This document shows positions 1-64,000 of a DNA stretch of 64,000 bases, piece after piece; position 1 is the first letter of the stretch; each line of letters opens with the position of its first letter. Source of the DNA: Bolinopsis microptera (taxonomy: Eukaryota > Ctenophora > Tentaculata > Lobata > Bolinopsidae); the NCBI RefSeq assembly GCF_026151205.1, contig NC_087074.1, forward strand, positions 3,720,001 to 3,784,000, read 5' to 3'. Below the pieces are notes generated by a model. That model made no database searches and was not told the origin of the DNA. It saw only the letters and a program-made list of their open reading frames with translations. The position numbers and the translations under genes were made by a program.

Positions 1-589
1 AGTTTCATTCTTTTAAACCTGTGAGTAAGTATAACTATATTTCCTACTTTCCTATTTCAGTGTTTTTATTGTATTGTCCGCTCATTATATCAGCACTTAA
101 TATGTATTACCGATTGCTTTACTGCACAAGAGAATTGATGCTGAATACTCGATGACAGCCTCTCAACTAACATCTACTTAATTATTTCCCCGATCGTTCA
201 TACATACCTTAATTACATGCCTTAATGTTTGCTTTAATTTAGTAAATTTTTCTATGTACTGATTGAAAGTGCCAAACTTGTAGCTTTCAGGAAACTTATA
301 GTTTTTAAATTATCTATGGAAACAAGGAGTTAGTTATGGTTCAATAAATGATGCAAGGAACATACATAATCATAAATACCCGTCCGGATAGTTACATAAT
401 CAATTTTCTTAGAAATCCCCGAAAACGCAAATAATGTTAAATACAAATTACAAAATAAATAAAAACGGCAAAAGATTAAAAAATAAAAATGACGTTTCAA
501 ATATCGTCGACGATGTCAAAAAATTAACGTTCAAAAATTCTATAATAATTGTCTAAATCATATAAATTCAGTTTTAGATCTAATTCGGT

Positions 590-3090
590 TTAGAAGCTTC
601 CAGTAAGTTCCTCCTCGAGGGTAGGTTGGGGACATCCAGTGTTCAGAATGGGTTGGAACCTTTTACTCTCATCAGGACATCCAGCTTCCAACTCCCAGTT
701 TGTGACATCTTTGTTGTTCTTCGGGACAGGGTCTCCCTTCTCCCAGAACGGGTTACCCCGCACTGTGTAAGCGTAAGCTTGAGCCATACCACACATTAGG
801 AGGCAGCCCTCATTCTGCCAGAAGTCCCCTCGCACTCGTCGTAGCACAGCTGTCTATCCATGGGCAGTGTCGTGCCCAGCTGTGATACAACCTGGAGACT
901 TTGAGATACTGAACACTCGCTCACACTCCGTCTTTACTTTCCTGTACCTCTCTCCGCCACCTCCTCAACGTTTCTTCTTTCTGATTTTGGACACTTCCCG
1001 AAGGGTTTTATCTGCCAGCTATTCCCGAACAAATCTACGTTGTCCGTCATTTTGCCGCGTCGAGTCCTCATGTCGTTATCAGATCGGCCCGTCGTTGTTG
1101 CCCACTCATTCCACAATTTTGGTGTTCATGGGGGTCTGGGATCTAACAGAACGAAGCCATCCCCCAACGGACAACGATCTTGTCAATGTTTCCGAAGCGT
1201 TTCCTGGTCAGTCTTTCTGGGTGTGGAGGGTAGCAGTTAAAGGAGCATACTCGTCAACACGGAGGGTGAAGTCCTTGGTCGTTTCCTTTCACGATGATCT
1301 CCTCTTTATTTTTACTGTCATTTGGTAAAACCTTTCTTTCCGTTTCTGTTCACCAACCATCCTCTCTGGAGCTCGAGAACATCGTTGCCTACAAAGATAG
1401 TGACAGACTCCAAACATGAACCCTCTCAGTCTTTCCACAGGCTCTGCATTCTCTTCCGTACACGAACCAGCTTCACTCCCATCCATAGCTAGGACATTAT
1501 AACACAGTCCCATGTAGGTGTAAGCGCTCTTGTCGTAGGTTAGAAAGTGGGGATCTCCGTATACCTGCAAAAGTTGGGATACGTCAGATGATTGAAAATT
1601 TAAGAAACCAAATTGGCTTTTATTCGGAAAACAGTAAACTTTTCGATTTTATACGAATAAATTTTTAATTAAAAGTAAAATCATAATAAAATACCAGTCT
1701 CAAATTGTTAATAATTAAACTAGGCTACAAACTTATCCGCACAGTTCTCTGAGGAGCATCCACATGGATGACCGTTTCCGGTGTACCATGACTTCGCGAC
1801 AGCACTAATATTTTACTGACTTTGGTGGTCAACAGTTCACAGCCTCACAAGTATACTGTTCCACCATCAGCAACAGATACGGACTTTAGCAATAGTTACC
1901 ATGTCCAACAATCTCCTCGTCTCGGTACCAGACAATTTGAGGCTCTGGAATCCATTGCATTACACCCGAAACCAATTCACACCAGCATCCAGTCTAAAAG
2001 TTCCAAAGTAAATTTCTCTCCAGGATTTCTGGGTGCTCGATCTGGCCACACCTTCCTTTGTTCAAGACTTCTATTCCGAATTTGTCGTTCCTGCAGGCAT
2101 CTCTTTCATCAGCACTCTTGAATTGTTCCAACCAATAGTTAGAGCAGACAAAGTCACTGACCGAAACAAGCCGTTTCTGGTCGCAGAAGGACGGACATTG
2201 CAAGTGTAACCGTTCCAACAAGCGTATCCCCGACACACACACTGCTTTTCCTCCAGCAGGTCAACTCTCACACAGATCCAGTACTGTCAGGCAGGCGTCT
2301 GTTCATCACACCCGTAATCTGTTGCAGTCTAGACAAGGTGTACCAACCTTTCATTAGGCTCGTCCCACGTTGTTTGATTGTACATGGAGTGACGGTTCGT
2401 CGTCTGACTGACTTGTCCGCTGCTGAATGCATTGAAGGATTCCAGGTTAGTCTGGAGAGCTGGTCCTTCTTGGTAAGGGTAATTTGGGGAGTCATGGCAG
2501 CCTTAGCTTCACAGTCAAATCGGCCAGTTTCACCAGGAGCAACAGTAATATTGACTGGAGTCAATGTTATGGACTGGGTCGTGTGTCTCACTACTTCAGG
2601 GCCCACAGTGGGGTCAACTTCTGCTTCTGCAGTGTAATGGAAAGTGGAGAATACATCAAGAGACTGGGTAGTCTGAGGTGATGAGTGGGAATCTCCGGTG
2701 GTCACACCGTTAAAATAAGTAGAGATTAAACGAGTTGTGGGAACCCTGTTTCCAGCGAGGGTCCATCAGTCTGAAACTAAATTCCTGGTGTAGAAGGGCT
2801 GGACTTCAGTATCCTGTGTGGGTTGCTCATTCTGAAATCTAGTTTCAGGGGTGAAGATAGGACTGGGACCCCCACTAGGACTGAAGTTAAGCTCATCAAG
2901 ATATGCTCCACAAAGGACATTTCTTTGTCCGTCTTTCAGCATCATCCGAACTTGGATCAGATCTCGTAGTTTTTCACAAAGGTATTTCCATGCCTCCGAA
3001 AGAGCAGGCTTGTCTTGGTCATCAGCGTAGTCCCGGGTCGTTGGAGAGGCTGAGCAGAGAATAAAAGTAAAGCTATCAATCGATTATCAT
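590..3090 (-). CDS. Secreted Ig / Kazal-like / von Willebrand D protein, left-arm copy (frameshifted)
   Basis: This is the mirror copy of the gene at 12520-14977. The start ATG lies at 3090-3088 and the stop TAA at 592-590. The best-preserved pieces are the Ig-like segment (about 2705-2268), the Kazal-like cysteine region (about 2242-1994), the start of the VWD domain (1570-1289, with the GDPHF motif followed by a YMGLCY stretch) and the VWD end (1116-934, with DNDMRTRRGKMTDNV and FGNSWQ). The last exon tail (847-590) reads cleanly to the stop. Frames are broken by small indels, but the breaks differ from those in the right arm, so combining the two copies by alignment shows one sensible protein. 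That pattern points to sequence error rather than a decayed gene. Confidence 0.7.
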
Positions 3091-4130
3091 GTTAACGAGA
3101 AAATGTATCAGAAAATAGTCGATTTTACAACTGTGAAAACAACAATTCGATCAGTCAATGTTAGGTAGACGGGTGCAGAAGGAACATATATATGCGAGAC
3201 CAGTACGCCGTGATGTAACTCCTTCGCACCTTCTCAGTCTATATCCACACCTTAAAAATCCGGCTGTCTTTACGTCATAAAACCACGTGACATACCACCC
3301 AGCGACAGCCTGACGTAAACTGATTACAATACTTCTAAAATAACCCTCACATTTCTCCATACCACATGTATTTCGTGATACCTTGGTCATGACACACAAT
3401 CAGAGCCACAGCGTTGTCCCCTGACTTCTGCCTGACTTTGAACATATTCAACAAATTTGGATATTTTGGGCATATGATCAACTAATTACTATGTGGTGCT
3501 TTGATATAGGACTGTGATAATGACAAATGATTGTAATAGTGGCTAATAAAATTTTATATGAGTAATCATATTTGAATTATATTATTCTATACAGATTGGA
3601 TCAATAATGAGATACCGTATTTATATTTTTAATTCTACTTCCCGAACTGCAGTGCGTTGAACGATGTTTTCAGATTAAATCACTTTTGAGGTTATCACCA
3701 AAAACTTCTTCTACATTGTTTGCAGATCATTAACCTTTCAATGAAAGAATGAAAGGATATCACGTTTAGCACTTAACGTTGATAATGATAACGCAATTAT
3801 TACAGACCTCGACACCGTGCCAATGTTTTATCTTGCGTCAACGCCTTGTTTTATCATCAATAAAATGAAACTATTTTGCATCATATTTTTGCTTCACAGT
3901 TCACTTAATCTTGCTAAATCAATTCTTATAAAATAAAGCAAGTCTATATGGTAGAAGCATGGAAAAGAAGATGATATCAAGTTCTGTCATTTTGCTAAAA
4001 TGAGACAAAATAATACAATTACAATTCAAAGACCATATTGATACGCAGACATTTCAACGACACACGAGGCTGTGACTAAATTGTTCAAAGTATATAAAAA
4101 ATATAAAACCTACAATATGTTCTCCTGTAG

Positions 4131-7100
4131 CCAGCTCTCCCTTTCAACAACCCCAGAACCGTTACATTTCTGACTGCCCCTGTTCCAACCCTTCAAAACA
4201 CGAAATGAAAGAAGCCTTCGGGTAGCCAACAAGGGGGAAACTTCTCCAAGTTCCCCATCCAAACCCGTCCTACAAAGTCGAGGAAAATGATGTCAATTCG
4301 ACATAAAGTACTTGCGGATGTGCCACAGTGACGTGCACTTTGTCCTGTAATGATTCGAGGTGAGTTGGTACCTATAATCGTGTAAAGAGAGTATACGCTA
4401 TATTCTTTCTTAATATTGTCTGCTCAGCTCCGATTTACAATTTCTGCTGTTTAATTTCGAAATTAATGCGAATGAAATTAAATACAGGGTGATGCAGAAA
4501 GAATATCGGGATTTTAAATATTCGTCTCTAAAGCTGAAACGTAAATCACTTATATAATCTTCTAATCTATGCGACCTCCAGCCGATGTACCCGAATAGTA
4601 CCAGGGCACGAGCTAGTGGGAGTGGTAACGGAGGTGGGAGGTAACGTGTCCAGAGTGGGTGTAGGGTCTCTGGTGGCAGTGGGGTGCACTATAGACTGCT
4701 GTATGGAGTGTGACATGTGTGATAACGGCGAGGAGAACTACTGCAGGAAGGGTTAGTTCAGATTTCAGAAGAAACCTTTCAAAAACTCTTAAGCTGCAAA
4801 ATTGGTTTTAAGCTGATCAACTTTGTTAATTGTCTTGAAAATGGAAAAAGATTCCAACGTTTATAAGTTTTGCGGCACAAAGATTGAATACATATTGTTG
4901 ATTGAACACGTGATTCAGGAGGACACACCCACACATACAACTCCAACAAGACACACGGACACATCGGAGGAAACCAGGAGACCCAGAACTTTGGAGGTAT
5001 TCTAAAAGTGAGGATGTTCCCGACGATTCCTTGTAAAACTACCTGAGACACTCCCGATCTCCTAAAGTGCACTTTGGTTCTTCTGTTCAATGTCAATCTT
5101 ACATTCTTTCATTTTTTCATCCCGTACTTTGATATATTCGTTACATTTATACGAATATAAATTTGGTTAAAAGCGAGAATACTCAATTTGACCAAAACCC
5201 ATTAATTGGGTAGAGTGGGACCGCTGCAGTGTCTCTCTTCCAATCAAAAAAGTAAATGATAAATTTTTGAAATACTGCCGTAAATGCAAAATGAATACCC
5301 GAAATGAAAAATGGTCGCATCGCTCTCCCATTCAACGCGGCTTAACGAATTGTAATATGTTTTCGAATATTACATCGATCACACATGCTGTCAAAATCTC
5401 TTTGGGTTGCTATTTCGGGTCGAGATCCATATTTCGGATAAGGGCTTAGTTTAGTGTACAATCAGCTGATTTATATGAATCGTTATTGCCGATTATACAG
5501 CTTCTTTTCGGGTAACTAGTCCAATCTATCACAATTGTAAATGAATGGGAAATGAGCGATCCAATTTTCCTTCTTTCTCTCGTATCATTTTGCATTTACG
5601 ACGTCATTCAAATTAATATCATTTACTTTTGGATTGGAAAGAGAGACACTGGCAGGCAGTCGGTCTACTCTACCCAATTATGGGTTTTGGTCAAATTTAT
5701 CATCTATTTTGCTTAAAAATTAAGGTCAGGTCTACAAAGTGAGGTCTACAAAATGGAAATGTTAAACTGAAACTATTTATAAGAAAAGTAATTTCAAACG
5801 ATTCCAAATTTTACCTTTGAAACATTTCCTTGTGTATAGGTAAGCATATCTGTCGATCACTGTATGAATATGCCACTTTAAATCCCCCTCATTCATTTTG
5901 GCATTAAATCCAAAATAATGCCCTTTAACGTCTGGGAAAGCAAATCTAATCGAAATCCACGAATGAGCAAATACCCACCTCGCACAGCAAACTTTGAGCG
6001 ACGTTACAATGCGATCCCAATATGAATCACCGCAAATATTTACACATCGGTAATTTATGTATATAGTTCGTACTTCGTATATAATTTTTTGTGCGTAAAG
6101 TGCGTTTCGGTTGTTTAAAAACATTTAGAGCGCACGAACCCCAACTTATAATCTTCATCGCAATCTGTTGTAAAACAGGGTTCCAGAAAACCCATTTCCC
6201 GATACACCTGTCGTCCTGAAACTTGAAACTATTTTTTACTTCGATTTGTCACATCGAGACTCCTGCAAAAATTTCAATCTCTAACTCAATTTTAACAGTC
6301 TTTTAAGCACCTGATATATCAATATATGGCATTTTTGGATTGTTTTACCCAAGTTCGTATAAACATGCCTGCGGCGCGGACTTTTGCGCAATTTCTTATA
6401 AACCTCCACTAAAATATTTTTAGTCCTGTCATCTTTGACAATGGGATTAGAATTTTTTTGAACTTAAAATACCTGCTGAACTACTTTCGGTGAGTCATAA
6501 TGCCTGAAAAACAGTAAAGGGGTATAACAGTATAGGGGTAAATAGTATAGATAGTATTTATATTATTATAATTGCAACGGCCATGCTTGTCAGCAGTCAG
6601 CATTGTGATGATAAAAACTTTCAGAAATAACATAATTTGGAATTTGATTCTTCAAAATTTAATTGAAATAACAAAATCTTTTGAAGGTGTGTGCTGGCAT
6701 AACAATGTGGGATCCCCTGAGATTACTATGGAGCTACAAAGGGAGATAAGAAGATGAAGATAGGAATAGTAGGGATCGGTGGACTAGGCACTATGGAATC
6801 AAGTTAGCATCAACTCTAGACAGGAAGTGTAGCGTATCCAGCCGTGACAAGAAAGTGGAGCTACAAAAGAAAAGGACACTACACTACTACACCTCCATCC
6901 CGCCTCCATCAACTCACAAACAACCACTGGATCCTCATTCTTAACACAGTCAGTGCCTCCACAAATCTCATGACTTATCTCGGTCTTCTTTCTACAAACG
7001 GAACCTTGGTACAACTGTGGCTGTAGCTGCTCCCTTTCCGTTCTATCAGTTTTCCTCCTCTCCTTGCTCCAGCGGAAATCTAATTGCTGGTCTATGGTTG

Positions 7101-7208
7101 GGGGGTATGGAAGTCACTCAGCCGTGCGTGATTTCTGTGTGGAGGAAGGATAATACCCTGAATTTGAGAGTGTTGAATGCTAGCAAGGTAGATGAGATCT
7201 TTCATTAA
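4131..7208 (+). CDS. Zinc alcohol dehydrogenase, CAD-like, left-arm copy (frameshifted)
   Basis: This is the mirror copy of the gene at 8347-11435. Exons lie at about 4131-4359, 4576-4756, 4911-5080 and 6687-7208. The start codon seen in the other arm is lost here by a small deletion near 4131. The segment at 6687-6830 is the clearest: it reads CAGITMWDPLRYY and then KIGIVGIGGLGTMGIKLA, the Rossmann nucleotide-binding GxGGxG fingerprint of the medium-chain dehydrogenase family. At 4700-4755 the cysteine cluster of the structural zinc lobe (CxxCxxCx7C) reads clearly. The stop TAA is at 7206-7208. Small indels break the frame in several places. Confidence 0.68.
5185..5697. mobile_element. MITE with long terminal inverted repeats in an ADH intron (left arm)
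   Basis: Both ends carry inverted copies of ATTTGACCAAAACCCATAAT followed by TGGGTAGAGTAGACCGC and TGTCTCTCTTTCCAATC, giving terminal inverted repeats of well over 80 bp. No coding capacity is seen. It lies between ADH exons 3 and 4. A diverged match to the terminus (tctacccaattttgggg) also occurs alone near 27294, which shows that the family is dispersed. The superfamily is not assigned because the target-site duplication is unclear. Confidence 0.72.
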
Positions 7209-7757
7209 CCTTTCAAAAAGCAACGCTGGTGGTTTTGATACGTCCAAGACATTGAAGCTATTTTTTTAACCTGAACTCTAAAACTTTTATGGACACATTC
7301 GATTTTAAAATTTTAAGTGGCCCCTCATTCTGTGAAAATAAATTAATGTAAAGTAACGAAACTTTTGAGAGTTTAATACTTTTCGAGTTATAATAAGACT
7401 TCTTTTAAAGGCACTATTATTGTAGGATGCTCAATTTGTCCGATGCATCGTAACATCGAAGCAATTATACATAGATTTTTCACAAGTTTAATTTCATATC
7501 GTAATAACTTACTCCTTGACAAAATTCATCAACATTTTCATTTTTATCTGGAATTTTTTATTAATCCAAAGTCAATAAATCTTGCAACATTTATTCTACG
7601 AGCCATACTTCAAATTACAACATTTTATTCCCCAATAGTATTACGATGCTCTGATAGACCGCCGCCGGCCTTCTCGTCACTACTTAATATAAATGTTAAA
7701 ACACAATTGATCCATAACTTAATGATGGGGTCCACTAGAGTTATATGGAGTAGATAA

Positions 7758-7787
7758 CAATTGTCTCAAATCCGAAACCCATAATTC
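7758..7787. other. Spacer at the centre of the first palindrome
   Basis: Thirty bases separate the two arms. The flanking 7 bp (tagataa and ttatcta) already pair perfectly, so the turn-around is abrupt. No repeat or adapter-like sequence is recognised here. Confidence 0.8.
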
Positions 7788-8346
7788 TTATCTACTCCAT
7801 ATAACTCTCGTTGGACCCCATCATTAAAGTTATGACAATTGTGTTGTGAACATTTATAATTAAGTAGTGACGAGAAGGCCCGGCGGGCGGTCTCATTCAG
7901 GCATCATAATACTAATTGGGGAATAAAATGTTGTATTTGAAGTATGCTCGTCCGAATAAATGTTGCAAGAATTAATTACTTTTATTGATGAATAAAAAAA
8001 CCCAGATCAAATGAAATGTTGAATTTATGTCAAGATAGTTATATTACGATATGAAAATTAAACTGTGAAAAATCTATGTTATTAATTCTTCGATAGTACG
8101 ATGCATCGGAAAAAATGACATCCTACAATAATAGTTAGCCTTTAAAAAAAGGATTTTAATATACACGCGAAAATTAAACTCTCAAAAATTCATTCGTTAC
8201 TTTACATTAATTTTTATTTCACAGAATGAGGCCACTAAAAACTTTTTAAATCGAATGTGATCCATAAAAGTTTTTAAGAGTTCAGTTAAAAAATAGCTTC
8301 AATTTCTGGACGTACTCAAACCACCCCAGCGTTTTGCTTAGAAAGG

Positions 8347-11300
8347 TTAATGAAAATCTCATCTACCTGCTACATCAACAATCTCAATATCAGGTAAATA
8401 TCCTTCTCCACACAGAAATCATCGCTCTCCTGACGTGACTTCAATACCCCCAACCATAGACCCACAATAGATATCCGCTGAGCATTGGGAGAAAATGATA
8501 GAACTGCAAGGGAGCAGCTACAGCACCAAGTTTTACCAAGGTTCCGTTAGTAAAAGGAAGACCGTAGATAAGTCCATGAGATTATGAGGAGCCTGACAGT
8601 GTTAAGAATAGATCCATGAGTTGTTGTGTGAGTTGATGGAGGCGGGACTGAGGTTCCACGTAGTGTAGTGCTCTTTTCTTTTGCGAGCACCACTTTCTTG
8701 TCACGCTGGATACCGCTACCACATCATGTCTAGAGTTGATGCTAACTGATTCCCATAGTGCAAGTCCACCGATCCCCTACTATTCCCTCCTCATCTTCTT
8801 ATCTCCCCCTTTGGTAAGCTCATAGTATCTCAGGGATCCCACATTGTTATGCCAGCCACACAACCTTCAAAACAGATTTTGTTATTTCAATTAAATTTTG
8901 AAGAATCAAATTCCAAATTATGTTTATTTCTGAAAGTTTTTTATCATCACAATGCGACATGTTGACAAGCATGTCCCGTTGCAATTAAATAATATAAATA
9001 CTATCTATACTATTACCCATATACAGTTAATACCCCTTTACTGTTTTTCAGGCATTATACTCACCGAAAGTAGTTTCAGCAGGCATATTTTAAGTTCAAA
9101 AAATTCTAATCCAATGTCAAAGATGACAGGAATAAAAATATTTTAGTGGAGGTTTATAAGAAATTTGCGCAAAATACGCGCCGCAGCACTGTTATACGAA
9201 ATTGGGTAAAAAAATCCAAATCGCCATATATTGATATTCAGTGCCTTAAAAACATGTAAAATTAGTTAGAATCTTGAAATTTTGCAGGACGTCTAGATGT
9301 TGACCAAATCGACTGTAAAAATAGTTTCAAGTTTCAGGACGACAGGTGTATCGGGAAATGGGTTTTCTGGAACCCCTGTTTTACAACAGATTGGCGTGAA
9401 GCATATAAGTTGGTTCGTGCGCTCTAAATGTACTTTTAAAACCGAACGCACTTTACGCACAAAAAATTATATACGAAGTACGAACTATAATACATAAAAT
9501 ACCGATGTGTAAAAATTTGCGGTGATTCAATATTGGATCCGCATGTAACGTCCCGCTAAAGTTTGCTCAGCGAAAGTGGGTTTTTTGCTCAGTCGTGATT
9601 TCGATTAGATTCTGCTTGTCCCCACGACAGTTAAATGGCATTATAATATAATTTAATGCCAAATTGAATGAGATGTAAGTGGCATATCATACATTGATCG
9701 ACAGATATGCTTACTTAAACACAAGGAAAATGTTTTTTCAAAGGTAAAATTTCTAAACTTGAAATTACCCTCCCTTATTATAAATGAATTATCAGTTTAA
9801 CATTCCATTTTGTAGACCCTCACTTTTGTAGCCCCTGACATTAATTTTTAATCAAAAATAGATGATATTTGACCAAAACCCATAATTGGGTAGAGTAGAC
9901 CGCTGCCACTGCCAGTGTCTCTCTTTCCCAATCAAAAGTAAATGATATTAATTTGAATGACCGTCCGTAAATCAAAATGATACGAAATAAATTGGTCCTC
10001 ACTTTTCCCATTCATTTACAATTGTGATAGATTGAGAATAGTTACCCGAAAGCAGCTGTATACTCGGCAATAACGATTCAATAAACATCAGCTGATTGTA
10101 CACTAACTACAGCCCTTATCCCGAAATACTGGATATCGACCCGAAATAGCAACCCAAAAGAGAGTTTTGACAGCATGTGTGATTGATGTAATTATTCGAA
10201 AATTATACAATTCGTAAGCCGCGTAAATAATGAAAAGCGAGCGACCAATTTCATTCTCGTATCATTTTGCCTTTAAGGACAGTCAATCAAATAATATCAG
10301 TTACTTGTGATTGGGAAAGAGACACGAGCAGCGGTCCACTCTACCCAATTATGGGTTTTGGTCAAATTGAGATATCTCGATTTTCAACCAAACATTCTTC
10401 ATATTCGTATAAATGCTAACGAATATATCAAAGTACGGGATGAAAAAATGAAAAGAATGTAAGATGAAAATCTGAACAGAACGAACCAAAGGTGCTACTT
10501 TAGCGAGATCGGGAGTGTCATCAGGTAGTTTTACAATGAATCGCTCGTGAACAACCTCACTTTTAGAATACCCTCCAAAGTTCTGGGTCTCCTGGTTTCC
10601 TCCGATGTGTCCGTGTGTCTTGTTTGGAGTGATGTGTGGGTTGTCCTCCTGAATCACTGTCAATCAACAGATATGTATTCAATCTTTGTGCCGCAAACTT
10701 TATAAACGTTGGAATCTTTTCCATATTTCAAGACAATTAACAAGTTTGATCAGCTTAAAACATTTTGCAGCTTAAGATGTTTGAAAGGTTTCTTCTGAAA
10801 TCTAACTACCCTTCCTGCAGTAGTTTCTCCTCGCCCGTATCACACATGTCCACACTACTCCATTACAGCATCTATAGTGCACCCCACTGCCACCAGAGAC
10901 CCTACACTCCTCTGGACACGTTACCTCCACCTCCGTTACCACTCCCACTAGCTCGTGCCCTGGTACTATCGGGTACATCGCGCCTGGAGGTCGCATAGAT
11001 TAGAAGATTATATAAGTGATTTACGTTTCAGCTTTAGAGACGAATATTTAAAATCCCGATATTCTTTCTGCATCACCCTGTATATAATTTCATTCGCATT
11101 AATTTCGAAATTAAACAGAAGAAATTGTAAAATCGGAGCTGAGCAGACAATATTAAGAAAGAAATATAGAAGTATACTCCTCATTACACTATTATAGGTA
11201 CCAACTCACCTCCGAAATCATTACAGACAAAGTGCACGTCACTGTGGCACATCCCGCAGTACTTTATGTCGAACTTGACATCATTGTCCCCGACTTTAGG

Positions 11301-11435
11301 ACGGTTGATGGTGAACTTGGAGAAGTTCTCCCCCATGTTGGCTACCCCGAAGGCTTGCTCTTCATATTCGTTGTCTTGACAGGGTGGGACAGGGGCAGAA
11401 ATGTAAACGTCTGGGTTGTTGAACGGGAGAGACAT
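8347..11435 (-). CDS. Zinc-dependent alcohol dehydrogenase, cinnamyl-alcohol-dehydrogenase type
   Basis: A medium-chain zinc alcohol dehydrogenase, NADP(H)-linked by family expectation and likely cytosolic. Exon 1 (11435-11210) starts at the first ATG and contains GENFSKFTINRPKVGDNDVKF and the catalytic-zinc motif YCGMCHSDVH. Exon 2 (10983-10810) has PIVPGHELVGVVTEV and the four-cysteine structural zinc lobe. Exon 3 (10656-10487) has NKTHGHIGGNQETQNFGGYS and LPDDTPDLAKVAPL. The rest (about 8875-8347) has the GIGGLG nucleotide fold and the stop at 8349-8347. Splice sites are GT-AG, for example a GTGAGT donor after exon 1. The length is about 360 residues, normal for the family. Small indels in the last part break the frame. 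It is transcribed divergently from the VWD gene. Confidence 0.8.
9866..10367. mobile_element. MITE with long terminal inverted repeats in an ADH intron (right arm)
   Basis: Mirror copy of the element at 5185-5697. The ends read ATTTGACCAAAACCCATAAT and its reverse complement, with inner TIR sequence containing TGTCTCTCTTTCCCAATC. It has no open frame of note. Confidence 0.72.
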
Positions 11436-12519
11436 GGCTACAGGAGAACATATTGTAGGTTTTATATTTTATTACTTTTGAACAATTTTAGTCACAGCCT
11501 CGCTGGTCGTTGAAATGTCTGCAGTATCAATACTGGTCTTTGAATTGTAATTGTATTATTTTGTCTCATTTTAGCAAAATGACAGAAACTTGATACATCA
11601 TCTTCTTTTTCCATGCCAACTACCAATCTAGACTTGCTTTATTTTATAAGAATTGATTTAGCAAGATTAAGTGAACTGTGAAGCAAAATATGATGCAAAT
11701 AGTTTTCATTTTATTGATGATAAAACAAGGCGTTGACGCAAGATAAAACATTGGCACGGTGTCGAGGTCTGTAAAATTGCGTTATCATTATCAACGTTAA
11801 GTGCTAACGGATATCCTTCATTCTTTCATTGAAAGTTAATGATCTGCAAACAATGTAGAAGAAGTTTTTGGTGATAACCTCAAAAGTGATTTAATCTGAA
11901 AACATCGTTCAACGCACTGCATTTCGGGAATTAAATTAAAAATATAAATACGGTATCTCATTATTGATCCAATCTGTATAGAATAATATAATTCAAATAT
12001 TGATTACTCATATAAAATTTTATTAAGCACTATTACAATCCATTTGTCATTATCACAGTCCTACTATCAAAGCACACAATAGTATTAAGTTGATCATATG
12101 CCCAAAATATCCAAATTTGTTGAATATGTTCAAAGTCAGGCAGAAGTCAGGGGACAACGCTGTCGGCTCTGATTGTGTGTCATGACCAAGGTATCACGAA
12201 ATACATGTGGTATGGGAGAAATGTGAGGGTTATTTTAGAATATTGTAAATCAGTTTACGTCCAGGGCTGGGGGGGGGTTTTTTTTTTTTTTCCCCGGGGG
12301 CCCCCCTGGGTGTATGTCCGTGGTTTTTATGAGTAAAAGACAGCCTGATTTTTAAGGTGTGATATAGACTGAGAAGGTGCGAAGGAGTTACATCACGGCG
12401 TACTGGTCTCGCATATATATGTTCCTTCTGCACCGTCTACCTTACATTTGACTGATCGAATTGATTGTTTCACAGTTGTAAACTCGACTATTTTTTCTGC
12501 TACCATTATTCTCGTTAAC
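11436..12519. promoter_or_regulatory. Shared upstream region of two divergent genes
   Basis: About 1.1 kb separates the start codons of the ADH gene (minus) and the VWD gene (plus), so both promoters must lie here, or in the mirror region 3091-4130. No clear TATA box or other defined site was picked out. The block at 12265-12310 is not believable sequence (see separate entry). Confidence 0.4.
12265..12310. other. Homopolymer block that is probably a base-calling artefact
   Basis: This stretch is a run of about 10 G, about 14 T, then blocks of C, G and C. The mirror position in the left arm (about 3285-3315) has ordinary mixed sequence (gtgacataccacccagcgac). The surrounding bases on both sides align well, so only this block is replaced. 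This is direct evidence that at least one arm is uncorrected long-read sequence. Confidence 0.85.
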
Positions 12520-14977
12520 ATGACTATTCGATTGATAGCTTTACTTTTATCCCTCTCTGCCTCTGCCCTCTCCAACGACCCGGACTACGCTGATGACCAA
12601 GAACAAGCCTGCTCTTTCGGAGGAATGAAATACCTTTGTGAAAAACTACGAATCTGCTCCAAGTTTCGGATTGATAGATGAAGACGCAAAGAATGTCCTT
12701 TGTGGAGCATATCTTGATGAGCTTAACTTCAGTCCTAGTGGGGGTCCCAGTCCTATCTTCACCCCTGAAACTAGATTTCAGAATGAGCAACCCAAACAGG
12801 ATACTGAAAGTCCCAGCCCCGTCTACACCCCTGAAATTAGTTTTCAGACTGAAGGACCCTCGCTGGAAACAGGGTTCCCCACAACTCGTTATCCTCTACT
12901 TAGTTTAACGGTGTACCACCGAGATTCCCATCGCATCACCTCAGACTACCAGTCTCTTGAGGTATTCTCCACTTTCTTTTACACTGCAGAAGCAGAAGTT
13001 GACCCACTGTGACCCTGAAGTAGTGACACAGCCCCCAGTTCAAACTAATAGCTCAGTCAATATTACTGTTGCTCCTGGTGAATCTGCCGATTTGACTATA
13101 AGCTAAGCTGCCAGACTCCCCAAATACCCTTACAAAAGACCAGCTCTCCAGACCTAACCTGAAATCCTTCATGCATTTCAGCAGCGGCAATCAGTCAACG
13201 ACCGTCAACTCCATGACTAAAAAAAATATCAACAACGTGACGAGCCTATTGAAGGTTGGTACACTGTCTAGCCTGCAACAGATACGGGTTGTGATGAACA
13301 GGACCCTACCTGACATACTGGATCTGTGTGAGGGAGTGACCTGCCCTGGAGAAAAGCAGTGTGTCGGGGACTACGCTGTTGGACACGGTTACACTTGCGA
13401 ATGTCCGTCCTTCTGCGACAGAACGGGACTAGTTTCGTCAGTGAACTTTGGTCTGGCTCTAACTATTGTGAGGAACAATCAACGAGTGCCTATGAAGGAA
13501 GATGCCTGCAGGAACGACAAATTCGGAATAGAAGTCTTGAACAAAGGAAGGTGTGGCCAGATCGAGCACCCAGAAATCCTGGAAGAGAAATTTACTTATG
13601 GAACTTTTAGACTGGAAGCTGGTGATGAATGTTTCCGGGTGTAATGCTATAGATTTCCCAGAGCCTCAAATTGTCTGGTACCGAGACGCGGAGATTGTTT
13701 GACATGGTACTACTTGAAAAAGTCCGTATCTGTTGCTGAGGGGACAGTATACTTGTGAGGCTGTGAACCTGCATGACCACCAAAGTCAGTAAAATATTAG
13801 CTGCTGTCGAAGTCACTGGTACACCGGACGACATCCATGTGGATGCTCCCAGAGCAACTTGTGCGGTAAGTTTGTAGCCTAAGTTTAATTATCTAAAATT
13901 AGCAGACTGGTATTTTATTATGATTTTACTTAAATTAATTAAAAATATATTCGTATAAAATCGAAAAGTTTACTGTTTTCCGAATAAAAGCCAATTTGGT
14001 TTCTTAAATTTTCAATCATCTGACGTATCCCAACTTTTAGCAGGTATAACGGAGATCCCCACTTTCCTAACCTACGACCAAGCGCTTACACCTACATGGG
14101 ACTGTGTATAAGTCCCTAGCTATGGATTGTTGAGCTGCAAGCTGGTTTCCGGTACGGAAGAATAGCCTGTGGAAATACGGGGTTCAGTTTGAGGTCTGTC
14201 CACTTCTTTGTAGCAACGATGTTCTCGAGCTCCAAGAGATGGTTGGTGAACAGAAACGGAAAGAACGTGTCACAAGGACATTAAAAATAAAGAGAATCTC
14301 GGGAAAGAAAACAACAAACTTCACCCTCCTGTTTGACGGAGCTATGCTCACTTTAACACTACCCGCCACACCAAGAAAGACTGGACCAGAACCTTCGAAC
14401 ATGACAAGATCGGTGTCCCGGTGGATGGCTTCGTCTCTGTTCAGATCCATACCCCATGACACCAAAACTTTGGAATGTGTTGCAACAACGACGGCCGATC
14501 TGATAACGACATGAGGACTCGACGCGGCAAAATGACGGACAACGTAATTTGTTCGGAATACTGGCAAGATAAACCCTTCGGGAAGATGGTCCTAAAACTC
14601 AGAAAGCAAAGAACTCTAGAGGTGTGCGGAGAAGTACCAGGAAGTAAAGACGGAGTGAGAGCGGTTTTCAGTAATCACCAATTCAGGTATGTATCACAGC
14701 TGGGCACGACACTGCCCATAGATAACAGCTGTGTCGACACAGTGCGAGGACCTTTCTGCAGAAAGAGAGCGGCCCCTAAATGGGTGGTGCTCAAGCTTAC
14801 GCTACAACAGTGCGGTAACCCGTTCTGAAGGTGACCCTGTCCCGAAGAAACAACAACGATGTCACCAACTGGGAGATGGAAGCTGGATGTCCTGATGAGA
14901 GTAAAAGGTTCCAACCCATTCTGAACACTGGATGTCCCCAACCTACCCTCGAGGAGGAACTTACTGGAAGCTTCTAA
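12520..14977 (+). CDS. Secreted Ig / Kazal-like / von Willebrand D domain protein
   Basis: Starts at ATG 12520 with a hydrophobic signal peptide (IRLIALLLSLSASALS). In order it then shows a Pro/Ser/Thr-rich acidic stretch with repeated TPE.(R/S)FQ.E motifs, an Ig-like domain (NITVAPGE, about 13060), a cysteine-rich follistatin/Kazal-like module (DLCEGVTCPGEKQCVG, then CPSFC and DACRNDKFGIEVLNKGRC, 13318-13560), a second Ig-like domain (IVWYRD, then YTCEAVN, 13665-13790) and a VWD domain (14044-14580, ending CNNDGRSDNDMRTRRGKMTD). One clear intron runs 13866-14043 (GTAAGT donor, AG acceptor). The stop TAA is at 14975-14977, giving about 760 residues once small frame errors are allowed for. The role is unknown; an extracellular matrix, mucus or gel-forming protein is a reasonable guess. 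I know no named protein with this domain order. Confidence 0.72.
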
Positions 14978-15561
14978 ACCGAATTAGAACTAAACTGACT
15001 TTTTATATAGTTAACCAATTATTATAGAATTTTGAACGTTAATTTTTTGACATCGTCGACGATATTTGAAACCATTTTTATTTTTTAATCTTTTGCCGTT
15101 TTTATTTATTTTTGTAATTTGGTATTTAACATTATTTGCGTTTTTCGGTTTTCTAAGAAAATTGATTATGTAACTATCCGGACGGGTATTTATGATTATG
15201 TATGTTCCTTGCATCATTTATTGAACCATAACTAACTCCTTGTTTTCCATAGAATAAGTTAAAAACTATTATTTCCTGAAAGCTACATTTTGGCACTTCA
15301 ATCATACCAAGAAAAATTTACTAAATTAAAAGCAAACATTAAGCATGTAATAAGGTATGAAGGAACGATCGGGAAATAAATTAATAAGATGTTAGTTGAG
15401 AGGCGTCATCGAGTATTCAGCATCAATTCTCTTTGTGCAGTAAAGCAATCGTAATACATATTAAAGTGGCTGAGATAATGAGCGGACAATACAATAAAAC
15501 ACTGAAATAGGAAAGTAGGAAATATAGTTATACTTACTCACAGGTTTAAAAGAATGAAACT

Positions 15562-16906
15562 AATCGAGTTAAAAACAAAGCTTTAAAGAATGACATACAA
15601 TAAGAGAATAAGGTTTAGTATTTGAACAGTTATAGTAGTAGTAATTATAGTAGTACTAGTACTAGTAGTAGGAACACATTCCTAACCAAGTTAACTGTTC
15701 TCTTACACATAAATCTGAATTTAACATTGAATATTTTTCATAAAATATTTTGGAGAAAATTAGACCTAGCCTTGAATTCAATTAGGGGGAAGAAAGGATA
15801 TATTCAGGTACCGCACAAATATGTATAAATGATGTAGATATTACACGGACACTAGAAGCTAGCGCAGCTAGGAAGAGGCTCGTATACCACTAAAATACAC
15901 TATATACTGAAACTATATCTGTATGTAATATTCTGTACAAGAGCATACTAACATCCTGTCAAGCCACACTTCCAATTTTATCTGAATAATATAAGAGTAT
16001 AGCCTATATTAATGTATATAAGGTATTATATAAGTAGAAGTTCCCTGTAGTAGACGTTACATACACTCCAACCAAAATAGCCAATTAGAAGAGTTGACGC
16101 TAAGCGGAAAATCAAAATGAATTTGTGCCTTAATATATCCTGCTTTCTTTGACAATCTAATATGTTGAAGATCCAATGTTTGTCCTTGTTGACTTGATCA
16201 GGAGCAGCTATTGTGTAAACATAAGAAGGTTGGTTTTATAGTTAATAAACAATTGTAGCCGTTTCATGTGTCATTAGGATAAGACACTTTTGATATGTGT
16301 TTTTGGTTGCACTTCAAATTGGAACCCAAATTGAGTCAGGAAAAACTGGACAATGGATTGAAGTACACATAAAAACGAGGATAGGGTTATTTCAGGTCCA
16401 ATATGTAAACTGTCGACGTTACGAACCGAAGTATAATGCACTTTATCTCGTTCCAAGAGGGGGATATTTTATGATATCATTGATTGCACGGAAATGCGAT
16501 ATAATCATCAGATTTACCAGACCTTGGATCTGCTGTTTTTAAAGTAAATATTAATATTTATGCGAATTGTGGCTAAGTCTTTAACCAAATATACCATTAC
16601 GTAGCGCATGCTAATTTGTAAGTTAAAACTTCCTATTTACTTTTTATTCCTGAATGGAAGTTGAAAGACAGCTGCAGTTTTTAGTTTGCTGTAGTCGGGA
16701 TCCATTACCATTATCAATCAAGAGACTTGAAAATATGAAATAAGAAGATTCTATATTTTTAATTTTAAATGATACCTGTTTCAAAATGTAGCTTTAATTT
16801 AACGATCGAATTACGCAAAAACTAAAGATCGACAAGTCTAATATTGCAAATTTGTTTGTAAACGTAGATTCATGCAAAACGGTCGGAGAGTAAATTAATC
16901 ATAAGC
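15562..16906. other. Unique AT-rich DNA, no gene seen
   Basis: Only short frames occur. A TAG/TAC trinucleotide-like stretch lies at about 15625-15672 (repeats of tagtagta and actagtac). Nothing else is supported. Confidence 0.6.
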
Positions 16907-17398
16907 CGGGTCGACCACTCTTATTAAGAGTCTTAACAAATAAACTTCCGATCACAGTGTAACACAAGAACGCAGACTCATTCCTGGAACTTAATTCCGG
17001 TCGACCACGCTTAACAAATAAACTTCCGATACCAATGTAACACAAGAACGCAGACTCATTCCTGGAACTTAATTCTGGTCGACCGCGCTTAATAACAAAT
17101 AAACTTCCGAGTACGTACAATGTAACACAAAAACTCGGACTCATTCCTGGAACTCAATTCCGGTCGACCATGCTTAACAAATAAACTTCCGATACCAATG
17201 TAACACAAGAACGCAGACTCATTCCTGGAACTTAATTCTGGTCGACCGCGCTTAATAACAAATAAACTTCCGAGTACGTACAATGTAACACAAAAACGCG
17301 GACTCATTCCTGGAACTCAATTCCGGTCGACCATGCTTTATAACAAATAAACTTCCGATCACGGTGTAACACAAGAACGCGTACTCATTCCTGGAAAC
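16907..17398. repeat. Tandem array of ~78-85 bp units, six copies
   Basis: Each unit contains AAATAAACTTCCGA, TGTAACACAA, ACTCATTCCTGGAA and GGTCGACC. Two unit variants alternate: one with CCGATACCAATG and one with CCGAGTACGTACAATG. This gives a higher-order dimer of about 163 bp repeated twice inside the array. The short open frames on the minus strand here are products of the repeat, not genes. Confidence 0.9.
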
Positions 17399-17885
17399 TC
17401 TTCCCTTACTCAATTATAAATATGTAGCTGCTTGTAACTTGTAGTCACATACGTGCTCTAACCAGAGCCCTCTCGCTTGCAGTAGCACGCCGCGTCACGC
17501 AGTATACATGTAGACACATGGCTAATTGGCTATATATGTGAAGTCACATACAGTTTAATATTATCATGAAATAAATGTTAATGTATATTTTTCCGTTCCA
17601 TCACGGCTTGTCGGTTAGAATTTTAAAATGTTATAATAAATATCACAGTGCAGAGTACTGGCAAGCATGACCGTGGCTTTTATCATGAGAGAAAAACCAA
17701 AGTCATTAGTCACGTGATAATTTTTGGGCGAGTGATTCAGTAAGACTATAAAGAGCCGTTTGTAATACATATTATGTATTACATAATAGTAAGATAAAGA
17801 GTACAAATATATATATATGGCACAGATGGCATTAGAAAACACGATTTTAATTAATCAGAACAATGTTCATGTTCATTCCCTGCTA

Positions 17886-18714
17886 GAACTCGGCTAGTAT
17901 ATATGAAACATTTGTAATGGAGTTGTAGAGGGAGTTATGTGCCTCGCCGGGCTAAAGTAGTGGATGACCTTGCTGTACGGCAAGTTAAACAAGGATCTGA
18001 AACTACTAGGTTCCGTACAGACTCAACTCTGCACCCGTGTCAATATGTTCATTATATGCAAGCCTCTTGATTTATAATCACCGAGTCTAGTAATTGTTTA
18101 AGAGAGTTCTCTGGCAGTTACGAAACTCGAGAGACTGTGGGATACTGAAGGGAAAGGAAGCAGTTCTAACGAGCTCTTCTCAAACACAAGGATATAACTT
18201 GTGAACTCGGCTAGTATATATGAAACATTTGTAATGGAGTTGTAGAGGGAGTTATGTGCCTCGCCGGGCTAAAGTAGTGGATGACCTTGCTGTACGGCAA
18301 GTTAAACAAGGATCTGAAACTATACTAGGTTCCGTACAGACTCAACTCTGCACCCGTGTCAATATGTTCATTATATGCAAGCCTCTTGATTTATAATCAC
18401 CGAGTCTAGTAATTGTTTAAGAGAGTTCTCTGGCAGTTACGAAACTCGAGAGACTGTGGGATACTGAAGGGAAAGGAAGCAGTTCTAACGAGCTCTTCTC
18501 AAACACAAGGATATAACTTGTGAACTCGGCTAGTATATATGAAACATTTGTAATGGAGTTGTAGAGGGAGTTATGTGCCTCGCCGGGCTAAAGTAGTGGA
18601 TGACCTTGCTGTACGGCAAGTTAAACAAGGATCTGAAACTACTAGGTTCCGTACAGACTCAACTCTGCACCCGTGTCAATATGTTCATTATATGCAAGCC
18701 TCTTGATTTATAGT
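17886..18714. repeat. Tandem array of a 317-319 bp unit, 2.6 copies
   Basis: Units begin GAACTCGGCTAGTATATATG at 17886, 18203 and 18522. The copies are almost identical. The only length change noted is a TA insertion in the second copy (actatactagg against actactagg). The third copy stops near 18714. No coding frame spans the unit. The near identity implies recent duplication. Confidence 0.93.
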
Positions 18715-18852
18715 CATACTACAGTGATTAAACTACAGCAATCTTCAGGAAGCTGTAGATCTAAAATATTCTCTCAAAAGTTAGTTTGCTCCGTTTATAT
18801 CCGCCGCTGACTAGTGACTAGAACTTCCTCCGTTAGCACTCTTCCTGTTCTA

Positions 18853-18931
18853 CCTTATCGGACTTTATTTGGACGGACATTAATTGAACGCTGGAGGCCC
18901 TAACGTTCATCTTAATGTCCGTTCAAATAAA
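18853..18931. mobile_element. Solo terminal repeat of a pogo-like element
   Basis: Begins with TA then CCTTATCGGAC, followed by TATTTGGACGGACATTAATT and GAACGCTGGAGGCCCTAACG. This matches the ends of the element at 27574-29317. Only this one end is present. It runs directly into the 11-bp minisatellite at 18931. Confidence 0.8.
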
Positions 18932-19440
18932 GGTTAATAGCCGGTCAATAGCCGGTATTAATAGCCGGTTAATAGCTGGTTAATAGCTGGTTAATAGCCG
19001 GTTTATTGCAGGTTAATAGCTGATTTATAGCTGATTTATAGCTGGTTAATAGCCGGTTTATAGCAGGTTAATAGCCAGATAATAGCCGGTTTATAGCTTA
19101 TAGCCGGTTTATAGCAGGTTAATAAATGATTTATAGCTGATTTATAGCTGGTTAATAGCCGGTTATTAGCCGGTTAATAGCCGGTTTATAGCAGGTTAAC
19201 AGCCGGTTAATAGCTAGTTAATAGCCGGTTAATAACTGGTTAATTGCCGGTTAATAGCCGGTTAATAGCTGGTTAATAGCTGGTTTATAGCTGATTTATA
19301 GCTGGTTAATAGCCGGTTAAAAGCCGGTTAATAGCTGGGTAATAGCTGGTTAATAGCTGGTTTATAGCCAGTTAATAACAGGTTTATAGCCGGTTTATAG
19401 CCGGTTAATGGTCTGGTAATAGCCGGTTAATAACAGGCTA
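18931..19440. repeat. 11-bp minisatellite, GGTTAATAGCC type
   Basis: About 45 units of an 11-mer, mostly GGTTAATAGCC, GGTTAATAGCT and GGTTTATAGCT, with a few 1-2 base length changes. The array begins at the broken end of a pogo-like terminal repeat. Related 11-mers (GGTTACTAGGT) form arrays at 46062 and 47305. Confidence 0.92.
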
Positions 19441-20693
19441 AAATCCAGTTAGAGTTCTTAAATCATCACTCATCATAATTGCTTACTTGCTGGTTAATAA
19501 GTTAATAGCCATGTAATAGCCAGTCAATAGTTGATTAATAACCAATTATTAGCCAGTTAAATCTCACATTCAGTTAATAAAGTTGATGTAAATAGATTAG
19601 ACGATTCGTAAACTAAAAAAATCAAAAATTTCATGTGAAACTGGTTGAACTTTTATTTGAATTAAATTCAATTTTGATTGTAGTGTATTTTAATGCTTTG
19701 TACAATTAACTAATGCGATATTCAGGAGCCTGAAGTGGGCCAATGTTCAAATCTTACCTATATTACTTTAGAAATTGTATAACTATCACGTGACATCTTA
19801 TAACCCAACAATTATAAACCTAGCCCAAACTAATGTCTCATCCTAATACATCCTTAAAATCGGAACACCTATTATCGTATTATTAACAAAATCTGTAAAA
19901 GCCAAATCCAGAATACTCCGTTTCAATTAACTTTATACTTTTATAACCCAAAGTGTACTAAACCGCGACTGTAAATAATGTTAACTCCATTAATACTGTG
20001 CTCTAAAATTTACAGTACATGTACTAACCTTTTTAGTTTTTATTTTAAATTATTTAAATTGCCTAAAATCCCAGTTAAATAAATACTAACCTTACAATGG
20101 CACGAAGACAAACAGGTTTGATGAAATCAATTGTCACCTTGCAAAATGCAAATAAAAGTCTCAAAATCTTGTAATAACATTTCAATAGAAAATACACCGC
20201 AGTAGATTAAAATTCACCCCTATTAAAGATCGATTTTTAAACCAAGAAAATAGATTTTTAAAATGTTCAAAAATGTTTTGAAACCATATTATCATAATGA
20301 TACTATAAGTTGGAAAATAACTTAACAAGTTAAACTAAACTAAATGAAGTATATCAGTTTGAGTAAGGCCGTAAGGGTAATTTTTTATTTTAAGTTGTCC
20401 CTGATAGTGATGCATATATAAATATATAATATGCAAGTTTTTTAGCTGCAAGGTCAGTCCTTTAATTTGTCTCCAGATACAGTTGGCGCTTCTTTCGGCG
20501 GAGAGTTTTTATCTAGTCCGTTGTCTGAAATAGGAGCTGATAATTTTAATAGTCAATCAAATATAACTATATCAATAGAATCAAACAATTACATTTGAAA
20601 TTCTTATTTCACAAGTCTACTTCAAAACTCCTTTAAGAAGAGCGACGTCTCACAACCGCTATTTAATTTCAAGATCTTAAGAAAGTTATGACT
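19441..20693. other. AT-rich DNA, no gene seen
   Basis: No frame with recognisable similarity and no repeat structure beyond scattered remnants of the 11-mer up to about 19560. Confidence 0.55.
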
Positions 20694-21640
20694 AAACTAG
20701 AAAACCCGTGGTCACAGCCCACAGGGAGGAACCTAATAGTATTCTTTGGAAGTCAGTTTTAATCGTGTCAAAAAGTATTCATCCCCACCGAAGATACAGC
20801 TAAATAAAATGTAGCTCGCACTGAACACAACGTAATTACTAATTACCACAAAACCGATCAAAATGACGTTAAAACAATCATTGCACGTGCACGTGCGTGT
20901 AACAATCCTCGTTACTATGGTTTCTACGCAACTACCTATTTTTCATTTAATTTGCACGTGGGCGGTCGCACAGACAGACAGACAGAAAGAATTCTCTGAA
21001 TTATAAGTAGAGACTAGAAAACCCGTGGTCACAGGGAGGAAGCTAATAGTATTTTTTGTTAGTAAGTTTAAATCGCGTCACCAAATATCCTACATAACCG
21101 AAGATACAGCCGATTAAAATGTTGCTCGCACTAAACACAACGTAATATCAACAAAACCGATAAAAAATGCCGTTTTAAAAATCTTCGCACGTGCATGTGC
21201 GTGTAAAAACACTCGTTACCGTGGTAACTACGCAAGTTCATATTTTTCGTTTGTTTTGCACGTGGGCGGTCGTACAGACAGACAGACAGCAGAAAGAATT
21301 CTCTGAATTATAATATAGACTAGAAAACCCGTGGTAACAGGGACGAAGCTAGTAGTATTCTTTGAAAGAAAGTTTTAATCGCATCAAAAAATATCCATCC
21401 CAACCAAAGATACAGCCGATTTAAATATAAAACACTTTAAACACAACGTTAATAATAATACCACAAAACCGATCAAAATGACGTTAAAACAATCTTTGCA
21501 CGTGCATGTGTGCATTAAAACGCCGTTGCTATCGAACGTTTTGGTTGTTACCTAAATTCCTATTTCTCATCTATTTGCACGTGGGCGGTCGTACATACAG
21601 ACAGACAGCAGAAAGAATTTTCTGAATTATAGTAGAGATA
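20694..21640. repeat. Three diverged tandem copies of a ~310 bp unit
   Basis: Each copy begins ACTAGAAAACCCGTGGT (20697, 21010, 21317) and ends with a CAGACAGACAG run, then AAGAATT.TCTGAATTATA. Each also contains CAAAACCGAT.AAAATG.CGTT and CACGTGGGCGGTCG. The copies differ by many substitutions, so this is an old array or a set of neighbouring copies of a dispersed repeat. No open frame runs through it. Confidence 0.88.
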
Positions 21641-21799
21641 TTAAAAATTAACTTTTGATACTGCCCCTATCAAAAAGCTATTTAGGAACGTACCGTGGTA
21701 TTTGTTTGAGCTGAAAGGTTCCTACTCGAGTCCGTACTATTTAGCTAAGATCTAACTGATTAGAATTAATTTGGATCGATATCACGAAGTACTACTATA

Positions 21800-22711
21800 C
21801 CTTAATTCCCAAAAATTTGGGCGACCAAAAATTTGAGCGGGCCTCTCGCCCAAATTTTTTGCAGACCAAATTTATTGCATAAATCTTTTCCGTCTGCTAA
21901 ATTTTTTGCTAACCAAACTTTTGGCATTTGGCCTGTGGCTTTTTCTTCATATCCAAGTGAAATAATATTTGAAATTTTAGTTTTCTAATCTGTCATTCAT
22001 GGCTTGGCCAAGTAAAAAGGCTTATATTTTAAATGAATAGAAATAACTGGAATAGCTAACAGCTACTAATAAAACAAATGGCTAGAGGTACAGATAGCTA
22101 GACATTTAAACAAGATCTGCAAATGGATTATCATCCACCGTAAAGTCTGATCTACAAGCATCAGTTATACCCGATTTCTCAAAGCCTTTCCTTATGTCAT
22201 CTGGCCTCCCTTTTAAATATACAAAAAGTTCGTGGATCCAACGAGCGCGTACTTCACGGATCACTGTCAAGCAGGTATCAATTTTCACATTGTCTGATGA
22301 AACTCCTCCATTGAGCTGACACACTGTGTTTTTCGCGTACCAATCTTCGTACTTATTGCGCATAAAGAGAGACTAAATATCACTATTGTATATCTATCAT
22401 TTTGTACTCAGGTGCCATCATCACTGTATTTTTTAGTAGTTACTGGGCAGATCGCAAATTTCATAATGTGAAACAACTCAGACTACCACCTACATTCTTA
22501 AAATTGAAAGCAAAATGACTGGAATAATAAGGAATAATAATGAACTAAGGCAAATATCTGACTGAAATTTTAGTGGAAAATCGTTCATTTTTCGAAGAAT
22601 TTGTGCCCAAATTTTCGGTCGCCCAAATGAGTTCAAATTTTCTGCCCAAATTTTTCGGGCTCAAATAAATTGTGCTCAATATAATGGCACACAAATTTTT
22701 GGGAACTAAGG
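21800..22711. mobile_element. Decayed pogo-like (Tc1/mariner superfamily) DNA transposon
   Basis: The ends are inverted copies of CCTTA(A/G)TTCCCAAAAATTT, each flanked by TA, the usual target duplication of the Tc1/mariner/pogo group. Subterminal copies of CCCAAATTTTT and GGGCGACC recur in both orientations. The body (912 bp) carries the tail of a DDE transposase on the minus strand (22363-22106). The N-terminal and catalytic parts are missing. Just outside both ends an inverted pair, TTGGATCGATATC at about 21770 and its complement at about 22725, suggests insertion into an older palindromic element. Confidence 0.8.
22106..22363 (-). pseudogene. DDE transposase C-terminal remnant
   Basis: The 85-residue open frame contains IREVRARWIHELFVYLKG, then a DDIRKGFEKSGITDA stretch and a DDNPFADL end. 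These resemble the C-terminal region of pogo-type DDE_1 endonucleases, where an alpha-helical segment with a conserved HAxW-like motif is followed by a GFxxAGI motif. It lies in an element that has terminal repeats but no room for the rest of the enzyme, so it is a fossil. Confidence 0.68.
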
Positions 22712-22881
22712 TATTACCTTATTACGATATCGATCCAAATAAGTGCAACTCTGACTGGACTTTCAGAGAACTAAAAATAATTATGATGAATACTCTTTGA
22801 GGTAATGACTGTAGTTATACTGAAAACTGAGTTCATATTTATATTTGAGAATGGGAACGGGTCTCATAAATGCAAACACAA

Positions 22882-25069
22882 CTACAATTGATTGTTTAGT
22901 TTCTGAATTGGTACCTGTTCAAGTTCAAAGTGTGTGGTTTCCTCCGTGTCACCTTCGTTCATTCTGGTTTGCAGATTACGCAACTGTCCCTGCAGAGAGT
23001 AATGTGTTATTCGATTAAGCTGAGTTTCACACAATCACTGAATTAGAATAATACCTCATAAGACTAATAAATATTGAATTTAAGTTACTCTATCGATACT
23101 GAGAATAACGAATTAATGCTTACCGCCTGGACATCTTTCTTTCCGCGATCATAAATCTTCTCTCTTCTGTTTTTCTGAAATTTTAGATAGCTTCATAATT
23201 GCCTTACCAACTCTTTTATCGTTTTATGCAATTAAGCACAATGTACATTTTCACAACGAATTTGTTTATTTATCTAAAAACATGATTCCTGAATCAATAT
23301 TTTACTTGTCGAAATTTTTGTATTTAAAAAACACAAAATTTATTGAACATTGTACTCACTGATCACCGCCATACTCTGCTAAATAATCACACTTTTATTT
23401 GTAGGTTCGTACGATATCTTGGGTAAGGAAAATAACTAAAGTATTAACCTAAACCTATTCCAAAATTATTGAGTTATTGCCAGATTTCGCGCCATTTCGC
23501 GCCATATACATATATAATGGGCATATGTTAATTAAGTTCTGTTGACTAGACAGAATTATAGTGTGGAATGTTTGCAGCGCCTCATCGCAATCTCGAAATT
23601 TTTATTTTGCTCTGCGGTTTAGTTACCAAAGTAACTCGCGCTAATATATTCGAGAAGTTCGCAGTATCTCTTCCTCGTGCATGACATAAATATTAATTTA
23701 AGAATTTAAATAATAATCTTATGAAGTGGGTATTAAGGTGTTAACATACTTATGATATCACAAAGTGGTGCATCATAGACAAGACCAACTATATCTCCAT
23801 AAAGACACCTCGCTTTTCCTCCTTTGTTGATGAACCCTGTTTCGCATTGTACCGTCATCAGTGTTGCATTTGCTACAGGAAGTCTAGGCTCCGTTGATGA
23901 CACGCTCTTCAGGCTCAGTTCCTCGCAACCTTAAGTAGATATTATAATTTTAGAATGTCGTTTTTCGCGCAACTAGTAAACTGTCGTGAAATATTGTCTT
24001 AATCTAATGTCATTTAAAAAATATAGCTATGTATAACTCACGAAGCTATGACATGATATAATTTGATAGTTTCTGAATAATATCTGGAAAAGCAACTTAA
24101 AATTAATAAGTCCAATAGACTACCTAATTTTGCGATGATCACTATTTCATGCACTTGGACATGTTCTGTCCGCCCGTCAGCTGTTAGTATTATTTCTACA
24201 GTGTCTCCAAGTTTACACCCAGAGGGGACATAGACTCCAGAGACCGTGTTTTCACGGTACACTGTGAGGGGCCACTCATAACAATAGACTCCCTCACAGG
24301 TACACGAGTCTTTAGAGCAGGTGTGAGTGTCTGTGGACCGTGAGGTCCAATAATGCACTACCTGCTTAATGCAGTGTACCTTATCCAGAGACGCTCTAAA
24401 CCAGGTCTTACTATCCGCTCCTGGTTTTGCAATTGCATAAGCACTTGTGCTCAGGTCCCTGTCTATAGCATTATCTGCTCTATAGTTAGCCTCGTCATTA
24501 TTCACAGTCTTAGACTGAGACACAGACGCAGGTTTTATCTCACCTGGTACCTCTGGTCTTAGTGCACCTGAAGTAGTGAACACTTTAAGAGATCGTCACA
24601 TTATAATTTATACCATTTTCAATCAGTCAAATTAAAGAAATAGTTTTGATTTGACTAAATTATAAAAACCTGAATTACATAATTACATAATATGTGTAAT
24701 ATGTATCCTGATTGATCAATTGGTTGACTAACTTAAACCGAATGATATGTGCACCAAACACTGATCTTATATAATATGTGTTCAAATCTGCAAAACTGCT
24801 TATAACACAAGTTGAAGTAAAGCTCGGTATGTGATAATTTGTAAATTTGCCTTCAAAATCAAACCTCGTTAAAATGCAGACCTTGCTATAACGCGTTTTT
24901 TTGGGCTAAATTATCTCCTGATGAATAATCTCCTCCATCGATGCGCGTTATAACGAGGTAAGCTACTGTAATATTTATTAAAACTAAAATTAATAATTGA
25001 ATTCAATTTATTCTCACCTTTGAGGGGTAACCAAAGCAAAGTCGTTATAATGATCACCGTCGTCTTCAT
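22882..25069 (-). CDS. Galactose-binding (fucolectin-like) plus sushi domain protein
   Basis: Exon 1 (25069-25018) encodes MKTTVIIITTLLWLPLK, a signal peptide, with donor GTGAGA. Exon 2 (24567-24124, phase-matched) encodes a galactose-binding-like domain: NYRADNAIDRDLSTSAYA, a hydrophobic strand, CIKQVVHYW, paired cysteines and VEIILTADGRTEHVQVHEI. This is the fold of F5/8C and fucolectin modules. Exon 3 (23929-23750) encodes a sushi/CCP module (GCEELSL, then VQCETGFINKGGKARC and PLCD). Probable exons at 23174-23124 and 22989-22882 give a basic, charged tail ending at TAG 22884-22882. The phase change between exon 3 and the tail implies a missed exon, possibly transmembrane. Secreted or cell-surface sugar recognition is inferred. 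Plausible but untested as an immune-type receptor. Confidence 0.72.
24864..24963. mobile_element. Short inverted-repeat element (MITE-like)
   Basis: About 100 bp bounded by ACCTCGTTA at the left and TAACGAGGTA at the right, with ATAACGCG and CGCGTTAT inside. It lies in the first intron of the lectin/sushi gene. A relative (CCTCGCTATAACGAGGG) is seen at 27240. The ends resemble those described for Tigger/pogo MITEs, but the assignment is loose. Confidence 0.4.
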
Positions 25070-27373
25070 GTTCTGGCTTCTGATATATTTAATTTTTTTA
25101 TATATGTAGTTTATTAGGACTGATAAAGTGATAATAATCAAATATAACAACAAAAATATTTTTACCTTAAATATCAAATGTGACAGAACTGTTTTATTAT
25201 TGTTTGATAATCTCATATCAGCGGACTTCGGAGACTTAAAAACATTTGACAGAATCTAAAAGATTTTTAATCGACTGTATGATCCCTGTAATTCTGTTAC
25301 GGTCTCACCGCGTGGAATTGATCAGTGATTAGGGAGTCCCTAATAACATTGAATTTGATGTCCCTGGAACTGGACAGTGGACACCTTATAGATAAGATAA
25401 AACTATATGGAAAAGACAATAAACTCATTTCGATTACTGAGCACAGATTTGTGAAATATTAAAGTCTCTAAAAATATTGTCTCTAAAAATATTATTTGTC
25501 TCTAAAAATATTATTTTTCACCATAAGTTAAACAAAAAAATAATGGTATTAACTAATGGTAAAGAAGAAGACTTTTTTAAGCTCCCCGACGCGATACACG
25601 AGGCTAGGATAGCGTTAGCCCTTAAAATTTATGTGCAGCCGGCATCAATCGAATGATTTGAACGCTGTTCAGTGTTCTAGATATGAGAGCGTGCAAAAGA
25701 AAACCCTGACCCTAACCCTTAAATAGTGTACTGATCTACAACTTACAAGAAAGAACCGAGGTGATCTTTTTGTGTCACGTGTACCCATCGCCTTGCAACC
25801 GCCTTTGACCTGATGCCTCTTACGAGGTTCTTAGATACTGATAAGCTGGTAACTAATGCACGATTAAGCTCGTGAGTTGGGACAGCCTAATGATTTGTGA
25901 GAGAATCAGGTCTCATCTGTTATAGGTTTGAATATTCATCGTTACTAGAAAATTTGGGCCAGCCAATTGGTCAGTGAAAGAATCAGGTCTTATCTCCTAG
26001 TACAGCAGATCTGAATATATGAATATTTATTTTTACCAGAAAACCCGGCCGAAGAGCTTTGCAATACATGGCATGCGCCATGCAATAAAAAAGGTGAGGG
26101 ATCGTGAATTGTGCAGATAAAGATCATTTAAAGATTTAATGATATCATGCTCATAAAATACTTACTGTTACAGCCCAACAGGCAACATACTTAGTCCTAA
26201 CATAATGACCCCACTCGTGAATTTTGAAATTCTGACTGGACCAAATTTTATTACCGAGAGTTTATCAATATCATCTTCGCAAAAAACCATATTTTGTGAA
26301 TCTGTATACTATAATCTTATAGCTGGTTAACTGGACGAAAGAACAAACAGCGCAGTTAGGATAATAATGCAAGTAAGGAAGCGCACAAGAGATTCTATGT
26401 GAGTTTTAATTGTTTCCTATTTAACCGTGTCATTCTATTCACTAATTCATGAGCCGTTTTTTTAATAATTAGAAGAATGGGAATTTCTAAGGTAGATGGA
26501 TGTGAGTGTAATCATTTGTCTCGTCTCCGTCTGCGAAAAGATGATGGGTCTGACGAATAATCATAAAAATACTGAAAGTCAAAAAGATATCATTAAACTT
26601 ATTGTAAACTAAAACTTTTGTAAATTTCTGACTAACAGTTTGATAAATACAATTTTCCTACCCAAATTTGATTTTCCTCAGGTATCCCTCAAAACGACCA
26701 CTGCAGAGTTACGTCCTGAAAATCCTCTCAGTCCTCACGTTCCTTTATCATTCTACTTGGAGTTAATCGAGATCTTCCTATGGCTAACGACTATAAGTAT
26801 ACGAACAGGCTCACTTGCAGTACCTCGAATAAATACGCTAAGCTCGCAGCCCGGCTAATACTCGTGGTGCCCTAAACGGTGCTTTTTGTTCTTCTCTTTT
26901 CAACCTGATGAATATAAAGATGACTTAGTCTATTTGTAATCCCGTATGAGATTAACAAGGACAGACAGGCTTGGTAAGTTTAACAAGAGTTAGAGTGACT
27001 GCAATAGTTATAGTATGTATTTTCTTAGCACAATGATCCTAGTGGCAAGTTACTGAGGGCATGGTGAAACTGAATCGTTTTACCATTGAATTCAGAATCT
27101 AGTCTCTTACTTTGTGGCTTCTATGGAAATCTATGAATAAACGGACAATGAACTATTGGAGCTGAGAAAGGAGTGACAGTTACATTACGATAACTCCATA
27201 GTAATTACAGAAGTACCTCGCTATAAGAGTATAAGTAAAACGCGCCTCGCTATAACGAGGGCCGAAAAAGGAAATACAGTGGCCACAGTCGACTCTACCC
27301 AATTTTGGGGTTTGGCGAAAACAATCACAGAATCTTAGGTATTACTCAAATATAATATACTTGTTTGTTGCAG
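25070..27373. other. Intergenic DNA, no gene supported
   Basis: Contains a diverged pair of roughly 85 bp repeats (gagaatcaggtctcatct at 25900 and aatcaggtcttatctcc at 25980) and short inverted pieces near 27215-27320 related to MITE ends. An acceptor-like TTCCTCAG at 26674-26681 is followed by an open stretch to 26858. That could be an upstream exon of the gene ending at 27553, but nothing proves it. Confidence 0.5.
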
Positions 27374-27553
27374 ATTCTCTGGCGAAGCAATGAAGAGAAC
27401 ATCAACAAGTTAGAATTTTACAAGATAAGCAAAGGTCGCTGGAAGATCATCTTGATCGGTTTTGTGGCAATTGTGTTGTGTTTAAAGTATTTTATGTTTT
27501 ATTGGGCTGTATGGGATGGATATTTTGTTGATGTGATTAAAACTTTCTTTTAA
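27374..27553 (+). CDS. Terminal exon of an unidentified single-pass membrane protein
   Basis: After a good acceptor (TTGTTTGTTGCAG, 27361-27373) a frame of 59 codons runs to TAA at 27551-27553. It reads ILWRSNEENINKLEFYKISK, then a membrane segment (WKIILIGFVAIVLCLKYFMF), then a short aromatic tail ending VIKTFF. I do not recognise the family. Upstream exons were not placed. The stop codon is only 20 bp from the end of a transposon, so the 3' UTR and poly(A) site must lie inside or beyond that element. Confidence 0.42.
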   Translation: MLWRSNEENINKLEFYKISKGRWKIILIGFVAIVLCLKYFMFYWAVWDGYFVDVIKTFF

Positions 27554-27734
27554 GGAATACTCCTAGCTAAATACTTTATCGGACCCTATTTGGGCGGACA
27601 TTAATTGAACGCTGGAGGCCCTAACGTTTATTTTAATGTCCGTTCAAATAAAGTCCGTTCATTTAAGGTCCGTCCAAGTTAAAGTCCGTTGAATTTAAAA
27701 AATATTCTATCTTTTCGTCCAGAATATGACAACT

Positions 27735-28165
27735 ATGATAACTTTATTGTGCCGTAAGTTAACAACGGAACGGTTCTCCTTGGTCTGCCGGAGGCACAGA
27801 AAACTTTAATGGTATATGATGTTTTCAAGAGCCACTTGGCGGAAAAGTCAACGAAATTATGGTACTCAACTACATAGTTCATGAGCTAGTCCCCGCCAAC
27901 ATGATAAACTTGTTCCAGCCTCTAGATATTACGGTAAATCGTGTTGCCAAGGACATAGTCCGACGTTGTTATAGTTCATATTACTCAGGGGAGGTAATGA
28001 AACAGTGCTAGGAAAGCTCCACGTGATGTTAAGGTTAACCTTAAGTTGTCTTAGATAAAAACCACTTCACGCCGAATGGCTTGTAAAAGTTTGCACTGAA
28101 ATGCAGGACCGGGGTAGTTTGATGAAAAAAGGTTTCCATAAAGCTAGAAATCACTGATGCTTTAA
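27735..28165 (+). pseudogene. Pogo-type DDE transposase fragment (left arm)
   Basis: Conceptual translation with frame breaks shows LLGLPEAQKTLMVYDVFKSH, then a VPANMINLFQPLDITVNRVA stretch, then PLHAEWLVKV and KKGFHKARNH. The NLFQPLD motif, followed by the HAxW helix and a GF.KA tail, is typical of DDE_1 transposases near and after the second catalytic aspartate. The N-terminal half and first DDE residues are absent. The mirror copy is at 29160-28745. Confidence 0.7.
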
Positions 28166-28196
28166 GCATGGACTATTTAGTATGGTAACACGACTC

Positions 28197-28256
28197 CTGT
28201 CCGACAACGACATCTGTCCGACAGCGACATCTGTCCGACAGCGACATCTGTCCGAC
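28197..28256. repeat. 17-bp direct repeat, three copies
   Basis: GACATCTGTCCGACAGC repeats, the first unit with ACAAC instead of ACAGC. It sits in the unpaired middle of the inverted-repeat element. It is followed at about 28310-28400 by two ~67 bp imperfect repeats sharing CATTTCCAATT.GAGA.ATGAT. Confidence 0.82.
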
Positions 28257-28744
28257 TCAGGATATCAGAAAAAAACGACATTTTTCCGAAATTGTGATCT
28301 GATTTCAATACGACACATTTCCAATTAGAGACATGATCTGAACTGCTACTTGCTAATTTGTATACGTAACATTTCCAATTTGAGATATGATCTGAGCCAT
28401 AGTTTACTACCATAGTTTATTTTCATTTGATGTCGATAAATTGGACAATAGTTTAAATGTTATATAAATGTTACCTTATCGGACCTTATTTGGACGGACA
28501 TTACATGAACGGACATAATTATGAACGGACATTAATATGAACGCTCGAAGGCATTCAAAACCATCAAAAATCCGAACTTTTTTCAATTTTTTTACGTTTT
28601 TTTAATTTCAGCAAATGATTTTTAAATCCATTTTTTATACAGTAAGTAAGAAAAGGAGTCATTAAGCAGTAAAAATGTTGAAATATGTGTACATGATCAG
28701 TGTCTAATGTCACATATCATCTTTATCAAATGGGTTTTCGTGCA

Positions 28745-29160
28745 TGAAATAGTCCATGCTTCTGTGATTTCTAGCTTTATGGAAACCTTTTTTTTAATCA
28801 AAGTACCCCGGTCCTGCATTTCAGTGTTAACTTTTACAAGCCATTCGGCGTGAATCTGTTTTATCTTAGACAATTTTAGGTTAACCTTAACATCACGTGG
28901 AGCTTTCCTAGCACTGTTTCATTACCTCCCCTCAGTAATATGAACTATAATAACGTCGGACAATGTCCTTGGCGACACGATTTACCGTAATATCTAGAGG
29001 CTGGAACAAGTTTGTCATTTTGTTGACTTTTTCCGCCAAGTGACCCTTGATAACATCATATACTAATAAAGTTTTCTGTGCCTCCGGCAGACCAAAGAGA
29101 ACCTTTCCGTCGTTAACTTACGGCACAATAAAGTTCTCATAGTTGTATTGTCATATTCTG
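28745..29160 (-). pseudogene. Pogo-type DDE transposase fragment (right arm, inverted)
   Basis: Reverse-complement copy of the fragment at 27735-28165, with the same motif order on the minus strand and independent small indels. It lies inside the subelement 28474-29317, which has its own two terminal repeats. Confidence 0.68.
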
Positions 29161-29339
29161 GACAAAAAGTTCGAAATGGAAAAATTTTTGAAAAAATTTC
29201 AACGGACTTTAACTTGGACGGACATTAATTGAACGGACTTTATTTGAACGGACATTAAGATGAACGCTAGGGCCTCCAGCGTTCAAGTAATGTCCGTCCA
29301 AATAAGGTCCGATAAGGTATTTAAATATATTCAATACAA

Positions 29340-31050
29340 TTCAATACAAATACAATACAAATCTAAAGCATAGTCAAACTTCCGAAAGCTTTTAGGAAAT
29401 CCATAGGGTTGCTGTAGTTGTGTAATCATCTACAATTCTCTGAAGTTGTCGATCATAACGGATCCATTTGGGTGCTCGTGGTAGTTGCCGCCCGTCTCTT
29501 TTGGTTTTGTTCACGTCTGTAAGGGCTTGGGCTGCTACAATTAAAATGAACCGCTGACACGCAGGTCGGTAGGTAATTATCTACTGCTTGCTTGCAAGCA
29601 GTGCCCACTTCGATCTTCCGTGTAACGTACTGTAGTTTGTACCCGAATCAAATTAATAGTGATTCGTTTGGTCATAATATTAATATTAATATTTACAAGC
29701 CGACACTCGAATTCCACCCAATTTTAGGTTTAACGATTTTCAAATAGTATAATATTTCCTAAACAGAAATTTAACATTGACTGAATAGTATTTTAACCGA
29801 GGAGGGACCAAATTGAGAGTGTAGGGACCAACTATTTGAGAGTGGAATCTAGACATAAGGATTTTGCATGAACGTAGTTAAGTAGTTAAGTAATTTGTCG
29901 TCATAGGAGTAGGACTAAGTCTAACAGGACACACATAACATTTCTTTTAGATGTACAACCACATTTTATGCAAGAACCACCAAAATTGGACGGGAACCCG
30001 TCAGTCTGACATCTCTGCAGATAACACCGAAACTTGCACGTCTCTAATCTCAAACCTACACTTTACAGTCCTATAAGGCTATAAGGTAACCTCTCTCCCA
30101 AATTTAACACAAATTAAATCTTTACCATATTGTTTGGCGAAGACAAGGTCGTAACAATGGTGTGGATCGACAAGATATACTAGAAACAGCAAATCCAGCC
30201 ATGCAATAGTATTACACTATTACTGACTTGCTGAGGAAAGAGCAGTATTTTCTGAAAGTTACACTACACAAAAAAGGATGGTACAGGCGGATTTAATGGA
30301 GAAGAAAGTGATACAACTGTTTGTCGGAGACTGTCAGATCGAACTGTGTTTATCTCAACTTGTGTACGTTCAGTCTGTTTCTTTTAGCCTAGTCATTTTG
30401 GTTCTGTTCTTTTCTCTGTTTTACATCTGTTCCTTTTTTTTTCCGATAAGCGTTATCCCAAATTATTTCAAGATCCAGTGTGATCTTCATTTCTAAATGG
30501 TGAAGAGAAAAGGAAGCAAACAAGGATTCTTGAGTTCAGGTACCAATATTTTCTAACTTCGTGAAATTTGTTTAAGAAGTTGGTTTAGGAGAAGCTGATA
30601 AGGAAGAATTTGTAGGTTAAGATACATTGTCAGACATATTTGTGGACTAACATGTAATATACGCGAGTAAATGTAATATCATATTATGTACATAATTAAA
30701 ATAAGCCACATTTTCATACATGTATATATTTGTACGTTTGCAGGAGCGCTATAACAAGGCTATTTCAGAGCTTAAATCATTTAGAAGATATCCCTAATAA
30801 TAAAACACAACTAAGAAGCTATTTATAGGTTATCTAAAGATTGAAGAAGATGCTCCGGTTAGGGGTTCTATACAACTTAGAAACTCAGACAGTATACTTC
30901 AGATTTCAGAGTCTGTCGTTCAAGGTATAGATGTAATATTGGAAATTACCGGAGAACGGTGTCGTTATCTTAAATATTCTCAAGTTCAGTTGTGCATTAA
31001 TTTACGGAGAAATATCAATCCCCATTCCCCGTTGTTAATTGAAAATCTGA
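29340..31050. other. Intergenic DNA, no gene supported
   Basis: A 72-codon frame at 30278-30496 encodes a hydrophobic stretch (SFSLVILVLFFSLFYICSFF) but has no recognisable relative and no splice context, so I do not call it. The first exon(s) of the ABCG gene must lie here or further upstream, but none was identified. Confidence 0.5.
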
Positions 31051-31052
31051 TT

Positions 31053-32428
31053 GTTAACTTGCTCCTATCTCTCGGTTAGAGATAACACTTGTTAACTTGC
31101 TCCTATCTCTCGGTTATAGATAACACTTGTTAACTTGCTCCTATCTCTCGGTTAGAGATAACACTTGTTAACTTGCTCCTATCTCTCGGTTAGAGACAGG
31201 GACAAAAGGATTTCGCGGCGATTTTGGCCAAAAATCGCGATACCGCGAATTACATTTCGCGGTATATTAAACTATACATCAAATTTGTCGCAAATAATGG
31301 GAAAAATCGCGATTCCGTACATGCCGCGATTTCCTTTTGTCCCTGGTTAGAGATAACACTTGTTAATTTGCTAATATCTCTCGGTTAGAGATAACACTTG
31401 TTAACTTGCTCCTATCTCTCGGTTAGAGATAACACTTGTTAACTTGCTCCTATCTCTCGGTTAGAGATAACACTTGTTAACTTGCTCCTATCTCTCGGTT
31501 AGAGATAACACTTGTTAACTTGCTCCTATCTCTCGGTTAGAGATAACACTTGTTAACTTGCTCCTATCTCTCGGTTAGAGATAACACTTGTTAACTTGCT
31601 CCTATCTCTCGGTTAGAGATAACACTTGTTAACTTGCTCCTATCTCTCGGTTAGAGATAACACTTGTTAACTTGCTCCTATCTCTCGGTTAGAGATAACA
31701 CTTGTTAACTTGCTCCTATCTCTCGGTTAGAGATAACACTTGTTAACTTGCTCCTATCTCTCGGTCAGAGATAACACTTGTTAACTTGCTCCTATCTCTC
31801 GGTTAGAGATAACACTTGTTAACTTGCTCCTATCTCTCGGTTAGAGATAACACTTGTTAACTTGCTCCTATCTCTCGGTTAGAGATAACACTTGTTAACT
31901 TGCTCCTATCTCTCGGTTAGAGATAACACTTGTTAACTTGCTCCTATCTCTCGGTTAGAGATAACACTTGTTAACTTGCTCCTATCTCTCGGTTAGAGAT
32001 AACACTTGTTAACTTGCTCCTATCTCTCGGTTAGAGATAACACTTGTTAACTTGCTCCTATCTCTCGGTTAGAGATAACACTTGTTAACTTGCTGATATC
32101 TCTCGGTTAGAGATAACACTTGTTAACTTGCTCCTATCTCTCGGTTAGAGATAACACTTGTTAACTTGCTCCTATCTCTGGGTTAGAGATAACACTTGTT
32201 AACTTGCTCCTATCTCTCGGTTAGAGATAACACTTGTTAACTTGCTCCTATCTCTGGGTTAGAGATAACACTTGTTAACTTGCTCCTATCTCTCGGTTAG
32301 AGATAACACTTGTTAACTTGCTCCTATCTCTCGGTTAGAGATAACACTTGTTAACTTGCTAATATCTCTCGGTTAGAGATAACACTTGTTAACTTGCTCC
32401 TATCTCTCGGTTAGAGATAACACTTGAG
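31053..32428. repeat. 38-bp minisatellite, about 32 near-identical copies
   Basis: The unit is GTTAACTTGCTCCTATCTCT followed by CGGTTAGAGATAACACTT. Within each unit TATCTCT-cggtt-AGAGATA is a perfect 7 bp stem with a 5 base loop, and GTTAAC is a further palindrome. Variation is low (occasional CTCC to CTAA or CTGA, CGG to GGG). The array is interrupted once by a 149 bp MITE. It ends directly against the first recognised exon of the ABCG gene, so it fills the preceding intron or upstream region. Confidence 0.95.
31197..31345. mobile_element. hAT-type MITE with 8-bp target duplication
   Basis: The 149 bp element begins CAGGGACAAAAGGA and ends with the reverse complement TCCTTTTGTCCCTG. GTTAGAGA occurs directly before (31189-31196) and directly after (31346-31353). 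Removing the element and one GTTAGAGA restores a normal 38-bp minisatellite unit. CAGGG termini and an 8 bp duplication are the hallmarks of the hAT superfamily. The interior holds repeated TCGCG/CGCGA motifs and no transposase. Confidence 0.93.
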
Positions 32429-35040
32429 TGGGGTGATGTAGACGTGTTCGTGCCCACTAAAACTAGTTGCTTTGGGAGGAGAGTTGTAGAGGAGGAGCAT
32501 TACATACTGTCAGGTGGGTCACTTTCACTTTCACTTTCACTTTCAGTAAATATAACCTGAAATTAAATATAAAGTTGTAATATAAATAAAAATATGTTTC
32601 GCTGGTGAAACGTACATTGACGAACCATGTTATTACAATGTGTTGCCAATATTAAAAAAACACGTGACGGCATCCGTACTAAAACGTTCTATGTTTATTA
32701 GATCTACATTCTACAAGACCTGCTTATTTCAGGAGTAGGAGGAAGTGTAGGTACCGGTACTCTGGTTGGTATTATGGGTGAGAGCGGCAGTGGCAAAACT
32801 ACACTGCTGCAAACTATTTCCAAACAACTTCCATCTTCTCTTACAGCGCTTGGTACGACAATTGCTTACAATTACTTTCGGGTATAAAATTAACAAAATT
32901 ATGGGGTATTATTTCCGACAAATCCGACGAATTTAAGAGAGTTTACTTATATTACCTGCAGGGTCGATAACGTTAAACAAAGTAGAAGTAGGTCCCCGTC
33001 TCCCGCCTTCCTGTACCTTTGTACCCCAGTTTGATGAGTTTCCTCCTTGTTTGACCGTCACCGAGCATCTTCACTTCCAAGCCACCCTCAGACTTGGACC
33101 TAGTTACTCTCAGATTGCTAAAGCAGGAAAGGTAGCGTTACTTACAATTAGTAAACTGAAGTTATGATTATACATCCGGACGATAATAAATCATCAAATT
33201 TTGGTCGTTCAAAAGAGCTTGCATCCATTGTTGGAAATACTAGACTCAAATTAGATAATTATCAACTATGACAGTTCACACCACATAGGTGCTGAAAATT
33301 TTAGACGAACTGAACCTGACGAAAGTGAGGTACTCTAGGATAGGATCGAGTAAAGAAGAAAGGGGTATAAGTGGGGGTGAACTGAAGAGACTCTCTGTTG
33401 CACAGGAGCTACTTGTTGACCCTTCTCTTATTATCTTAGACGAACCTACTTCAGGTTACTAAATATACACGATTGCAATTCGCTTACCTCATATCTATTA
33501 TCTATTCACTATTTTGGAATCAAAATCTCTGGTAACACTTTTTGCAGGATTGAAATGCCTATTTGCCAAATCCACCAAATTTAATCGACCATAAAATCCA
33601 AATATTATGCCTCTCAGGTTTGGATACATTCATGTCAGAACAACTGGTGAACAGTCTAAAACACTTGACTCTCAAAGGACGGTCCGTGCTGTGTACAATC
33701 CACCAACCATCCGCTGAAACATTCGCTCTGTTCGACAAAGTTCTACTGATGAAGTTAGGTCACGTAGTGTTTGAGGGACTGCCTGGTGACATCATGGAGT
33801 TGCTCCAGAGCGCCGGTGCAGCTGCTCCGACTGATAAGAACATCAACCCTGCTGATTATTTACTGTACTCACTGTGTACTGAGTCAGATGTGGTGATCAG
33901 TGCTTTACAAAGGTATGTACGGAGCAGTAAACAGATAAATGGATATCACGTGTTGGGCGTATTGCAAATTTTGTATCCTGCAGCCAGAAAGAAATTTTAC
34001 AAAAGCAAGTCCACTATTATGACTTGATGATCACAAATAACTAAAAATAAATAATCGTCTCACTTACTACTACTATACAATTGAAATTTGATCATCTCTC
34101 TCATTATCTAAGGTCGAGTTTGGTGGACTCGCTGAGTCAAACAGCAGTTCCAGTCTCTGGAGTAGAGTACGTGATGATGTCAAAAAGTCGAGCTAGTGCA
34201 CGACAGTACTCAGTATGGCAGGAGATCTTCGTCCTCAGCAAAAGAGATGGGATTACTTATCTGAGGAACAGAGGACAGCTCGTCAGTAAAGGGGTTGAAC
34301 TGGTGGTGGTACCCGTACTGCTGGGTCTGCTATACTGGAAGCTAGATAGCACCTTCCAATATGTCCAGTCCAAACTGGGGCTCATGTTTCTCGTGCTCTT
34401 CTACTGGAACTACTCTTGCTATATTTCAGTTATGCCAGTTGAACTATTCGACAGAGTTTCTTACAAACGTGAGATCAGATCCTCAATGTACAGTGCAACA
34501 TCCTGGATGATTTCCAAATCACTTGTCCGTATACCATTCGAAACACTGTTCACAATTATCTTCGTCACCGCAATATATTGGATGGCTGGACTAGATTCAA
34601 GACCTCATAACTTCGCGGTCACTCTAATAGCTGCCTGGCTGAGCGCAGAAAGTGCGGTTTCGTTCGGATACCTCACCTCTGTCATATCACCATCCTTCAA
34701 GGTGGCAATGGCTCTTCACATCCCCATAATTCTTCCTTTATTCATCACTGCAGGCCTCTTTATAAACGCAGCAACTGTACCCTGGTACTTGGTGTGGTGT
34801 CAGTGGTTATCCTTCTACTACTACTCCTTTGAGATGATGTGTTCTAGCCAGTTTACCAGCTCAGTTCCCTTCCCAGGATGTGAAACGGGAACATGTCCCC
34901 TAAACACTGGTGAGGAGGTTTTGTCTTCTCTTGCTTTTAGTCCGGATAACATTTGGAAACTGGATCTGCCCATGTTGCTGTTCCTTATTTTGTTTTATAG
35001 GACGCTTGCATTGATTGGAATTTATAGACGAGCAAAATGA
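32415..35040 (+). CDS. ABCG (White) subfamily half-transporter, N-terminal exon missing
   Basis: An ATP-driven membrane half-transporter that would work as a dimer; the substrate cannot be told. Exons, all phase-consistent: 32429-32513 (or from 32415), 32733-32852, 32962-33131, 33289-33454, 33618-33912 and 34113-35040. They total exactly 588 codons including the stop. Motifs in order: Walker A GESGSGKT, Q-loop region FVPQFDEF, signature ISGGELKRLS, Walker B LIILDEPTSGLD with the codon for G split across an intron, and H-loop IHQPS. The ABC2-type membrane domain (34250-35040) shows about six hydrophobic segments. The nucleotide-binding domain precedes the membrane domain, as in all ABCG proteins. 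No start ATG is in frame before the first exon, so an upstream exon is required. The subfamily member is not resolved. Confidence 0.92.
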
Positions 35041-37256
35041 CAATAGCCTTGAAGATGAACTATAACACAAACATAATAAGGGCTTACCTGTACGTCATGT
35101 AACGTAATTAAGATTTCAGTTTAATTGATATTTTTATTTCGTCGGCAGTCTAGTATATACAATGTACAAACGCAGCAAATATTTGAAGCAAAACTTTATT
35201 GACTGTTGACGATGTCAACCCATCGAGATCGTAATTGCTCTGCGAAGCAGAGCAACGATCGACGATGCAAAGCAAGAATGCTAGTTCGCGCGGCGCGTCG
35301 AAGTCCTCCAAAAGCAAAACCTAAACTGAATTAAATAAAAACGGAACGCGACGTATCACTATCATTTCATTTGATATTTATACTTTTGGAATAATGAGAA
35401 TTAAACCATAAAATACGATTACAATTAATAAATAATGCATGTTAAGTGTCGCCCACGATCGAGCAATAAAGTTAAACATGATTTTAAAAAACTTATAGAT
35501 TGTAGTAAGAAGGTATTTTATTGACAAATGACGCGCAATGGATGTCAACCCATCGAGACCGTTGCTCTGCGATTGCAAAAATGATTATAGTTCGCGCGCG
35601 GCAATAGTTCGCGTCTGAATGGCAAACAGTCATAAGTTTTAGTTTGATTCACGATGTCAATCCTTCGCAGCTCGGCGAGGCCCAGTGGTGCCCATGTGGT
35701 TGCGAGAAGAATTATTTGATGCGCGGCGCGGCCCAGTAGTGCATCGCGCTACAAGTTTTATAGTAGAGGCTCTTACGGGCAAAAAGACGTGTTTTCTGCT
35801 ACGAGTTTAGAGACCTAACCGCTAATTGGACACAATAGTATGATGTCTAAGGATCGATAATATGTTAAGAAGTATAAATTTGGACTTATTAGTCACGTGC
35901 TATACCAATGCGCGTTTTAAACTTTGACAGTCTATTACTCTAAGGCAAATAGAGTAATTATATTCATATTTTGTCAGCAATAAGATCACATTATATTTTA
36001 CCTGAGGACCCCAGGCTATTATGTTCATTAACATAGCCTGATGATACTGAACCCTCTAGAACGCGCAAGGCTTTTTAATAAGCGCGTTTTTGCGCGTGGA
36101 ATGCTCAGCGCGCAAAATATGTGTTTTATAATGATTATATCATCTTGGTAGACCGTTTAGACGTTCATGAAGGCGTTTTGTGACAACTTTTATTTGTGTT
36201 CTTCAGTCATAAGTCATGTAAATTACGGCTCACTTCATACAAATAATGGCAAACTCGATTATATTGTGTTACGTGTTTGGTACAGGGTATTTACTTGCTG
36301 CAAGCAAAGAATAAAAGCACAAGAATGATGATGTTTACAGTTTAATGTTCACCCTCCGATTTTCCGCACCAAGGCAGAACAATCTGCACGAGAAGTTAAC
36401 AATATGGTGATATTGTTAAAACTACTGCCGAGCACTCCACAGCAAAAAAAACGCGGTCAATGCCATGTCAAATGTTATTCCACCATATCTAACAATTTTG
36501 TTTATGAACACACGAGCCTGAGGTCGGGAAAAGGTTCTAGACCTAGGACAAAAGTGATGTAAAATTTCTTCTTTTAAATCAATTAATTAAATACCGGAAA
36601 AAGAACATAAAATGGGTCATTAATGAACTGATGACCAATAGATTAATTAGCGTCCTATGACCAATACCAAATACATAAATCACTCATCATGACTCCTTTA
36701 TATTGATCTGGGAGCCAGGGGCTTTGTGCCCATAAAAAACAGTCGTTAAATGACTTTAGTTAATTCTAATAATATTTAATTGCAAATTGATGTGTATAAA
36801 ACGGGGTCCCAAGATTATCATACCCTATCATAACTCAGGAGTCATGCTACGAATTTACGTATAAATATAATACAAAGGACATAAACTGAACAACTGTTAT
36901 TCGGTTATTTACTGGGTGAGAATAAGGTCTGCACTAAACTCTGTATACTTAACCTACTCCACGTAGCCCGGAGTTACTTTTAAGAAGCTCGAGATTATGT
37001 TTAAATATTAACCCGTACGTAATAAGACCAACTTGATGACTAACTTCCTTATTTGGTCAGCCACCTGATCAAAACAGTTTTTGCCATTATCTCGACATTG
37101 CAACTTTAGATGCACTGCAGATAAAAATCACGGACTAAAAATCAAAAGCTAAATCAACCAGCGTTTTTAACTATTAAATAACAAACTTTTTCCACGAAAA
37201 TTCAGTCAGAATGATCAAGTCATAATATTGTCATAAGTGAGAAACCACGTTTTCGT
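35041..37256. other. Intergenic DNA with short hairpins, no gene seen
   Basis: A perfect hairpin (9 bp stem TTGCTCTGC, loop GAA) lies at 35235-35255. The surrounding motif (GATGTCAACCCATCGAGA.CG, then GTTCGCGCG) recurs at about 35213 and 35540 and partly at 35653, showing a dispersed repeat family. Another imperfect hairpin (AGGCTA and AACATAGCCT) lies at about 36012-36040. No coding evidence. Confidence 0.6.
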
Positions 37257-37330
37257 CGAGCAGTGGGATAGAATGTTTCCATCGAGCAGTGGGATAGAGT
37301 GTTTCCATCTAGCAGTGGGATAGAGTGTTC
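37257..37330. repeat. 26-bp direct repeat, nearly three copies
   Basis: CGAGCAGTGGGATAGA(A/G)TGTTTC starts at 37257, 37283 and 37309. An open stretch after it (to about 37516, ending before a GTACGT donor-like site) is not recognisable as a gene. Confidence 0.85.
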
Positions 37331-39400
37331 ACTCCTCTACTCCAACTCTGTCTTCCTGCAACCTACACGGCTTCCTTGTGGAACATCACCATCGCTCAGT
37401 ATCTCCTAGTGATGATCCTGAGTCTGACCCGGACTGCCTTCCTCACCATGCCTTCAAGAAAGAAGAACAAACGATCTGTCCTGCTCTCTATAGTCCGTCC
37501 TACTGTGGTTATACAGGTACGTTGGTACTCTCATTTTTCCGTGTAGTCACTTCAATTTGTTTTTTTTATACACTCGTAGATGCGACCTGTAGATGCGACT
37601 TCATAAAACTCAAAGCTCACTTATAATATACACCGCAACATTTCAAGAGTTTTGATTTTCATTTCATTTTAAATTCAATAATATGGCAATTGGTGCCAAT
37701 GGCATTCTGCTCGTCGAAGCATTTTCGCGAAAATGTTTTCAGTTTAATACTAATTTAGGTGTTTTTTAGAACTTTAAGATTATTATGGAACTTTTGAGCT
37801 TGGTACTGGTAACAATTATCTTAGATAATAAGAGGAGTACTCTGAGACAGTCTTGTCAAGATATTTCCTGCTTTTTATTGGCTTAAGTTTGCATTTATGA
37901 TATATTTTTCCAAGTTAAAAATAAAAAAAAATGCAATTGGTTAGTATTGTAGCCGAAACAAACAATGGAGCTTTAAACACGACGAGAATTTAATGACTTT
38001 AGCAAAACTGTTCACTTTGAACTACTGACTAAAAGGTTTTTACGTCAAGAAGCATATAGAACCACCCTTTTCATACAGCAAATGGTGAAGCAATACTGTT
38101 GTTATAAGTTAATATATGTAATGTTTACTAATACTGTACCAAAAATATTTAAAATATGCACTCAACCTCGAGCATCTATCAATCTCAACACCAAATGAGG
38201 CTTTTTTTCTTCATTTCTTCTTCCTACGAAACACGATTCGGCAAGTTTTCATCAGAATTTAAAATCTGTCAAGATCATAAAATCGATACAGCTCTCTAAA
38301 AAATAAGTGATCGTATCGATCAAAATTCAATTAAGCCAATGATATTAAGCCAATATGTAATAGAAAATATCCCCCAGATGGTGCAAGCTGCAATTCCCAA
38401 CAAGGGCACACGGGTTTACTCCCTAACGAGGTGACCACGTGAGATGCAGGGGTACTATTCGACGTGACACCCCAGCCTGACCATCTCTCCCCTCTCCACG
38501 TGCTTCCTGGGTGATCCCTATACTCCAGCCCCATCTTCCCCGTCATGATCTCCGGCATCATCACCACACGGGCCATGTCATGACGGTCAAATCCCCTGCC
38601 AGCACTCACCTCTCGCAATAACACCGTCCGGGGGAAACACAAGAGGAAAAAGCCACGCACCATCATCGCTATCACCGTGGTGTATCGTGGTTGCATTATC
38701 TGCCAGCCAAGCCTCACAGCTATTGTCATGCTGTGATGAAAACCTCATGAACTGGGACAGGTTTTTTAAACTTCTTCAGCAAACTTCCAGGAGGTTCAAT
38801 GCGTGCCCTCAACGCCCTGTCTCACCCATCATTTAACTTAACACGATGAATCAGATGAAACTGGTTTCCTCATCGTGGCATTTCGGACCGCCAAAAATCA
38901 CATCTCCGCCTACGTCAGCTCGGCCCTTCATGAGAACATCACATCCGAATTAAGATTCCTCAGTTCTAAGGACTCAGCTGGATAACGAGGAGCAAATCAA
39001 ATGCAGGGGTGACCCAAGGAAATCTTTTCCTTGAACTATGAAAATTTCATAATTTTTCGTGCCGTGCCCCACATTGAGGGGTGGATAAATTAGTAGCAAA
39101 CAGAATTCGCTTTCTGGAGTAAGCGACAGGACTAATACTAAATCGTGGTAAACTTTAGAGAATTCTGCTTATACGATTGCCAATAGTAATTGGTTATGAT
39201 GTAGAACAATTGATACGAGACAAGGTATATTCAAAACCTGTGCATAACGTTTGGAAACTCTGGAACCTAGGATCAGTACGCACCATAGTGACCCTATTGT
39301 CTGTTTTGTATTGTGTAAATTTTCCGTCCGTTTATAAAGTGTATCAATAATCAATATCTGTGGTATGTATAACGGAGTGTTTATTAATCAAAAGCTCGCG
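37331..39400. other. No gene recognised; GC-richer block at 38380-38900
   Basis: A 132-codon minus-strand frame (38729-38331) and broken plus-strand frames cover a block that is less AT-rich than its surroundings. Neither strand gives a recognisable domain. A decayed retroelement upstream of the LINE tail at 39540 is a possibility, offered only as inference. Confidence 0.4.
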
Positions 39401-39539
39401 ATTTGGTAAAAATTGGCACAGCAAGACTAGATGTTTCAACCTTCGGTTAGACCACATGGGCGGCCCTGTAGTCAACCCTGGTCCCTCGAGAAAACCACTT
39501 ACAAGCGAGATGAATAAATTAGATAATATTTGTTAAGGA

Positions 39540-39830
39540 ATGGTTACCCCAAGACACGGGGATGTAGCTGTCATACCCTCATTGTCAAAGTCAAGTTCCT
39601 TACGCAACCAGTCACTGTACGACAGGCCTTTTGCAGTTCAAGGACCGAAGCTGTGGAACAAAGTGCCTCACACAGTAAAGGCTGATTCATCCTTTGACAT
39701 GTTTAAGTGTAGTTTGTCGAACTTTCTTGCTTTGATACCGGACAACCCTCCGGTCGCCGGCTACAGCTGCAGTTGGTCAAACTCACTGGTCGACTACTCG
39801 CCATCTAGGTGGTCAGATATCTGATGACCC
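39540..39830 (+). pseudogene. Non-LTR retrotransposon (LINE) reverse-transcriptase C-terminal fragment
   Basis: The frame reads SLYDRPFAVQGPKLWNKVPH, then TVKADSSFDMFKCSLSNFL. The F.V.GP.LWN.(L/V)P motif followed by a SF..FK..L..FL helix is the standard C-terminal end of jockey/CR1-type ORF2 proteins. The catalytic domain is not intact upstream, so this is a 5'-truncated or decayed copy. Its 3' side leads into the telomere-like repeats at 40181. Confidence 0.75.
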
Positions 39831-39964
39831 TTCCGGCTCCACGGATGAACTCAACGAAGTAACGAAGTAAGTACCAGGCTACTCAAAGCTCATACCACGG
39901 GGGGATCATGTTAGTACTGGACGTGACGTTCATTGGGTGGGTCATTTTTTCTCCCAAAAACACA

Positions 39965-40036
39965 GTTAGTACATGGTACTAACTGGTGGGTCTACTGCCC
40001 ATTTTCCAGAAAAACAGTTAGTACATGGTACTAAAG
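39965..40036. repeat. Two copies of a short perfect palindrome
   Basis: GTTAGTACATGGTACTAA occurs twice, at about 39964-39982 and 40016-40034. GTTAGTAC and GTACTAAC are inverted around ATG. It lies between the LINE fragment and the G-rich arrays, possibly in the LINE 3' UTR. Confidence 0.7.
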
Positions 40037-40180
40037 GGGGTGTCTAACCCCAAAAAAACAATTTTTACCTCAAATTTCAATTTTGGGAATGGGTTTTGAG
40101 GTTTTTTTTTGGTTTTTTTTTTATTTTTAAAATTTTGTAAAGTCTTCCTTTAAAGTTTAAATGAGCTCTTTAAAAAAAAA

Positions 40181-40477
40181 GCAATTTCTGGGTCAGGGTC
40201 AGGGTCAGGGTCAGGGTCCTGGGTCAGGGGTCAGGGTCAGGGTCAGGGTCAGGGTCAGGGTCCTGGGTCAGGGTCAGGGTCCTGGGTCAGGGTCCTGGTC
40301 AGGGTCAGGGTCAGGGTCAGGGTCAGGGTCAGAGTCAGGGTCAGGGTCAGGGTCAGGGTCAGGGTCAGGGTCAGGGTCAGGGTCAGGGTCAGGGTCAGGG
40401 TCAGGGTCAGGGTCAGGGTCAGGGTCAGGGTCAGGGTCAGGGTCAGGGTCAGGGCCGGGTCAGGGTCAGGGTCAGGG
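40181..40477. repeat. GGGTCA hexamer array (variant telomere-like repeat)
   Basis: About 48 units of GGGTCA on the plus strand, with a few CCTGGGTCA and one GGGCCGGGTCA variant. Variants are concentrated in the left part and the array becomes regular rightwards. It differs from TTAGGG by one base and passes directly into TTAGGG repeats. The Gly-Ser frame across it is a product of the repeat. Confidence 0.96.
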
Positions 40478-40570
40478 TTAGGGTTAGGGTTAGGGTTAGG
40501 GTTAGGGTTAGGGTTAGGGTTAGGGTTAGGGTTAGGGTTAGGGTTAGGGTTAGGGTTAGGGTTAGGGTTA
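40478..40570 (+). repeat. Canonical TTAGGG telomere repeat, 15 perfect units
   Basis: Ninety bases of perfect TTAGGG plus TTA, G-rich strand on plus. In a real telomere the G-rich strand points 5' to 3' towards the chromosome end, so this would face right. It ends abruptly at aaattgtatt. TTAGGG is the usual animal telomere repeat. Confidence 0.95.
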
Positions 40571-40587
40571 AAATTGTATTAAATTAT

Positions 40588-40735
40588 ATTGTCGGGGGGT
40601 CAATTGTCGGGGGGCCAATTGTCGGGGGGTCAATTTTCGGGGGGTCAATTGTCGGGGAGTCAATTGTCGGGGGTCAATTGTCGGGGGACAGGGGGTCAAT
40701 TGTCGGGGGTCAATTGTCGGGGGTCAATTGTCGCA
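40588..40735. repeat. G-rich ~15-bp minisatellite
   Basis: Nine to ten units of TTGTCGGGGGGTCAA with G-run length changes (GGGGG to GGGGGG) and one GGACAGGGGGTC insertion. It follows the TTAGGG array after 18 bases of AT-rich DNA. Runs of five to six G make it a candidate G-quadruplex former. Confidence 0.92.
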
Positions 40736-41250
40736 CACCCATCAGGTTATAGTAAGTAGTTAAGAAGGTGCTTGGCCGGAAATTTCATTAATTTTCAGGA
40801 AAAATTCTCGAGGGCTAGGTCCCGAAAAATATTTTCGGCTCATAATGATCAGGGTAGCATGAATGAACTTTTTTAAATGCCATTGCCCCCCCCCCTGCCT
40901 CACCGTCAGGAGAGAAATTAACATGGTAGGAATTTTAAATTTTTGTAAATGTAAAGAGTAGTTATGAAGGTCAAATTTAGGGTAAATAAATATTGCCAAG
41001 TGAGCTGATATAGTGAAAAATCCGTTCAATAATTTCGGTGAATTATACGAATTACACAATCTTCATTAACTGAAAAGCTGTAAAATAGACGTATAAATTG
41101 TAAACTAATTATTTTAAAGAATTGAAATAATGGCTTGGTGTGTTTAAACAAGTACCGTTCTCTTTGGAAGTCTTTCCTGCAACAATTCTAATAAACTTCT
41201 TTTGTAATTTGAACGTAAATTGTAAATGTACACGAACCTAAAGCATCAAC

Positions 41251-44200
41251 CTTGTACTCCTTTATAATGACGGGTCGCGGTTCCTTCTTCACGTTTTGTT
41301 TCTTATTCTTCTTTTTTGTACGAGCCTGAGAGAATTGTTATCAGCTTGTTATCATGTTCTGGGTCGGCCTTTTGGGATAATATTGACCCCAATTTATGGT
41401 GTGTCTGAGAAAGGGGTTTTGTTGAACACCATCAAACGACAAACATACTGGAATCGAACTTTTTATTGAGGTGAGCCTTGAGGTAATGTGAAGCTACAGC
41501 CCTCTTGAATGGAATAGTAAAAGACGAAGGTTCGCTTCCAGGTTTATTTAATTTAGTGGAATAACCCAGCGTTGTGAATTATACTTAGTCTTTATCATAA
41601 CTCTTCTGTAATTTTAATAAAAATCTAATTATAAATACTGCTCTGCTTGGGTTTCTATACTATTATTTTTAAGAATTAGACGATCTCAGTTTATCTTATT
41701 AATTGAAACCAATTAATGATAACTGATTAAATTAATCGAATAAAAGTTGTCCAAAAAGTTACCAAGCCTGTTCACCAGCCCTTCACTCTATCAGCTCCAG
41801 AAATCAGTTCCGGAAGTGTTAATTGAGAGTTTAATTTAGGTATCCAATTTACGCCAATAATTAATCCGATTGATGGCCAATTACGATAATGAATTTTTTG
41901 CAGTATATAAACAGAGCTGCTGTCCATTTCTTCAGTCAAGGTTGAAGTTTCATGATCATGCTGATCATGATGACTTGGATTTGATGCGAGGGGGATTCTC
42001 CTCCACGGCTTATTCGCCCTCCGGGTCTTAACGTGACAATTGTACTAAGTTTTATTGCAAACTATGTTGATAAATCCCATAAGTCCCATATTTCATTCGA
42101 AATTTTGCATTTAAGGAAGGAAACTTTAGCAGTCCTCGACATACTATTGAAACTTTATAAGATTACTTTCTCTTGTTGACTTGTCATTCAGTTACCAGTC
42201 ATATCTGATAAGTATCATAACAATTTTGCTGATAAATAATATTCTCCAGTTTAGCTCAAGGAAAAGTTAGCAAAGATGCCAGGACTCGACGAGACCAACA
42301 ACGAAAGCTACAGATACCTGAGAAGTGTCGGAAACAACTGGCAGTACAATGTCGAGGACCTTCACCCCAAGATGTTGGAACGTCTGTACAAGAGGTTCGA
42401 CACTTTCGATCTCGACACTGACGGCAAGATGAGCATGGACGAGATTATGTACTGGCCCGACAGAATGAGACAGCTGGTCAACGCTTCTGACGAACAGATT
42501 GAGAAGATGAGAGCTGCCTGCGACACCTTCTTCTTCCACAAAGGAGTAAACCGAGACACCGGTCTCGCACGAGAGGACTGGGTTGAAGCTAACAGAGTCT
42601 TCGCTGAAGCCGAGAGAGAAAGGGAACGACGTGGAGAAGGATCTTTGATTGCCCTCCTCTCCAACTCTTACTACGATGTCCTGGATGATAGTGGTGATGG
42701 TACTGTCGATGTCGAAGAGCTCAAAACAATGATGAAAGCCTTTGATGTACCCCAGGAGGCTGCCTACACCTTCTTCGAGAAGGGTGATACTGACAAGACC
42801 GGAAAGCTGGAGCGACCTGAACTGGTCCATCTCTTCAGAAAGTTCTGGATGGAGCCATACGATCCCCAGTGGGATGGTGTCTACGCTTACAAATACTAGA
42901 TCGTATTCACTTGGAACTTGATGATATCTTACCTGGAATGGACTTGAATTCGTGATCTGTAAACGATCTTGGAAATTTCCTTTTTTTGTTTTCGATATTT
43001 TGTTTTCTAAAGTTTAAACTCACATCAAACTTACCTTGTATTTTAGTATTGAAATGTTTTGTAATTAATTATAATCATCACTTAACTTGGGTATGATAAT
43101 GAATGTTAGACTTATACTTTACTATCATCTCAAATGTTACATTTGAATTGAAAACAAAAATACGTTGTTTGATTGTCTTATCACTCTTAATCGACCAAGC
43201 AAGTCAAAGATAAAATAAAATTAACATAGTTGGTCCGTACCCTCGATTTTCGCCGTCCGTATGCAAGAGTACTTTTGAAACTTCTGACGTGAATTTGTCC
43301 ACTATTTTCACACGATTTAAACGAGTTTTTAAAAAGTTTAAAATGTTTAATTTATCATCAAGATAAAGTTAAAGATATTAAGCGGAATCAATGGACATCT
43401 CATTATCAGATTCACTGTCTTCAGCAGTAGTGTCTATGTGTTCTGTCTTGTCAACAATTTTAAAGCTTAACGTACCCTAAATTCAATTTTTCGTACCGTG
43501 AGTACCCTGCTGTTTTTACGTACCCTATAGTACGGACCAACTATGAAAATTAAGCTTAATCTTCCATTTCACTTTTAACATTAGTCGCAACTAAGAAGCA
43601 TTGGCTCCCCCCCCCCCCCTCCCAAGCATTTAACCTTCTCGCATATTCTGATATTAAAATTGTGTAAAATTAATTCACAATCTCTTTCCGTTTAATTTTA
43701 TTGAAAATTACAATTTCTTTTGACGAAATTAACAACCAAATGTTATTTAGCTAAAGTGACCAGGCCAACAAGATGCCAGGACTCGACGAGACCAACAACG
43801 AAAGCTACAAGTACTGAAGAAGCGTGGGTAACACCTGGCAGTACAATGTCGAGGACCTTCACCCCAAGATGTTGTCCCGACTCTACAAGAGGTTTGACAC
43901 TTTCGATCTGGACAGTGACGAGAGCTCGAGAGGATGGAGATGGACAAAGTCCTGTACTGGCCCGACAGAATGAGACAGCTGGTCAACGCTACTGATGAGC
44001 AGGTTGAGAAGATGAGACATGCATGCAAGAATTTCTTCTGGCATAAAGGAGTAGACCTAGAACACGGACTCGCACGAGAGGACTGGGTTGAGGCTAACAG
44101 AGTCTTCGCTGAAGCGGAGAGAGAAAGGGAACGACGTGGAGAAGGATCTTTGATTGCCCTCCTCTCCAACTCTTACTACGATGTCCTGGATGATGATGGT

Positions 44201-47200
44201 GATGGTACTGTCGATGTCGATGAGCTGAAGACCATGATGAAAGCTTTTGATGTACCCCAGGAGGCTGCCTACACCTTCTTCGAGAAAGCTGATACTGACA
44301 AGAGTGGAAAGCTGGAGCGAAATGAGCTGGTCCATCTCTTCAGAAAGTTCTGGATGGAACCATACGATCCTCAGTGGGACGGTGTTTATGCTTTCAAATA
44401 TTAAATAGTATCTGTTTAAAACTCGATGAAATCTTTTCCGGCAGTCAATTTTATATATTTTTCTGTAGGAGAAGATTTTAAAATTTTTCTTTTGGATTTT
44501 GTTAAAGTTTAAAACTCAAAGCAGACGATTTAATCATAATGATTGGTAACGTGTATTCGATTTAGAATGAATTTTGGATTTTGTGATGAATACCATCACA
44601 CGCATATTCGAACACCCTTGTTTACTTTTTCTTATCACACCCCTACAAAGCAAACTTAGAAGATTGAAACAACAGAAATAATCTTTAAAATTACTTTTTG
44701 ATATCAAAAATCTGCTATATATAATGCACTATGATATGAATTATACTTGTGATGGAGTAAATCTGTAAATCACTACAAGAATGTTTTGAGCTCACCCTTT
44801 TGTTGGCCTCGAACGCTTTCTGCATCTGGTTGAACCAAACCCGACCAAAGTAGTGGGGATCAGTGTAGAGGGTCGTGCAGTCCTTCCCATCCTCCCTCAC
44901 ATTCTTGAAGACCTGTCAAATATTAGTCAGTTTAGGCAAATGTACAATTATATGTTAAACGGTTAAACGATCTAAATGCATTGACTGTTCTGTGGAATCA
45001 TACTTTAATATCGATTATAAGCCAATTATATAAGCCAATTATATAAGCCAATTGCAAAGGCAACTACCTACAACTGCATTAAAGTGTAGAACATTGAGTT
45101 TCGAATCATGACGTCAATTTGTTGATGCACCCCCATACATTATATTCATCGGTAAAATCATATGAATTCCAGTTTTGAGCTGCAGAGATTCAGAGAATGA
45201 CTACACTTCAAGCGGTTTAACAGTATTGGTATCGAGCATTTAACTTATGAGATTCAATATTGCATAGTCGAATTATCCCTAAAATGGCCATTAAAGTTGA
45301 AAGGATTCGCAGAACTGGGCATTATAATGTGAGTTTAAATGCAGCTCGAGCACTAAGCTAACCGTCCCGGTTCATTAATTAATTAGTAAAACTGCTAATT
45401 ACAGCGCAAATCACCATCATTTACTGTTAACATCTCGCTAAATCGACTACTAGTATCTACTACTGTTACATTGTGACCTCATACAGCAAGCCTTACATCC
45501 AAAAACAGTAATTACTGAACCTGTCAGAATGACATTTACGAGCACTCGTAAACAGTTCCATAAATGAGGGAATTTTGAAATTGAAATAAATTATATTTTC
45601 GGTCAACGGTACTGCAGACGGGAAGAAGTATAATTAGTCCCTTATCATTACAGCAAAACTCTGGTTTACCGGGAATTTCATGGAGACGATTTTGCCAAAT
45701 TGTTTCGATAGGAAATTCCAGTAAACCAGGGTCTCAATGTAACACACAAATGGGGGCCTGGTAAATGGGGGTCTGGTTAATGGGGGCCTGGTAAATGGTG
45801 GTCTGGTAAATGGAGGCCTGGTAAATGGAGGCCTGGCAAATGGGGGCCTGGCAAATGGGGGCCTGGTAAATGGAGCCTGGTAAATAGGGGTCTGGTAAAT
45901 GTATATTAACTTACAATGAGAGCAGGAGTGAGGTCTGCAGCTGAGTGTCTCTCCTTTACACAGGGCGTCCTGTTGTCCTTTATCACCACGTTCTGGTCCA
46001 CTACTGTGTTAGGTCTGAACTTGCCCACCTCCATGTTGTGGTTGTTTAGGTCTGAACGAGGATGTGGTTACTAGGTGGTTACTAGGTGGTTACTAGGTGG
46101 TTACTAGGTGGTTACTGGGTGGTTACTAGGTGATTACGACGTGGTAACTAGGAGGTTACTAGGAGGTTACTAGGCGATTACTAGGTGATTACGACGTGGT
46201 TACTAGGTGGTTACTGGGTGGTTTCTAGTTTATTACTAGCTGGTTACTAGTTGGTTACTAGCTGGTTACTAGGTGGTTACTAGGTGGTTACTGGGTGGTT
46301 CCTAGTTGGTTACTAGCTGGTTACTAGGTGGTAACTAGGTGGTTACTGGGTGGTTCCTAGGTGGTTACTAGCTGGTTACTAGGTGGTTACTAGGTGGTTA
46401 CTGGGTGGTTTCTAGGTGGTTACTAGCTGGTTACTAGGTGGTTACTAGCTGGTTACTAGGTGGTTACTAGCTGGTTACTAGCTGGTTACTAGGTGGTTAC
46501 TGGGTGGTTCCTAGATGGTTACTAGCTGGTTACTAGGTGGTTACTAGGTGGTTACTGGGTGGTTCCTAGGTGGTTACTAGCTGGTTACTAGGTGGTTACT
46601 AGGTGGTTACTAGCTGGTTACTAGCTGGTTACTAGGTGGTTACTAGCTGGTTACTAGCTGGTTACTAGGTAGTTACTACCGTGTTATGTTATTGCTCTAT
46701 TAGTTGGAGCCACTTTTGCCACTCTTGACAATTCTGAACTTTACCACTTGCCTCAGTGGGTCACAACGCTCAGATTGGGCGTAAAATGTTTACTGTTTTC
46801 GAACTAAAAATAGAAACCTGAAAACTTGTCAGAATATATATTATATAATATAGTATAGATAGTTTACAGTGTATGAATAGCTGACAGTGTCGTCTCAGAA
46901 TAAGACAAAACGTATACTCTTAATTTCTTCCAGTGACACACGAGTCCAATTTAGACGTTTTGATTGAGAGCTTGAAATGACTTAAGCTACCTCATGAGCC
47001 CACGGCTTCAAACATTGTCACGAGAAACTTACTAAATACAGGACATTCAATCATACTACTTTGTAAAATATAGAGTAGAGAATGGAGCACACTTTGTTTA
47101 AAGACACTGTGTTTGTTGAGCCAGTGAAGCCTTACACATTACCTGATTTATAAGATAACGACATGATGTAAGTCATAGGAACTAGAGTTGTACTGGGGAG

Positions 47201-50200
47201 ATAATTTAACACAAATATACACTGTACAATGTACATTGTACATTGTGTACAGACACTGTCGAGCTGTATCAAATGTCATGATACGATGTTTACTTTTACA
47301 AGGTATGGTGGTTACTAGGTGGTTACAAGGTGGTTACAAAGTGGTTACTAGGTGGTTACTAGGTGGTTACTAGGTGGTTACTAGGAGGTTACTAGGTGGT
47401 TACTAGGTGGTTACTAGGTGGTTACTAGGTGGTTACTAGGTGGTTACTAGGTGGTTACTAGGTGGTTACTAGGTGGTTACTAGGTGGTTACTAGGTGGTT
47501 ACTAGGTGGTTACAGGGTGGCTGCTAGATGCTTACCTTAATACCATGTATTTAATCTAAGCATATTTTCTCACATATCAAGCAAACCAAGCTCGTGCCAC
47601 AAATTAGATTCCAAGCCTCTGTTGAAATATTTATTTATGTCCGCAGTACATAATATATAATTATATTGAGAAATCTCAAAGCTTGGGGGATAATTTCAAA
47701 ATTACTAAGCTTAGTACACACAGACCGCACAATTTTACATTTTCCATCAATATTAAATCTAATTTAAGACGGAGAAAAGTAAAACAATTCAGTTTGGTTA
47801 AGCACATTAAACTTGAATGGATCAAACACAAAATTTAAAATATTTGACAAATTTAATGGTCATTACCAGTTTAATACGGTTAGTATTGAGAGAATATTAT
47901 GAAGAATTTACCAGTTTTATAGACATAGTGTTGTCTCTGGGAGATTGTATCTGCTAGAGTCTGTACTCGCCTCTCCATATTGCGAGCTTTTATAGCAGTT
48001 CTACTTGCCTGAAAAGAGATACAGTTTGTTATATTGTTGTTGCTGAGCTCAGCCAGGTGGGGTCGTTAGAGGGAATAAACCAGCCTGGTCAAACATCTTT
48101 GTTAGTTTATTAAGTATGTAGAATTACTGTAAAATAATGTAGAATTACTGTAAAAATTTAGTACAATAATTTTAAAGATATTATGCGTTATATTTAGTTA
48201 GTTTATAACGTATGTTAGTTTATTATGTATGTATAATTACTGTTAAGGCCAGAGGGGGGGGTAAATGGCACTTTTCTAGTTTTCACATATTTGATAATAG
48301 TTGCTGGAGACGAACAAGAAGAAAAAAACCGGATCAAAATCAGACCTTGCGTTCCTGAGATATCACGCGCTAAATTTTGAGGTTTACCTGTAATTGCATG
48401 TTAAACTGGATCTTTAAACGGCTGTAACTTTTTTGACCTTTCGATTCCTTAGTTGAGAAAACCGGCCACTCCCTGATCTTGAGGTTTGGTACAGTGGTTC
48501 CTTGGACAATTATCCTCATTTATGATGCAGCGATTTTTTTAATTTGACTCGGTTCTTGAATTATGAGGTTAACCATGTCAAAAATTCGACAAATTTAGCT
48601 GGTTAACCTCATAATTCGAGAAACGAGTCAAATAAAAAAAATCGCTGCATCTAATATCTAGATACTTGTCCAAGGAACCACTGTACCAAATCCCAATATC
48701 AGGGGGTGGCTGGTTTTCTCAACTAAGGAACTGAAAGTCACAAAATGTGTTTCGAGATAGATGCAATTTAGTGTTTTCAAAATTTTGAATATTCACTGGA
48801 ATGTATCACAGTTCGTTAGTTAGGACTTTCTATACACCTAACAACGTTTGCTTGATCAGACCTAGCCATCCCCTAAACGATTTTAGCCACTTTCAGTAGT
48901 TAATGTCCTTGTATTGTAAAAAATGAGGTTAACCAAGACTTCCTGTAAACACTAACTGCTCGAAAGTAGTAAAAATTTGGTTGTTAACCTCGCTTTAGAC
49001 CATATAACACTGGGATTGGTTTATTAATATGTTATTATATATGTAGTAAAACATTTGCACAGTGTAACGATTAAGTTTTTGAGGTTAACATGTATTTTAC
49101 TGGTCAGATATTCAAAAAATGAGAGGTTAACCTCATTTTTTAGCCATTTACGGATAAAATCTTCTACTAAAATATGGTCAGTTCAAATCACCTTTGTCAC
49201 GTGATTATAGTTGTAGGCATTGTGATACCAATAGATACCTCACTGCGATATTGTGGTACATTACATAAGTAAGAATCGTATGTATATTCCCTACAGTACC
49301 AAAATGTGATGGTTAACCTCATTTTTTCATTTTCCCAAGATAAAAGAAAGTCAATCAACACGTCATCTATTTAGATATGTGTATACCGTAAACTAACGAT
49401 GAAAATAATAGCTCTATCATTTGATCTATTCTCGCTACATCTAAAAAAAGAGGTTAACCTCATTTAATAACGTTTGGATATTACTTTTTTTGATAATTAT
49501 GAACCTAAAATTTAGAGTTAACATTTGCTGACCGAAATAACAAAAAATTATGGAGTGTAATAAAATATTAACCTCAATTTTATTAACCTCAATGTTGTAT
49601 AGTCAATTTTGTGAAAGTCGGTTAACCTCAATTATTTAAAAAAGTTAAGCAGCTACAAATATGTGAATAGTTGCAATGTTTTTGTCATCAAAAATTATAT
49701 TGATTAAGAAAATAATATTTTGGTCGATGTTTTTGACCCCTTACCCCCCCCCTCTGGCCTTAAGTACTGTACAATGTAGAATTACTATTAAGTAATGTAA
49801 TAAGTTATAAGATATTATGCGTTCTACTTTGTACCACTAATATCACTACTTATTACAGTACTGTACAATGTATCTAATTACTATTAAGTAATGTAATAAG
49901 TTATAAGATATTATGCGTTCTACTTTATACCACTAATATCACTACTTATTACAGTATCAGGCAACTGAGCTTTACTAATGAGTGCCGTACTTACAATGGA
50001 AAAGTACGTACAATATACATACTTTACTACATTCTTAAAACTTCAAAACAACAGAATGTGGAGATGATGTTATTTTGAGTTTGGAGAAGAGTAATGAATT
50101 AACATTTTAAAGAACGTGTCATTTTCAGTGATCTTAGAGAACAGGTCATTAGTGAGCATTGAAAAGTAGTATTTAGTACGGTAAAACTATAATTAACACT

Positions 50201-50886
50201 ATAATTAACGGTAAATAAAGAGTCATGATCCCCATCACACTACAAGTCGCTTATGTAATATAGTTGGCTAATGACGGGGTGGCTTTACAGTGAGCTACGT
50301 ATATAATTGAACTTATAACTTTATTACAGCAGACAGGGTTTTAATTTACAGTATAACACCTCAACTTAATGTAGAAGAAACGATGTTCTGTATGTTTTCA
50401 TAATGTGTCGTTAAACTCCTTATATTACATTTGTTCCTTGGAGGAATTGTACTTACTGCAGTGGATATTACATTTAACATATTATTTTATTGTGCGGTGA
50501 TTTCCAACAACTCACAGAACAATGAAGAGATTAGATAATTTGATCAAACCTGTAAACGTTTGTTATTATAATGGCAACTCCTTTCAGTGGAATCCGCAAA
50601 GAATCGCAATCGTCAAAATAACCTAACCGTAGCGGCGTAGCATCAATTAATAAAAATAATATTTCTAATGCTATAAAGTAAAACAGCGACATTTCCCATT
50701 GCCCATACATCTTAAAATAAGGTTCAACAGGAGACCTCTTCAATGAGACCGCCGAACATCTCATCTGCATCAGCGGCCAGGTAGGAGAGTAGTCTGATAG
50801 CCCCCACAAAACCCATGTAGGAGTCATTGTTCTTGCTGGTGTAGTTGAGCTTGTGGGACTGTTGTAACCTTCCTGTGCTACCCATA
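41251..50886 (-). CDS. WAVE/SCAR family protein (WASF), WAVE homology domain exons; 3' part missing
   Basis: WAVE proteins activate Arp2/3 and sit in the pentameric WAVE regulatory complex in the cytoplasm. Exons: 50886-50736 (IRLLSYLAADADEMFGGLIEE), 48008-47912 (ASRTAIKARNMERRVQTLAD), 46051-45915 (NTVVDQNVVIKDNRTPC), 44912-44796 (VREDGKDCTTLYTDPHYFG, then VWFNQMQKAFEANKR) and, less surely, 41325-41251 (lysine-rich, ARTKKKNKKQNVKKEPRP). All junction phases agree. The first two exons match the helical core of the WAVE homology domain, and the YTDPHYF..VW motif matches the conserved YT(D/N)PSYFF.LW segment, followed by a basic region. The N-terminal exon, proline-rich part and VCA (WH2-central-acidic) exons were not found. 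Two photoprotein genes lie antisense in the last intron. Confidence 0.75.
41904..41940 (+). promoter_or_regulatory. Core promoter of photoprotein gene 1 (TATA box and initiator)
   Basis: TATATAA at 41904-41910 is followed by TTCAGTC at 41931-41937. An initiator A at about 41934 lies 30 bp from the first T of the TATA box, the standard spacing. This implies a leader of about 340 bp with several upstream ATGs. A shared TTTAGCT(C/A)AAG just before both photoprotein start codons (about 42251 and 43746) could be a 3' splice site of a leader intron. That last point is inference. Confidence 0.6.
42276..42899 (+). CDS. Calcium-activated photoprotein (ctenophore berovin/mnemiopsin type)
   Basis: Photoproteins hold pre-oxidised coelenterazine and emit blue light on binding calcium, in the cytoplasm of photocytes. 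This frame is uninterrupted, 207 codons in one exon. EF-hand loops: loop 1 at residues 45-56 (DLDTDGKMSMDE), a degenerate second hand around residues 88-101 lacking ligand residues, loop 3 at 137-148 (DDSGDGTVDVEE) and loop 4 at 171-182 (DTDKTGKLERPE). Three active and one lost EF-hand is the pattern of all coelenterazine photoproteins. The C-terminus DPQWDGVYAYKY replaces the terminal proline of hydrozoan aequorin and matches ctenophore proteins. ATG at 42276 gives the family N-terminus. A TATA/initiator promoter is at 41904, and a possible poly(A) signal AATAAA is at 43214. Confidence 0.95.
   Translation: MPGLDETNNESYRYLRSVGNNWQYNVEDLHPKMLERLYKRFDTFDLDTDGKMSMDEIMYWPDRMRQLVNASDEQIEKMRAACDTFFFHKGVNRDTGLAREDWVEANRVFAEAERERERRGEGSLIALLSNSYYDVLDDSGDGTVDVEELKTMMKAFDVPQEAAYTFFEKGDTDKTGKLERPELVHLFRKFWMEPYDPQWDGVYAYKY
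43773..44404 (+). pseudogene. Second photoprotein copy, broken by a stop and a frameshift
   Basis: It begins ATGCCAGGACTCGACGAGAC like copy 1, about 870 bp downstream of it. Codon 15 is TGA (43815-43817), where copy 1 has CTG: one base lost and one gained within six bases. At 43920-43933 fourteen bases replace the six expected within EF-hand loop 1, shifting the frame. From 43934 the frame is open and intact to TAA at 44402-44404, with loop 3 (DDDGDGTVDVDE) and loop 4 (DTDKSGKLERNE) canonical and the same FKY-type C-terminus. Either a young pseudogene or an intact gene with two sequence errors. The otherwise clean protein-level conservation favours error or very recent loss. Confidence 0.85.
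45725..45902. repeat. ~15-bp minisatellite, TGGGGGCCTGGTAAA type
   Basis: About eleven units of A(T)GGGGGCCTGGTAAAT with variants GGTCTGGTAAAT and GGAGCCTGG. It lies in a WAVE intron immediately next to the donor side of the exon at 46051-45915. Confidence 0.88.
46062..46675. repeat. 11-bp minisatellite, GGTTACTAGGT type
   Basis: About 55 units, mostly GGTTACTAGGT and GGTTACTAGCT, with TGGGTGGTTCC(T)AG variants that recur every few units, suggesting higher-order duplication. It starts 11 bp from the WAVE exon at 46051. The same motif forms a second array at 47305 and a sister array (GGTTAATAGCC) is at 18931. Confidence 0.94.
47305..47521. repeat. 11-bp minisatellite, second GGTTACTAGGT array
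   Basis: About 19 units of GGTTACTAGGT, more uniform than the array at 46062 and in the same orientation, separated from it by about 630 bp of unique sequence within the same WAVE intron. Confidence 0.94.
48247..49759. mobile_element. TTAA-flanked 1.5-kb DNA element with GGCCAGAGGGGG termini
   Basis: The ends are inverted copies of GGCCAGAGGGGGGGGTAA (G-run length differs), each abutting TTAA (48243-48246 and 49760-49763). TTAA duplications are typical of the piggyBac and Kolobok superfamilies. No transposase frame is present, so it is nonautonomous. The interior holds a 130 bp arm inverted repeat (48440-48740) and about ten scattered copies of a GAGGTTAACCTC palindrome or part of it. It is inserted in a WAVE intron, inside a region of GTAGAATTACT repeats. 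Confidence 0.8.
48440..48740. repeat. Inverted repeat inside the TTAA element
   Basis: Arms of about 130 bp share CTTGGACAA and TTGTCCAAGG, GATGCAGCGATTTTTTT and its complement, and TTATGAGGTTAACC and GGTTAACCTCATAA, around a ~25 base centre near 48587. Outer parts (GGTACAGTGGTTCC and GGAACCACTGTACC) are perfect. Confidence 0.88.
49764..49960. repeat. 92-bp tandem duplication
   Basis: CTGTACAATGTA, then ATTACTATTAAGTAATG and ATATTATGCGTTCTACTTT, occurs twice at about 49768 and 49858. Related sequence (ATGTAGAATTACTGT, GATATTATGCGTTATA) lies at 48115-48250 on the other side of the TTAA element, so the element landed inside an older repeat block. Confidence 0.85.
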
Positions 50887-51493
50887 CTGGGGAGGCTATT
50901 TGTTACACTACATGTTGCAAGACTTCACATGACAATCTTTTTTCTAAAAAACAGTCTAAAAGCAGCTCAAATAATCTGACACATTTCTAGAGTCTCATCA
51001 CCACACAACACACTTTACTACAGCATTATAATTTACTCAACACCACATGAACAGAGTTACACTTTTAGAACAAAGTAATAATCTCATGTGGAATTAGCTC
51101 ACTACAAGCAGTGTGCCCTGTGTTATAGTAATACTCAAATAACACGACCCAGTAACTAGTTACAACTCTTATTCTCACTAATGCCTTCTCACCAGTCATT
51201 ACATATTATCATTATAACGATTATGCTATCAGGCCACTTTTGGTTGTGGCTACTAGTTGACTCATGCATGTGTGCGGTTATTAATCAATGTTTTTCCTGA
51301 CCGCACAGAATGTAAAGCAAAAACACAGTTCTCACATTTAGAAACTTGAGAATTGAAAGCAAGATTCGAAGAAGCACTAGACACAAACGATATTGCATGT
51401 CTATCTAACATCTGAAGACGTAAGCGTATTCTTGACAAATAATTAAATAGTGCAAAGTAAGAAAATAGAAACGACACGACCAGTTCAACAACA

Positions 51494-52680
51494 CTATATA
51501 AAGTATAAACAACACTATAAACAACACTATAAACAACACTATAAACAACACTATAAACAACACTATAGACAACACTATAAACAACACTATAGACAACACT
51601 ATAGACAACACTATAGACAACACTATAAACAACACTATAGACAACACTATAAACAACACTATAAACAACACTATAGACAACACTATAAACAACACTATAA
51701 ACAACACTATAAACAACACTATAAACAACACTATAAACAACACTATAGACAACACTATAAACAACACTATAAACAACACTATAAACAACACTATAAACAA
51801 CACTATAAACAACACTATAAACAACACTATAGACAACACTATAGACAACACTATAGACAACACTATAGACAACACTATAAACAACACTATAAACAACACT
51901 ATAAACAACACTATAGACAACACTATAGACAACAATATAGACAACACTATAAACAACACTATAAACAACACTATAAACAACACTATAAACAACACTATAA
52001 ACAACACTATAAACAACACTATAGACAACACTATAAACAACACTATAAACAACACTATAAACAACACTATAGACAACACTATAAACAACACTATAAACAA
52101 CACTATAAACAACACTATAGACAACACTATAAACAACACTATAAACAACACTATAAACAACACTATAAACAACACTATAAACAACAATATAAACAACACT
52201 ATAGACAACACTATAAACAACACTATAGACAACACTATAAACAACACTATGCACAACACTATAAACAACACTATAAACAACACTATAAACTACACTATAA
52301 ACTACACTATAAACAACACTATAAACAACACTATAGACAACACTATAAACAACACTATAGACAACACTATAAACAACACTATAAACAACACTATAGACAA
52401 CACTATAGACAACACTATAAACAACACTATAGACAACACTATAGACAACACTATAAACAACACTATAGACAACACTATAGACAACACTATAGACAACACT
52501 GTAGACAACACTACAAACAACACTATAGACAACACTATAAACAACACTATAAACAACACTATAGACAACACTATAAACAACACTATAAACAACACTATAA
52601 ACAACACTATAAACAACACTATAGACAACACTATAAACAACACTATAAACAACACTATAAACAACACTATAGACAACACT
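51494..52680. repeat. 12-bp minisatellite ACAACACTATA(A/G), about 98 copies
   Basis: Units ACAACACTATAA and ACAACACTATAG in irregular order, with rare CAATATA, CTACACT, CTATGC and CTGTAG variants. Because 12 is a multiple of 3 and the unit lacks stops in several frames, it creates long false open frames on both strands (QHYK/QHYR on plus, VVYS and IVLF on minus). It ends in a short CT repeat. Confidence 0.97.
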
Positions 52681-52879
52681 CTCTCTCTCTCTGTTTTGGT
52701 CAACGGTTTCTGGCCTCCTAGTGAAGAGGGAGGCCTTCTCGCCGTGCCCACAGAGTGTGACTCCTGCTAGCCACACTCCAGGACTCCCTAAGTATATACA
52801 AAAACATAGAATAATAGATATCAACGCAACAGACCTCTGCAGTCTCGAAGCTGTTACTACCTTGCTCAGAGCAAACCCA

Positions 52880-53400
52880 CTTCAGATGTTCTTCTTTGGC
52901 GGGCAGGCGAGGGACTTCCGAGCATGGTCCACACCTGAATATGTGTCACTATCTGAGATAGTCCTGTGTGGGTCTAGTGTATGATTGTTTATGAACCTTG
53001 GTGTATGTCCTAGATGCTTATCCAAATAGATCGTCTCTGTCAAACCTTGTTGACTGTTCCACGAATTTGATAATGTGGTCGAGTTTACTATTGATGAGTT
53101 CCTCAATTGTTAGGATGGGTTTACCAAATATCCTCATTCTAGTTGTCATCAGCTGGATGCATTCACATAGGAAGTGTTGTGATGTTTCTGCTTCCCCTGG
53201 GCAGTGTTCACAGTCTAGTGTTTCGAAATTGGAGTTGTTTGCTACCGTCTGGAAGTATGCTAGTGGGCTGTGTCCTGATAGTAGCCATGTTAGCCATCTG
53301 ATGTGAGTACCTGTGATGTTAATTTTATTGTACCTGTTTTTGTTGAGGAAAAATGTTAGTGGGGTTTTTCCTTTATCACTGAGTGCCACCTGTTTATACT
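52880..53400 (-). pseudogene. Non-LTR retrotransposon (LINE) C-terminal fragment
   Basis: The minus-strand frame 53389-53018 reads RWLTWLLSGHSPLAYFQTVA, then CEHCPGEAETSQHFLCECI, then RIFGKPILTIEEL. The LL.GH....YF helix followed by a C-x2-C...H-x4-C zinc-finger-like motif is typical of the tail of I/jockey-type ORF2 proteins after the RT (and RNase H) domain. Upstream RT is absent. The sequence down to about 52750 is probably its 3' UTR. Confidence 0.72.
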
Positions 53401-56400
53401 TCTTGATATGGAGATTGAAGAGGTAATCTTTTATTTGGGTGTTGATTATAGTTCTTACCGAAGCGGTTAATTATGTTTGATTGTTCCAAACCATGGCCAA
53501 TAAAATATAGAGCACATTTGACATGGGGTAACGCGTGCTTAAAACTAGATCATCAGCTGATTGACAAGACAAATGTTGGTGTGAATCAATCTAAAAGTTT
53601 AAACGTACGCCCGTATGCCATTATTTGAGGCGGCTAAACGCGCTCTGTTATCTGATGACTAATCTGATTCATGCTGGATAAAGACAGCAACCACAGATAC
53701 AGATATAATACATTATTACAGGAGCCAACAGCAAGCTGTATCTCCTTCTGCTATCTTTAGTGTGGCTTGATCTTCCCTGTAAAACATGAATTAAATCAGC
53801 GTATTCAAGAAGTCTCTCCACAAGACGAAGAGAAGGCAGGTTTGCGCGCGAATGAAACGCAAGGGAAGCGACTAATGAAGTAATGACATAAACTTAGTCT
53901 ACTGTCCTTGGTAGAACGGTTACCAAGTCGAGTAATATGTATACATCTCTAAATCTATAAATACTCTGTGTATATACTGAGTATACAATACACTGTGCAG
54001 TTGTATAACTGTATTTGCAATACATTGAAAACACGTGTATACACTATGTATAAACATTTCAACTGTAATTGCAATAAATGTATACACTGTGTATACTGAG
54101 ACACTGTATTGTAATACATTGCTTTACTTCTAGTGGACTGACGGATATCTTCCACCAAGACAACACCTTACATGCTCTACTATGGTACACTATCCGGTGA
54201 AGTTGTTCGTACACAAGATGAGATTAATGTTGATACATATATAAGTGTCGCTAATAGAATAGACGAGTCCTACTGCATAACTTGTAGAGTGTATTACGAT
54301 TGGTTAACCCAGGGAAGCGATGTGATCTGTTATTTCACAGGGATGGGAGTCGATTCTAAAATATGAAATTTGCATAAAATCACACAATTCTAGAAACATG
54401 ACAGCAGATTAATCTGCTTCAAAATCTAGGTAGATAACAATCAGGAGCGATCGGTTCATCATGAAATAACGGCTGGGTCACAGCCAGGAGGGTGGTTTGT
54501 ATTAAGACAGAGTTTGGGGGGTTTGCAGTGGAGTACCACACTTGAGGATGAAGATGGGTAATAGTGGGTTGTTTGGCAGGGAATATTCCCTGTATATTTG
54601 CATCATACCTAAACCCCGATCTCATGATGATTGATTCATACTCCATAACTTTTGATCCAAAGATGAGATAAAAATTGTAATTATTATAACTTTAATCAGA
54701 GGTTTAAAATAACAAGGCAGAACAGCGCGCGGTCTGCGGGCGTCGAGCGTGCTCCTAAGATTGAGAGAGCGACCATGAGTTACATGCAGACAGGTAGGTA
54801 TTGTTCGTATCTGGGTCAAATTACGAAAAAATAGGATGTTTGGCACGGCGTGAGGACAATATTACTACAACCAAAAAGGGAACCAAGATTAAAATCGATA
54901 AGAAATAACTGGTGCGCGTCGTGAATGTGAAGGGCGTAAATTCTATATTAGAACATTTATCAAAGTATAATACGCAGTTGAACGCAGACTAATCCCTTTT
55001 GATATCTCGCCATTAACATTTATTTCAAAGAGAACGCCTTTATATTTATCTCTTATCCAGCATAAGAACTGTTTCTATTTTAAAACTAACTGAAAACTAC
55101 CTATGCAAATATGTTTTGTACAGTTGTGTGCTAATTCGAACACGAGATCGTTTATAAGTACAGAGTTTTGTAATTTGCGTGGCCCATAAACTAATAAACG
55201 ATATCGTGTATAATTTACACACACACGCATACTCCTCGAATTTGACCTCACAACTGTTGGCCTCTTGAGCCTCGCTGCAGTATAAAAAATTCTCGAATAA
55301 ACGAATACACAGACTAGAATAAAAAGCGTTTATTAATTCTGACGTTCTAAGTACAGAAATATACCCAAAAACACGAACCTACCTCTGAGCGGTTCAAAAG
55401 TATCAATATTGAAGTGACGTTGAAAAAACAAACAATTAATTTCTTGACGATGCAGCGCAGTTATGCTCTGATCATTCTCATTACCACGTGTCAACGGCAA
55501 CCACGCTATAATTCATTACTTTTGAATTGTCGAGCATCATTAATTAAGTAATAAAATAACCAGACAGAAAGGATGAAGGATAAAGAAAAATAAAAAAGAC
55601 TAAAGTTTATAACAATATATAAGAACATAAGGACTCTTCAACGACACAGAATGGTTATACAGCTCAGGCATGGTTCCCCCTAACAAAAGATTGCTAGCAT
55701 GCTAAAAAGGGTCAAGGAGCAAGTAAAGGTTGGCCGTTAGAACTTGGAAGCAAGAAACTAATCGAGTCAGTTGTCTGGGACATTTGCAACGTTGGAACAA
55801 ACATTTATTTTATCAATAAAGAACATTCAAATTGTTTACACAATACAACATTTATTCAAAGAAAATTATCGCCGAATGACTTACATGCCTTGACAAGTGA
55901 CCGAGTGTAAACATGATAAGGGACACCGAAAAAAACCCAGTTTTACCAGTAAACTGATCATAGCAATACATCGGGCCCTAAATGCACCTAGAAGTGAAAA
56001 GCGATGCTGCAACCAAGGCATGCTAGGTTTATTCCATTGAACTATAAGTTTACAGCCTAAAATAAGAAAAAATAACTAACAATGTACAAATAAATAATCA
56101 ATGTACCATAAATCAAATTATAAACACACTTTATTTAACATATTTTATTAATTATACTTTTTATCAATTTTATATTTAGACAATATAGTTACATTAGTAA
56201 ATTGTTTAAACTGTCAGAGGATGTTATATGGTGCGTTTAGAAACTGTCCAGAGTACTTTAATTAAATGGGTTTTTAACCACGATGGTCTTGAAATTTCCC
56301 TTAATTCATATGGAGTTTTATTCCAAAGAATGGTGTGCTCTGTAAAAGTAAGACTTAATATCCTGAACATCTGGTCTGGCTTGACGTAAGGTTTTGTGGA

Positions 56401-58250
56401 ATCTTGAAAGGAGAAATGTCCACTAATCATACTGAACGTCTAGATGTGATCGCACTTAACCTACTTCCCAGAAACGTCGTAAGTAAGGTGGAATGTCACA
56501 ACTGACATTCATAAAACAATATAGAAAATAAATATAAAGTCCTTGTAATCAAGACCTTACACGAGAGAGGGAAGGATATTTAGTTCCTTACACGCTAGTG
56601 AAATACCTTTATTTGTCCCTAGGCTCAATGTAAATCTCAATTAAGGATCCACTTGATACCCTCTTTTTGTATCGATTCAAGTTCCCCACCGGGTTTCTGA
56701 ATGAGGCCGCCAGACAATTGGTCAGTGTTCGATATGACTTCTAACCTGAGATAGATAGAAGCCCGACGTTTTTTTATGGTTATTGGTGCAGTAACATGTT
56801 CTTTTTAGAAGGCCTAACCTCTGACTAGGCCTTAGAGTATATCATATCACAGTGATGTGACCAATCTAACTTACTATTTTGATATGTACTCCAAATCCTT
56901 TTTCAATGTCTGTGAATTCGATAGCCGTTTTCATTCATTGAGGTACACAAATTATAAACACTACGATTCATGGATAGTGCCGTGGTATAAAGAACCGTGA
57001 CTTTTGAAAGGGTGAAACACCATCCTATTAGGTATGAGCCCAATTTTGAAGACTGTTAATATCCCGCGGGAGCAGCCATGGTCATCCTGGGACGTGATTC
57101 TACGCCATATTTTTGTAATCATAAGCATACATGGTTATATTTGTTTCCATGAAACTGAGGTAAAGTTAACAAATCGCGGCGCTATTCCATTAATGTGAAG
57201 TAACTAAATGTAGCAGGTTTGCTCTTTTATAAATAATAATTGACAATGTTTAAAACCGTACCGAGGTTTCGGGAACACACCTGTAAATGTACTTGGTAAG
57301 CAGGAATTCATAATGGTGCTCATGATTTAGTCGAGCTTACTGAATAAACAACACAAGCTTCTGAATATTTGATTATATTCTCAACATAGTCTGATCAAAT
57401 ATGAAATGTAAAGTGTTCTAAATCAAATTAATCTGTAGATTAAGCCCTATTTTGGCCTCATAAGGAATTAAGAACAATCCAATGAATCAGACACGAAAAA
57501 TAGAGCTCGACGTATGAACAAACTCGAAGTATCCGGCAATTCTAGAACTGCAAAAATGACTGTCCTTATCACAGCAATTGAAACTAACATAATTTCAATA
57601 CGACGAACACAAAACAGCCACCCAAAAACAATAACACGGTCAATGCCCGGAAATTGCTCAGAGTTAGCGAAAGTCGAATACAGCCTAAGCAGGGTTTAGG
57701 CACAGCACCACAGGGCGATAGGGCACAACAAGTAGTGTAAATGTACAACAAGGAATTAATCTACAACAAGGAGTGTAATCTACAACAACGAGTGTAATCT
57801 ACAACAACGAGTGTGATTACAAGGAACCAAGAAATTATGAAAGATTAAGGTGGTGTAGTCTGCAGCGGGGGATGAGAATGTATTATACATACAACAATTA
57901 GTCAGTTACAAGTACATGACCGTACTTGAAATTAATAATGACAGTGTAACACCTATATATAGAACAGTATATACTCCCACCACCGCATGCCTGCAGGATT
58001 GGTGTGTATTGTGTGTGTGGTGTGGAGAACTGTAAGGCTTGTAAACAGATACTGTGGGGCTAGAAAGGAATGATCACGTATTTAGTGATCAAATATAATA
58101 TATAATATGCTGTAGCGAATTTCCAAATATTTACATATATGTTATAAGAACAATGACAGATTTTAATAACATTTACATGAGTTTGATAACATTACTCACC
58201 ACTTGATCACCTTAGTCTCACTGTCTTGTACTGCTTAGTACTACCTATTA
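53401..58250. other. Long stretch without a supported gene
   Basis: A pair of imperfect ~95 bp repeats built on GTATACACTGTGTATACTGA and TGTAATTGCAATA lies at 53960-54120. Three GAGTGTAATCTACAACAA(C/G) repeats lie at about 57735-57815. Short open frames at 54172-54366 (plus) and 54646-54419 (minus) are not recognisable. The N-terminal exon of the WAVE gene should lie right of 50886 but was not identified. Confidence 0.5.
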
Positions 58251-58323
58251 GTTTTGTTGTCCAAATAAATTTAGGCCCCCACAACATTTGGCGGCCAAAT
58301 TCTGAATTTTTATACCGGCAAAT

Positions 58324-58384
58324 TTTAGGAATTTGCCCCCCCCGGCCCCCCGGCCACCCCCCCCCCCCCCCCCCCCCCCCCCCC
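58324..58384. repeat. Poly-C / GGCC-rich low-complexity tract
   Basis: Blocks of C broken only by GG and A, ending in about 27 consecutive C. Open frames here (poly-Gly or poly-Pro) are meaningless. Length is likely unreliable in any assembly. Another GC-rich palindromic block, GGGGGGCCGCGGCCGGGGGG, lies at 58911-58930. Confidence 0.85.
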
Positions 58385-59548
58385 TTAAGAATTCAGGTCC
58401 TTGGAGTGTGACTGCAAGTTTCTGGTTCGTGTAAATACGGGGGGGGAGTAAAGTGAACATACAATAAGTCCAATAATATGTATAAACGTAAAATGTCCAA
58501 TAATAAGGTTTCAATATCAGACTCGTAATAAGATACTTATTACTGTAGTAGTTACAGCAATACTAATTATACTAATTACCCATATCAGAATACTTTATAT
58601 TGGATCCCAAAAATAAGAACACGGATTACACTTTTGACACCGAGAGTTGCACCGCTTAATTCTTTAAACAATACAAACCAAACCAACTAAACTCTATCTA
58701 CAAGAATAATGACACTCTTTAACTCTCGGCTGAAGTTACAGGAACAGGAATTGTCACGACTCCTACTTTGGTTATCTATTAAGTATCAGTGGTTACAGGG
58801 TTGTTACTTGTTACCACTTACCAGGGGTGGTTACCAGGCTCACTTGTTACGCTTCCAAAACTCATGTAATTGGACTTGGTCTCTAACATTATTCCGAAAT
58901 AATCTTAAGGGGGGCCGCGGCCGGGGGGCTCAATCCCCAGATTTTGCGTATGCCCACATTTATGGGCATATAGGTGTTTTTTGCTCATAACTCAGTGTAT
59001 TTTTTGTCCAATCTTAATGAAAATTTCATTAAAGAGTACGAGGATCACCAGCCACCAGCCTGACAAGTACAGCAACTAAAATCTGGGTTTTGAGCATGTT
59101 AAGATGATTTCAGATTTGGCATAATTGGGACCAAAAATGGGCGTGGCTGTACTGCAGGCACCCGGAAAAGGACTTGTAAATAACTTAACAGAGAAATATG
59201 ACGGGTTTTTAGAAACAATTACTTGGTAGTACAACTTTTTAAAAGTATAAAACAATCGATTAATCAGAAGAAAAGTTACGACCGTATGAATACTTCTAAA
59301 GTACACAAGAGTTCTTTGCAAATCAACGAATATCACGTACCATAAAGTGAACAGAGACTGTAGTATAATCACGTAGAGTCTGCAGTAATGCACCGCATCG
59401 ACAAACTACTGTAGGTCTCACTGGCCTCATGTCCTTAATTGTAGTACTACAGCTAGAAGTAGGAGGCCATATGAATTGAAAATCTGAACTTTCTCTGAAA
59501 CTTATAAACACACATAACACCGGCATCGCAGAGGATTATATTTCAATA

Positions 59549-59569
59549 TTTCCCGCGACGCGCGGGAAA
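59549..59569. repeat. Perfect GC-rich hairpin
   Basis: TTTCCCGCG and CGCGGGAAA pair around ACG (9 bp stem, 3 base loop). No T-run follows that would suggest a terminator, and none is expected in an animal. Confidence 0.75.
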
Positions 59570-59613
59570 AGTTTTATAATAATATCGATGCGAAGCACGA
59601 GTATTAGTATGAA

Positions 59614-59647
59614 AATAACCCCGACGTGCTTTAGCACGAGGTTATTT
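59614..59647. repeat. Long imperfect hairpin
   Basis: AATAACC and GGTTATT, then CGTGCT and AGCACG, pair around TT with a small bulge. Nearby GAAGCACGAG at 59592 repeats part of the stem. Possibly the end of a dispersed element; not assigned. Confidence 0.65.
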
Positions 59648-60527
59648 AATATAACTTAAGCGTGCCGGTTGTTATGGTTATAAACCCCTCCGGGTTAGTG
59701 CTAAGGACCAACAAATTAGCATTTTACTCTTAAATATAGCTATATGAGATCATTATGGTAAATATGAAATGGAATTGGGACATACCAAATAAATATAACT
59801 AAAGGGGTTAAACTATGACTTTTGAAATTGCGTTATATCTAAACAATTATTCCTCAGTTCATAAACGTTGAATGAAATGAATATCGATTAAGGGCGTCGA
59901 GTTAAGCCTGGAAAGCGTATAACAGCTAATAATGATATCGTGTCATAAGTTTAATCAAAGTAGACGAACTATAATAACAAGGCTTATATCAAAACACGAC
60001 AAAATTACCGAACCGAGACAAAATCAAATGTAACCGTCGAGACAAGTTTTGGAACGCCAATTAATGTAAGAGTTTAAGTAATGATAAGCAGTGTGCTGGA
60101 GTTTTGCCAGCGCCTGCAATTAGACCGATACGTAGATCGAATGTTATTTTAAAGTTCTTTCTACTTAAGCATAGGTCACGTGACATTTTTTCCAATGAGC
60201 GTCGTAGTAGTTATCACGTGATACACGTCAATCAAAACGACGTGACAGTACGCGGTTGAAATCGCATGGAATGTCAAAACAAAACAATATAGTTGAGCCA
60301 AATTAGGCGGGGGCGGGATTATAAAAGCTGTGCCGGGGGTTATTTAATCAGCGGGAAAAAACTAACAGCGGGAGCCGGATTATTCAAATCTATTTAGCGG
60401 GAGCCGGATTATCAGAATCTTATTCTATCCCGGATGGGTTTATAATTATATTCGGTGAAACAGAATCAATTCATATTTGCCAAACCAGATAATCGTTAAA
60501 GCAGTTTATTGGGATCGCATACAATCA

Positions 60528-60745
60528 AACGTTACAGTTTACACAAGTGCTCCTGTTCTAATAACGTAACAGTTACACAGGCTCCTGGTTCTAATAACGT
60601 TACATTTTACACAAGGCTCCTGTTCTACTAAATAACGTTACAAGTTAAACAAGGGCACCTGGTTCTAATAACGTTACAGTTACACAAGGGCTCCTGGTTA
60701 TAATAACGTTACCAGTTACACAAGGGCTCCTGGTATCTAATAGCA
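60528..60745. repeat. ~37-bp tandem repeat, six copies
   Basis: Units read AACGTTACAGTTACACAAGG then GCTCCTGGTTCTAAT, with many single-base indels between copies. It lies just outside the second palindrome. Confidence 0.82.
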
Positions 60746-60789
60746 GGCCTAACTTATTTACTTCCGGGCTAAACTATTACTGATTGCTG

Positions 60790-63700
60790 ATTAATGTTAC
60801 TGATTACTGATCTAATACTGAATATTGGAAATTAACTAATGAATACTGATTTACTGATTCTGAATACTGATAGGCCGAACATATTGTGTACTAGTTAAAC
60901 GGGTGCCAAACATTCCCACAAAACGCATATTAAATTAAATTCACAGAAATCATTAGCAGCAAAGGAGTGGAACTTTAAACAAATATTAATATTTGTCCAG
61001 CTGAAATGAAAATAGATACGGTTTTACACGATCATGTAGTTTACAATTCACAGGGCATGAATAGCAGGAGTGGATGGGAAAACACGACAAAACAAATCTT
61101 AAAATCGAATATAAACAGCACAATGCGTGTTGAGGTGCTCACATCATTAAATTGTAACCTGCATGGGATCGAATAGAGCCGCCCACGTAGATCTAGATTC
61201 GAATGAAAACCGAACTGAGAAGAAATATTTAGATGGTAACATACTTGTTACAAACCTACTGCATACCATGATATTTTTGACAACGTGTACAACCTCATAC
61301 AACCGTCCCCGTTATTTGGAGCGAGTCAACTGGTTCGCAGTTATTATAAAAGCATCGACTGGTTTGTATGGACGTGCTAACTAGTTTAACAGACACGTAC
61401 TAACTGTTTAAAAACACGTGCAAACTGGTTTATATCACGGTGCTAACTGGTGTATAACATGTGCTAACTGGTTTATAACAGTCTAACTGGGTTATAACAC
61501 GTGCTAACGGTTGTACAACACTTGTGCTAACTGGTATACAACACGTCTAACTGGTTTCTTATGACGTGTTTAAACCTGTTTACAACACGTACTAACTGTT
61601 TATAATCAACGTGCGAACTGGTGTATAACATGTGCTAGAACTGTTTATAACATTGCTAACTGGTTTATAACACGAGCTTACTGGTTTTACAACACTGCTA
61701 CCTGTTTGTATGACTGTAACTGGTTACCGACACTACTAACTGTTTACAACACGAGGCCAAACTGGTCTATATCACGTCTAACTGTGTTTAAAAAAAAAAA
61801 TAACAAGATCTAACTGTTTTGTATGACTTGCTGGAACGGTTTACAACACGTTCAACTGGTTATAACAAGTGCTAACTGGTTTATACCAAGTTCTAAACTG
61901 ATTTATAACACGTGCTAACTGGTTTGTATCACGTGCTAACTGTTCAAAACCAGTACAGCTTCATGGCCCGTGCTAACGGATCGTTATAACGAATTCCGTA
62001 ACTTAACTGGTTCGTAACACGCACTAACTGGTCCACAACAAGTGCTAAACTTGTTCATCGCACGAACTAATTGGCTTCCAATACGGGGTGTGGGCAGATC
62101 ATAACATCCACCAGTAACCCAGTTTTTAAACTGTCCACACTTTTACACACCTCCACCCAAAACAATCAGTGCTCTCAGTACTCTCAAAAAGCACCTACCT
62201 TGGTTTCACGTCAACGTAAACTGTAAGTGTGGATTTAAAAAACTGAACAAATCATCAACTCTGGAGAGTAGCACCCTCTCAGCTCTGGAGACTGTTCAAA
62301 CAAGGAAGAATACAAACTTAGCACGACAAACATCAAACTGCAAATATCAAGAACTTATATAATATAAGTCTTTAAGTCAGAAGTTGAGACCATTTTTTCT
62401 GGTACACGCAGCCATTAAACCTCGCCCAGTAAAACACGCCAGCTGAGTTCAAGGTGATCGTAACTGACTTATATTATATAAGTTCTTGATATTTGCAGTT
62501 TGATTTTTGTCGTGCTAAGTTTGTATTCATACCCTTGATTTAACAGTCTCCAGAGCTAGAGGGTGGCTACGCTCCAGAGATATGATTTTTCAGTTTTTTA
62601 AATACACATACAGTACAGTGACGTGAAACCAAGGTAGTGCTTAGAGTCTGAGATCACTGAATTGTTTTGGCGTGGATGTGTGTAAAATGTGCGACAGTTA
62701 AACTGGTTACTGTGGATGTTTGATCACCACACCCCGTTATGGAGCCAATTAGTTCGGATATGAACAGTTAGCCACTTGTTGTGGACCAGTTATTGCGTGT
62801 ACGAAAGTTTAAGACGAATCGGTATAACGAACCATTAGCACGGGCCATGAAGCGGTCTACTTGGTTTTGAACCAGTTAGCACGTGATACAAACCAGTTGA
62901 GCACGTGGGAAATAAATCAGTTAGAACATGTCTATAAACCAGTTAGCACTTGTTATAAACCCAGTTTGCACTGTTTGTAAACCAGTTGCAAGTCATACAA
63001 ACCATTAGCACATGTTTAGATACACCAGTTTAGCACGTGATATAAACAGTTTGCACGTGTTTGAACCCAGTTATACGGGTTGTTAAAACCCATTAACACT
63101 CATACAAACCAGTTAGCATGTGTTGTAAACCAGTTTAGACTGTTAATAAACCAGTAGCACATGTTATAAACCAGTTAGCACATGTTTATAACCACCCATT
63201 AGCACCGTGATTATAAACCAGTTAGTACAGTTTGTAAACCAAAGGTTAACACTCATAAGAAACCATTAGCACGCTGTTGTAAAACCAGTTAGCACGTGTT
63301 TTAACCCAGTTAGCACGTGTATAACCATTAGCACAAGTTAAACCAGTTAGCACATGTTATACCCAGTTAGCACGTGATATAAACCATTGCACGTGTTTAA
63401 ACATTAAAAAGTGCTGTAAACTATTAGCACGTCATACAAACCATCGTGCTTTTATAATAAACTGCGAACCATTGACTCGCTCCAAATACGGACGGTCAGT
63501 CTGTGGATTGTACACGTGGTCAAATATTCATGGTATGCAGGATTTGTAACAAGCATTTACATCTAAATATTTCTTCTCTGTCGGTTTCAACGGACTATAG
63601 AGTCAACGTGGCGGCTCTAATCGATCCCCACTGCAGGTTACAAATTAATGGTATGAGCACCCTCACACGCATCTGAGCTGTATTATATTCGATTTTAAGA

Positions 63701-64000
63701 TTGTTTTTGTCGCTGTTTTCCCATCACTCCTGCTATCATGCCCCTGTAATGTAACAACTGATCCGTTAAACCGTATCAATTTTCATTCAGCTGGACCAAT
63801 TTAATATTTGTTAAAGTACCACTCCTTTGCTGGCTAATGATTTCATGTGAAATATAATTATAATATGCGTTTTGTGGCTGTTGCACCCGATTCAACTAGG
63901 ACACAAAAAGTTCCGGCATATCAGTATTCAGAATCAGTAATCAGTATTAATTAGTAAATTTCAATAATTTCAGTATTTAGAATCAAGTAATCAGGAACAT
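60790..64000. repeat. Second large inverted repeat, arms about 1.6 kb and open to the right
   Basis: 60790-62368 and about 62466-64000 are reverse complements around a ~97 base centre (62369-62465). The innermost paired sequence is CAAATATCAAGAACTTATAT and its complement. Unique parts outside the minisatellite (for example CATGATATTTTTGACAACG near 61267 and its mirror near 63520) also match, so this is not only repeat. Indels between arms are very frequent, as in raw reads. The right arm reaches the window edge. Confidence 0.9.
61370..62075. repeat. ~20-bp minisatellite, GTGCTAACTGGTTTATAACAC type
   Basis: About 33 degenerate units with constant length jitter (19-22 bp). The mirror array lies at about 62750-63440 as TATAAACCAGTTAGCACGTG. 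The jitter in two arms of one palindrome does not agree between arms, which again looks like sequencing error rather than array evolution. Confidence 0.88.

What the first reader, a model, noticed from the sequence alone, without database searches (positions are those of the whole stretch)
40181..40735. Telomere-like boundary: variant GGGTCA, then perfect TTAGGG, facing right
The order subtelomeric LINE tail, degenerate hexamers, regular GGGTCA and then 15 perfect TTAGGG copies is how a chromosome end looks from the inside. Non-telomeric sequence then starts at once. This is either an ancient end-to-end fusion, an insertion of telomeric DNA, or a misjoin of a chromosome end to another contig.
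Basis: partly seen in the sequence, partly recalled or inferred. Interest (0 to 1): 0.72.

Follow-up and report, generated by a model that had tools for sequence, protein, structure and literature searches.

The report
Telomere-like repeats inside jumping gene
What looks like a buried chromosome end in a comb-jelly genome is a truncated copy of a small mobile element, found in about two hundred recognisable copies, whose core is a telomere-like repeat; it is not evidence of a chromosome fusion.

Summary
The arrays are real: 40 GGGTCA and 16 GGGTTA units in 40190-40570, then non-telomeric DNA. They are not a chromosome end or fusion scar. The window starts 3.72 Mb into a 21-Mb contig of a 265-Mb ctenophore assembly, probably Bolinopsis. 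The sequence that "starts at once" is the right arm of a dispersed TIR element: left arm (ACAATTGACCCCCCG)n, hexamer core (108-2498 bp), right arm (GGGTCAATTGTCGGG)n. All 8 complete copies read, 7 independent, carry perfect 8- or 9-bp target-site duplications. Exact termini occur 192 and 191 times. On C1-C5, 38 of 54 mixed-array loci carry an exact landmark in the right order, against 0 of 54 strand-flipped. Block order is not polar (88 against 101 junctions). The window copy lacks its left arm. Two other dispersed families also hold TTAGGG arrays: of 16 GGGTTA-array loci tallied on C1, 7, 5 and 3 fall in the three families and 1 in a microsatellite. It resembles foldback elements such as Tetris; the telomere-like core is unusual. 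Transposase searches did not complete.

The parts
40190..40474 (+). Variant (GGGTCA)n part of the core, irregular (GGGTCCT interruptions) to about 40337, then mostly regular
40475..40570 (+). Canonical telomere-type block, 16 perfect GGGTTA units
40571..40598 (+). Inner spacer of the right arm; exact 26-mer ATTGTATTAAATTATATTGTCGGGGG at 40573-40598, one of 102 places in the genome that match the spacer pattern
   Evidence: C3:3760573-3760598
40588..40733 (+). Right arm: tandem 15-mers GGGTCA+ATTGTCGGG, inverted relative to the left arm of complete copies
40721..40740 (+). Right terminus GGGTCAATTGTCGCACACCC, one substitution from GGGTCAATTGTCGCCCACCC (191 exact copies elsewhere)
40189..40190 (.). 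Left break: the left arm is missing and the core abuts an A/T-rich sequence; no left terminus (up to 4 substitutions) in the + orientation in the window

Best explanation
The feature is the core and right arm of a truncated, nonautonomous TIR transposon of foldback type. Shown: complete copies begin GGTACCGCGACAATTG, end CAATTGTCGCCCACCC (single changes in some), have arms built of tandem 15-bp units in opposite orientation, a hexamer core of very variable length, and perfect 8- or 9-bp target-site duplications. Inferred: a transposase supplied in trans by an unidentified autonomous relative (Mutator or Merlin type by duplication length) binds the arm units and pastes the element in, and the core grows and shrinks by slippage or unequal exchange. 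The GGGTCA core probably started in place, since the right-arm unit is exactly GGGTCA+ATTGTCGGG and the core is in phase with it; GGGTTA is then one C-to-T change away. Capture of real telomeric DNA remains possible for the GGGTTA blocks.
For: Termini: 192 exact left and 191 exact right copies on both strands, reversed-pattern controls 0. Of 100 left and 90 right ends entered in the pairing script (C1 to C6:17.1 Mb), 57 left ends pair head-to-tail within 6 kb, median 625 bp, with 0 opposite-strand pairs and 1 wrong-order pair. Target-site duplications: 8 of 8 complete copies read, 7 of them independent because L011 and L016 share flanks. Association: 38 of 54 mixed-array loci on C1-C5 have an exact landmark in the right order within 3 kb, 0 of 54 strand-flipped, random positions 0.23%. 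Five of the 16 loci without a landmark were read: L050 is a complete copy with mutated ends and four (L067-L070) share an inner left-arm segment with the family. Fixed core boundaries: left junction 74 places, right spacer 102 places. The three longest of the 57 pairs (2345-3034 bp) are longer mainly by more core. Fold-back, one copy tested: L050 z = -7.27, 0 of 200 shuffles as stable. Phase of core and arm unit.
Against: No transposase or autonomous copy was seen; the Pfam searches that would look for one did not complete. The window copy has no left arm and hence no duplication of its own. One family-1 copy read (L047) lacks its right end and has no duplication. Of the 100 left ends entered, 43 have no exact right end within 6 kb (mutated, truncated or longer; most not read). 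The self-derived origin of the core does not explain why GGGTTA arrays also sit in two other dispersed families. Eleven of the 16 mixed-array loci without a landmark were not read, and one of them (C5:4729816) lies beside a family-2 arm by coordinates.
Confidence: 0.93

Rival explanations
1. The core is captured telomeric DNA: a foldback element inserted in or near a telomere, or a broken element was healed by telomerase, and then spread with TTAGGG inside it; TCAGGG is a derived variant. (This differs from the best explanation only in the origin of the core.)
For: GGGTTA is, from recall, the animal telomere unit. Runs of 72, 18 and 16 perfect units occur. (GGGTTA)4 has 4310 places against 932 for (GGGTRA)4, whose reversed control gave 44. 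GGGTTA arrays sit in three different dispersed families.
Against: GGGTCA, not GGGTTA, dominates (15394 against 4310 places; 319 and 318 units in a row in L052 and L053). The core is in phase with the arm unit, which contains GGGTCA. Block order is not polar. Places are overlapping registers, so a few long arrays weigh heavily: most of the 100 listed (GGGTRA)4 places are one array on C3.
Confidence: 0.35
2. Ancient end-to-end chromosome fusion.
For: Telomere-type repeats deep inside a chromosome-sized contig.
Against: No facing array in the window: the only reverse-strand run of 2 or more units is a single 12-base pair at 25707-25718, 14 kb away. The same structure with target-site duplications occurs at several loci, and its junctions lie in both orientations.
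Confidence: 0.01
3. Assembly misjoin of a chromosome end to another contig at 40570.
Against: The sequence across 40570 (core, spacer, 15-mers, terminus) is the same ordered structure as in other copies; no N in the window. The left edge at 40189 is less certain, since no copy read shares it.
Confidence: 0.03
4. Telomere insertion of the ALT type, driven by nuclear receptors that bind TCAGGG/GGGTCA repeats, as proposed for human ALT cells.
For: TCAGGG variant repeats are bound by NR2C/F receptors at ALT telomeres, and a targeted telomere insertion route has been proposed (PMC6410037, passages).
Against: The arrays sit inside elements with arms and 8- or 9-bp duplications. From recall, ctenophore nuclear receptors are reported to lack the DNA-binding domain; the zf-C4 search here did not complete (tried once).
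Confidence: 0.02

Closest known systems
Tetris, foldback transposon of Drosophila virilis (PMC4079207; passages seen)
   Same: Apparently nonautonomous, without conserved ORFs; TIRs containing tandem repeats; variable non-coding middle; 8-9 bp duplications in its three complete copies; shares the ends of its TIRs with a smaller element (DAIBAM); its repeats seed longer arrays.
   Different: Tetris units are about 220 bp and in the arms; here the arm unit is 15 bp and the long array is a telomere-like hexamer in the middle. No sequence comparison was made.
Mutator (MULE) superfamily, to which most foldbacks seem to belong (statement in PMC4079207)
   Same: Duplication length (8-9 bp) and long arms are compatible.
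   Different: No MULE transposase could be linked; the search did not complete.
Merlin superfamily (recalled, not from a call)
   Same: 8-9 bp duplications and GG...CC ends fit what I recall of Merlin.
   Different: No Merlin transposase could be linked; the search did not complete.
MoTeR telomeric retrotransposons of Magnaporthe (PMC7367193; passages seen)
   Same: A mobile element with built-in variant telomere-like repeats, TTCGGG(TTTGGG)n.
   Different: MoTeR is a retrotransposon inserted in telomeres; this is a TIR element scattered along chromosome interiors.
Interstitial telomeric sequences inserted at double-strand breaks in mammals (PMC7215372; start of abstract in the listings)
   Same: Short TTAGGG arrays at internal sites without fusion.
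   Different: Those are insertions made during break repair; here the array travels inside a repeated element with its own ends.

Membership tests
Foldback-type TIR transposon | Terminal inverted repeats built of tandem subunits | tested here: met
   one copy (L050) folded, z = -7.27
Foldback-type TIR transposon | Target-site duplication flanking complete copies | tested here: met
   8 of 8 complete copies read, perfect: 8 bp in 6 (5 independent), 9 bp in 2; L047, right end missing, has none
Foldback-type TIR transposon | Dispersed multi-copy, both orientations | tested here: met
   192 (100 forward, 92 reverse) and 191 (93, 98) exact ends
Foldback-type TIR transposon | Mobilised by a transposase of a related autonomous element | not tested
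   Pfam searches not answered (for example)
Mutator (MULE) | MULE transposase in an autonomous relative with the same ends | not tested
   PF10551 search not answered
Mutator (MULE) | Duplication of about 8-11 bp (range recalled) | tested here: inconclusive
   8 and 9 bp seen; also compatible with Merlin, hAT and P, by recall
Merlin | IS1016-type transposase in an autonomous relative | not tested
   PF12762 search not answered
Chromosome end or fusion-type interstitial telomere | At a contig end, or head-to-head arrays | tested here: not met
   about 3.76 Mb into a 21.3-Mb contig; no facing array in the window
Chromosome end or fusion-type interstitial telomere | Consistent variant-inside, canonical-outside polarity | tested here: not met
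   88 against 101 junction places

The most novel reading that the evidence does not exclude
In this ctenophore several unrelated dispersed element families have independently acquired TTAGGG-type cores because the core does something for the element: for example, it draws telomere-binding proteins or telomerase to a transposition intermediate, protects hairpin ends, or lets elements exchange with real telomeres. Mobile elements would then be the main source of interstitial telomere-type DNA here and a possible reservoir for telomere repair.
Probability: 0.12. Interest if true: 0.78.

Novelty: new variant of a known kind. Interest (0 to 1): 0.5.

Why it matters
Interstitial TTAGGG is often read as a scar of chromosome fusion, and ctenophore chromosomes are used as evidence on the deepest animal branch (PMC10232365, abstract start and passages). 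Here such arrays are carried by transposons, so FISH or sequence hits of this kind should not be scored as fusions, and telomere finders that treat TTAGGG as an end will be misled. It also adds a foldback-type element whose core is a variable, up to kilobase-scale, G-rich telomere-like array: a natural system for asking how such arrays grow and whether they affect replication or telomeres.

Tried and rejected
Rejected: fusion, misjoin at the right edge, telomere polarity and ALT-type insertion, for the reasons given under the rivals. Also rejected: the idea that the GGGTCA array is the 3' tail of the LINE-like sequence to the left (which I did not test as such). The array has its own fixed junctions with element arms at many loci.

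Led nowhere: Rfam on the window, 0 matches at gathering score. Chromosome ends: no run of 4 or more units in the first 10 kb of C1-C16; with two mismatches allowed, one 18-base match in L040; no GGGTTA, GGGTCA or TAACCC in the last 200 bp of C1-C13. So the real telomere sequence could not be tested. Paper searches (9 of 10 used) showed no described element of this kind in the titles and abstract starts listed. For ctenophore papers I saw passages and one section of PMC12221973, passages of PMC11797021 ('telomer', 'transpos' and 'mite' 0 occurrences in the main text) and passages of PMC10232365 ('telomer' and 'transpos' 0). I also saw passages of PMC9071541, PMC6947457 and PMC12810828, which did not describe such an element.

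Full report
Where it is. The window is G000:C3:3720001-3784000 of a 264.65-Mb assembly in 232 contigs. Thirteen contigs of 15-26 Mb hold 97.5% of the bases (my sum of the lengths). An ORF at 42255-42899 matches the ctenophore photoproteins mnemiopsin 1 (E 2.4e-127) and berovin but is not identical to either. Bolinopsis microptera is reported with 13 chromosome-scale scaffolds holding 97.23% of its assembly (PMC10232365, passages); Mnemiopsis leidyi also has 13 chromosomes, in 247.97 Mb (PMC11797021, abstract).

The observation. The array is there: 40 GGGTCA, 16 GGGTTA and 4 GGGTCC in 40190-40570, with the 16 GGGTTA at 40475-40570. Base shuffles never gave a run longer than one unit of either hexamer (50 shuffles).

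What it is. (GGGTCA)4 has 6273 forward and 9121 reverse overlapping places in the genome, against 44 and 0 for the reversed pattern. Nine distinct family-1 loci were read with their flanks: L011, L016, L047, L048, L049, L050 (array hits on C1) and L051-L053 (chosen because both exact ends were present). They show one structure: GGTACCGCGACAATTGACC, then tandem ACAATTGACCCCCCG units with a segment like ATGTAATTACACTGGGGTCAATTG, then the GGGTYA core, then tandem GGGTCAATTGTCGGG units ending GTCGCCCACCC, with single changes in some copies. Eight of the nine are complete, and all eight have perfect duplications: GGTAAAAA (L011 and L016, one insertion later duplicated with its flanks), AGTTAAGG, GTTTAAATA, AAATTTGA, GTTCTAAA, GCACTAAGG and GATACATA. 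L047 lacks its right end. The three longest, 2345-3034 bp, differ mainly by core length: cores of 1980-2498 bp, against 108-407 bp in the four shorter copies measured.

Genome-wide support. Exact left ends: 192; exact right ends: 191; reversed controls 0. The tool lists only the first 100 places of each. I paired the 100 listed left ends (C1 to C6:17.1 Mb) with the 90 listed right ends up to the same point; the other 10 listed right ends (2 on C6, 8 on C7) were left out. Of the 100 left ends, 57 have a right end in order within 6 kb (median 625 bp) and 43 have none; no pair is on opposite strands and one is in the wrong order. On C1-C5, 38 of 54 loci with a TCA/TTA junction have an exact end or spacer in the right order within 3 kb, 0 of 54 when the strand is flipped, and random positions give 0.23%. 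Of the 16 misses, five were read. L050 is a complete copy with mutated ends. L067-L070 share the inner left-arm segment (CCCCATGTAATTACACTGGGGTCAATTC), an interleaved GGGTTA/GGGTCA core and a different right side; the outer left end (GGTTCCGCAACAATTTACC) was reached only in L067, L070 departs from the others on the right, and duplications were not tested. I take these as a sister subfamily. Eleven misses were not read; one of them (C5:4729816) lies beside a family-2 arm by coordinates.

The window copy. Its right side is typical: exact spacer at 40573-40598 (one of 102 places), 15-mers to 40733, terminus GTCGCACACCC to 40740 with one substitution against the common end. Its left arm is missing, and no left end lies in the + orientation in the window. 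So it is a truncated copy, and the sharp edge after TTAGGG is the inner boundary of the element's right arm. What removed the left arm is not known.

Not telomere polarity. The TCA-to-TTA junction pattern has 88 places, the TTA-to-TCA pattern 101. In L051 the 72-unit GGGTTA block comes first and in L048 the 18-unit block lies near the left; in the window the block is last. The TCA-to-TTA junction lies on all 13 large contigs, 44 places on each strand overall, though on C8 only on one strand.

Origin of the core. The right-arm unit is exactly GGGTCA plus ATTGTCGGG, and the core runs in phase into it. The simplest reading is that the core began as slippage of the first six bases of the arm unit, with GGGTTA a C-to-T variant that also expanded. 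Against this as the whole story: GGGTTA arrays occur in other families. The first 100 (GGGTTA)4 places, of 4310, fall in 16 loci, all on C1 below 17.2 Mb. Seven carry family-1 landmarks. Five lie beside or between arms of a second family with 15-bp arm unit GACTCTAGGGCGTAA: two were read (L071, which shows only the right arm, and L074) and three were placed by coordinates only. Three share the flanks of a third dispersed repeat (L073, L075, L076). One lies in a microsatellite running (GGTTGA)n-(GGGTTA)n-(GGGGTT)n (L072). So 16 of 16 are accounted for and 15 are in dispersed repeats. The rest of the genome was not tallied. I give self-derivation of the core about 60% and capture of telomeric DNA 35%.

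How it works. Shown: ends, arms, duplications, dispersal, core-length variation, and fold-back potential in the one copy tested (L050, z = -7.27). Inferred: cut-and-paste by a transposase in trans, binding of tandem arm units, and core growth by slippage or unequal exchange. The transposase could not be sought because the family searches did not complete, so Mutator versus Merlin is open.

Compared with what is known. The nearest described element that I saw is Tetris of Drosophila virilis, an apparently nonautonomous foldback with tandem repeats in its arms and 8-9 bp duplications, which its authors suggest belongs to Mutator (PMC4079207, passages). MoTeR elements carry telomere-like repeats but are telomeric retrotransposons (PMC7367193, passages). 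[quoted passage not shown] In my paper searches no listing described a TIR element with a telomere-type core in a ctenophore; that is limited to the open-licence library and to titles and abstract starts. I therefore rate it a new variant of a known kind.

Noticed in passing
window 28186-28408: Fragment like the right side of the sister subfamily (17-mer CTGTCCGACAGCGACAT in tandem), lying inside another inverted-repeat structure at about 27560-29310 (seen by eye).
   Followed up: partly
L074, L071 and the places: A second dispersed inverted-repeat family, arm unit GACTCTAGGGCGTAA (227 places for the arm 22-mer). A GGGTTA unit lies within 30 bases of an arm motif at 102 places, about 78 loci by my count of the 100 listed (one unit suffices for that pattern). 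Its duplication was not tested.
   Followed up: partly
L073, L075, L076: A third dispersed repeat with a short GGGTTA array flanked by inverted motifs of the type CAACTGAACCCAATT.
   Followed up: partly
L072 (C1:12189900-12190290): Microsatellite that passes from (GGTTGA)n through (GGGTTA)n to (GGGGTT)n, a chain of telomere-like hexamers.
   Followed up: no
window 42255-42899 and 43919-44404: Two neighbouring EF-hand ORFs; the first matches the calcium-regulated photoproteins mnemiopsin and berovin, and the second ends in a very similar sequence.
   Followed up: partly
window 31051-32426 and 51504-52680: Large minisatellites: 38-bp unit (about 28 copies in the main block) and 12-bp unit (about 98 copies).
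   Followed up: no
G000:C3:351687-352255, end of array not listed: Long (GGGTGA)n array, another telomere-like variant; context not read.
   Followed up: no
L011 and L016 (C1:2.20 Mb and 2.24 Mb): The same insertion with the same flanks twice, about 39 kb apart: a segmental duplication or an uncollapsed haplotype, with elements of 495 and 575 bp.
   Followed up: no
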